IMG/VR virus record: IMGVR_UViG_3300048924_000230
Location: 1 to 32,019 of that record
Strand: one strand, 5' to 3'
Source: a virus
Length of the DNA stretch: 32,019 nucleotides
Shown: one piece after another, positions 1-32,019 of the stretch
Layout of the letters: each line of letters starts with the position of its first letter
How positions within the stretch are numbered: the stretch's first letter is position 1
Notes under the pieces: model-generated
Database searches by the model: none
Told to the model about the DNA's origin: nothing
Seen by the model: only the letters and a program-made list of their open reading frames with translations
Made by a program: the position numbers and the translations under genes

Positions 1-216
1 CTGTTCTTTGAGGAAATCAGGCACGCTCTGGAAGATAACGAGCAGGTCAAATTGTCCGGATTCGGCAATTTTGACCTGCGAGATAAACGCCAGCGACCGG
101 GTCGAAATCCCAAGACAGGGGAAGAAATTCCGATTACGGCTCGCCGTGTGGTCACCTTTCGCCCAGGGCAGAAATTGAAGGCCCGAGTTGAGGCTTATGC
201 TGGAACCAAGTCATAA
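1..216 (+). CDS. ihfA: Integration host factor alpha subunit, 3' part
   Basis: Reading frame 1 is open from the first base to TAA at 214-216, giving 71 residues of the C-terminal part of a HU/IHF-family DNA-bending protein. Family signatures are visible: the GFGNF beta-arm entry, the [14 protein letters not shown] arm that intercalates in the minor groove (Arg-Pro-Gly-Arg-Asn-Pro), and the [11 protein letters not shown]-terminal helix. The combination with the downstream MerR gene and tRNA-Pro is the usual pheT-ihfA-merR-tRNA order of Pseudomonas. The 5' end is outside the window. It is host core genome, and IHF commonly assists phage integration at nearby att sites. Confidence 0.95.
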
Positions 217-553
217 CGACGAGCTACCGCCTATTCCCGGCAAACGCTACTTCACCATCGGTGAAGTCAGCGAGCTCTGCGCGGTCAAACCGCACGTTCT
301 GCGTTATTGGGAGCAGGAGTTTCCTCAACTCAACCCGGTCAAGCGCCGCGGGAATCGTCGGTATTATCAGCGACAGGACGTGCTGATGATCCGACAGATC
401 CGCGCGTTGCTGTATGACCAGGGGTTCACCATCGGCGGCGCCCGCTTGCGGATGTCCAGCGATGAGGTCAAGGATGATTCCCTGCAGTACAAGCAACTGA
501 TCAAACAAATGATCACTGAACTGGAAGACGTTTTGGTCGTGCTGCGCACCTGA
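197..553 (+). CDS. MerR-family transcriptional regulator downstream of ihfA
   Basis: A 118-residue protein with a winged-helix MerR DNA-binding domain: [25 protein letters not shown] (about residues 18-42) is the helix-turn-helix, followed by the wing ([13 protein letters not shown]) and a short helix ending in ELEDVLVVL. It has no long dimerisation coiled coil or metal-binding tail, so the effector cannot be inferred. A TTG at 188 is in frame, but ATG at 197 gives the length usual for this conserved gamma-proteobacterial protein. The start lies inside the end of ihfA (20-bp overlap), suggesting translational coupling. Host core gene. Confidence 0.9.
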
Positions 554-572
554 CGCCGTTCAATCAAAATAC

Positions 573-601
573 TTCCATCATTCAAAAGCTTAGGGTATAT
601 T
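573..601 (+). promoter_or_regulatory. Predicted sigma-70 promoter of tRNA-Pro
   Basis: A TATATT -10 box at 596-601 stands 17 bp after a weak -35-like TTCCAT at 573-578 and about 44 bp before the mature tRNA. A short self-complementary stretch (GACGCTTTCGCAAGAAGCG region, 605-624) follows and could be part of the 5' leader removed by RNase P. The call is by motif and spacing only. Confidence 0.45.
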
Positions 602-644
602 CCTCGACGCTTTCGCAAGAAGCGACAACAGATTCACGCCTAGT

Positions 645-721
645 CGGGGCGTAGCGCAGTCCGGTAGCGCACTAGCATGGGGTGCTAGGGGTCGAGTGTT
701 CGAATCACTCCGTCCCGACCA
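645..721 (+). tRNA. tRNA-Pro (anticodon GGG), prophage integration site
   Basis: A 77-nt tRNA can be folded by eye: acceptor stem CGGGGCG pairs with CGTCCCG (one G-U), the anticodon stem CTAGC/GCTAG encloses loop ATGGGGT with anticodon GGG, and the T arm carries GTTCGAATC. The encoded 3' end is ACCA. GGG reads CCC proline codons. The integrase gene ends 82 bp downstream and points towards the tRNA, the usual arrangement when a tyrosine integrase has used a tRNA 3' end as attB. The crossover is therefore expected in the T arm/acceptor part, leaving the tRNA intact as attL. The matching attR copy is outside the window. Confidence 0.95.
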
Positions 722-737
722 TATATTTCAATGACTT

Positions 738-764
738 AGCCGCCTTCTGGTGGCTTTGTTGTTT
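738..764 (+). terminator. Intrinsic terminator downstream of tRNA-Pro
   Basis: AGCCGCC (738-744) pairs with GGTGGCT (749-755), including one G-U pair, around the tetraloop TTCT. It is followed by a T-rich tract (TTTGTTGTTT). It would end the tRNA transcript. It lies on the phage side of the presumed crossover, so the terminator was probably brought or restored by the prophage. A second imperfect inverted repeat (GGGTCA 767-772 / TGACCC 786-791) follows before the end of int. Confidence 0.6.
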
Positions 765-803
765 CTGGGTCAGTGACTTTTCGAGTGACCCTGCCTTTTC
801 TCG

Positions 804-1988
804 TCATGCATTCCTCCTCTTCAAAATCGTCAGCGCTGGTGCGCGCGAGTCGGTTACTGATACCTTATTTGCCGCTGCAATCAGCTGATCCAGCTCTGCT
901 GCTGAGTAGTGACTGGTGATGCTTCCATTCTTGTGGCCCAGCAATGCCTTGCGATCCTCTTCTGTCACGCCTGCTGCACGTAGCCTTCTGCCAAAGGTGT
1001 GCTTCAGGTCGTGAACACGAATGCGCAAATACCCATCGTGAGCCTTGCGCAGGAACTTCTTTCCCCATTTAGCCGCCGCCCTGACTCGTGCCTTCTTCCA
1101 GGCCGAGTCATTCATGCGGTGAACGGTTGTTTCATTCCCTTCACTATCTGGCTTGCCAAACGGAAACACGTAAAGCGGATGCTTGCCGCGCTGCTGCTCG
1201 ATGACTGATTTAGCAACGTCATTCAAAATCACCAAGCGCTCATCCCGGTTTTTCACGCCGGCCTTCGCGCTTCGGCCACCAAACCCGGCTGGGATCAGAA
1301 ACACACTGGTCTTCAACTCGGGTACCGGAATTTCCCAATCCCACTGTAATTTGCACACCTCTTGCTCCCGGCAGCCGGTGTTCACCTTGAACATTGCCAT
1401 CGTCTGAAGGTGCGCCGGTAACTCAGCGAACAGAATCGATTGCTCATCCCAGGACAAAGGGTAGGGCTTTCGGGATTTCGTCTTTTCGTCCAGCAGTGAA
1501 ATCATCGGCACCACATCCAGCCATGGGCGCCGCTCTTCGTCCCGCCACTTCCTTGCGCAAAGATTCAGAACCCTGATGACGCGTTGCAGCGCGATATTCA
1601 CGGTCCGGTTCGTCACTGGCTTTCCCTTATCCGGCTGAAGCTTTGACCGGATGTATGGGGCCAGTGAGTCGTCATCTATGTGGGTGATGGGCAGGTGTCC
1701 AATAAACGGGTCGAGCTGTTCCATGTAAGTGGCTGAAATGTGGATCGATGCCTGATTCTTCACCTCGAGCAGGAAGCGAATCGACGCCTCCCGCCATGTC
1801 CGGACCTTGCGCACGCCATACACCTTTCGCTGGCGCAACTTCTCCAGCATGTGGATCAGGTATTGCTCCGCTTCCGCCCGGTCACTAGTTCCAGTACTTT
1901 CTTGAATTCGTTCTCCCCGGTATTTTTTATCAATTTTCCAGATGCCGTTCGGCATTTTCTGGAGCCCTGTGATTGCTTTTTGGGCCAT
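804..1988 (-). CDS. int: Phage tyrosine integrase
   Basis: A 394-residue tyrosine recombinase that would integrate and excise the prophage at tRNA-Pro. An N-terminal arm-binding/core-binding part (residues 1-170) precedes the catalytic domain. Catalytic positions visible are Arg207 in NTGCREQEV, His326 and Lys329 in HDLKHTFGRRLR, His352 in LLGHKNG and the nucleophile Tyr361 in ITSHYSAAEL. Position 329 is arginine in most family members; the Lys may be a subfamily feature. ATG at 1988 is preceded by AAAGGAG at good spacing, although that ribosome site lies inside the upstream HTH gene, so the two genes overlap by 133 bp in different frames. It reads towards the tRNA, as expected for the left end of a prophage. 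Confidence 0.93.
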   Translation of the reverse strand: MAQKAITGLQKMPNGIWKIDKKYRGERIQESTGTSDRAEAEQYLIHMLEKLRQRKVYGVRKVRTWREASIRFLLEVKNQASIHISATYMEQLDPFIGHLPITHIDDDSLAPYIRSKLQPDKGKPVTNRTVNIALQRVIRVLNLCARKWRDEERRPWLDVVPMISLLDEKTKSRKPYPLSWDEQSILFAELPAHLQTMAMFKVNTGCREQEVCKLQWDWEIPVPELKTSVFLIPAGFGGRSAKAGVKNRDERLVILNDVAKSVIEQQRGKHPLYVFPFGKPDSEGNETTVHRMNDSAWKKARVRAAAKWGKKFLRKAHDGYLRIRVHDLKHTFGRRLRAAGVTEEDRKALLGHKNGSITSHYSAAELDQLIAAANKVSVTDSRAPALTILKRRNA

Positions 1989-2272
1989 TCGGCTGCTCCT
2001 TTGGCCCCGGCATGGCGCTCGCTGCGGGGCTGATTGTTGTCCTGATTGGCGACCTTTTCAATCGCCATGGCCTGGATATAGGCGTCGGCCCACTCATCAA
2101 TCTCGTGCCGGTCAAATGCGATGCCCTGTTTCCCGATCGGAAATTCCCGGACGTGGGGTCTGACCGTCTTGTCGAATTCAGCCCGACACATGCCGAGGTA
2201 GCCGTACACGTCCCGCGCCCGGATAAAGCGCGGCGGAATGCCAGAAGGCTGCGCCGCAGTTGCATTTGCCAT
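1856..2272 (-). CDS. Excisionase/AlpA-like helix-turn-helix protein
   Basis: A 138-residue protein with an N-terminal AlpA/excisionase-like DNA-binding domain: PRFIRARDVYGYLGMCRAEFDK (recognition unit, residues 13-34), then a wing-like VREFPIGKQGIAFDRHEIDEWADAYI. The C-terminal half is polar and basic and has no recognisable domain. The start at 2272 is chosen because GGAGGT lies 7 bases upstream; a longer frame opening at 2338 has no such site and would run into the neighbouring gene. Its last 133 bp overlap int in another frame, suggesting coupled expression, which fits a directionality factor. The role is inferred from fold and position. Confidence 0.7.
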   Translation of the reverse strand: MANATAAQPSGIPPRFIRARDVYGYLGMCRAEFDKTVRPHVREFPIGKQGIAFDRHEIDEWADAYIQAMAIEKVANQDNNQPRSERHAGAKGAAEWPKKQSQGSRKCRTASGKLIKNTGENEFKKVLELVTGRKRSNT

Positions 2273-2294
2273 GTTAGCTACCTCCGTTCGGGGT

Positions 2295-2681
2295 CTATAC
2301 GGGGTTGAGTGGTGGAAACCATTCGGTCTCGTATTCAAGCTGAGTTACGCGGCGCGGCTCCACATGCGGCATTGCCTGCCTGAAGTTGTGAATCGCGCCG
2401 GGGCCGCCCTTGAAGTCTTTTGCCTCGGAGACAAACGCCTCTTTGTAAATTCTCACCAGGTGGTCGGCAGCCTTTTCGTATTCTTCCTCGCGATACCAGG
2501 CTTCAACGGTGATCCCTCCGTCGACGAGCCACACCGTTCGCCGAGGCTGCTGCTCTGCGGCCTCAATCTTGTCGTGCAGCTGTTGTCGCGCGTAGCGCAT
2601 CTGGTCGAGGGTAAGTTGGCCGACCCATTCGTCCGTGCCTATACTCATGACGTGGCCGTAGGCGCACTTTATTTCAGGCAT
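2295..2681 (-). CDS. Hypothetical early phage protein, 128 aa
   Basis: A soluble, acidic 128-residue protein. An apparent helical central segment (LTLDQMRYARQQLHDKIEAAE) is followed by TVWLVDGGITVEAWYREEEYEKAADHL, resembling small phage proteins with a WL...G..W strand pair. No catalytic motif is seen. A GGGAGA ribosome site precedes the ATG. It lies 22 bp upstream of the HTH gene in the same direction, so it is the last-but-two gene of the leftward operon. Function not recognised. Confidence 0.7.
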   Translation of the reverse strand: MPEIKCAYGHVMSIGTDEWVGQLTLDQMRYARQQLHDKIEAAEQQPRRTVWLVDGGITVEAWYREEEYEKAADHLVRIYKEAFVSEAKDFKGGPGAIHNFRQAMPHVEPRRVTQLEYETEWFPPLNPV

Positions 2682-2726
2682 GCGTATCTCCCGCCCGCCG
2701 TAAACCGGCAGGCTGATGGATTGATA

Positions 2727-3041
2727 ATGAAAGTGGTAAGGTTCGGCTTTCGAAAAGGGAGCCGTATTTTGCTAAGGGAAGACGATCATCTTGGGCCAGT
2801 GCTCCGGCGCGCATTTCGCCGCGTAGACGGTGTGACGATGTACGTGTTCATTGCTGCCTGGCTTCTTCGGCCAGTTTGGCAGTGGCTGATAGGCGACTGG
2901 CAGGGATTGGCCTTCGTTTTACTGTCGGCTTTGGCCTGCCTGTTGAACCTATTCATCTTCGTTTTCATGGGCCTATCAGGCGCTCCAGGCCTGATCACGG
3001 CAATAGCCATCGTCGCCATAAACATCCGGTTTTTCATATGA
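2727..3041 (+). CDS. Small plus-strand membrane protein
   Basis: Up to 104 residues, encoded against the direction of the leftward operon. Two to three strongly hydrophobic segments are visible: YVFIAAWLLRPVWQWLI, GLAFVLLSALACLLNLFIFVFM and LITAIAIVAINIRFFI at the C-terminus. Such clean membrane periodicity argues that this strand, not the reverse, is coding. The start is uncertain: ATG 2727 has no good ribosome site, while TTG 2769 follows GGGAG and ATG 2838 begins right at the first membrane segment. The frame stays open far upstream (to 2238), but that part is a shadow of minus-strand genes. Probably a lysogenic-conversion gene; function unknown. Confidence 0.5.
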   Translation: MKVVRFGFRKGSRILLREDDHLGPVLRRAFRRVDGVTMYVFIAAWLLRPVWQWLIGDWQGLAFVLLSALACLLNLFIFVFMGLSGAPGLITAIAIVAINIRFFI

Positions 3042-3091
3042 GCACTGTCTGTGTCGTACACCGGCAGGCAGGTGGATAGATGGGGAAGGGG

Positions 3092-3286
3092 TTACGGGTA
3101 TTGGCGTTTGATGCGATCGGCGATGTCTTCGAGGCGCTCGGCCATGGAGCCCATGTCGTTGTTGTCGCGCCGGGAGACGACGCCGGAGCGCTGGACGTTG
3201 CGTCCGGCGAGCAGCCATGCCGCCAGAAGGATCAGCGCTACTTCGAGTCTCCGCCGGATAAAGCCGGTTTGCGGGATGAGCTTCAC
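3092..3286 (-). CDS. Small single-pass membrane protein
   Basis: 64 residues: a short basic N-terminus, one hydrophobic segment (VALILLAAWLLAG, about residues 16-28) and a polar C-terminal helix (MAERLEDIADRIKRQ). The start codon overlaps the stop of the upstream (broken) gene as ATGA, showing operon coupling. Function not recognised. Confidence 0.6.
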   Translation of the reverse strand: MKLIPQTGFIRRRLEVALILLAAWLLAGRNVQRSGVVSRRDNNDMGSMAERLEDIADRIKRQYP

Positions 3287-3942
3287 GCTGTAACCCGCTT
3301 GAACTCAACGACCCAGACCCACGGGTTCGCATCCCACGCGCCCTGGCCGTTGATGTGATCCCAGAGGATTTCGTAGAGCTGCTTCGCTTTCAGCGTTTCA
3401 TCGAAGTCAGGCGCTGCACGGAGGAAATAAACTCCCTCTGCTTCGGATTGCTCTTCGCTAATGTCCTGCAGCCGCTCGACGCGCACGGCGGTGATCTCCA
3501 GCAGAATGCGGCAGGCCTAGCGCGGTATGTGGATGCTAGGGCGGATTCGGCCTGCAGAAATCATCGAGCACCCTGATATGCGCGTGACGCCATCGGCTGG
3601 GTAATGAATTGGTTCACCGCGACTCAGATCCCGGGGCGCGACTGCGTCGAGTTGTGCATCTGCCGCCCAGGCCTCGCGCCCCCACAGTCTGTCGCCGATG
3701 CTCCCATAAGGGCAGCAACCAGACTGGGCAAGGGCGCGTGCGCATTCCCCGGCGTCGGCGCCGGAAACACCGAACCCGTAACGACGATCCCGCTGTGCGA
3801 CGGCAAACCAGGTGCCGTCGTCTTCAAGTTTTGGCTGTTGCCATGGCTTCACGATTCGGCGCGTGACAGTTTTCCTACCTTCCTGGATGGCGCGCACCAT
3901 TGGCGCCGAGAACAGGATCGGGCGTTCCCTAACTGTGGACAA
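3283..3942 (-). pseudogene. ASCH-like phage protein gene interrupted by an in-frame TAG
   Basis: Two reading frames, 3517-3942 and 3283-3486, lie in the same frame and are separated only by a TAG at 3517-3519 and ten sense codons. Read through, they form one protein of about 219 residues. It starts MSTVRERPILFSAPMVRAI, continues with GRKTVTRRIVKP and RLWGREAW, and ends in WDHINGQGAWDANPWVWVVEFKRV. This is the typical architecture of the ASCH-like (RNA-binding PUA-fold) protein common in Pseudomonas prophages. The interrupted context reads PSIHIPR-stop-ACRILLEIT; a Trp (TGG) at this place is usual in relatives as I remember them, so one G-to-A change explains it. The downstream half could restart at GTG 3486. 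It may be a true nonsense mutation, an amber readthrough site or a sequencing error. Confidence 0.75.
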
Positions 3943-3986
3943 TTTAACTCCTTACAGCTGCGCAATATCAGCTGACTTTTTATTAA

Positions 3987-4802
3987 GTGTCTGGTAAAAA
4001 TGAAGTCTTAAGGGCTGCTGTACGGATTGCTATGAAAGAGTTATTAACCAAGGAGGCCGTTCTGCTCGCTGTCCTTCCCGTCATCTCATTTATTTGGGCT
4101 CTCCTCTTTGAAATAGGGTATGCGGATTCTTTCGGCTACTCCTACTCATTGATAGAAATCGATCTTAAAATAATGATTGTTTCTCTAGCTGCCTCGGCTG
4201 CCGTACTCGTTCCAATGGCGGCGTTTTATATTTTATTTGTCAGGTTGGCATGTTCCGATTTGAAGTCGGATAGGCTGTTAGCGTTGGAGCTAATATTGCC
4301 AGTTGTAATTTTAATACCATGCTGCATTGCCGGATTTGGTAACAAAATTTTCAATGTTTTACTGATTGGTTCGTTGAGTTTTGCGCTCTCAAAATATGCG
4401 GTTATTTACCTCCGCGCTCTGCAGTACGGCTGGACTGAGGCTGTGGCCAGGGCTGCGCTGTTTGAGGGTTTGACGGATCGACCGCCCACTTTCCGTGTAA
4501 AGGAAAAGCTCGGAGCGAAGAGCGTTTTGACCATTTACTTCGTGATAGCTCTTATGTTGGTTGTCTCTGGGCTAATGGTCAGAGGAGTAGGGACTGCGGC
4601 TGCGCATTGGAAGACTGGCTATCAAACATTCGTAATGGAAGGGAAAGAATACGCAGTCATTGCGGCCTTCGGTGATCTAGTAGTGTTAGGTGGAGTTCTA
4701 GAAGAGCACTTTAACGGCTTGGTTTCGATCCTGCCAAAAAACTCAGAAAAGCTTGTGGAGCTACGGGGCGCCTACTTTAAAGATTTTCTATCCACTCTCT
4801 AG
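3987..4802 (+). CDS. Plus-strand multi-pass membrane protein, probable moron
   Basis: 271 residues from GTG 3987, or 256 from ATG 4032; neither has a convincing ribosome site. Hydrophobic segments: VLLAVLPVISFIWALLF, IMIVSLAASAAVLVPMAAFYILFV, LALELILPVVILIPCCIAGF, NVLLIGSLSFALSKYAVIYL and SVLTIYFVIALMLVVSGLMV. A C-terminal soluble domain of about 70 residues (WKTGYQTFVMEGKEYAVIAAFGDLVVLGG) follows. The gene is visibly richer in A and T than its neighbours and faces against the leftward operon, both typical of an independently transcribed cargo gene. A role in superinfection exclusion is possible but not shown by the sequence; I do not recognise the family. Confidence 0.8.
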   Translation: MSGKNEVLRAAVRIAMKELLTKEAVLLAVLPVISFIWALLFEIGYADSFGYSYSLIEIDLKIMIVSLAASAAVLVPMAAFYILFVRLACSDLKSDRLLALELILPVVILIPCCIAGFGNKIFNVLLIGSLSFALSKYAVIYLRALQYGWTEAVARAALFEGLTDRPPTFRVKEKLGAKSVLTIYFVIALMLVVSGLMVRGVGTAAAHWKTGYQTFVMEGKEYAVIAAFGDLVVLGGVLEEHFNGLVSILPKNSEKLVELRGAYFKDFLSTL

Positions 4803-4911
4803 CCACTTCGCCCCGCAGTCGGGATCAGCATTATGTGATATGGCACGACTTCGTCCTCGCCGCATACGCAGCAGGCAATAGGGATAGGGTGGGGCCGAAC
4901 GGGCGGCGGGG

Positions 4912-5118
4912 TTACTGCTTGGTGGAGAGGCTGGCGTCGGTGATACCTAGCAGTGCTGCGTAGGTGGTTTTCACAACGCTGGATGGCAGCTTCACTGCTT
5001 TGATCTTGCCGTCCTCTGCTCTGAGGAAGTCGAGAATCAGCAAATCCATGTGCTCCGGCACTGACGCCTGACACAATTCGCCGTCGCACTCCAGAATGAT
5101 TTGCACGATCTTGATCAT
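4912..5118 (-). CDS. Hypothetical early phage protein, 68 aa
   Basis: Short acidic protein (MIKIVQIILECDGELCQ...) with no motif I can assign. It overlaps the stop of the upstream coiled-coil gene by ATGA, so it is translated from the same transcript. Between its stop and the plus-strand gene ending at 4802 (4803-4911) no gene with a start codon is visible, though the minus frame there reads CCVCGEDEVVPYHIMLI and may be a remnant. Confidence 0.65.
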   Translation of the reverse strand: MIKIVQIILECDGELCQASVPEHMDLLILDFLRAEDGKIKAVKLPSSVVKTTYAALLGITDASLSTKQ

Positions 5119-5717
5119 GGCTTCGCTACTTCATAGGGGTGACGATCTGGGTAGCCAGGGAAGGGAGCCTGAGCTGCTTTCAATGCTGCTTCGAGATCAT
5201 CAATCCGTTGATCGGCGACGGTCAGGCGCTGTTGCAGCTCTTCGTTCAAGTACCGGAGCGCCTTGATCGTCTCGAATTGAGCGCCTTGAACAGAGCCGAA
5301 TTTGTCCGCCAGTTTGTGTGCGAGATCGTGGCAGCTAAGGTTCGCCATGGTCAGCTTCTGCTTTAGGGCCGAGTTATCGGCCTGCAGGCGGCTGAAGTGT
5401 TCGGCAATCCGAGTTGCCGCACGATCTACAGGCGCCTGGATGAAGTCAGGGAGCGGCGCGTCTGCAGGCGGTGTGCTCGACGTCACTGCAGCGATCATCC
5501 CCACCAGCGCTTCGGTCACAATCTTCCTGAGTTCGGGCTCTGCGCCAGAACGCGACACCATAGCAGCGACACGCTTGACCTCTTCGAACGTTTGGCAGGG
5601 GTTTCCAACAAAATTGCTGGGCTTCCCAGCGCCAGACCTCCCGGGACAGTCTGGAGCGTGGCGCTCTGGCGCAGCGCTGAACCCTGCCGGGCAATCACAA
5701 AGGTTGAATCGACTCAT
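5115..5717 (-). CDS. Coiled-coil hypothetical phage protein, 200 aa
   Basis: The N-terminus is Cys-rich (CDCPAGFSAAPERHAPDC), which could bind a metal. The middle is helical. Residues about 95-185 form a probable coiled coil in two blocks (HFSRLQADNSALKQKLTMA and NEELQQRLTVADQRIDDLEAALKAA). No enzymatic motif. ATGA overlaps both the gene before and the gene after, so it sits in a tightly coupled four-gene set (6474 to 4912). Function unknown. Confidence 0.65.
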   Translation of the reverse strand: MSRFNLCDCPAGFSAAPERHAPDCPGRSGAGKPSNFVGNPCQTFEEVKRVAAMVSRSGAEPELRKIVTEALVGMIAAVTSSTPPADAPLPDFIQAPVDRAATRIAEHFSRLQADNSALKQKLTMANLSCHDLAHKLADKFGSVQGAQFETIKALRYLNEELQQRLTVADQRIDDLEAALKAAQAPFPGYPDRHPYEVAKP

Positions 5718-6031
5718 AACACCTCCTGCGGCGAAACGATGCCGCTCGCTTGAATGACTTCCATACCGAGATGCCCGGCCAGTTCGATTTCGACGTTGGC
5801 GCCGCGCGAGACCTGCCAGCCAGGCAGAAAGGCCACGGCGTCGCAGGTCAGCATCTGGCGGATGGCGTCACGCATGCACAGGTGCCAGGGTGAGTCGGCA
5901 GGCAGCGGATTTTCTGCTGGGTTCTCGACGGTGTAGCCCAGCGCGCGTAGGCGGGCGGCCTCAGCGTTAAATGCCGGGTAGTTGTAATCGGGCAGGCCCG
6001 TCATCGGCCCGCTGAGAAAGATGCGCTTCAT
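5714..6031 (-). CDS. DUF4406 / nucleoside 2-deoxyribosyltransferase-like protein
   Basis: 105 residues beginning KRIFLSGPMTGLPDYNYPAFN, the signature of the DUF4406 family related to nucleoside 2-deoxyribosyltransferases: a Rossmann-like fold with an (L)SGPMTG nucleotide-binding loop. The later part, CMRDAIRQMLTCDAVAFLPGWQVSRGANVEIELAG, carries the conserved D-A-V-x-x-L-P-G-W...S-x-G-A-x-x-E. In the enzymes that Glu is the nucleophile (here Glu82, or Glu84). Length is normal for the family. A role in phage nucleotide metabolism or signal breakdown is plausible but unproven. Confidence 0.8.
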   Translation of the reverse strand: MKRIFLSGPMTGLPDYNYPAFNAEAARLRALGYTVENPAENPLPADSPWHLCMRDAIRQMLTCDAVAFLPGWQVSRGANVEIELAGHLGMEVIQASGIVSPQEVL

Positions 6032-6474
6032 GAGGCCTCCCGCTGCTCAGGCCATCCAGTTGGAAGATACGGTGCCAAAATCTGGCGCGCTTCATCCACC
6101 AAGGTTTCAACGGCGCGGGGATGGCAGATCTGAGCGCTTCGCAGTTTCTTGGCAGCAGCCTGGGCGTTGGTGAGCAAGGCTGCGACTTCGGGGTGAGGCT
6201 CGAGCGTTTCAGCATCTGGGTCGAGCAATTTGTTCGCGGGATCAAGCAATACCAGCATTCCGAAAGTCACGCGGAAGATCGAGCCGCGATCATTGATTTC
6301 CAAAAGTTTGCGCAACACTTGCTGACACTGTTCGGAGTCTTCGATATCGAAGACATCATTGTCACTGTCCATCGCCTCAGGAACCCATTCTTTTTGGAGG
6401 GACTCGATAAAGCTCGCGGTTTGTTGAGCGACCTCAAGGTCTTGCTCGCTGGCGCGAGCCATTTTTATAGGCAT
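6028..6474 (-). CDS. Hypothetical early phage protein, 148 aa
   Basis: Mostly helical acidic protein (ASEQDLEVAQQTASFIESLQKEW...), ending GWPEQREAS. The middle matches a pattern seen in small phage proteins (LLEINDRGSIFRVTFGMLVLLDPANKLLDPDAETLEPHPEV). No catalytic motif is seen. ATG 6474 is preferred over an in-frame ATG at 6495 because CAGGGA lies 8-10 bases upstream of it. It is the first gene after a pair of tandem palindromes and heads the coupled set ending at 4912. Confidence 0.7.
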   Translation of the reverse strand: MPIKMARASEQDLEVAQQTASFIESLQKEWVPEAMDSDNDVFDIEDSEQCQQVLRKLLEINDRGSIFRVTFGMLVLLDPANKLLDPDAETLEPHPEVAALLTNAQAAAKKLRSAQICHPRAVETLVDEARQILAPYLPTGWPEQREAS

Positions 6475-6486
6475 GGCGTTATCCCT

Positions 6487-6532
6487 GTAACCCATACAGG
6501 TTACTTTTCGAGATGTAACCTCTGGAGGTTAC
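6487..6532. promoter_or_regulatory. Two tandem perfect palindromes, GTAACC-N6-GGTTAC
   Basis: GTAACC-CATACA-GGTTAC at 6487-6504 and GTAACC-TCTGGA-GGTTAC at 6515-6532 are two 18-bp sites with identical arms, unrelated spacers and centres 28 bp apart. They fill the short gap between the methyltransferase stop (6544) and the start at 6474, where a minus-strand promoter (possible TTACAT / TATGGG) would lie. This is the layout of a two-site operator for a dimeric regulator. The arms differ from the CI operators found elsewhere in the window. Confidence 0.65.
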
Positions 6533-6543
6533 TGTGGGGTTGG

Positions 6544-8454
6544 TCAGGCGGCGAGGCGCCGGTAGAGGTCAATCAGGTCGGCAGCGTTGGCCTTGACCAA
6601 TTCATAGGCTTCATACGGCGAAACGCTGTTGCCGATCAGCTTCACTTGATCGGTGATGTTGATGTCCCGCCATTCGCCAATTCCCGTGTCCGGATCAACG
6701 AAGAAGCCGCGGTCGATGATGTACTCGTGACTGAAGCCCTGCGCCTTCTTCAACTCGGGCGGCTTGAGCATGCGCAGGGTGATGTCGACCAGCACGTAAC
6801 CATCGAGCATTACCAGGTCGGCTGGCTCCTTGAAGTGTTCCGGCAGGTGCTCGTGCATGAATGCCGCGCAGCGCCGGGCCCCTTCAAGCTGCTCGGGAGT
6901 CAGCGCGCTCATGACGCGCTCGACCTCGATTACGGCTACCCGGTCCTTCGTCGGCAGCGTGTGCATTGGCTCATGCAGCGATACGCCGTCCTTCTCGTTG
7001 CCGTAATACTTCACTAAGTAGGCGTTCACCAACCGCTGGTTGGCGCCGGACTGGCAAATTGTCGAGAGTGGAGCATCCGCTGGCCGTCCATCACCGTCGT
7101 AGAACCCGCCATTGGCTTGCTCGAAGAACGCAGCCGAGACGGCGTGGTGCCCGGAGTTGGTTGTGATCGCGTTGAGCAGATCGTTGACCGGCTTGCCTAC
7201 CGAGCCTTTACGCATCGTGACCATCGACGCTGCGACGAGGGCTTGCTCACCGCGGTTTGCGCCAGTGACCGTTCGGGCTGGCTCATGCAGTGAGTAGCCG
7301 CTGCGGTCGCCGTGGTGCGTCAGATGCGTCAGGTGCCCGGCCACGACAGCAAAGTGACCGCCCTTTACCTGCGCGACTTGGGTGCGCAGCGGCTCTTGTA
7401 TATCGAAGTTGCGCTGTGATGAGCCGTTGGCGCATTCCGTGAGGAACGGTGTGACCACTGGCTGCACCAGCGCGTGATGATTACCGCCGGCGCTTACGGT
7501 CGAGAGAGGTTCGTCTACGCCATGGGTGCTGGTGTGCGCCGCTGACGTTCCCCGCATTGGCACGATGAAAGGCTTAGGGCTGGTCAGGACGTGGCGCCAC
7601 AACCCCTTGGCCACCCGGCGCAGAGTGTTCTTCGCCATCGGCTTTTGGCGGAACACCGTCCGCCCCAAATTCGACCAGTCGATGCACTCGGCAGAGGTCC
7701 GCCAGCCTTCCTGCTTGCCCGAAGGCTGTTTGTGCAGCACAGGGCCAGGCCAGACGATCGGCTTTCCGTCGCGTCGAGCGATCAGGTACAGACGTTTGCG
7801 GATCGTTGGCGCTCCGGCGTTGGCTGCCACTCGCTCGCGCCAATCAACGTTGTATCCCAACCCGCGAACCAGCGCCGCGACCGGTACGAACTCACCGATG
7901 GCCGTGAGAATTTCCGGCATATCAGGATGATCAGCAGGCAGGCCGGTGCTCATCGCCGAGATGAAAGCGCGGAAGGTTCGGCCACGCTCCGCCTTGATCG
8001 GCAGACCGTCATCATCAATAGGCCCCCAGTCGCAGAACTCTTCTACGTTCTCCAGGTGCATGAGGCGAGGGCGGGTGGCGTGCAGCCAGCGGATCACCAC
8101 CCAAGCCAAACCGCGAACCTTGCGATCGCGAGGGGCACCGCCCTTGGCCTTGCTGAAGTGCTTGCAGTCCGGCGATGCCCAGAGCAAGGCCACCGGCAAA
8201 CCACGGGTGGCCAGCAGCGGATCAACTTCGAACACATCCGCGACATAGTGCTGCGTCTGCGGGTGATTGGCGCGGTGCACGGCGATCGCGATCTCATTGT
8301 GGTTCACCGCCACATCGGGTTCGCGCCACGCCCGGGCAATGCCTGAACTGGCGCCCCCGCCACCGGCGAACAGGTCAACGATCAGCTCTTGCTCAAACGG
8401 CAGAGCCAGGGAAGGGGATTGCTCGCTCGCGAGCCGACGCTGAAATGCGGTCAT
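6544..8454 (-). CDS. DNA (cytosine-5) methyltransferase, phage type
   Basis: 636 residues. Conserved C5-methyltransferase motifs in order: motif I DLFAGGGGASSG (27-38, SAM binding), motif IV SPDCKHFSKAKGG (94-106, catalytic Cys97), motif VI ENVEEF (135-140), motif VIII RKRLYLIAR (219-227) and motif X GNSVSPYEA (608-616). Between VIII and X, a long variable/target-recognition region (about 300-510) holds five to six copies of a loose 34-39-residue repeat centred on EPL-x-T (EPL 315, EPL 354, EPA 391, LL 426, APL 461, EPM 495). No restriction enzyme gene is adjacent, so it is an orphan enzyme that probably protects phage DNA from host restriction or alters expression. It is in the leftward operon. 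Confidence 0.93.
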   Translation of the reverse strand: MTAFQRRLASEQSPSLALPFEQELIVDLFAGGGGASSGIARAWREPDVAVNHNEIAIAVHRANHPQTQHYVADVFEVDPLLATRGLPVALLWASPDCKHFSKAKGGAPRDRKVRGLAWVVIRWLHATRPRLMHLENVEEFCDWGPIDDDGLPIKAERGRTFRAFISAMSTGLPADHPDMPEILTAIGEFVPVAALVRGLGYNVDWRERVAANAGAPTIRKRLYLIARRDGKPIVWPGPVLHKQPSGKQEGWRTSAECIDWSNLGRTVFRQKPMAKNTLRRVAKGLWRHVLTSPKPFIVPMRGTSAAHTSTHGVDEPLSTVSAGGNHHALVQPVVTPFLTECANGSSQRNFDIQEPLRTQVAQVKGGHFAVVAGHLTHLTHHGDRSGYSLHEPARTVTGANRGEQALVAASMVTMRKGSVGKPVNDLLNAITTNSGHHAVSAAFFEQANGGFYDGDGRPADAPLSTICQSGANQRLVNAYLVKYYGNEKDGVSLHEPMHTLPTKDRVAVIEVERVMSALTPEQLEGARRCAAFMHEHLPEHFKEPADLVMLDGYVLVDITLRMLKPPELKKAQGFSHEYIIDRGFFVDPDTGIGEWRDINITDQVKLIGNSVSPYEAYELVKANAADLIDLYRRLAA

Positions 8455-8530
8455 GTGGGATCCTCGCCAGTGGCGTGATTCGTGGAAGTCGTGGATGATC
8501 GGGCGCTTGGGAGATGATGGAGTTCGATTG

Positions 8531-9157
8531 ATGTCCGGCAGCGATAAAAGAAGGAAGGATCCCTACATTGGGCTCTTGCTTGGTAGCGTATTATTTGTAA
8601 CTTTGACAATGATCGCTGCGGTCGTAATTTATAGGTATAAATTCGACGGAGGGTTAGCAGAAACCTCCGTTGAGTGGTCAAACTTTGGCGGGTTTATAGG
8701 GGGTATATTCGGACCTTTAGTCGCCTTAGCTACTCTTTGTGCTGTATTGAAAACCGTCTACATGCAGCGAGAACTACTAGATGCTCAGCATCGGGAGTTC
8801 AATTTACTTATGGCGAAGCAGGATGAGCAGATTTCACTGGCTCGCTCGGAAGCCAGCAGGGCTAAAGCTTTGGCCTATCAGGCCGCTCTTCTCAACGTAG
8901 TTGCTACCTTCACTGCCGAGTTCAGGCATGACGCCAACGAGAACTTGGCTGCTGCTGAACAGGCCATGGTAGGTCGAATAAGCGCACTTGAGGGCGTTCG
9001 TGCTGATCACACTTATCGAGTCAAAGCAGATGAGTCGCGGAAGAAAATTGCAGCATTAACGCTTCTAGCCCTCGAACTTTCAGTTAACGAGTTCAATGAT
9101 ATTAATGAGATCCGCGCTAAGTTTGTCCCTGAGATGCTGAACATTCTGAACCTTTGA
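8531..9157 (+). CDS. Two-TM coiled-coil membrane protein (putAbiC-like layout)
   Basis: 208 residues from ATG 8531, which has GGAG 8 bases upstream; the frame opens earlier at 8453 but overlaps the methyltransferase start. TM1 is YIGLLLGSVLFVTLTMIAAVVIY. Then comes VEWSNFGGFIGGIFGPLVALATLCAVLKTVYMQREL, a second membrane segment preceded by the W-x-x-F-G-G-F-x-G pattern seen in proteins annotated as putative abortive-infection or superinfection proteins. A charged coiled coil and a helical C-terminus follow. It is AT-rich, faces against the operon and is divergent from the methyltransferase gene. The likely role is lysogenic conversion; the defence function is inference from layout only. Confidence 0.75.
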   Translation: MSGSDKRRKDPYIGLLLGSVLFVTLTMIAAVVIYRYKFDGGLAETSVEWSNFGGFIGGIFGPLVALATLCAVLKTVYMQRELLDAQHREFNLLMAKQDEQISLARSEASRAKALAYQAALLNVVATFTAEFRHDANENLAAAEQAMVGRISALEGVRADHTYRVKADESRKKIAALTLLALELSVNEFNDINEIRAKFVPEMLNILNL

Positions 9158-9220
9158 AGGCTATGACCTCTTTGTCAGGAAATGGCCTACGCTTACCTCT
9201 CCACAGGAAGGGAGAAGGTC

Positions 9221-9415
9221 ATGAGCGAGGAAAGGGAAAAGGCTTTGCGGATGGCGCTGAAGGCGCTGCTGATCGCGTCACGGAAACAGGGGCTGAATCT
9301 GGACGAACTTTCCGAGGCAGCTGCTGATGAACTGCTGCAGTACCGAACATACGATTCACTGCATGTGCCGATGGCCATCAATGAGATTGAGGTGGCGGTA
9401 GATGCGCTGGCGTGA
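9221..9415 (+). CDS. Small helical protein, 64 aa
   Basis: The start at 9221 (MSEEREKALRMALKALLIASRK) has the ribosome site GGGAGAAGG 3-10 bases upstream. The protein is nearly all helical and acidic, with no motif I recognise. Its TGA ends at 9415 and the convergent minus-strand gene ends at 9416, so the two stops abut with no room for a terminator between them. It may be co-transcribed with the membrane protein upstream (63-bp gap). Confidence 0.65.
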   Translation: MSEEREKALRMALKALLIASRKQGLNLDELSEAAADELLQYRTYDSLHVPMAINEIEVAVDALA

Positions 9416-9961
9416 TTAGGCTGCTGCTGATTCAGAAGTTGACAGCGCTGCCTGGACCGCGACAACAATCCGCTCCAGGTATAAGTAATCAGGGTTTGGC
9501 TCGGTGGCGTCGTTGCTCAAATGCCACCATTCATCCCCGAAAAGTTTGTGCATTAGCTCGCTGTGCGCGCCATGCAGGTGATCGATCGAAGGTGAGTCGC
9601 GTAAATCCTCGGTGTCCTCGTACATCTCGCGGGCTTCATCCCGGTCATAGCAGAACGTGCGCCTTTCTTTAAGCACCAGTCGCTTTGCCTTCTCTGCCAG
9701 AGCATTGCCACTGAATCGACGCGCGCTCATCTGCTGGTCAAAGTACCCGATGATGTAGGCGGTATTGAGCTTGCAGAAGAACTGGCCCACGGTCAGACCT
9801 TCCCACATGCCGCCCCAGTAAGCTGTCCAGCTTTTGCCCCAGCAGTTCACAGTGATTTTTCCTTTGTAAGGGGCAAGGTCTTCGAGAAAAACCGTGATCG
9901 GGTCGAGCCCGTCGGCTCCGGTGATTACCAGCTTGGTGACAGTGGACGTTTCGACCTTCAT
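9416..9961 (-). CDS. Hypothetical early phage protein, 181 aa
   Basis: The N-terminal half is aromatic-rich and strand-like (KLVITGADGLDPITVFLEDLAPYKGKITVNCWGKSWTAYWGGMW). It is followed by a helical part with EKAKRLVLKERRTFCYDRDEAREMYEDTEDL. The size and aromatic pattern look like a phage protein widespread in Pseudomonas prophages, but I can name no domain. It is transcribed in the leftward operon. Confidence 0.75.
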   Translation of the reverse strand: MKVETSTVTKLVITGADGLDPITVFLEDLAPYKGKITVNCWGKSWTAYWGGMWEGLTVGQFFCKLNTAYIIGYFDQQMSARRFSGNALAEKAKRLVLKERRTFCYDRDEAREMYEDTEDLRDSPSIDHLHGAHSELMHKLFGDEWWHLSNDATEPNPDYLYLERIVVAVQAALSTSESAAA

Positions 9962-10049
9962 AGAAATGCTCCATGCAGAATCAAGCCTCCGAAAGTTCGG
10001 TGGCAGATATGTTTAAATTGGGCAGTGATGAGAGGATCTAGGAGGCGAG

Positions 10050-10232
10050 ATGGACGCGAACAAGATGATCAAGGTTTTGCTGCTCACGAATCTGCTCACG
10101 CTCGCCTGCGCTGGAGCAGCTTCATATTTCGCATACCAAGCTATGGTCTCAGCGGATGATGCATACGCAGAGGCTGAGTCTGCGAACTCCCATGCGAGCA
10201 ATGCAGAGGACATGCTTAACGCTCGCCGCTAA
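10050..10232 (+). CDS. Small membrane-anchored protein, 60 aa
   Basis: A strong ribosome site (AGGAGGCGAG) precedes ATG 10050. One hydrophobic segment (VLLLTNLLTLACAGAASYFAY, residues 9-29) is followed by an alanine-rich, heptad-like tail (ADDAYAEAESANSHASNAEDML). This resembles small spanin- or holin-like phage proteins in size only. It is encoded against the operon; function unknown. Confidence 0.7.
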   Translation: MDANKMIKVLLLTNLLTLACAGAASYFAYQAMVSADDAYAEAESANSHASNAEDMLNARR

Positions 10233-10324
10233 AAGCTGGCATACGGGGAAAGAGTTGGGTGGCGAACAGGTTGGTGGTGGGCTATACGTGGTGACCGGCA
10301 TGGGGCCGGGTCAAGGAGTGAAGC

Positions 10325-10630
10325 GTGGACGAATTGCGTGTTAAATATTTCAGAGTTGATGCCGATCCAGGGTATGTTCAATTCGATGCCGTGGATGGAT
10401 CTGAACCAGTTTTGCTGGAGGCACTGAATGATGGAGCTGGCATATTCAAGCTGAATCTGAAGGAAGGCCAATTTCATCACTCGGGATCGCCTACTGGATC
10501 GGGTAAATTCAAAATCGAGCTTGAGTCGGGTAATTATTTCGACGGGATAGTCGTAGAGACAGAACCGCCAACAACTCCCGACGGCAAAAACTCTCCTCCT
10601 GAGATCACCTTCATACTCCAGGCACAATAA
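10325..10630 (+). CDS. Hypothetical plus-strand protein, 101 aa
   Basis: A GTG start with AAGGAG 7-12 bases upstream. Soluble, strand-rich acidic protein (LRVKYFRVDADPGYVQFDAVDG ... FKIELESGNYFDGIVVETEPP). No family recognised. Its last 20 bp overlap the end of the convergent minus-strand gene (10611-10940). Lower GC than the neighbours suggests a cargo gene paired with the small membrane protein just upstream. Confidence 0.65.
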   Translation: MDELRVKYFRVDADPGYVQFDAVDGSEPVLLEALNDGAGIFKLNLKEGQFHHSGSPTGSGKFKIELESGNYFDGIVVETEPPTTPDGKNSPPEITFILQAQ

Positions 10631-10940
10631 TTTCATCCCCTGAATCCCGCGCAATCTCCCGGCGCGATTCCCGCTCAAACATCCGCGCCACGTTTTCGCT
10701 TATCGTAACTTTGTGGCGCGGGCTTTCAATCGCTTGATAGGAAAGCGTTGGCCCGAGGGCATGAGCGTTGATGATCAGGTTCTGCACCGCCTCGCTGATC
10801 TCCTCGATGTCGTTCCACTGCATCAGCTCCTCAAGCTTCTGCCGGGTTCCGAGCCGTAGCCGGTGGCGCAACTCCTTCTCGTCGAACTCTTCGCGCTTCT
10901 TCGCCGACTTGGCGCTGCGCTCTTTCTGATCCACTGCCAT
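10611..10940 (-). CDS. Hypothetical phage protein, 109 aa
   Basis: Charged helical N-terminus (KERSAKSAKKREEFDEKELRHRLRLGTRQKLEELMQW) followed by EEISEAVQNLIINAHALG and PRHKVTISENVARMFERESRREIARDSG. The size and basic-helical make-up suggest nucleic-acid binding, but no definite HTH can be assigned. It contains one copy of the CGCGCCAC/GTGGCGCG palindromic element, which encodes the PRHK...NVAR stretch. Part of the leftward operon. Confidence 0.7.
   Translation of the reverse strand: MAVDQKERSAKSAKKREEFDEKELRHRLRLGTRQKLEELMQWNDIEEISEAVQNLIINAHALGPTLSYQAIESPRHKVTISENVARMFERESRREIARDSGDEIIVPGV
10683..10721. repeat. Palindromic element copy 1 (CCGCGCCAC ... GTGGCGCGG)
   Basis: A perfect 9-bp inverted repeat (10683-10691 and 10713-10721) with a 21-nt loop, inside a minus-strand coding sequence. 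It shares its arms, and the run CGCGCCACGTTTTC, with the element in rha; a third copy lies at 29496-29532. Confidence 0.75.
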
Positions 10941-11021
10941 GGCCTGGCTCCGTCAATCCGCTGGGCGGAAGGTGAATGTGTTCCTGCCGCCGGCGCTGAG
11001 CGACAAGTCTGCTGATGCGCT

Positions 11022-11483
11022 TCAAGCTGCCACCTTGGTCTGGTTCCAAGCGCCAATTGACGAGAGCAGGTCAGCGACCTGCCTTTCGCTCACCTCTACA
11101 ATGCCAGGCACTGCCAGCCATCCCATGCCCAGCAGGTGGTTGGCGTTGCATTCGGCCTTCACTTCTTCGTAGAAGTGCTCGACGACGTCCGACAGCTTTT
11201 CCACCCGATGAATGCCGTCGGGGGTGAAGACTGTCATCTTGATGTACTGGGCGCCGTTGCTCTGAATGCAGATCCCGGCGATGTGCATCGTCCAGCGGTG
11301 CGAGATATCGCAGAGCGCGTCGGCGACCTGCCGCGATTTGATCTGCTTACCGTTTTTCCAATTGACCATCATCTGTAGGCCACTTGGGTCGATGCTGATC
11401 ACGGCGGCATGGTTGGTGCCCAGCAGAGCGCGAAGACTGCGCTCAATCTGGGCTTTGCGGTTGCAGGGTTTTCGTTTGCTCAT
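11022..11483 (-). CDS. Hypothetical early phage protein, 153 aa
   Basis: Basic N-terminus (SKRKPCNRKAQIERSLRALLG) followed by an alpha/beta body (HAAVISIDPSGLQMMVNWKNGKQIKSRQVADALCDI, IAGICIQSNGAQYIKMTVF) and a helical end. No motif I can name. Its ATG overlaps the preceding stop (ATGA), consistent with one coupled message from the recombination cluster. Function unknown. Confidence 0.7.
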   Translation of the reverse strand: MSKRKPCNRKAQIERSLRALLGTNHAAVISIDPSGLQMMVNWKNGKQIKSRQVADALCDISHRWTMHIAGICIQSNGAQYIKMTVFTPDGIHRVEKLSDVVEHFYEEVKAECNANHLLGMGWLAVPGIVEVSERQVADLLSSIGAWNQTKVAA

Positions 11484-11725
11484 ATCACCTCCGCCATCTG
11501 CCGGAGACGCTTGCGCTCCGCTGCCGAGATCCGCGGCGGTTTGCGCTTGAGCACCGTTTCAGGGTCTACCCAGTCCCGGCGCTTGGGCGGGATGGGAGTG
11601 CCGGTGAAGCAAGTACCCTGTTGAACACGACCGCCGCGACTTTCGTATTCGGCCATCGCCTGAGCGAGACGGGCGGACTCGCCACGGTTGTGTTGGATAC
11701 TGCTGAGTTCGAGAGAAACTGCCAT
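11480..11725 (-). CDS. Hypothetical early phage protein, 81 aa
   Basis: Start at 11725 (MAVSLELSSIQHNRGESARLAQAMAEY), chosen because GAGGT lies 4-8 bases upstream and the previous gene ends at 11733. An in-frame ATG at 11767 would overlap that gene. The C-terminus is strongly basic (PPKRRDWVDPETVLKRKPPRISAAERKRLRQM), suggesting nucleic-acid contact. No family recognised. Confidence 0.65.
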   Translation of the reverse strand: MAVSLELSSIQHNRGESARLAQAMAEYESRGGRVQQGTCFTGTPIPPKRRDWVDPETVLKRKPPRISAAERKRLRQMAEVI

Positions 11726-11732
11726 GGCGACC

Positions 11733-12296
11733 TCACTTGATCCGGATTGAGCTTTCGCCGCGCTCAAGGTGAGCCCACGACGGTTCTTCGATCAGTTCGG
11801 CTTCGGCGTCTTCGCCTGCCTCCATGCGTTTGCGCACGGCTTCGTTGTGCTCGCGGATCTCCTTCAGCTTCGCGGCGATCGCGTTCTTATCCGGCGAGAT
11901 GTTGGTGGTCACCGCCGTCAGGTCGTCAGGCACGGCGTCCTCGTTATCGACGATTACCTTCTCTTTGCCCATCGCCAGGGTAATGGTGAACAGCGGCCGC
12001 TTGATTGACTTGATGTTTGCAGCTTCCATGTTGCGGCGCAGGTAGTCAGTGATCTGCGACACACTGTTGGACTTGATGCGCTTGAGCTCCTTGAGACGAT
12101 CGATCTCGGTATCGATCGCGGTCACGTCGCTCTCGATATTCCGGCGCAGCATGACGATGTTGTCAGCCTTTACGTTGAAGTCGCCCTTGATCTCATCCAT
12201 GGCATGCTGCAAGGCCTCTTTCAGGCCCTCATCGTCGGTGTCGGCCATGGCTTGTAATTCGGCCAGTTGGCCGGTGAGCGCGTAGAGTTGAGTCAT
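11733..12296 (-). CDS. Siphovirus Gp157-family protein
   Basis: 187 residues starting TQLYALTGQLAELQAMAD, with the long coiled-coil helix FNVKADNIVMLRRNIESDVTAIDTEIDRLKELKRI. The conserved NSVSQITDYLRRNMEAANIKSIKRPLFTITLA follows, then a charged C-terminus. This matches the Gp157 family (first described in Streptococcus thermophilus siphoviruses), which is usually encoded beside phage single-strand annealing or exonuclease genes. Here it follows the annealing-protein gene with an ATGA overlap. It is thought to act in phage recombination or resistance to host exclusion; mechanism unknown. Confidence 0.88.
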   Translation of the reverse strand: MTQLYALTGQLAELQAMADTDDEGLKEALQHAMDEIKGDFNVKADNIVMLRRNIESDVTAIDTEIDRLKELKRIKSNSVSQITDYLRRNMEAANIKSIKRPLFTITLAMGKEKVIVDNEDAVPDDLTAVTTNISPDKNAIAAKLKEIREHNEAVRKRMEAGEDAEAELIEEPSWAHLERGESSIRIK

Positions 12297-13024
12297 GCTG
12301 CATTCTCCTTGCCCGGCCCGATAGCTGCTTTACGCTCTTCGAAGGCGCGGGTGATTCTGGCGATAAACGTTGGCTCGTTACGGCGGGTCGCTTCGCGGAT
12401 GTATTTGACGTTCAGCATCTTCAGTTCGTGGGCGGTCACCGCTTTGCCGATCGTTTCGACGGCTGAGTTCAGCCATTCAAGGCGCTCTTGTTTCTGACGA
12501 AGGATCTCGGCGTCCTTGTCCACAGCCTGTTCGATCTCCTGCTCCTCTTTGAGTTGAGCTACGTAGGTATGGTCGTCAAACATTCCGAGGAACACGTCGG
12601 CGCTGAAGCCCAGCATTGACAGAGCCTTCTTGATGGCGTCGGTCAGAGATTTCTTTGGTGCTTCGCCATCAGTCGTCATGCCGTAGCTGGTCTTGTACTG
12701 GTAGCGAGTGCAACCGTACTGCTCAATCTCGCCGCGCTGGCCGTCCTGCGTGAACCAGAGGCAAATTTTCAGGGTGTGACCGATCTCGCGACCGATGCAG
12801 ACGCGCTTGTCACCTTCCCCAGAGTAAATTTCGTGACCATCATCGAAGCGCTCCTCGATGACCTTCCAGCCCCAGCCAATACCGACCGGCCCGAACAACT
12901 CGGTGGCCTTCATCACCATTGCGATGCCGCTGAGGCTGGTGATGTCCTGGCCGTTGACCTTTGCCTTCTTGGTGAACCGGATGTCGGTCTTCTCGACCTG
13001 GTTCCAAATTTTCAAGTTATTCAT
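12293..13024 (-). CDS. Putative single-strand annealing protein (Rad52/Sak-like)
   Basis: 243 residues. The N-terminal two thirds resemble Rad52/Sak-type annealing proteins: WNQVEKTDIRFTKKAK, then IAMVMKATELFGPVGIGWGWKVIEE, then the beta segment with HTLKICLWF. The hallmark block APKKSLTDAIKKALSMLGFSADVFLGMFDD corresponds to the D-A-x-K-K-A-x-x-x-L-G motif. The C-terminus (about 175-243) is a charged helical tail. It would anneal complementary single strands during phage recombination and concatemer formation. Neighbours support this: Gp157 follows and a GHKL ATPase precedes, both with 4-bp overlaps. The homology is recognised by motif only and would need profile confirmation. Confidence 0.65.
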   Translation of the reverse strand: MNNLKIWNQVEKTDIRFTKKAKVNGQDITSLSGIAMVMKATELFGPVGIGWGWKVIEERFDDGHEIYSGEGDKRVCIGREIGHTLKICLWFTQDGQRGEIEQYGCTRYQYKTSYGMTTDGEAPKKSLTDAIKKALSMLGFSADVFLGMFDDHTYVAQLKEEQEIEQAVDKDAEILRQKQERLEWLNSAVETIGKAVTAHELKMLNVKYIREATRRNEPTFIARITRAFEERKAAIGPGKENAA

Positions 13025-14115
13025 TTGTTTCTCCAGCCGTCAGCGCGCTTCGCCAGCTCCTTGAAGGCAGCGGCCGGAAGCCTGCTCATGTATTTTTTGT
13101 TGTCGCGATACCACTCATCCAGCGCTTGGCGCGGAGTTTGGACGGCAACTACGTGGGAAATGCTTTGCTTGTAGGAGGCCGACTCCGAAACCTGCGAGTG
13201 GAATGCGGAGTGGATGACGACGGTGTTGGTCATGCCTTGCTTGACCAGCGTATTCAGCTCGTCCTGAGACCTGGCCGCGATCGCTCCGGGATGCTTTTTC
13301 TGAAAGAGCTTGTAGCAAGCTTCCTTCACGAGCTCGGTGCTGCCGTACTGGATGTACTCCAGGTCAGGGACTTGCTTCTCGATCATCTCGGCTACTTCAT
13401 CCAGCCGGCCGGTATCGATCCAGGCATTCTTTGCCACGAACTTGAGGTCCCAGCCGTCCACAGTTTGGCGGTCGCGCTCAAGCTTCAAATGCTCGGGGAG
13501 AATGTCGTATCCGTACTGCATGCCCGTCTCGCAGACGAACAGCGTGCCGACGTAAAGCTTCCCGGGACGAGAGGGGAGGATGTGACCATATTTCGTGCCG
13601 ATCACGTCTGCCATTGGCGGCTGCATGCGCAAGCAGGTATCGCGAATCTCTGCCTCAATCTCCGGCGTAATGCCGTCGATGATGAACTCGACACCTTGGC
13701 TTTGAAGGCGAGTTGGAGTTTCGACGATGCACAACACCTCGGCACCGAATTGGTCGCTATGTCGAAATTCCGGATGCCACTGCTTATCGCCATTCAGCAC
13801 TGTGACGTCGTGCCCGCTGCGCGCCAGAACCAGCAGCGCGATCTTGTAGCCCTCACCGAAGCTGCCGATCGCGTCATCTCGCTCAGCCTTGGAAGTGCAC
13901 CCCAGCACCAGAGTGCTTGCTTCCAGCTTGGCGAAGCGGCTGGTGATGAACAGCTGGCCTTCCGCGAAGGCGTATTCGAATGGCGACTCGCTGTCCAGGG
14001 CGTTCTGGATCAGCTCCCGAACGGCTTCCTTGAGCCCCCAGTGGCGGACGTAATCGCGAGAGAGGGGGAGTTCGTAAACTTTCGAGCGGATGTAGTCTGA
14101 GATTGCTGCGAGCAT
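13021..14115 (-). CDS. GHKL-superfamily ATPase, phage rIIA-like in layout
   Basis: 364 residues from ATG 14115, chosen for the AAGGAG at 6-11 bases upstream; the frame opens at 14133. An N-terminal GHKL (Hsp90/MutL/histidine-kinase) ATP-binding fold is indicated by the N box E34-LIQ-N38-AL-D41 and the G box GSFGEGYKIALLVLARSG (84-101). The middle is beta-rich (VEFIIDGITPEIEAEIRD; GKLYVGTLFV) and the C-terminus basic. No kinase phospho-acceptor is seen, so it is not a sensor kinase. T4 rIIA and some phage recombination loci encode similar ATPases. Its place before the annealing protein suggests a role in recombination or DNA processing. Confidence 0.75.
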   Translation of the reverse strand: MLAAISDYIRSKVYELPLSRDYVRHWGLKEAVRELIQNALDSESPFEYAFAEGQLFITSRFAKLEASTLVLGCTSKAERDDAIGSFGEGYKIALLVLARSGHDVTVLNGDKQWHPEFRHSDQFGAEVLCIVETPTRLQSQGVEFIIDGITPEIEAEIRDTCLRMQPPMADVIGTKYGHILPSRPGKLYVGTLFVCETGMQYGYDILPEHLKLERDRQTVDGWDLKFVAKNAWIDTGRLDEVAEMIEKQVPDLEYIQYGSTELVKEACYKLFQKKHPGAIAARSQDELNTLVKQGMTNTVVIHSAFHSQVSESASYKQSISHVVAVQTPRQALDEWYRDNKKYMSRLPAAAFKELAKRADGWRNK

Positions 14116-14202
14116 GATTGCTCCTTGCGCCATGCCGTTACCGGGGCGCTGCGATTGAATGGGGTAGGGGGCTCTTAGCTTTGCTAAGAAGCTGATAAGC
14201 AG

Positions 14203-14319
14203 CTATTGGGTAATGCGGTCAGCGAGTGACAGCGACAACATCAGGACGGTGAAAGCCGCGAGGACCGGGAACGATCCGCGCCAGAAGACGATGCGCCGGC
14301 GGCGCTGGGCAGCGGTCAT
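14203..14319 (-). CDS. Very small membrane protein, 38 aa
   Basis: ATG at 14317-14319 overlaps the stop of the gene upstream as ATGA, and the frame runs to TAG at 14203-14205. The product starts MTAAQRRRRIVFWRG, a basic N-terminus, followed by the hydrophobic segment SFPVLAAFTVLMLSLSLA. Coupling plus a clean positive-inside membrane profile support it as a real gene. It is followed by two small inverted repeats (CTTAGC-TTT-GCTAAG at 14174-14188 and AGCTG-N5-CAGCT at 14190-14204). Confidence 0.55.
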   Translation of the reverse strand: MTAAQRRRRIVFWRGSFPVLAAFTVLMLSLSLADRITQ

Positions 14320-14558
14320 GGCGCGCAGTGGAATGCACCACCATGTCCGCGGTTACAGTAGAAACGCCCGTCGTCAGCGTTGGGCAGCCCGTACTCGCTT
14401 CCGCATGCGCAGCGGACCTCAGAGTCCATGTTCTTTTCAGCGCAAAACTGTTCCGCAAGCCTCACAAGATTTGGGACATGAACGGCAGTTGGCGATATCG
14501 TTTCCCATGCGCCATCTACGAGCTTGATCCGTGGCTTTAAATGCGTGCGATTGCTCAT
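14316..14558 (-). CDS. Small Cys-containing phage protein, 80 aa
   Basis: Contains C-x9-C-x-C-G (FCAEKNMDSEVRCACGSEYG) and a later GRFYCNRGHG, which could form a single zinc site. No family is recognised beyond that. ATGA overlaps join it to genes on both sides in a run of five coupled small genes. Function unknown. Confidence 0.7.
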   Translation of the reverse strand: MSNRTHLKPRIKLVDGAWETISPTAVHVPNLVRLAEQFCAEKNMDSEVRCACGSEYGLPNADDGRFYCNRGHGGAFHCAP

Positions 14559-14749
14559 GACCGAACCCTCACTGCGATCCGCCGTCCTTTCTGAATCGGT
14601 GCCAAGCGCTTTGGCAGATCACATACAGCGGTCTCGCGCGGCAGACCGAGCACTTCGTTGAACGGAAGGCCGAAGCCCATAACCGCCAGCTTCCGTTCGA
14701 TGTCGTCGAGCTGTTCCTCGATCAGGGATTTCACGACTGGCGTGGTCAT
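14555..14749 (-). CDS. Hypothetical early phage protein, 64 aa
   Basis: Helical N-terminus (PVVKSLIEEQLDDIERKLAVM) and a basic C-terminus (PKRLAPIQKGRRIAVRVRS). It is coupled by ATGA to the genes before and after. No motif recognised. Confidence 0.65.
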   Translation of the reverse strand: MTTPVVKSLIEEQLDDIERKLAVMGFGLPFNEVLGLPRETAVCDLPKRLAPIQKGRRIAVRVRS

Positions 14750-14940
14750 GCCGCAAGCCTCCCGCGCCGTTGGAGAATCTTCACCAGGCGCTCACAGTAG
14801 TGGTGGAATTCTGGGATGGTGATGAGGCAGTCGGTCAGCATCCCAGTGATGATCTTCTGGACGAGAACCTCGTTGCCGGCCGGACAATCGTCATCAGCCA
14901 GGCCCTCAAGTGCCACGTCGATCAGAATGTGCGGGCTCAT
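14746..14940 (-). CDS. Hypothetical early phage protein, 64 aa
   Basis: Acidic helical protein with a few Cys residues (ADDDCPAGNEVLVQKIITGMLTDCLITIPEFHHYCERLVKIL). Overlaps the next gene's start by ATGA. Function not recognised. Confidence 0.65.
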   Translation of the reverse strand: MSPHILIDVALEGLADDDCPAGNEVLVQKIITGMLTDCLITIPEFHHYCERLVKILQRRGRLAA

Positions 14941-15353
14941 AGGTCCGAATCCTCTGCTTCAGCCTGAAGACCTGCCTCGGCGTGCGGCTCGACCAGCGAC
15001 ACCGCGATATCGAACAGCTTGCCCATCGACTTTTTACCTTCGCCAAGCAGTGCTTCGGCAAAGGTCTTGACTGGGCCGCCGGTGACGGCCGCGATGGCCA
15101 ACTGGGCGAAAGAGTCTTCTGGGTCCTCGTCGTCGATCTGCCGCTGATTCAGATGCAGCTGAACCGCGGCCAGGTAGGCTGAATACTCGACCACGATCGG
15201 CGCCGAGAGACGACGGCGAATCACCAGGTCACAGCCGCGCATCAAGTTCTCAGCCGTGTTTTCCGTCCAGACGCGCGCCGCTTCTTCATGCCCGGAGTCT
15301 TCATCCGGCTGCATGTTGTCCCAGCGCGCTTGCGCTCTTGCGAATGAGTTCAT
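14937..15353 (-). CDS. Hypothetical early phage protein, 138 aa
   Basis: Start at 15353 (MNSFARAQARWDNMQPDEDSG), chosen because GGAGGCGACC directly precedes it. The frame stays open upstream to 15584, but that part is low-complexity Arg/Ser and is rejected. N-terminal W-D-N-x-x-P pattern, then a helical middle (ENLMRGCDLVIRRR; YSAYLAAVQLHLNQRQIDDEDPEDSFAQLAIAA). The pattern looks like a conserved phage protein, but the function is unknown. Confidence 0.7.
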   Translation of the reverse strand: MNSFARAQARWDNMQPDEDSGHEEAARVWTENTAENLMRGCDLVIRRRLSAPIVVEYSAYLAAVQLHLNQRQIDDEDPEDSFAQLAIAAVTGGPVKTFAEALLGEGKKSMGKLFDIAVSLVEPHAEAGLQAEAEDSDL

Positions 15354-15462
15354 GGTCGCCTCCGTGGCGAACTGGTGGACCGCATTGATCAGATGCCCGC
15401 GCAGGTGACCAAGCCCGTGCCGTGAAGCACGCGGGCACCTGTCGATGCGGTCGGGGAAGGAG

Positions 15463-15654
15463 TTAGGGGACGAGCTTGAACAGCTCAATTTCGTCGATTG
15501 GATAGGCGCCATTCTGCTCGCCGTAGAACCAGCGCTTCCTGTCGTTCTCCTCTGTGACCTCCTCGCAAACCTGCTCGACGCCATCCAATATCATCAAGAA
15601 GCGAGCGCCTTTTCGCTGCTTGGGCAACTCGCTAACAGGCAGCCAGCCGCTCAT
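15463..15654 (-). CDS. Small phage protein, DUF551-like, 63 aa
   Basis: Begins SGWLPVSELPKQRKGARFLMILDG, with GEQNGAYPIDEIELFKLVP at the end. The opening W-L-P-V-S-E-L-P and the closing W-x-P-I-x-x-I-x-x-F layout resemble DUF551-type phage proteins. Its start overlaps the previous stop by 4 bp. Function unknown. The 108 bp between its stop and the next gene hold no gene. Confidence 0.65.
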   Translation of the reverse strand: MSGWLPVSELPKQRKGARFLMILDGVEQVCEEVTEENDRKRWFYGEQNGAYPIDEIELFKLVP

Positions 15655-15920
15655 GCTGCCTCCGGGTACTTCTCGCCGCAGAACATGCAGTAGTTCGCTT
15701 GCATGCTCATCGACTGCTTCTTGTCCTTCATCACGCCAGCTTTTGTGGGTGCCTGATACGTGATGTCGATGGGCATGATCTGGCGCGACTGCATCGTGCC
15801 GTTGCCCATCATCAGGGCGTAGCCAGTGAGGCGCGCGCTCAGGTTTTGGTGGCCTTCCGGCAACATCTTCGGAAGCGACTCAAGCAGCCGCGCTTCGGTT
15901 TCCTGTCTGCAATTGCACAT
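15651..15920 (-). CDS. Small Cys-rich phage protein, 89 aa
   Basis: Start at 15920 (MCNCRQETEARLLESLP), because AAGGAG lies 10 bases upstream; an in-frame ATG at 16007 has none. The CNC at the N-terminus and NYCMFCGEKY near the C-terminus could form a zinc ribbon. The middle (LTGYALMMGNGTMQSRQIMPIDITYQAP) is strand-like. Function unknown. Confidence 0.65.
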   Translation of the reverse strand: MCNCRQETEARLLESLPKMLPEGHQNLSARLTGYALMMGNGTMQSRQIMPIDITYQAPTKAGVMKDKKQSMSMQANYCMFCGEKYPEAA

Positions 15921-16326
15921 GCATTCAATCTCCTTGCTGATTAACCAAACACACTCAGCTGCAACCACAAGAACGCGAACGGCCAAGGGGCAGCGGAGGG
16001 GTTGCATGTGGGTGCGTTCGATTTGGGGTAGAGGGTTCCGCTTGTGCGGGCACTGAACCGATGTGCTGCGAGGGGGGGCCTACCTTCCGGCCAATGCGCG
16101 GTGACATCGACGGCCCTGCTTTCCGCTGCCTGTCCAGGTGTTGGGCGCCGCCTTCAGGCTTACGGCACCACGCAGGTGATTCGCTTACTGGTGCATGGCT
16201 GCAAATCCTCCGTGTTGGGTGTCAGCTGCGGGGACAACCTCTGGCAGCCGGAGCAGGGGGCCGCTTTCGCGGTGTGGACTCATCCTCATCCCACTGCGCA
16301 CTCTGTGAATGCGCAGGAGTGATGGC
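15921..16326. other. Stretch without a convincing gene in the leftward operon
   Basis: About 400 bp between two operon genes. A 33-residue minus-strand frame (MSPHRESGPLLRLPEV..., ending about 16195) and a 50-residue one overlapping it in part lack good ribosome sites or coding-like composition. No terminator with a T-tract is seen. It may hold a decayed gene or an RNA leader. Confidence 0.4.
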
Positions 16327-16683
16327 TCACGAAGGGAAGGAGAAACCCGAATCGCGCAATGCCTTAATGCGCTCGCAGAGTCCGACATATTCGCGAAGGT
16401 CAGAAAGCGCTTTGCCTTCGAACGACAACTTCATGTGCTTCATCGCGGAGCCTACTTCGGCGCACTCTCGGACGATCGTTTGACGAAACAGCCGAAGCTC
16501 CTCAATGTTTTCTTTTTTGATCTCCTCGAAGACATGCTTTGCGGCGATTACGCCCGAGTAGGCAGCCTGTAAAGCATCAGTAGTCTCGACGACCCGCTCT
16601 TTGAGCTGAATACTTTTCGCCAGCAGGTCTTCGTACGCCGATATTTCAGAGGTTAGAATCTCCTCGTTTGATGTGTAGGCCAT
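16327..16683 (-). CDS. Coiled-coil hypothetical phage protein, 118 aa
   Basis: Almost entirely helical, with heptads through EILTSEISAYEDLLAKSIQLKERVVETTDAL and IAAKHVFEEIKKENIEELRLFRQTIV. Stop-start overlap (TAATG) with the HTH gene upstream shows coupling. Lower GC than the surrounding operon. No enzymatic motif; function unknown. Confidence 0.7.
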   Translation of the reverse strand: MAYTSNEEILTSEISAYEDLLAKSIQLKERVVETTDALQAAYSGVIAAKHVFEEIKKENIEELRLFRQTIVRECAEVGSAMKHMKLSFEGKALSDLREYVGLCERIKALRDSGFSFPS

Positions 16684-17042
16684 TACTTGCCCTCCTGATT
16701 CTGAGCGTGGTTACTCAGCCAACTGGTCAACTCGTCGACCAGTATTAGTTGGTTGGTTCCGACCTTGAAGCTGGGAAGATCACCGCCTGAGAGGCACTTC
16801 AACATCGCTCTCCGCGAAATGCCGACTGCATGTGCTGCTTCGTCAACCGAATATGAAAGCTTTTCGATAGCTGGTGGCATAGAAGCTGCTGGGATTGCTT
16901 CGGTGGTTTGCCTGGACTGGACCGATTCGAGGTACAGCTTTCGTGCAGCTAGCATGGCTCCAAGCTCGTCATGGCCTATTCCGGCGGCCATGATTCCAAT
17001 CAGCTCCAGCAACTGCCTCTGCTCTCTTTCCGACTCGCTCAC
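16683..17042 (-). CDS. Excisionase-type helix-turn-helix protein
   Basis: 119 residues from GTG 17042, which follows GGGAGAG at the right distance; an in-frame ATG at 17114 has none. The N-terminal part is helical (SEREQRQLLELIGIMAAGIGHDELGAMLAARKLYLES). The C-terminal domain KLSYSVDEAAHAVGISRRAMLKCLSGGDLPSFKVGTNQLILVDELTSWL is a MerR-like excisionase HTH (DNA-binding family xis/excise). It is encoded near the start of the leftward transcript, far from int, so it is more likely a regulator than the directionality factor. Confidence 0.75.
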   Translation of the reverse strand: MSESEREQRQLLELIGIMAAGIGHDELGAMLAARKLYLESVQSRQTTEAIPAASMPPAIEKLSYSVDEAAHAVGISRRAMLKCLSGGDLPSFKVGTNQLILVDELTSWLSNHAQNQEGK

Positions 17043-17103
17043 GTTTATCTCTCCCGGTTGATTTCCCGTCTGGCCCTGCCTCCAAGGCCAGCCAGTGAAA
17101 TCG

Positions 17104-17289
17104 TCATGCTGCAAACAACTCTTTCTGCTGTGGCTCTGGCGTCACGAACGCAACCAGCTTCTCGCTGGACCAGTCCGTAACGTCGACCCAGTCGGCGTGC
17201 ATCGCTTTCCAGATGTTCGGTGCGAGCCATCTGGCGTCTTGCTTGTTTGGACTTACGCAGAAGCGGTAGCCCTGATCTTTCAGACTCAT
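17104..17289 (-). CDS. First gene of the leftward operon, 61 aa hypothetical
   Basis: ATG 17289 has GGAGGAATAAAGC upstream. Product MSLKDQGYRFCVSPNKQDARWLAPNIWKAM... is a compact soluble protein with conserved-looking aromatic residues and the end PEPQQKELFAA. It is the first open frame after P_L and its boxA, the position of an antiterminator or anti-host protein in lambdoid phages. The sequence does not resemble N. Confidence 0.65.
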   Translation of the reverse strand: MSLKDQGYRFCVSPNKQDARWLAPNIWKAMHADWVDVTDWSSEKLVAFVTPEPQQKELFAA

Positions 17290-17531
17290 GCTTTATTCCT
17301 CCAGTGGATTCCCAAAGCACCCGGTCGCCCAGGTGCTTCAGTGAATCTTTCTGTCCCATTGCCGCCGGGGTGGCGGGGCGCATCGCTTGCCGGGTCATTC
17401 ACGCGGTTCGGGCATTTCGCCCTTGATCAGCCGTCCAGGGTTTTCCCTGTCGTTGGCAGGCTTTCCTCGTTCGCCTGTCTGATCACCGGTCGCCGGTAGA
17501 GGCAATGCGGTCTGTTGATTTGTTGCGCTGG
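17290..17531 (-). other. Leftward leader with boxB-like hairpins
   Basis: 240 bp between boxA and the first leftward gene contain no credible gene. Reading on the minus strand, ACCGG-CGA-CCGGT (17485-17497) and CAGGG-AAAA-CCCTG (17436-17449) form small perfect hairpins. The second resembles a lambda boxB in its A-rich loop. They lie about 35 and 83 nt after boxA. Confidence 0.4.
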
Positions 17532-17544
17532 TTGTTAAAGAGCG
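17532..17544 (-). promoter_or_regulatory. boxA antitermination site
   Basis: The minus-strand sequence CGCTCTTTAACAA is the boxA consensus shared by rrn leaders and phage nut sites (bound by NusB/NusE). It lies 32 bp downstream of the P_L -10 box on the leader RNA. Confidence 0.8.
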
Positions 17545-17575
17545 GTTCGGAGCGGTGTGTCGCTGCGATGGAGGT

Positions 17576-17604
17576 AAATTAACCGCCGGTTTCTTTGTCG
17601 TCAA
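17576..17604 (-). promoter_or_regulatory. Leftward early promoter P_L
   Basis: On the minus strand, -35 TTGACG (17604-17599), a 17-bp spacer and -10 TAATTT (17581-17576). One operator covers the -10/spacer and the other abuts the -35, so CI binding should shut the promoter off. The boxA is just downstream. Confidence 0.75.
17579..17593. promoter_or_regulatory. CI/Cro operator O_L1
   Basis: TTAACC-GCC-GGTTTC: left arm perfect, right arm 4 of 6 against the consensus TTAACC-N3-GGTTAA of the cI-cro region. Overlaps the P_L -10 box. Confidence 0.75.
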
Positions 17605-17617
17605 TACCGGCGGTTAA
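17603..17617. promoter_or_regulatory. CI/Cro operator O_L2
   Basis: AATACC-GGC-GGTTAA, i.e. TTAACC-GCC-GGTATT on the other strand, so it faces O_L1. The centres are 24 bp apart, the same spacing as in the cI-cro region. It overlaps the -35 of P_L and may also affect the plus-strand promoter of the gene at 17689. Confidence 0.75.
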
Positions 17618-17655
17618 TTTATTTTTCCTGTGGGTGCGGTATGCTTTTTCTACAA

Positions 17656-17671
17656 CTGTATGGATGTACAG
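17656..17671 (+). promoter_or_regulatory. LexA (SOS) box
   Basis: CTGT-ATGGATGT-ACAG is a perfect CTGT-N8-ACAG LexA site. It lies between a possible -10 (TATGCT, 17640-17645) and the ribosome site of the plus-strand gene at 17689, where LexA would block transcription. Confidence 0.75.
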
Positions 17672-17688
17672 CATTCAAGGAGGTGTAC

Positions 17689-18003
17689 ATGGGCGCAATG
17701 CAGCAAGAAAAAGAACAGCAGCGAGTTGAACTGACGGGGATTGAGAGGTTGAACCTGAGGGTTTCGAACATGATCAATCACCCGATAGCGCAGCTTCAGC
17801 GCTGGGTGACGATCCATCGGTTGGATACAGACGGGGATAGGGAGTGGGGGGAGGTGATCGACGTGCTGTCTGAAGTTGATGGAATCGACATGTCCTTCAA
17901 CGAGGACGAGTCAGTGACGCTGAGGTGGGAGCCTATGGAGGGTGAAGAGAGGCAGACTGAAGTGGCGGACCCATTCGAAGCAGAAGAACCGGCGCCGTTC
18001 TGA
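17689..18003 (+). CDS. DUF1654-like, SOS-regulated phage protein
   Basis: 104 residues from ATG 17689, with AAGGAGGTGTAC directly upstream. A conserved helical-strand core reads IERLNLRVSNMINHPIAQLQRWVTIHRLDTDGDREWGEVIDVLSEVDGIDMSFNEDESVTLRWEP, the pattern of the Pseudomonas DUF1654 family (R-v-x-x-m-i-x-x-P-x-A-Q...W...L...dgi...V-x-L-x-W). An acidic tail follows (EEPAPF). Function unknown. The LexA box 17 bp before the start and its place between O_L and cI make an induction-related role, such as a CI antirepressor or host modulator, attractive but unproven. Confidence 0.8.
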   Translation: MGAMQQEKEQQRVELTGIERLNLRVSNMINHPIAQLQRWVTIHRLDTDGDREWGEVIDVLSEVDGIDMSFNEDESVTLRWEPMEGEERQTEVADPFEAEEPAPF

Positions 18004-18040
18004 CGGGCATAAGTGTTTGCAGAGGAGAGTGGATGCGAAA

Positions 18041-18070
18041 AGCCCGGCGCTTTCCGAAGCGCCTGCGGCT
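18041..18070 (+). other. Stable hairpin after the DUF1654-like gene
   Basis: GGCGCTT (18046-18052) and AAGCGCC (18057-18063) flank a TCCG tetraloop, with an outer AGCC/GGCT pair. There is no T-tract, so it may be an mRNA-stabilising hairpin or a factor-dependent end rather than an intrinsic terminator. Confidence 0.5.
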
Positions 18071-18113
18071 CCAATCGCCTACGCTTCGAGCTTTATTGAT
18101 TGGAGGTAGGCAG

Positions 18114-18404
18114 ATGGCGACAAAGGATAGGACCTTCCCAGTGCGCGACCTAATTATCGCTTTATTGCGAGACCAAAATATCCACACTGGCCACTGGGGG
18201 CTCACTGTGCACTTCAATGCCTCCGGCACCACGGTTTCGCCCACGGGTCAGGTCGGTGCCGGACTGCCTGGTCTGGCTATCGCTGTCACGGGAGTATCAT
18301 TGGTTGCTGCGAAAGAGGGCGGAGAAGGAAGTCTGGACGCCTCTCTGGTCAATCCTGCGAGGACCAGCCGACCCAGGAAATCGACCAAGCAGACGTTGCA
18401 GTAG
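18114..18404 (+). CDS. Hypothetical phage protein, 96 aa
   Basis: ATG 18114 follows GGAGGTAGGCAG; the frame opens at 18033 but overlaps the hairpin above. The N-terminal part reads TFPVRDLIIALLRDQNIHTGHWGLTVHFNASG. The middle is Gly/Ala-rich (GAGLPGLAIAVTGVSLVAA) and the C-terminal tail basic (ARTSRPRKSTKQ). No family recognised. It lies downstream of the SOS-controlled gene and may share its transcript. Confidence 0.65.
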   Translation: MATKDRTFPVRDLIIALLRDQNIHTGHWGLTVHFNASGTTVSPTGQVGAGLPGLAIAVTGVSLVAAKEGGEGSLDASLVNPARTSRPRKSTKQTLQ

Positions 18405-18410
18405 GCAGAT

Positions 18411-18441
18411 ACGAAAAGCCCAGCGCTTGGCCGGGCTTCGT
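18411..18441. terminator. Possible bidirectional terminator between convergent genes
   Basis: ACG-AA-AAGCCC (18411-18421) pairs with GGGCTT-CGT (18433-18441) over an 11-nt loop. It lies in the 39-bp gap between the stops of the plus-strand gene at 18404 and the minus-strand gene at 18444. The T-tract is poor, so efficiency is doubtful. Confidence 0.45.
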
Positions 18442-18443
18442 AT

Positions 18444-19400
18444 TCAGTCTGTATGGCGCTGAAAGTTCATCGGCAGTTGGGCCATTGCCTTTCGGTGCTC
18501 AAGAACCTTTATGACGGTGTAGTCTGTCTTGAACTGCTCGCCGGACAAGGATTGAACCCTCCGAAGGCGCACCTTTAGGATGTCGCCTTTAGTAAAACTG
18601 GTAGCGCTGGCGGCTACTTGAGATATAAACGATTCGTCCAGCATGTCGGCATAGAAAACGCTTGCCCCATCATTGAACCTCCACTTGTTTCCTTCCTGAA
18701 ACGAGATGCTCACGATCTGCAGATTTACGTCAAACTCATCATCAGACAACGGCTCTGACTCTGGTTCGGGCGTTTTGAAATACGGACGTTCCGCCTTATT
18801 TATAACGATGAACCTGTCGGTCTGATTGAGATTGGTAACCGCAAAGGTATCTATCCCTTCAGCCTCAAGCGGTTTGAGAACGCCCTCCAGAGCCTGACGC
18901 ACTCGGAACTGGCGATAGAGCGCCAGAACCTTTTCCTCAGTCTCAAGTGCGCCGTCATCCATGACCACGCGCACCCTCCCGTTATCCAGCAGGACTACCT
19001 GGTTAATTCGACGGCCGCGGATCTTTTTGATTAGCCAGAGCAAACCGGCACCGCCAGCGACAAATTTTTCAGCGTTGTCCTGAATGAGCCCGATCCATTC
19101 AAGAAGCTCTTTCGCGTTAGCTACAGACTCGTTTGAGAACAAGTTGTGGGCATGCTGGAGAAGGGATTGGATTACCTCAAGCTCAATGCCAAAGCAGCCA
19201 GTCTTGAAAGTGGCCTTAACCTGAACGGAGATTTGTGCGCGACCATCATTGATTACGGAGTTCGCCTCCTCAAGGAGGGAGCCTAGGGCCAAAAGAGCGG
19301 GTGCCAGCTCTCTAACGTCCATCTCACTATTGGCGAGGGCCGGACCATCATAAAGTACGTTGAAGGATGCTTTGCTCATGTCTTCCATTGTTGCTTCCAT
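18444..19400 (-). CDS. Immunity-region protein of unknown function, possible superinfection exclusion
   Basis: 318 residues (ATG 19400; ATGs at 19388 and 19379 are alternatives, the first of these with GGAAG upstream). Soluble protein: ALANSEMDVRELAPALLALGSLLEEANSVINDG, then a strand-rich VQVKATFKTGCFGIELEVIQSLLQ. A short hydrophobic stretch follows (FVAGGAGLLWLIKKIRG, about 113-129), then an alpha/beta C-terminal half. It begins 66 bp after the CI stop on the same strand with no terminator between, so it should be expressed in the lysogen from the cI transcript, like rexAB in lambda. The M-D-V-R-E-L-A-P-A-L-L-A-L-G opening recurs in uncharacterised accessory proteins, but I cannot name the family. 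Confidence 0.7.
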   Translation of the reverse strand: MEATMEDMSKASFNVLYDGPALANSEMDVRELAPALLALGSLLEEANSVINDGRAQISVQVKATFKTGCFGIELEVIQSLLQHAHNLFSNESVANAKELLEWIGLIQDNAEKFVAGGAGLLWLIKKIRGRRINQVVLLDNGRVRVVMDDGALETEEKVLALYRQFRVRQALEGVLKPLEAEGIDTFAVTNLNQTDRFIVINKAERPYFKTPEPESEPLSDDEFDVNLQIVSISFQEGNKWRFNDGASVFYADMLDESFISQVAASATSFTKGDILKVRLRRVQSLSGEQFKTDYTVIKVLEHRKAMAQLPMNFQRHTD

Positions 19401-19466
19401 GCGTGAATCTGTCTATTTAAGCCTGAGGCAGTCCGTCCGAAAGCCTGAGGCAGCTGCCTTCGATGG

Positions 19467-20354
19467 TCAGACCAAATTTCCATTCCACACGAAAAGCACA
19501 CGCGCCTGGATGTAGGTCTCGTCTATGAAGATATCCTCGGCCTTGTGCTTCCTGTTGTCCGAGATCATCTTGAATTTGTCCTTGCCCTTCATCTGCAGGC
19601 GCTTGATGTACTGAAAGCCCTGGTATGAGAAGTAGTAGATCCCGTCGCCGATGAATTCCTTGATGCTGATGTCGACCAGGCACGGATCGCCATGCTTGAT
19701 CGTGGGCGTCATTGACTGACCCCAGCCGGTGATCACCTTGAGGTGGTAGTGTTCTTTGAACTCAACGCCCATCGATCTGAGCTGGGAAGGGCTGACGCGC
19801 ACGTCTTGGAGCATTTCCGGAAAGTCGTGAGCAACCTCGCCGCCGCCCAGCGCGCCTCGCACGTCATAGTGCGCGATCCACACCTCATCGCCGACCTTGC
19901 CGATGCCAGGCTTGTAGGCGTCGCTTACCAGCACTTCGATGGTGCCTTCTGGCTCATCACCCTCAGCGACAGCAAGGAGTGCTTGGCGGGTTTCCTCCGG
20001 AAGATTCTTCCCTTGCTTGGCCAGCATTTGTCGAACCATCTCTGCGGCAGAGCTTGGCTCGTCAGTGGCGGCTGGCTGCTCAGCTACGGCGGTCAAACCG
20101 CTTATTTCTTTCGCAAGGCGCTTGCTAAATTTCTCAACCGGAACGCCGAGCACGCGCGAAAGCACTGAGGCGAACTTTGCGTTCAGCGGATTCGTACCGT
20201 TCAGATACATGGCAACCGCCGCAGCCGAGATGTCAGCCGCTTCGGCCAAGCTCGCTTGGGTCAGGCCGAGGGCGTTCTTCTTCGACACGAAAAGCGCCTT
20301 GGCGGCGTCGCATTCAGCCTTGAGTTCCGGGGACAGCTCTTTCTTTTTCGTCAT
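19467..20354 (-). CDS. cI: CI-type phage repressor (HTH + S24 peptidase domain)
   Basis: 295 residues. An N-terminal HTH of XRE/lambda type reads LTQASLAEAADISAAAVAMYLNG (about 31-53). A linker of about 80 residues is rich in Ala, Glu and Pro. The C-terminal LexA/S24 fold has the catalytic Ser214 in GWGQSMTPTI and Lys251 in YIKRLQMKG. The Gly-rich site VRGALGGGEV (165-174) is at the usual autocleavage position. It maintains lysogeny by binding the TTAACC-N3-GGTTAA operators and should be inactivated by RecA-stimulated self-cleavage. ATG 20354 is only 10 bp from operator O_R3, implying autoregulation. Divergent from cro. Confidence 0.92.
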   Translation of the reverse strand: MTKKKELSPELKAECDAAKALFVSKKNALGLTQASLAEAADISAAAVAMYLNGTNPLNAKFASVLSRVLGVPVEKFSKRLAKEISGLTAVAEQPAATDEPSSAAEMVRQMLAKQGKNLPEETRQALLAVAEGDEPEGTIEVLVSDAYKPGIGKVGDEVWIAHYDVRGALGGGEVAHDFPEMLQDVRVSPSQLRSMGVEFKEHYHLKVITGWGQSMTPTIKHGDPCLVDISIKEFIGDGIYYFSYQGFQYIKRLQMKGKDKFKMISDNRKHKAEDIFIDETYIQARVLFVWNGNLV

Positions 20355-20363
20355 CCGTGAAAT

Positions 20364-20378
20364 TTAACCGTTGGTTAA
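20364..20378. promoter_or_regulatory. CI/Cro operator next to cI (O_R3-like)
   Basis: TTAACC-GTT-GGTTAA: both arms perfect, the best match in the window and the basis of the consensus. It lies 10 bp upstream of the cI start, so it probably controls cI's own transcription. Confidence 0.85.
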
Positions 20379-20388
20379 GTTATTTGCG

Positions 20389-20403
20389 CTAACCGCCGGT
20401 GTT
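20389..20403. promoter_or_regulatory. CI/Cro operator, central
   Basis: CTAACC-GCC-GGTGTT, the weakest of the three. Its centre is 25 bp from the cI-proximal site and 24 bp from the cro-proximal site. Its right end touches the P_R -35 box. Confidence 0.75.
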
Positions 20404-20430
20404 GCTCAAAAGCTAACCGCCGGTTAATAT
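20402..20430 (+). promoter_or_regulatory. Rightward early promoter P_R
   Basis: -35 TTGCTC (20402-20407), a 17-bp spacer and -10 TAATAT (20425-20430), overlapped by the two cro-side operators. It drives cro and the replication operon. Confidence 0.7.
20413..20427. promoter_or_regulatory. CI/Cro operator next to cro (O_R1-like)
   Basis: CTAACC-GCC-GGTTAA, one mismatch to the consensus. It covers the spacer and part of the -10 of P_R, so occupancy would block rightward transcription. Confidence 0.85.
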
Positions 20431-20462
20431 CTCAGACATACATCGTTTGCTGAGGCGAAGAA

Positions 20463-20669
20463 ATGAAAAAGACGCCATTGCCAGAGCTGGTCGAGCGAAT
20501 TGGTCAATCCGCAGTCGCCAAAGGTCTTGGCGTCAGTGCTCCGGCCATTTCGAAGGCACTCAAGGCCGCTCGGGAAATCCTGGTGATTGAGCATGCAGAC
20601 GGGAAGCTGACGGCGGAAGAGATTCGCCCGTTTCCCTGCCAGCTCGCGCCCCAGAAGACCGCCGCCTAA
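20463..20669 (+). CDS. cro: Cro-family antirepressor of cI
   Basis: 68 residues with a short HTH (IGQSAVAKGLGVSAPAISKALKAAREI) and a C-terminal strand-like end, the size of lambda Cro. GAGGCGAAGAA precedes ATG 20463. It is divergent from cI and is the first gene after P_R, which with the shared operators defines its role: binding the same sites with opposite preference to commit to lytic growth. Confidence 0.88.
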   Translation: MKKTPLPELVERIGQSAVAKGLGVSAPAISKALKAAREILVIEHADGKLTAEEIRPFPCQLAPQKTAA

Positions 20670-20872
20670 CCGCGCTTCGAGCTGAGCGAGATCGTCGCCT
20701 GCTCGAAGCCGCGCAGAGCTTCATCGCTCAACTGATCACGCAACCGACTGGCCTTCTGCTCGAACGCAGGCCAGAGCCTCATCTGAGAAGACAGGGGCAG
20801 GGTGGATGCCAAGGCACCCACAAAGCAGCAGAGGGCGGTTATCTCGCCTTGCAGTTCGGAAGAGTCGGTCAT
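20666..20872 (-). CDS. Small minus-strand protein between cro and the CII-like gene
   Basis: 68 residues (MTDSSELQGEITALCCFVGALASTLPLSSQMRLWPAFEQKASRLRDQ...) with AAGGA upstream of ATG 20872. It runs against the rightward operon and its stop overlaps the last 4 bp of cro. The two-helix composition with a mildly hydrophobic first helix looks coding. A transcript from here would be antisense to cro and could extend towards cI, the position of P_RE in lambda. Function unknown. Confidence 0.55.
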   Translation of the reverse strand: MTDSSELQGEITALCCFVGALASTLPLSSQMRLWPAFEQKASRLRDQLSDEALRGFEQATISLSSKRG

Positions 20873-20955
20873 GGATGCGTCCTTGATCAGTTGGTAACCG
20901 AATCATCCCGGTGTTGGCACTGAGCCACCACGGAAAACGTAACGAGGTTTTACGA

Positions 20956-21378
20956 ATGGAAGACTTTTTGGATGCGTGCCAGTCGGCGGTGAAGGGCAAC
21001 GAGCCCAAGGCACTGGCCGCGAAGATGGGTGTTCCGCATGTGAGCCTGCTGCAACGCGCGAACCCGGACAACGACGCCCACCACCTGACCATCGAGCATC
21101 TGTACGGCGTGCTGCTGCACACGGGCGACATGCGGCCGCTGATCGCGCTGGCGTCCGAGTTCGGTTTTGACCTGGTCGCTCGCGATGAGCCGAAGCCGAC
21201 AGATCTGAACTCGGCGCTGATGCGCTTGCACGTCGATCTGGCTGACGTCACTCGTTTGGCCCACGACGCCCAGGCCGACGGCCATGTGTGCTCGCGCGAG
21301 AAGTCGGAACTGATCAAGGAAGCCGACGAGGTGATCGTCAGCCTGGAAGTGTTCAAGCAGTCCGTAAAGGTCGCCTGA
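20956..21378 (+). CDS. CII-like phage regulatory protein
   Basis: 140 residues from ATG 20956 (MEDFLDACQSAVKG); the frame opens at 20911 without a ribosome site. The N-terminal part carries the phage regulatory CII (CP76) family pattern: ALAAKMGVPHVSLLQRANPDNDAHHLTIEHLYGVLLHTGDMRPLIALASEFGF. The C-terminus is a helical oligomerisation tail. These proteins act like lambda CII to favour lysogeny through repressor and integrase promoters. Second gene of the rightward operon. Confidence 0.85.
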   Translation: MEDFLDACQSAVKGNEPKALAAKMGVPHVSLLQRANPDNDAHHLTIEHLYGVLLHTGDMRPLIALASEFGFDLVARDEPKPTDLNSALMRLHVDLADVTRLAHDAQADGHVCSREKSELIKEADEVIVSLEVFKQSVKVA

Positions 21379-21389
21379 GTTTCAGACAC

Positions 21390-21414
21390 AAAAAAGCCAC
21401 CGGGCAGGGTGGCT
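21390..21414 (-). terminator. Intrinsic terminator, best in the minus direction
   Basis: AGCCACC (21395-21401) and GGTGGCT (21408-21414) enclose GGGCAG. On the minus strand the stem is followed by six T residues; on the plus strand the following ATTTGC is a weak tract. It may stop antisense transcription entering the CII-like gene while letting part of the rightward message through. Confidence 0.6.
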
Positions 21415-21438
21415 ATTTGCAAAACGAGTGAGGCAAGT

Positions 21439-22239
21439 ATGCACAGCCATCAAAACTTGATCAATACCCCAGAAGCCGCGCCACGTTTTCATACTCAACA
21501 AAACGTGGCGCGCACTATGTCTTCGCGTGAGATCGCGAACCTTACTGGTAAACGTCATCCAGACGTGAAGCGCGACATCCAAACCATGGCTTCCGAGCTA
21601 AAAGTTAATGTGAGCAGTTTTGCTCACATCTACCTCGACGGCCGGAACCGCGAGCAAACCGAATATCTGCTTGATCGTGAGCACACAGATTGCCTGCTCA
21701 CCGGTTACAGCGCTGGCCTGCGCATGATGGTCATCCGCCGCTGGCACGAACTTGAGCAGCAGTCGGCGTCGCGCGAGGCTGTCACGGCGAACGGAACGAA
21801 GGTCATCGGCGAAATCGCGATCATGGAATGCTTCACGCGCCTGCTGAAGCCTGCGCCGTCCAGCCAGATGCTCATGCTGACCAAGATCGCCGAGAACAAC
21901 GGCCTCGATCCGAAGTTTCTCCCAGGCTATGCCGTGGACGCTGCACCGGATGCTGCTGGCGGCTCCTCGATGCCTACTAAATCCGCTACCGCTCTGCTGA
22001 AGGACTTCGGCTTGGGCGGCTCGGTCGTGTCCTTCAACAAGAAGCTCGAAGCCGCCGGCTACCTCAAGGTGTTGACCCGCAAGAACTCGAAGCAGGAGGT
22101 CGTTCCGTTCTGGTCGATCACTGATAAGGGCCTCGCCTATGGCAAGAACCTGACCAGCCCTCAATCCCCTCGCGAAACGCAGCCTCACTGGTACGTCGAT
22201 CGCTTCCTAGAATTGGCCAAATTGGTCGGGAAGGCCTGA
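21439..22239 (+). CDS. rha: Rha-family phage regulatory protein with C-terminal DNA-binding domain
   Basis: 266 residues from ATG 21439 with GAGGCAAG upstream. The N-terminal Rha domain (as in P22/phi-80 Rha, a regulator active in hosts without IHF) reads MSSREIANLTGKRHPDVKRDIQTM ... YLLDREHTDCLLTGYSAGLRMMVIRRWHELE. The C-terminal region (ATALLKDFGLGGSVVSFNKKLEAAGYLKVLTRKN...WSITDKGLAYGKNL) resembles the DNA-binding end of phage antirepressors. The first 25 codons contain a 13-bp perfect inverted repeat (21477-21512), part of the recurrent palindromic element. Confidence 0.88.
   Translation: MHSHQNLINTPEAAPRFHTQQNVARTMSSREIANLTGKRHPDVKRDIQTMASELKVNVSSFAHIYLDGRNREQTEYLLDREHTDCLLTGYSAGLRMMVIRRWHELEQQSASREAVTANGTKVIGEIAIMECFTRLLKPAPSSQMLMLTKIAENNGLDPKFLPGYAVDAAPDAAGGSSMPTKSATALLKDFGLGGSVVSFNKKLEAAGYLKVLTRKNSKQEVVPFWSITDKGLAYGKNLTSPQSPRETQPHWYVDRFLELAKLVGKA
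21477..21512. repeat. Palindromic element copy 2, 13-bp perfect arms
   Basis: CGCGCCACGTTTT (21477-21489) and AAAACGTGGCGCG (21500-21512) are perfect inverted repeats with a 10-nt loop, inside rha. The right side continues GTGGCGCGCAC, shared with the copy at 29496-29532. Confidence 0.85.
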
Positions 22240-22240
22240 C

Positions 22241-22828
22241 ATGCAATTCACCGTAACCATCAACCAGGTGAAGGCGCTGGAGTGGGGGCTTAACTCGCAG
22301 CAAGCTCTGCTGTTCGCCTTCATCTACGGCTGCCCGAGCTGGACCAAGCCGGTCACCACTGACGACGGCGTTTTCTTTGCGTTGAGCAAGGCGAAGATCG
22401 TCGAAGAGCTGCCGCTGCTCACCGATAAACCCGACACCGCTTACCGCATGCTGAAGGCTCTGGATGAGGCGGGTGTTATTGACCTCCACGGTGATGCCTT
22501 CCGGCTGACCAAAAAAGGGTTTGAGTGGAACCCAGACCGCATGGGCTACTTCAGCGCTTTTCAGCCACCACCGGCCGCGCCGCGGCGCCGGACGAGCAAG
22601 AAGCCTATCCCTTCCGGTCTGCGTGCCCAGGTATTCGCGCGCGACGGTTACGCATGCCTACGTTGCGGTTGCTCGAACCAGATGCGCCTCCGAGCTGACC
22701 ACGTGATTCCAGAGAGCAAAGGTGGGGAGGCATCTCTATTGAACCTCCAGACGCTCTGCATGACCTGCAATAGCTGGAAAGGCGTTCAGACGATCGACTT
22801 CCGTGTTCGTGCTGGAGGTGCTGCATGA
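22241..22828 (+). CDS. Replication-type winged-helix domain fused to an HNH endonuclease
   Basis: 195 residues. Residues 1-105 look like a winged-helix domain of phage replication or regulatory proteins (VKALEWGLNSQQALLFAFIYGCPSW ... ALSKAKIVEELPLLTDKPDTAYRMLKALDEAGVIDL ... LTKKGFEW). A Pro/Arg linker leads to a C-terminal HNH nuclease: VFARDGYACLRCG (C139, C142), the catalytic DHVIP (H154), NLQTLC (N168, C173) and CNSWK (C176, N177). It is encoded directly before the replication gene with an ATGA overlap. It may nick or cleave DNA during replication or packaging, or be a homing-type insertion fused to a host domain. Confidence 0.8.
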   Translation: MQFTVTINQVKALEWGLNSQQALLFAFIYGCPSWTKPVTTDDGVFFALSKAKIVEELPLLTDKPDTAYRMLKALDEAGVIDLHGDAFRLTKKGFEWNPDRMGYFSAFQPPPAAPRRRTSKKPIPSGLRAQVFARDGYACLRCGCSNQMRLRADHVIPESKGGEASLLNLQTLCMTCNSWKGVQTIDFRVRAGGAA

Positions 22829-23727
22829 GCATGGGCCTTATGGTCGCCGCGATGAAGATTCGCGTCGGCAATCCACTGCGCAAACTGGTGCTGTTGAAGC
22901 TGGCTGACAACGCCAGCGACTTGGGCGAATGCTGGCCGTCATATCAGCACATCGCCGATCAATGCGAGATCAGCAAACGCTCAGTCATGAATCACATCAC
23001 AGCCCTCTGCGATGCAGGTCTGCTTCGCAAGGAGATCAGGAAGGGCGGCCCAAAAGGTAACTCTTCTAACGTCTACATCCTCACCTTGAACGGTGGTGCA
23101 TCTCCTGCACCAGGGGTAGTGCAAGAGATTCAGCAGGGTGGTGCAACTGGTACGCCCCCTAGTGCAGGAGATTCACTAGGGGGTAGTGCAGTAGCTGCAC
23201 CCAGAACCAGTCACTCTTCTGAATCAGTCAAGGAACCAGTCACTGAACCAGTTGCGACCCAGGCTGACGCCAAGGCCGCGACGGGGCAAGTGGTCCCTTT
23301 CACTCCGCAGCAGCCACGCTGCGCAATCCCTGAAGACATGCCCGGCCCGAAAGACCAATCGAGCAAAACCTTCAAGACCTGGGCGAACTACGCCATGGCC
23401 TACCGCAAGCGCCATGGTGCGTGGCCGGTCTGGAACGCTAAGGTCGCCGGCCAGGTGAGCCAGATCATTGACCGTCTCGGCATTGAGGTCGCCCACCACG
23501 TTTCGGCCTACTTCGTGACCATCAACGACGCGAAGGTCGTGACCAACATGCACAGCATTGGCGACTTGCTGCTGAAGGCCGAGGCCTATCACACCCAGTG
23601 GGCCACCGGCCGCCAGATGAATGGCCGCACCGCACGCCAGATCGAAGACACCCAGGCCAACATCAACGCGGCACAGCAAGCTGCCCAGAACATCCGCGAA
23701 GGGGGGCAGCGCAATGCTTTCCTCTGA
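22825..23727 (+). CDS. Phage replication initiator-like protein (O-type)
   Basis: 300 residues. An N-terminal helix-turn-helix (HTH_36-like) reads IRVGNPLRKLVLLKLADNASDLGECWPSYQHIADQCEISKRSVMNHITALCDAGLLRKE (about 12-70). A low-complexity linker (about 89-155) follows, then a C-terminal helical domain (TFKTWANYAMAYRKRHGAWPVWNAKVAGQVSQIIDRLGIE...) typical of phage replication proteins. The linker-coding DNA is packed with direct and inverted repeats, as in lambda O whose gene contains ori. Coupled by ATGA to the HNH gene and overlapping the next gene by 14 bp. Confidence 0.85.
   Translation: MSMGLMVAAMKIRVGNPLRKLVLLKLADNASDLGECWPSYQHIADQCEISKRSVMNHITALCDAGLLRKEIRKGGPKGNSSNVYILTLNGGASPAPGVVQEIQQGGATGTPPSAGDSLGGSAVAAPRTSHSSESVKEPVTEPVATQADAKAATGQVVPFTPQQPRCAIPEDMPGPKDQSSKTFKTWANYAMAYRKRHGAWPVWNAKVAGQVSQIIDRLGIEVAHHVSAYFVTINDAKVVTNMHSIGDLLLKAEAYHTQWATGRQMNGRTARQIEDTQANINAAQQAAQNIREGGQRNAFL
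23091..23255. other. Candidate phage replication origin (iterons)
   Basis: Within the replication gene: seven GTGCA/TGCAC motifs in 110 bp; a direct repeat GGGGTAGTGCA at 23113-23123 and 23180-23190; a 16-mer TAGTGCA-R-GAGATTCA at 23117 and 23160; and inverted repeats GGTGCA/TGCACC (23095-23111) and GTGCAG/CTGCAC (23186-23200). Then come four tandem GAAYCAGT units starting at 23204, 23221, 23233 and 23245. Position and repeat density match an iteron origin bound by the protein it lies in; the assignment is inference. Confidence 0.65.
23155..23183. repeat. 10-bp perfect inverted repeat inside the candidate origin
   Basis: CCCCCTAGTG (23155-23164) and CACTAGGGGG (23174-23183) with a 9-nt spacer, the strongest palindrome of the region. 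It could be an initiator site or a cruciform, though it also overlaps two of the GTGCA motifs. Confidence 0.8.
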
Positions 23728-24499
23728 CGAAATCGCACAACTGGCTGGGGCGATCTGCGCCACTGCGGAAACTTTGGGCCAGACCATCAGTGCCAGTGCT
23801 GCCCAGCTGATGGCCGAAGACCTCGCTGAATACTCCGCGGCTGACATCCGCAAGGCGCTTCAGTCATGCCGCCGGGAACTGACCGGAAAGCTGACCTTGG
23901 CCGCAGTGCTCAGCCGTATTCAGGCCGAGGACGGCCGTCCAGGTCGCGATGAGGCATGGGCGATCGCGCTGGCCTCGAACGATGAATTCGACACTGTCGT
24001 GATGACCGACGAAATCCAGTTGGCCCTGAACGCCGCCCGCCCGGTACTGGACGTCGGCGACAAGATCGGCGCGCGCATGGCGTTTATCAGCGCTTACGAC
24101 CGGTTCGTCACTGATGCCCGCACCAATGCTCAGGCGGTGAACTGGCACATATCGCTCGGGTTCGACGCTGGCCGCCGCGTTGCCGCAATCAACAAAGCCG
24201 CCGAGCTTCAGCGAATTCCCCAGGAGCGTGCACAGCTGCTGATCGCCGACATGAGCCACGAGCCAGTCACCGAAGACGGTCGCGCCATCGCGGGCTTGCT
24301 CACTGGGACAGTTGCGAAGCCATCCGCAAACGTCGCTCTCAAAATCCGCGAACTGAAGCAGGCCATGCACCTGCAAAACACCAAACGCAAGCTGGTCGAG
24401 GCTCATCGCCGTCGCCGGGAACGTCGCGACCTGAACGAGCGCGTAATCAAGCACATGGCGGCTATCGAAGAGCTTCAAAAGCAGAGGGCTACAGCATGA
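23714..24499 (+). CDS. Phage replication-associated protein (P position)
   Basis: 261 residues from ATG 23714, after the purine-rich GAAGGGGGGCAGCGCA. The frame opens further upstream at 23621, inside the replication gene. N-terminal helices read LSSDEIAQLAGAICATAETLGQTISASAAQLMAEDLAEYSAADIRKALQSCRREL. Then the conserved LTLAAVLSRIQAEDGRPGRDEAWAIAL follows, and a basic helical C-terminus. This arrangement is common in replication modules of Pseudomonas and Burkholderia phages directly after an O-type gene, where lambda has the helicase loader P. I see no Walker motif, so it is not itself an AAA+ loader. The role is inferred from context. Confidence 0.7.
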   Translation: MLSSDEIAQLAGAICATAETLGQTISASAAQLMAEDLAEYSAADIRKALQSCRRELTGKLTLAAVLSRIQAEDGRPGRDEAWAIALASNDEFDTVVMTDEIQLALNAARPVLDVGDKIGARMAFISAYDRFVTDARTNAQAVNWHISLGFDAGRRVAAINKAAELQRIPQERAQLLIADMSHEPVTEDGRAIAGLLTGTVAKPSANVALKIRELKQAMHLQNTKRKLVEAHRRRRERRDLNERVIKHMAAIEELQKQRATA

Positions 24500-24609
24500 C
24501 CAACCGGATCTGGATCGTCCTGACCATCATCGTCGTGGTAGCCGGTTATGGCCTGCATCACAAAGTTGAGCGCGTTGCTCCAAAGCCTTCGGGAGTACTG
24601 TTCAAGTGA
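24496..24609 (+). CDS. Very small membrane protein, 37 aa
   Basis: ATG 24496 overlaps the previous stop (ATGA), and its own stop overlaps the following GTG start. Product MTNRIWIVLTIIVVVAGYGLHHK... has one clear membrane segment (IWIVLTIIVVVAGYGL) and a short tail. Double coupling and hydrophobicity support a real gene. Confidence 0.6.
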   Translation: MTNRIWIVLTIIVVVAGYGLHHKVERVAPKPSGVLFK

Positions 24610-25076
24610 CGGACAAAATCAGCATCAACTGCCAGTCCAAGCTCACCGAAGCGATCACCCGCATGACGGCGATGTACCGCGACAAGAAGTTCGTCGTGGT
24701 CTCGCTGCGTCCGGGCAAGGACCGCACGCTGGATCAGAACGCATTGTGGTTTGCGTTCTACAAGCGCATCGCCGAGATGACGCAGATCGGTGACATCGAG
24801 GACGCTCGCCGTTACTGCAAACTGCACTTCGGTGTCGCGATCCTCACTGCTGACGACGAAGACTTCCGGGCGAGCTGGTTCAAGACCATGCGGCACCTGT
24901 CCTACGCCGACAAGCTGGAGCTGATGGGCGCTTGCACATTGTTCGGTCCTGACGGCTTCCCCGTCACCCGTCTGTTCAACCGCCCCCAGGGTATCGCTTA
25001 CACCGATCGCATCGTTGCCGAATTCAGTGCCAAGGGTGTCGTGTTCAGCGATCTGCTTGGGGAGGAGGCGGCGTGA
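24606..25076 (+). CDS. NinB-like recombination protein
   Basis: 156 residues from GTG 24606 (overlapping the preceding stop as GTGA). The core RTLDQNALWFAFYKRIAEMTQ corresponds to the D-Q-N-x-x-x-W block of lambda NinB (Orf), a single-stranded-DNA-binding recombination mediator. The later GPDGFPVTRLFNRPQGIAYTDRIVAEF is not familiar. Its place just before ninG supports the call; the sequence is divergent from lambda's. Confidence 0.65.
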   Translation: MTDKISINCQSKLTEAITRMTAMYRDKKFVVVSLRPGKDRTLDQNALWFAFYKRIAEMTQIGDIEDARRYCKLHFGVAILTADDEDFRASWFKTMRHLSYADKLELMGACTLFGPDGFPVTRLFNRPQGIAYTDRIVAEFSAKGVVFSDLLGEEAA

Positions 25077-25345
25077 GCCATCAATTCAAGCCGGGCGATC
25101 TGGCATTGGTGATCAATCACACATATCCCCCGGTGATCGGGAGTTGCGTATGTCTGATCAGCCGCCACACCGTTGGCCCTGTGGATCGCAAGGACCCGAT
25201 GGATCCCAGCGTTTACGAAGTCGAAGGCGGTGACCCTGTGTGGGTTGTTGATGCCGAAGGAGCCATCGTTTGGGAGAAATGGCTGATGCCCCTGCGCGGC
25301 GACTTCGCTCCAGAGCAAGCCAAGTCCCGCGAGGTGCCAGCATGA
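25073..25345 (+). CDS. Hypothetical phage protein, 90 aa
   Basis: GTG start at 25073 overlapping the preceding stop. SH3-like beta composition (FKPGDLALVINHTYPPVIGSCVCLISRH ... YEVEGGDPVWVVDAEGAIVWEKWLMPL), with the K-P-G-D-L-A entry typical of small phage barrel proteins. Function unknown. Confidence 0.7.
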   Translation: MSHQFKPGDLALVINHTYPPVIGSCVCLISRHTVGPVDRKDPMDPSVYEVEGGDPVWVVDAEGAIVWEKWLMPLRGDFAPEQAKSREVPA

Positions 25346-25440
25346 AGACCATTAAGGCCCTCATTCGGTCCCTCGCCACAATGCTCGAGCACAGCTACCA
25401 CTCCAACCCATGCGCGCATCAGTTCGGGGGTGGGCTGTGA
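25342..25440 (+). CDS. Very small coupled ORF, 32 aa
   Basis: ATG 25342 overlaps the previous stop (ATGA), and its TGA overlaps the GTG start of ninG. Product MKTIKALIRSLATMLEHSYHSNPCAHQFGGGL has an amphipathic N-terminal helix. It may be a real small protein or mainly a translational bridge to ninG. Confidence 0.45.
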   Translation: MKTIKALIRSLATMLEHSYHSNPCAHQFGGGL

Positions 25441-26024
25441 TCCCTCAATCTGCAAAACCGATGCGGCCGAAGCGCTGCCGTGTTGCCGGTTGCGGCGCGA
25501 CCTTCACCCCAACGCGCAGCTTTCAGAAATGGTGCTCGCCGGACTGTGCCGTCGTGTTGGCCCGGCAGGCACAGGAGAATCAGCGCAAATCGATTGCCCA
25601 GCGTGAGCGCCGCGAGATAAAGGTTCGGAAGGAGAAGCTGAAGGGCAGGGCCGAGCACCTCAAGGACGCACAGACAGCCTTCAACGCTTGGATCCGTGAG
25701 CGCGACATCGGATTGCCCTGTGTCAGCTGCGGCCGTCACCACAATGGCCAATGGCACGCGGGGCACTACCGATCAGTCGGAGGTCACCCTGAGCTTCGCT
25801 TCGAGCCGCTCATCGCCGCCCGCCAGTGCGCCCCATGCAATACGCACAAGTCAGGCGACCTGGTGAACTACCGGATCGAGCTGGTTCGCCGGATCGGCGC
25901 CGAGGCCGTTGCATGGTTAGAAGGCCCACACGAGCCAAAGAAATACACGATTGACGACCTGAAGGCGCTGACCGCGCTTTACCGGGCGAAGACCAAAGAG
26001 CTGAAGGGGAGATCAGTTGCATGA
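25437..26024 (+). CDS. ninG: NinG (Rap) recombination nuclease family protein
   Basis: 195 residues from GTG 25437 (ATG 25461 possible). N-terminal zinc cluster: KRCRVAGCGATFTPTRSFQKWCSPDC. A long basic helix (RQAQENQRKSIAQRERREIKVRKEKLKGRAEHLKDAQTAFNAWIRERD) follows, then the NinG core LPCVSCGRHHNGQWHAGHYRSVGGHPELRFEPLIAARQCAPCNTHKSGDLVNYR. This has the zinc Cys pairs and the H-x-x-H/N-x-x-K residues of the HNH-like nuclease fold. In lambda it resolves recombination intermediates. Length and motif order are normal for the family. Confidence 0.92.
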   Translation: MIPQSAKPMRPKRCRVAGCGATFTPTRSFQKWCSPDCAVVLARQAQENQRKSIAQRERREIKVRKEKLKGRAEHLKDAQTAFNAWIRERDIGLPCVSCGRHHNGQWHAGHYRSVGGHPELRFEPLIAARQCAPCNTHKSGDLVNYRIELVRRIGAEAVAWLEGPHEPKKYTIDDLKALTALYRAKTKELKGRSVA

Positions 26025-26602
26025 AAATCAATTCGGCACGTCAGGCATGGCACGACTGCACCTACAACCCGGCGCCAGGCCAGAGCTCGGATGTCGTTCA
26101 ATTGGGCGTGGTGGTCCAAGCCACTGAGCGCGGGCCGACCGCGAACCAGGCCGTGCACAGCGCACTGGCGGGACACATTCAGTCCGTCATTGCCAAGCTT
26201 CACCCTCAGGTCCGTGTGTTCGGCGAGTACATGTACGCCGCGCTTCGGAGCGACGACATCCGCGAGGCAGCGGAGGAGGTGGTGTTCGGTATGGTGGTCT
26301 CCAAGTCAAAGCGCATGACCGCAGCTAAGCGCGAGAAGCTGGAGTACGTGGTCAAGGGCGTGATGCGCCGGTATCGGTACATGCACCAGGGCGGGCAGTC
26401 GGCCAACGATGACCCGATGATCAAGCCGGAAGCGTTCCGCTCCTGGTTGATGGCAGAGTACGGAGTGCGTCTGGAGTCCTGTAACTGGGATCGTGATTGG
26501 GAGTGCGTTGTAAGGCTGATTTTTGATTGCTGCGAGGACTTGGATCGCATGGCGTTGAGCCCTGTCGGAGCAGTGATTTATCAAATGAACGAGGCCGCTT
26601 GA
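26021..26602 (+). CDS. Putative late antitermination protein (Q position)
   Basis: 193 residues overlapping the ninG stop (ATGA). Reads KINSARQAWHDCTYNPAPGQSSDVVQLGVVVQATERGPTANQAVHSALAGHIQSVI..., a helical protein ending CVVRLIFDCCEDLDRMALSPVGAVIYQMNEAA. It is the last gene of the rightward early operon, followed by two tandem terminators and then late-type genes. This is exactly where Q lies in lambdoid phages. I see no zinc finger of the lambda Q type, so the family assignment is by position. Confidence 0.5.
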   Translation: MKINSARQAWHDCTYNPAPGQSSDVVQLGVVVQATERGPTANQAVHSALAGHIQSVIAKLHPQVRVFGEYMYAALRSDDIREAAEEVVFGMVVSKSKRMTAAKREKLEYVVKGVMRRYRYMHQGGQSANDDPMIKPEAFRSWLMAEYGVRLESCNWDRDWECVVRLIFDCCEDLDRMALSPVGAVIYQMNEAA

Positions 26603-26670
26603 CTTCCCGTGCGGCTGAGGGCATCATTTTGCCACATTGAGTATTTTGCCTACGGCAACTTGCTCCGAGA

Positions 26671-26695
26671 AACCCGCCATCGAGCGGGTTTTTTT
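26671..26695 (+). terminator. Intrinsic terminator 1 after the Q-position gene
   Basis: AACCCGC (26671-26677) and GCGGGTT (26684-26690) around CATCGA, followed by a run of seven T (26689-26695). A canonical strong terminator. Confidence 0.85.
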
Positions 26696-26713
26696 ATGCC
26701 TTTCAGAAACCAC

Positions 26714-26740
26714 AAAGCCCCGACATGATCGGGGCTTTTT
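26714..26740 (+). terminator. Intrinsic terminator 2 after the Q-position gene
   Basis: AAAGCCCCGA (26714-26723) and TCGGGGCTTT (26729-26738) around CATGA, with T residues to 26740. The sequence is near symmetrical, so it can work in both directions. It lies 18 bp after the first terminator. Confidence 0.85.
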
Positions 26741-26762
26741 CATTTGTGCGCGTAAAAGAGAG

Positions 26763-26892
26763 GGCGACTCCAGAGGGTGCGGGAACACCCAAGGGAGACG
26801 CCAGATCGCAGACAGTACCTGCAAGCCAGCCAAGGCCCTCACTGCTCGCGCGAGCGGGGCGGAGCCTAGCAGAAAACCATAAGGCTTTGCAG
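26763..26892 (+). ncRNA. Predicted structured 5' leader of the Com-like gene
   Basis: GGCG-A-CTCC (26763-26771) pairs with GGAG-A-CGCC (26794-26802), giving eight pairs with one A-A mismatch, and encloses the hairpin GGGTG-CGGGAA-CACCC (26775-26790). A second hairpin GCTC-GCGC-GAGC lies at 26844-26855. AGCCT (26863-26867) can pair with AGGCT (26882-26886) just before the start codon, which would hide the ribosome site. The frame is open through the leader, but it does not look like protein. It lies between strong terminators and the gene. Confidence 0.6.
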
Positions 26893-27090
26893 ATGTTGAA
26901 AGATTGCAGATGTGGAAAGTGCAAACGACTTCTCGCCCGAATCGGTGAGATTACCGAGCTCCAGATCAAGTGTTCCCGGTGCGGGACGTTGAATCATGTG
27001 AGGGCCTCGAGCCCCGAGCTATCGCCTTTGAGCGACATGAAAGCGGAAATCCTCCGCGAAAAATCATTCGACTCAATAGGTGACATATGA
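26893..27090 (+). CDS. Com-like zinc-ribbon translational regulator
   Basis: 65 residues from ATG 26893. Residues 5-35 have two C-x2-C pairs (CRCGKCKRL ... IKCSRCGTLNHVRA), the pattern of phage Mu Com. Com is a zinc protein that binds mRNA and opens a hairpin to allow translation of the mom modification gene. No mom-like gene follows here; the next gene (27087) overlaps by ATGA and is unknown. Its own leader is highly structured, so it may regulate itself or its partner. The frame opens at 26725, but the upstream part is leader. Confidence 0.8.
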   Translation: MLKDCRCGKCKRLLARIGEITELQIKCSRCGTLNHVRASSPELSPLSDMKAEILREKSFDSIGDI

Positions 27091-27449
27091 CTCCAGTTCA
27101 ACTCGGCAGCAACTTCTTCAGCGCCAGCAGCGTATCGGGCGACCGTCAGATCATCGCTCCATCAGCGAACACCAACGGCATCATCATCCGCACGGCCACA
27201 TTTCATATTGGCGACGACTACGCCATTCTTGCAACGGGCCTCAAAGCGCCTGCTGCTTTTTTCGTCGACACTCCGGTAATCCTTTCAGGACGAGGTGTCA
27301 AAGGCACTTCCTCTGGATTCCAAGGCAACGGCTTCGTGCTGCAGTACCCGATTGTGATTCCTGCTGGCTATGGCTTGTGGTTTAGCAAAAGCGGCAGCGA
27401 TAGCAGCGCTGGCGTCTTTGTGACTTACGACTTGGTGCCTGCGGCCTGA
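27087..27449 (+). CDS. Beta-rich hypothetical protein coupled to the Com-like gene
   Basis: 120 residues, Ser/Gly-rich and probably all-beta (LGSNFFSASSVSGDRQIIAPSANTNGIIIRTATFHIGD ... VLQYPIVIPAGYGLWFSKSGSDSSAGVFVTYDLV). This looks like a small virion or fibre-associated protein rather than an enzyme. ATG overlaps the Com stop, so its translation could be the target of Com, as mom is in Mu. A terminator follows 15 bp after the stop. Family not recognised. Confidence 0.7.
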   Translation: MTPVQLGSNFFSASSVSGDRQIIAPSANTNGIIIRTATFHIGDDYAILATGLKAPAAFFVDTPVILSGRGVKGTSSGFQGNGFVLQYPIVIPAGYGLWFSKSGSDSSAGVFVTYDLVPAA

Positions 27450-27463
27450 GGCTCGATAGGAAC

Positions 27464-27493
27464 AGAGGGGCTCGCTCGACGGGCCTCTTTTTT
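27464..27493 (+). terminator. Terminator after the Com operon
   Basis: AGAGG (27464-27468) and CCTCT (27484-27488) with a GC-rich loop, followed by six T (27488-27493). Confidence 0.6.
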
Positions 27494-27735
27494 AATCAGC
27501 GTTGCAGCCAGGTTTGCCATCGGTGAGCCTGACACGGATAAGCCGGTAGTGCCGTGCTGCATAAAACACCGGCAGCCCGCGAGCAGCTGACCTCATGCTT
27601 TCTGCTGCTGCGCGAGGCGACCCGTCGAGACTGGTGCATATGGGTGCCAGCGGTGATGAAGCCTTTGGCGGACAGGAGGGGAAAGACCCTCACACATTTC
27701 AAACCTCGCAGTTGCGAGACCTTTTCGTTGGAAAG
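27494..27735. other. Region without a certain gene between the Com operon and the hic operon
   Basis: A 68-residue minus-strand frame (27496-27702, ...SCSRAAGVLCSTALPAYPCQAHRWQTW...) has composition like small conserved prophage ORFs, but no clear ribosome site. A plus-strand frame (27554-27964) overlaps the membrane-protein gene and is a shadow. A small hairpin CTCGC-AGTT-GCGAG lies at 27705-27718. A regulatory RNA is possible; nothing firm can be said. Confidence 0.35.
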
Positions 27736-28050
27736 TCACGCTAGCCTTTTGGTGCCGGCTTTTTTTATGAATAATTGGGTAATGCTTATGACATTTCTTG
27801 TACCCATAACAAGGTTGAAAACCCACACGAGCAGATTAACAATTTCTTTGCGGGTTGCTGGCTCGGGTCCCTTGCTAAATTCGAAAATGAGCCAGATCGC
27901 AGTTAAGATTATTGCGATTTGGCTCAAAAGCACTGTTGTCATCAGAAAGTTTGCCCTTGCCTGAACTGGGGCTGCGAAAAACGCCAGTAACAGCCCGAGC
28001 ACGGCCACGGTAGTGCCTACTACCCCAGACAGCTGATTCGCGTATTCCAT
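27736..28050 (-). CDS. Three-TM membrane protein, third gene of the hicAB operon
   Basis: 104 residues with hydrophobic segments LSGVVGTTVAVLGLLLAFFAA, FLMTTVLLSQIAIILTAIWLIFEF and IVNLLVWVFNLVMGTRNVISI, and a basic end (KKAGTKRLA). Its ATG overlaps the hicB stop (TAATG), so it is translated with hicB. It is AT-rich and in the opposite direction to the late genes around it. HicAB loci normally have two genes; a coupled membrane protein is unusual. Function unknown: a membrane partner or an unrelated conversion gene. Confidence 0.75.
   Translation of the reverse strand: MEYANQLSGVVGTTVAVLGLLLAFFAAPVQARANFLMTTVLLSQIAIILTAIWLIFEFSKGPEPATRKEIVNLLVWVFNLVMGTRNVISITQLFIKKAGTKRLA
27743..27766 (+). 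terminator. Weak plus-strand terminator
   Basis: AGCC (27743-27746) and GGCT (27757-27760) with a 10-nt loop, followed by seven T (27760-27766). It overlaps the 3' end of the minus-strand membrane-protein gene, implying that something is transcribed in the plus direction across 27494-27735. Confidence 0.4.
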
Positions 28051-28475
28051 TATGCAGCCTCAACTGTGAAGATCAGCCGCTTGCCCAGTGCTGCGAGAGC
28101 TGCCTCGATCTGGTCCATTTTCGATGTATGCAGGAAGTCAACAAGGCGGTCGCCTTGGGTCTGACTCACCCCGAGCAATCTGCATAGATCGGCCTTGCGC
28201 ATACCCCGGTCCATCATCGCGTTCCACAGAGCGATCTTCGCGACTGTCACAGCCGGGAGATAGACAACGTGTTCGCCAGACTCTGGTGCACTTGCTTCCG
28301 GAATCACTTTTCGCTCGTCGACATAAATCGACAATGTGGTCTCGATTCCGTCCACGGCTTCCTGCAGCGCGTGCTGTTCGTCATCGCCGTAGCTGTTGAA
28401 CTGCGGCAGATCACGGCAGAACACTGCCAGCCCTGGCGTTTCATCACGTTCAAATCGAATTGCATAGTTGTACAT
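28050..28475 (-). CDS. hicB: HicB-family antitoxin
   Basis: 141 residues from ATG 28475, with GAGGAGTGACC directly before it. The N-terminal HicB fold (YNYAIRFERDETPGLAVFCRDLPQFNSYGDDEQHALQEAVDGIETTLSIYVDERKVIPEAS) is the degraded RNase-H-like domain that covers the toxin. The C-terminal HTH (ALWNAMMDRGMRKADLCRLLGVSQTQGDRLVDFLHTSKMDQIEAALAALG) binds the operator. It follows hicA by 51 bp. It should neutralise HicA and autoregulate through the palindrome at 28756-28777. Confidence 0.92.
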   Translation of the reverse strand: MYNYAIRFERDETPGLAVFCRDLPQFNSYGDDEQHALQEAVDGIETTLSIYVDERKVIPEASAPESGEHVVYLPAVTVAKIALWNAMMDRGMRKADLCRLLGVSQTQGDRLVDFLHTSKMDQIEAALAALGKRLIFTVEAA

Positions 28476-28526
28476 GGTCACTCCTCGGAGGTGATCGTTC
28501 AGCGGTCGGATAGGCGAAGGGGGCTC

Positions 28527-28706
28527 TCAAAGCCCCAGTTGTTTGATTATCGCCTTGCGGGTTCCTTCGGGCATTTCCTTAGCCCCGTGATCCGCGAAGG
28601 TTGTCTTATTGCCGTTTGGGGCGGTGACTTTGAAGTGGCTTCCTTTGCCAGCTTCGAAGGTCACCCCTTGAGCCTTCAACCATCGTCTGAACTCGCTGAA
28701 CTTCAT
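28527..28706 (-). CDS. hicA: HicA-family mRNA interferase toxin
   Basis: 59 residues, the normal length. KFSEFRRWLKAQGVTFEAGKGSHFKVTAPNGNKTTFADHGAKEMPEGTRKAIIKQLGL shows the dsRBD-like fold with the catalytic histidine in GKGSHFKV (His23) and the conserved end P-x-G-T-x-x-x-I-x-K-Q-L. ATG 28706 is used because GAGG lies 3-8 bases upstream; GTG 28709 is in frame. HicA cleaves mRNA when freed from HicB. In a prophage it may stabilise the lysogen or act in phage exclusion. Confidence 0.93.
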   Translation of the reverse strand: MKFSEFRRWLKAQGVTFEAGKGSHFKVTAPNGNKTTFADHGAKEMPEGTRKAIIKQLGL

Positions 28707-28734
28707 CACCTCGCCTCGTTGTTTGGATGAGTCC

Positions 28735-28762
28735 AGTATACATCACTTCTGTGGTAATACAA
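28735..28762 (-). promoter_or_regulatory. Promoter of the hic operon
   Basis: On the minus strand, -35 TTGTAT (28762-28757), a 16-bp spacer and -10 TATACT (28740-28735), 29 bp before hicA. The -35 lies inside the palindromic operator. Confidence 0.7.
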
Positions 28763-28777
28763 CAAATATGTTGTATT
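28756..28777. promoter_or_regulatory. HicB operator palindrome
   Basis: AATACAACA (28756-28764) and TGTTGTATT (28769-28777) with a 4-bp AATA centre: a perfect 9-bp inverted repeat covering the -35 box of the hic promoter, as expected for HicB autoregulation. Confidence 0.8.
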
Positions 28778-28807
28778 GCCGTTCATGCCCAGTACGGAGT
28801 CGAGCGC

Positions 28808-29137
28808 ATGGAATTTTTACAGCGCCTGTTCGATAAACTGGACTGGGCATTTGCTGGATTGCTTGGCGCTATCGCTGCAAGCTTCTGGCACCGAGATGAC
28901 CTGGTAGACCGAAAGGCGTGGGTGATCTTCATTTTCTCCGGCGCCGTAAGCGCCCATTACCTCACAGGACTGATCAGCGCCTACTTCGGAGTGGTTGAGC
29001 CTCGGAGTGTGGCGGGAGTTGGCTTCCTGTTGGGTACCTTCGGGGGGTCGCTCATCGCGGCGATCACCCGGGCCATCAAAGCCGCTGACCTCTGGGCTCT
29101 AATTCGCCAGCGGTTCGGGGGAGGCAATCCACCATGA
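28808..29137 (+). CDS. Holin-like membrane protein
   Basis: 109 residues from ATG 28808. Three hydrophobic segments: LDWAFAGLLGAIAASFW, VIFIFSGAVSAHYLTGLISAYF and VAGVGFLLGTFGGSLIAAITRAI, with a charged C-terminus ending RQRFGGGNPP. Size, three membrane helices and the coupled second membrane gene fit a class I phage holin, which would open the membrane for an endolysin. The frame opens at 28727, but that part overlaps the hic promoter. No endolysin is in the window. Confidence 0.75.
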   Translation: MEFLQRLFDKLDWAFAGLLGAIAASFWHRDDLVDRKAWVIFIFSGAVSAHYLTGLISAYFGVVEPRSVAGVGFLLGTFGGSLIAAITRAIKAADLWALIRQRFGGGNPP

Positions 29138-29493
29138 ACCTTGAACTGATCAACTCCATTGCCTGCGGCCTGATTGCGCTGTGGGCCACCTGGTGCGTGT
29201 TGAGCGGAAAGGTCCGGGACGGGATCGTCGGCAAGGTCATTTATTCGGCGATCGCCATCAGTGGCTTTGTGGTGATGACGCGCAACCAAACCCTCTTCTT
29301 CGGCCCGACCAATGCAGGGCTGACGCTTCATGCATCCCTCTGCCTGGCTGGAGTACGCCACATGTTCATGGTCACGTATTGGCCGGCGGTGAAGAAGTGG
29401 ATCTGCTCGAAGCTGAACTGCGAGCACTGCCTTCGTGATCCGCGCTTTGGTGCGCAGCCTGGCCAGGTGGATCGCCGCCGTCGGCCGCGCTGA
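29134..29493 (+). CDS. Second holin-like (putative 3TM holin family) protein
   Basis: 119 residues, ATG overlapping the previous stop. Hydrophobic segments SIACGLIALWATWCVL, IYSAIAISGFVVM and a weaker AGLTLHASLCLAGVRHMFMV, then a Cys-containing basic tail (ICSKLNCEHCLRDPRFGAQPG...RRRRPR). The layout resembles the phage_holin_3_7 family. It may be the partner (antiholin or pinholin) of the previous gene. Confidence 0.7.
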   Translation: MNLELINSIACGLIALWATWCVLSGKVRDGIVGKVIYSAIAISGFVVMTRNQTLFFGPTNAGLTLHASLCLAGVRHMFMVTYWPAVKKWICSKLNCEHCLRDPRFGAQPGQVDRRRRPR

Positions 29494-29495
29494 TC

Positions 29496-29532
29496 CGCGC
29501 CACAAATTCAGATGCGTCCGTTTCGTGGCGCG
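29496..29532. repeat. Palindromic element copy 3 (CGCGCCAC ... GTGGCGCG)
   Basis: CGCGCCACAAA (29496-29506) faces TTT-C-GTGGCGCG (29521-29532). The 8-bp outer arms are perfect and enclose a 21-nt loop. It lies in the gap between the second holin-like gene and the Tad2-like gene, ending 15 bp before that start. The right arm continues as GTGGCGCGCAC, as in rha. Confidence 0.8.
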
Positions 29533-29546
29533 CACGGAGATAGAAC

Positions 29547-29948
29547 ATGACCGACATCACTCGCCACCCCCTCATTTTGCAAGCCTATGAGGTCTGCCAG
29601 GCAATTGAGGCATGCGGCGCTTCGGTTGAGCTGACAAACGCAGTCTGCAAGGCCAGTGCGCTGATGTCCGATTTGGACAAGTCGATCCCAGACACCCGCA
29701 CCGGCATGAGCTTCGGTCTGGCGGTTGCCGCGATGAAGCAGGGGAAGCGCGTTGCGCGCCAAGGATGGAACGGCAAGGGCATGTGGCTGAAGCTCGTTCC
29801 TGAAGACCTAGCCGAGACAGTTGCCTTTCAGCACGAGGCATTGAAGCCGCTGCCGTGGATCGGCATGAAAACGGCAAATGAGCACTTTGTTCCATGGCTC
29901 GCATCGCAGACTGACGTGCTGTCGGATGACTGGACAGTATTTGAATGA
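29547..29948 (+). CDS. Tad2-like (DUF2829) anti-defence domain with helical N-terminus
   Basis: 133 residues; ATG 29547 with GGAGATAG upstream. Residues 1-48 form a helical domain (HPLILQAYEVCQAIEACGASVELTNAVCKASALMSDLDKSI) seen in other Pseudomonas phage proteins. Residues 53-133 match DUF2829: GMSFGLAVAAMKQGKRVARQGWNGKGMWLKLVPED ... LPWIGMKTANEHFVPWLASQTDVLSDDWTVFE. DUF2829 is the fold of Tad2, which binds and sequesters the cyclic ADP-ribose signal of the Thoeris defence. Binding-site identity cannot be judged by eye, so anti-Thoeris activity is inferred. The next gene overlaps by 4 bp. Confidence 0.85.
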   Translation: MTDITRHPLILQAYEVCQAIEACGASVELTNAVCKASALMSDLDKSIPDTRTGMSFGLAVAAMKQGKRVARQGWNGKGMWLKLVPEDLAETVAFQHEALKPLPWIGMKTANEHFVPWLASQTDVLSDDWTVFE

Positions 29949-30376
29949 CGACCATCGCCTACAAAGACGGCGTCATCGCCTATGACTCCCAGATCACCCG
30001 TGGTGACGTCATTACGTATGACGACTACGAGAAATGCCTGGAGCGGGAAGGAGTGAAGTTCTTCTGCTCCGGAGCGGTCTCGGATTATCCGCGTCTGGTG
30101 GACGTCTACTTCGGCGGCAAGCCAGAGGGCAACATCGACGCCTCAGCCCTCGTACTGGACGGCGACAAGCTGATGATGGTTGCAGTGGATGACGCCAGCG
30201 GCCTGTGGAAGGCCCCGGTCATGATGGATCGGCCTTACGCTATTGGCAGCGGTACGCCGTACGCTTTCGCGGCGATGGACATGGGCGCAACGGCTGTTCG
30301 GGCGGTGGAGATTGCGGCAAAGCGCGATACCAGCACTGGTGGGACGATTCGGGCAGTCGTTATCGCGGCAGAATAG
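29945..30376 (+). CDS. Phage Ntn-hydrolase, proteasome/HslV-like
   Basis: 143 residues beginning M-TTIAYKDGVIAYDSQITRG, the pattern of HslV/proteasome beta subunits (N-terminal nucleophile Thr2 after Met removal). Later features are D14, K30, CSGAVSDYPRLV, AIGSGTPYAFAAMDMG and RDTSTGGTIRAVVI. The order T-D-K-G-S-G-D parallels the active site of Ntn proteases. Such small homologues are known from phage genomes near structural genes. The substrate is unknown. Coupled to the Tad2-like gene (ATGA). Confidence 0.8.
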   Translation: MTTIAYKDGVIAYDSQITRGDVITYDDYEKCLEREGVKFFCSGAVSDYPRLVDVYFGGKPEGNIDASALVLDGDKLMMVAVDDASGLWKAPVMMDRPYAIGSGTPYAFAAMDMGATAVRAVEIAAKRDTSTGGTIRAVVIAAE

Positions 30377-30473
30377 GGAAGCGAAACGGCGAGGATGATA
30401 GGCGAATAAGTGCTATTGAAATGACAGTGCCTGCTCCCCATGTTCGTATTTCTGCCAATAAAGGAGTAGTGAA

Positions 30474-30665
30474 ATGTCTGAGATTGCAAAGGGTGATGTT
30501 GTTCAGCTGAAAAGCGGCGGACCAAAAATGACTGTTACCGAAGTGGGCAACTATGGGGGTGGCTGGGGTGCTGGTCCAGAGAACGGCGCTAAGTGTGTTT
30601 GGTTCGAAAAGAACAAGGCAGAGGAAAAGGTTTTTGACGTAGCGGTTCTGGTAAAGGCCGAGTGA
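30474..30665 (+). CDS. YodC/DUF2158-family small protein
   Basis: 63 residues; AAAGGAG lies 7-13 bases before ATG 30474. Pattern GDVVQLKSGGPKMTVTEVG ... CVWFEKNKAEEKVFDVAVL is the SH3-like DUF2158 (YodC) fold. Function is not known in any member. Lies between the Ntn-hydrolase and the terminase genes; lower GC than its neighbours. Confidence 0.85.
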   Translation: MSEIAKGDVVQLKSGGPKMTVTEVGNYGGGWGAGPENGAKCVWFEKNKAEEKVFDVAVLVKAE

Positions 30666-30734
30666 AGTCATAAATTTGGAGTCAGGGAGCGGGCCTGCAT
30701 TCTCCTCCCTGACGACTTCAATAAGGATGTAAAA

Positions 30735-31334
30735 ATGACAACCAAGCAACCCGATTGGGAGGCGATTGAACGCGCCTACCGGGCGGGTGCGCTTTCCATC
30801 AGAACCATTGCCGAACGCAATGGAATCAGTGACACCGCCATTCGCAAGAAAGCCAAGTCATCCGGATGGGCTCGCGACCTCTCAGAGCAGGTGCGCAAAG
30901 AGGTTCGCAACAAGCTGGTTCGCGGTGAGGTTCGCGAAGAGCATTGTGCGAACCCTGAGCGTGATGCTGAGATCGTCGAAGAGGCGGCTGAAGAGGGCGC
31001 ACGGGTTGTTCGCAGCCACCGGCGCGACATTCGCAAGGCCACGAACCTTGCGAACCTGCTGATGGATGACCTGCTGACCACGATCGGCAAGCGAGAAGAG
31101 ATCGAAGACTCGATTGAAGCCGAAACTGCGGATGATACGAACGGTATGCGGCGGGCGACGATGCTTTCCGCTGTGGCGCTGCCGAGCAACGCCAAAACCC
31201 TGTTTCAACTCTCGTCGGCCATGAAGAACCTCCAGGTGTTGGAGCGCCAAGCCTACAGCCTGGACGAGAAAGAGAAGACCGACGACTCGGAAGACCTCTC
31301 CAAGCTGATGGATGAATTATCGAAGGAAGCCTGA
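30735..31334 (+). CDS. terS: Terminase small subunit
   Basis: 199 residues; AAGGATG lies just before ATG 30735. The N-terminal HTH DWEAIERAYRAGALSIRTIAERNGISDTAIRKKAKSSGWARDL (residues 7-49) is the DNA-recognition domain of phage small terminases. A long helical, oligomerising part and an acidic C-terminal end (SEDLSKLMDELSKEA) follow and likely contact the large subunit. It selects the pac or cos site; its own gene or the region before it may contain that site. Confidence 0.88.
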   Translation: MTTKQPDWEAIERAYRAGALSIRTIAERNGISDTAIRKKAKSSGWARDLSEQVRKEVRNKLVRGEVREEHCANPERDAEIVEEAAEEGARVVRSHRRDIRKATNLANLLMDDLLTTIGKREEIEDSIEAETADDTNGMRRATMLSAVALPSNAKTLFQLSSAMKNLQVLERQAYSLDEKEKTDDSEDLSKLMDELSKEA

Positions 31335-31337
31335 CGC

Positions 31338-32019
31338 ATGAAGCCCGAGCACCTGAAATTGCTCCGGGACCGGTTCTGGCGACTGAACAACCTCTACTTC
31401 ATCACCGACAAGAACGGGAAGAAAGTCCGCTTCCGCATGACGCAGGAGCAGATCGACTACTTCCAGGGGATGCACACCCGCAACATCATCCTGAAGGCGC
31501 GGCAGCTTGGGTTCACCACCTTGGTCTGCATTGTCCAACTGGATGCTGCCCTGTTCGAGGCGGCGAAGTGCGCACTGATCGCTCACACCTTGAACGACGC
31601 CAAGCGATTGTTCCGGGAGAAGGTCAAATACGCTTACGACAATCTGCCCAGCGAGATCAAAGCCGCCAACCCTGCGCGAAACGATGCAGCGGGCGAACTG
31701 GTATTCAGCAAGGGCGGGTCGCTTTACGTCTCTACCTCCTTCCGGGGCGGCACGCTGCGTTACCTGCACGTGTCCGAGTTTGGGAAGATCTGCGCCAAGT
31801 TCCCGCACAAGGCTCGCGAGATCGTCACTGGCGCATTCGAGGCAGTTGCCGCTGAGTGCTTCGTCACGATTGAGTCGACGGCAGAAGGGCGTGCCGGTTA
31901 CTTTTTCGATTACTCACAGAGTGCGGAGAAGCAGCAACTTTCTGGTGTTCCGCTCGGCCTGCTGGACTGGAAGTTCTTCTTCTTCAGTTGGTGGCGTAAC
32001 CCGCTGTATTGGCTTGACC
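31338..32019 (+). CDS. terL: Terminase large subunit, 5' part
   Basis: ATG 31338 lies four bases after the small-subunit stop, with GAAGGAAG upstream; the frame is open to the window end (227 codons). The ATPase domain of packaging motors is visible. The adenine-side region is FRMTQEQIDYFQGMHTRNIILKARQLGFTT, where KARQLGFTT is a deviant Walker A. Walker B follows as TLRYLHVSEFGKIC, then the coupling segment ITIEST-type (VTIESTAEG). The nuclease domain is beyond the window. Confidence 0.93.
   Translation, partial: MKPEHLKLLRDRFWRLNNLYFITDKNGKKVRFRMTQEQIDYFQGMHTRNIILKARQLGFTTLVCIVQLDAALFEAAKCALIAHTLNDAKRLFREKVKYAYDNLPSEIKAANPARNDAAGELVFSKGGSLYVSTSFRGGTLRYLHVSEFGKICAKFPHKAREIVTGAFEAVAAECFVTIESTAEGRAGYFFDYSQSAEKQQLSGVPLGLLDWKFFFFSWWRNPLYWLD

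Follow-up and report, generated by a model that had tools for sequence, protein, structure and literature searches.

A predicted Tad2 signal sponge with a movable helical hairpin in a replaceable slot between holin and HslV-like genes of a temperate phage

Results

Gene and genome setting

The window, by which we mean the whole stretch of DNA analysed, is a 32,019-base virus record (IMGVR_UViG_3300048924_000230), a fragment with genes for a phage integrase, an S24-type repressor, Rha, NinG, two holins and a small terminase subunit. It comes from a lambda-like temperate phage of Pseudomonas type, and its DNA-level similarity is to Pseudomonas phages. A tRNA-Pro(GGG) at 645-721 adjoins the integrase gene (804-1988) and is likely the prophage attachment site. 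The features relevant to this study are:

28727..29137, plus strand: holin gene (phrog_2359)
29134..29493, plus strand: second holin gene, left neighbour of the slot (phrog_2508)
29496..29532, no strand assigned: imperfect palindrome CGCGCCAC-N21-GTGGCGCG, left slot border, directly upstream of the hairpin-Tad2 gene
29547..29948, plus strand: hairpin-Tad2 gene, 133 aa and stop (open ORF, ATG at 29547, GGAG at 29536-29539)
29547..29690, plus strand: two-helix hairpin module, residues 1-48, helices 8-22 and 27-45 (AlphaFold, module family alignments)
29703..29945, plus strand: Tad2 domain, residues 53-133 (PF11195, Z 12.9 to SPO1 Tad2)
29760..29783, plus strand: β1-β2 loop QGWNGKGM, residues 72-79, pocket-lining (alignment to SPO1 Tad2, ModTad2, HgmTad2 and SptTad2; segments according to PMC12043709)
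29865..29921, plus strand: MKTANEHFVPWLASQTDVL, residues 107-125, pocket-lining segments (model, alignment; PMC12043709)
29945..30376, plus strand: HslV/proteasome-like Ntn-hydrolase gene, right slot border, 4-base overlap with the Tad2 gene (phrog_1040, E 1e-40; conserved across 80 loci)
30474..30665, plus strand: DUF2158 small protein gene (PF09926)
30735..31334, plus strand: small terminase subunit gene (phrog_1206)

The hairpin-Tad2 ORF was confirmed as genuine. Its ATG is backed by relatives (L082, L083, L172) with the same MTxIxRHPL beginning, and its stop codon shares four bases with the ATG of the following gene (ATGA, 29945-29948). The first-pass annotation had placed the gene at the lysis/packaging junction and coupled it to an Ntn-hydrolase. 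Both points hold, with holins on the left, the small terminase subunit on the right and the ATGA overlap with the HslV-like gene. A HicAB toxin-antitoxin pair (28050-28709, minus strand) adjoins the holins, and HicB homologues are also found near the lysis region in L003, L232, L293, L299 and L302.

The Tad2 domain and its predicted ligand

Residues 54-131 match the Tad2-like family PF11195 with 88.5 bits (E 4.3e-25; profile positions 1-72 of 73), the curated cut-off being 25 bits, and solved Tad2 sequences from the PDB match the protein at E values of 8e-15 to 4e-13. An AlphaFold2 model based on a 57-sequence alignment has a mean pLDDT of 84.9 and consists of two helices (8-22 and 27-45) followed by the Tad2 fold; this full-length model was built with Tad2 relatives only, and the hairpin was modelled separately. 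When the model was compared with known structures using VIA-align, all solved Tad2 entries listed scored Z 10.5-12.9, with the next best protein at 5.8. This bears out the earlier assignment of the C-terminal ~80 residues to DUF2829/Tad2, preceded by an extra helical domain.

Tad2 is a homotetramer with two gcADPR pockets, to which one protomer contributes the β1-β2 loop, the β3-β4 loop and strand β4, and a second protomer the β1-β2 loop, the β4-α3 loop and helix α3 (PMC12043709). In the protein described here, the counterparts are GWNGKGM (residues 73-79) and MKTANEHFVPWLASQTDVL, which spans the end of β3, the β3-β4 loop, β4, the β4-α3 loop and helix α3. Every residue that the solved SPO1, Mod, Hgm and Spt Tad2 proteins share within or close to the pocket segments is kept (R71, G73, W74, N75, G76, K77, M79, W117, S120, D123, D128 and W129). 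The comparison with Tad2 ligand pockets proposed in the first-pass annotation thus found the pocket intact, as assessed by segments and conservation rather than by ligand contacts of single residues.

Known Tad2 proteins differ in their ligands, SPO1 Tad2 binding gcADPR and ModTad2 His-ADPR (PMC13299392), while SptTad2 and HgmTad2 bind cyclic dinucleotides, an activity tied to a long insertion after β2 (PMC12043709). Structurally, the closest of these is the gcADPR sponge SPO1 Tad2 (Gp34.65; PDB 8sme, 8smf, 8smg, 8wje), with Z 12.9 to 8wje_B and 43% identity over 77 residues. It shares the pocket segments, the short insertion and the lack of an additional residue ahead of the conserved Trp; unlike the present protein, it has 89 aa, no N-terminal domain and an insertion ~5 residues longer. 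The best PDB sequence match (E 8e-15) is the His-ADPR sponge ModTad2 from a Myroides odoratus prophage (PDB 9eib, 8v3e), likewise of the short form (Z 12.3 to 8v3e); it differs in having no N-terminal domain and in reading SVSD in helix α3, where SQTD is found here. HgmTad2/AcrIIA7 and SptTad2 (PDB 8kbi-8kbm, 8wjd), which are cADPR and cyclic-dinucleotide sponges, share the fold (Z 10.5-11.9) and the GWNGKGM and WLASQTD motifs, but carry the long post-β2 insertion with the cyclic-dinucleotide site. Both alignment and model indicate that such an insertion is absent from the hairpin-Tad2 protein: M79 to I105 are separated by 26 residues, and the domain has 81 aa as opposed to 101-104 aa in SptTad2 and HgmTad2. 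Since this protein shares the short insertion of SPO1 Tad2 and ModTad2, the putative ligand is predicted to be an ADPR-type signal made by a TIR enzyme, and no cyclic-dinucleotide site is expected.

It is unlikely that the domain acts mainly on another target, either cyclic dinucleotides or, as claimed for AcrIIA7, Cas9, instead of Thoeris signals. The cyclic-dinucleotide binding of SptTad2 and HgmTad2 would favour such a target, and an activity of another kind is conceivable because PF11195 includes AcrIIA7, deposited as a type II CRISPR-Cas inhibitor; HgmTad2 has itself also been deposited as AcrIIA7. However, the short insertion speaks against cyclic-dinucleotide binding. Extra N-domains are common among Tad2 proteins, so both the fold and the likely function of the hairpin-Tad2 protein are already known.

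The N-terminal hairpin

Residues 1-48 have no match in Pfam or PHROG. Modelled alone, the hairpin has a pLDDT of 76 (moderate confidence). In an alignment of eight sequences, I20, E21, C23, A25, S26, E28, L29, T30, A32, V33 and A36 are invariant, a pattern consistent with two packed helices joined by a tight turn. We refer to these sequences as the hairpin (CGAS) family, recognised by the motif IExCGASxELTxAVxxA within a two-helix hairpin, both of which residues 1-48 possess. The family is newly described here; no Pfam match to it was found.

A profile of the hairpin identified 29 IMG/VR loci and a few genomes, after a first genome scan with hairpin alignment A1 had given no match. The hairpin occurs by itself in proteins of 62-67 aa (L084, L150), ahead of a crAss001_48 domain (PF21825; L082), ahead of a weakly DUF7917-like domain (L172; E 0.0017, below the cut-off) and downstream of Phage_gp49_66 (PF13876; L193, L194). 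A second pairing with Tad2 was found in L201, where a gp49_66-hairpin-Tad2 protein carries a different Tad2 domain. The profile search suggested in the first-pass annotation thus uncovered several further fusion partners, and sequence comparison indicates that the hairpin is a movable module.

Several weaker similarities were rejected. The hairpin profile also matched a 363-aa protein found in several Pseudomonas genomes (E 0.001-0.009) and a repeat-like ORF (L182), hits that were judged to be chance. Against the PDB, hmmsearch with the hairpin found nothing and Foldseek gave chance-level matches only (E above 5); helical entries at Z 4-5.6 in VIA-align were discounted as relatives, such scores being common for helices. 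PADLOC yielded nothing useful, and a literature search found nothing on DUF2829 fusions with this hairpin module.

Origin of the fusion

The five closest Tad2 domains all lack the hairpin, and four of them have a different N-terminal domain. In these YIGTK-Tad2 proteins (phrog_872; Pseudomonas phage phiAH14a, P. endophytica and others), the Tad2 domain is 73-79% identical and similar at the DNA level, but a domain of ~75 aa (YIGTK...SWSPK) stands where the hairpin stands here. DNA similarity to phiAH14a, L002, L003 and L094 starts at 29699-29703, corresponding to codons 51-53. Similarity to other hairpin genes (L082, L172) extends from 29543-29547 to 29666, while the DNA alignment with L083 runs from 29579 to 29706. 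Because the close Tad2 domains lack the hairpin and the DNA similarity starts at the domain border, the N-terminus appears to have been swapped; these sequences are most simply read as an exchange of one N-domain for another at that border.

Among 129 non-redundant Tad2 loci, 47 encode the YIGTK N-domain, 38 start at the Tad2 domain and the remaining 44 are extended upstream in other ways; this last number is an upper estimate, since start codons were assigned mechanically. With an extension of more than 15 aa in 91 of the 129 loci (again an upper estimate), N-terminal additions are frequent, and the fusion is therefore less special than the first-pass annotation held.

The fusion could also be a chance product of recombination in which the hairpin serves no selected function, or the gene could be decayed cargo. 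Indeed, the exact pairing, with the hairpin directly at the N-terminus and the YIGTK domain lost, was found once, and relatives carry unrelated genes at the same position. We nevertheless regard this as improbable: the frame is intact, a good ribosome-binding site and ATGA coupling are present, no conserved Tad2 residue has been lost, and L201 encodes another hairpin-Tad2 protein whose Tad2 domain differs. The protein in L201 also disfavours a sequencing artefact or reading-frame accident.

A replaceable slot between the holins and the HslV-like gene

The close relatives L232 and L233 align to the window with 85-94% identity as far as 29534 and 29550, respectively, and once more from 29945, the ATG of the HslV-like gene. 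Between these matching flanks lies a gene for a 69-aa helical GLPKG protein in L232 and for an 81-aa protein in L233. This shows that the holin-to-HslV interval is a one-gene replaceable slot.

In related, syntenic phages the slot holds Acb2 (PF24729), an anti-CBASS sponge, in the place that Tad2 takes here. Acb2 was found upstream of the HslV-like gene, within 2.5 kb, in 19 of the 80 loci fetched only for that gene, many of these 19 being related and thus not independent events. In L292 and L301, Acb2 (PF24729, 70.4 bits) directly follows the homologue of the second holin. Elsewhere, Tad2 and Acb2-like genes lie side by side (L025, L033/L034) or within 3 kb (L004, L056), which suggests clusters of signal sponges. 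A literature search found nothing on Acb2 together with a holin. The exchange of Tad2 and Acb2 at a single slot is new and is the more interesting result when set against the hairpin fusion.

A dual sponge that takes up an ADPR signal through its Tad2 half and, like the Acb2/Tad1 hairpins, cyclic oligonucleotides through its own hairpin is very unlikely: Acb2 is a helical-hairpin sponge found in the same slot of other phages and, like residues 1-48, a short helical hairpin, but the hairpin has no PF24729 match at E up to 1 and an hhalign profile-profile probability of 0.1%, its conserved residues (the CGAS turn, ELT, small and hydrophobic positions) look structural, and the module is mostly paired with domains not known as sponges. 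The Acb2 hairpin has no sequence relation to residues 1-48, and Acb2 is not among the fold matches of the hairpin-Tad2 protein. Binding of a second signal by the helical domain, one of the roles proposed in the first-pass annotation, is thereby disfavoured in its simplest form.

The contents of the slot include genes annotated without a function, and are by themselves no proof of a role in counter-defence. A small, helical-looking GLPQG family (DAAKAAGLPQGLIVxxLHGHAxAQT; L292 2148-2336, and L232, L289, L293, L300 and L307) directly follows Acb2, as in L292, or precedes HslV in the slot. Two members searched had no Pfam match, and the family is a candidate for counter-defence.

YIGTK-Tad2 genes were seen in two other settings. 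In L007 and its near-copies L008-L010, the gene overlaps an HslV-like gene at a site quite unlike that of the window, between portal-like and capsid-region genes. In L003 it follows hicAB and small putative lysis genes; this resembles its placement in the window, except that the HslV-like gene is missing. The HslV-like Ntn-hydrolase (29945-30376; L007 3240-3686) starts with Met-Thr-Thr; its gene shows translational coupling to Tad2 genes in two contexts unrelated to each other, and elsewhere it adjoins Acb2 genes.

A palindrome at the left border of the slot

The sequence directly before the hairpin-Tad2 gene is CGCGCCACAAATTCAGATGCGTCCGTTTCGTGGCGCG. The 35-base core of its palindrome is identical in L189, a locus with the hairpin module, and in the Acb2 loci L288 and L301; in other loci it differs mainly in the loop. 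The palindrome is present in 45 of the 80 HslV loci, compared with none of 1,600 shuffled loci. Among the IMG/VR matches listed, Acb2 is the most frequent next gene (23 of 143, a count that includes loci fetched for other reasons). Structural genes follow the palindrome as well, and from this sequence context it therefore appears to be a general border element rather than one restricted to counter-defence.

The 8-base arms recur in the window in two further copies, at 10684-10720 and 21477-21512. With its N20/21 spacing, the palindrome thus occurs three times in this phage, and more than a hundred copies are present in other virus records. A 109-aa ORF on the minus strand contains the copy at 10684, which is there translated as RHKVTISENVAR. 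A literature search found nothing on the sequence, and we count this dispersed palindrome among the new elements.

Discussion

We propose that the gene encodes a late-expressed Tad2 signal sponge with an ADPR-type ligand and a swapped-in portable hairpin, located in a replaceable slot, and give this explanation as a whole a probability of approximately 0.78. The protein would be expressed along with the late genes of the lambda-like temperate phage. By analogy with its family, the Tad2 domain most likely forms the Tad2 tetramer, which would bind, without degrading it, an ADP-ribose-derived signal of a TIR enzyme (gcADPR, a cADPR isomer or His-ADPR), and once the signal is bound the Thoeris effector would stay inactive. 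Sequence comparison suggests that recombination at the domain border put the hairpin in place of the N-domain that an older Tad2 protein had carried.

The most likely role of the hairpin would be to provide a surface for oligomerisation or docking, and not a second signal pocket. We infer this from its position beside the first helix of the Tad2 domain, the helix that forms the tetramer interface, and the assignment is tentative, at somewhat less than even odds. The first-pass interpretation is therefore partly supported, being right for the Tad2 half.

A broader proposal is that phage counter-defence and accessory proteins use the hairpin as a general add-on, which would give them a shared docking partner or higher-order assembly, and that Pseudomonas phages swap sponges (Tad2, Acb2) and genes such as GLPQG at an exchange site formed by the holin-to-HslV interval and its upstream palindrome. 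Taken together, we consider this doubtful.

As a portable module of 48 residues, the hairpin is amenable to tests of its effect on sponge capacity. The slot is a defined and testable site of single-gene exchange that holds signal sponges of two unrelated kinds, Acb2 and Tad2, and its uncharacterised genes, foremost GLPQG, become candidates for counter-defence screening.
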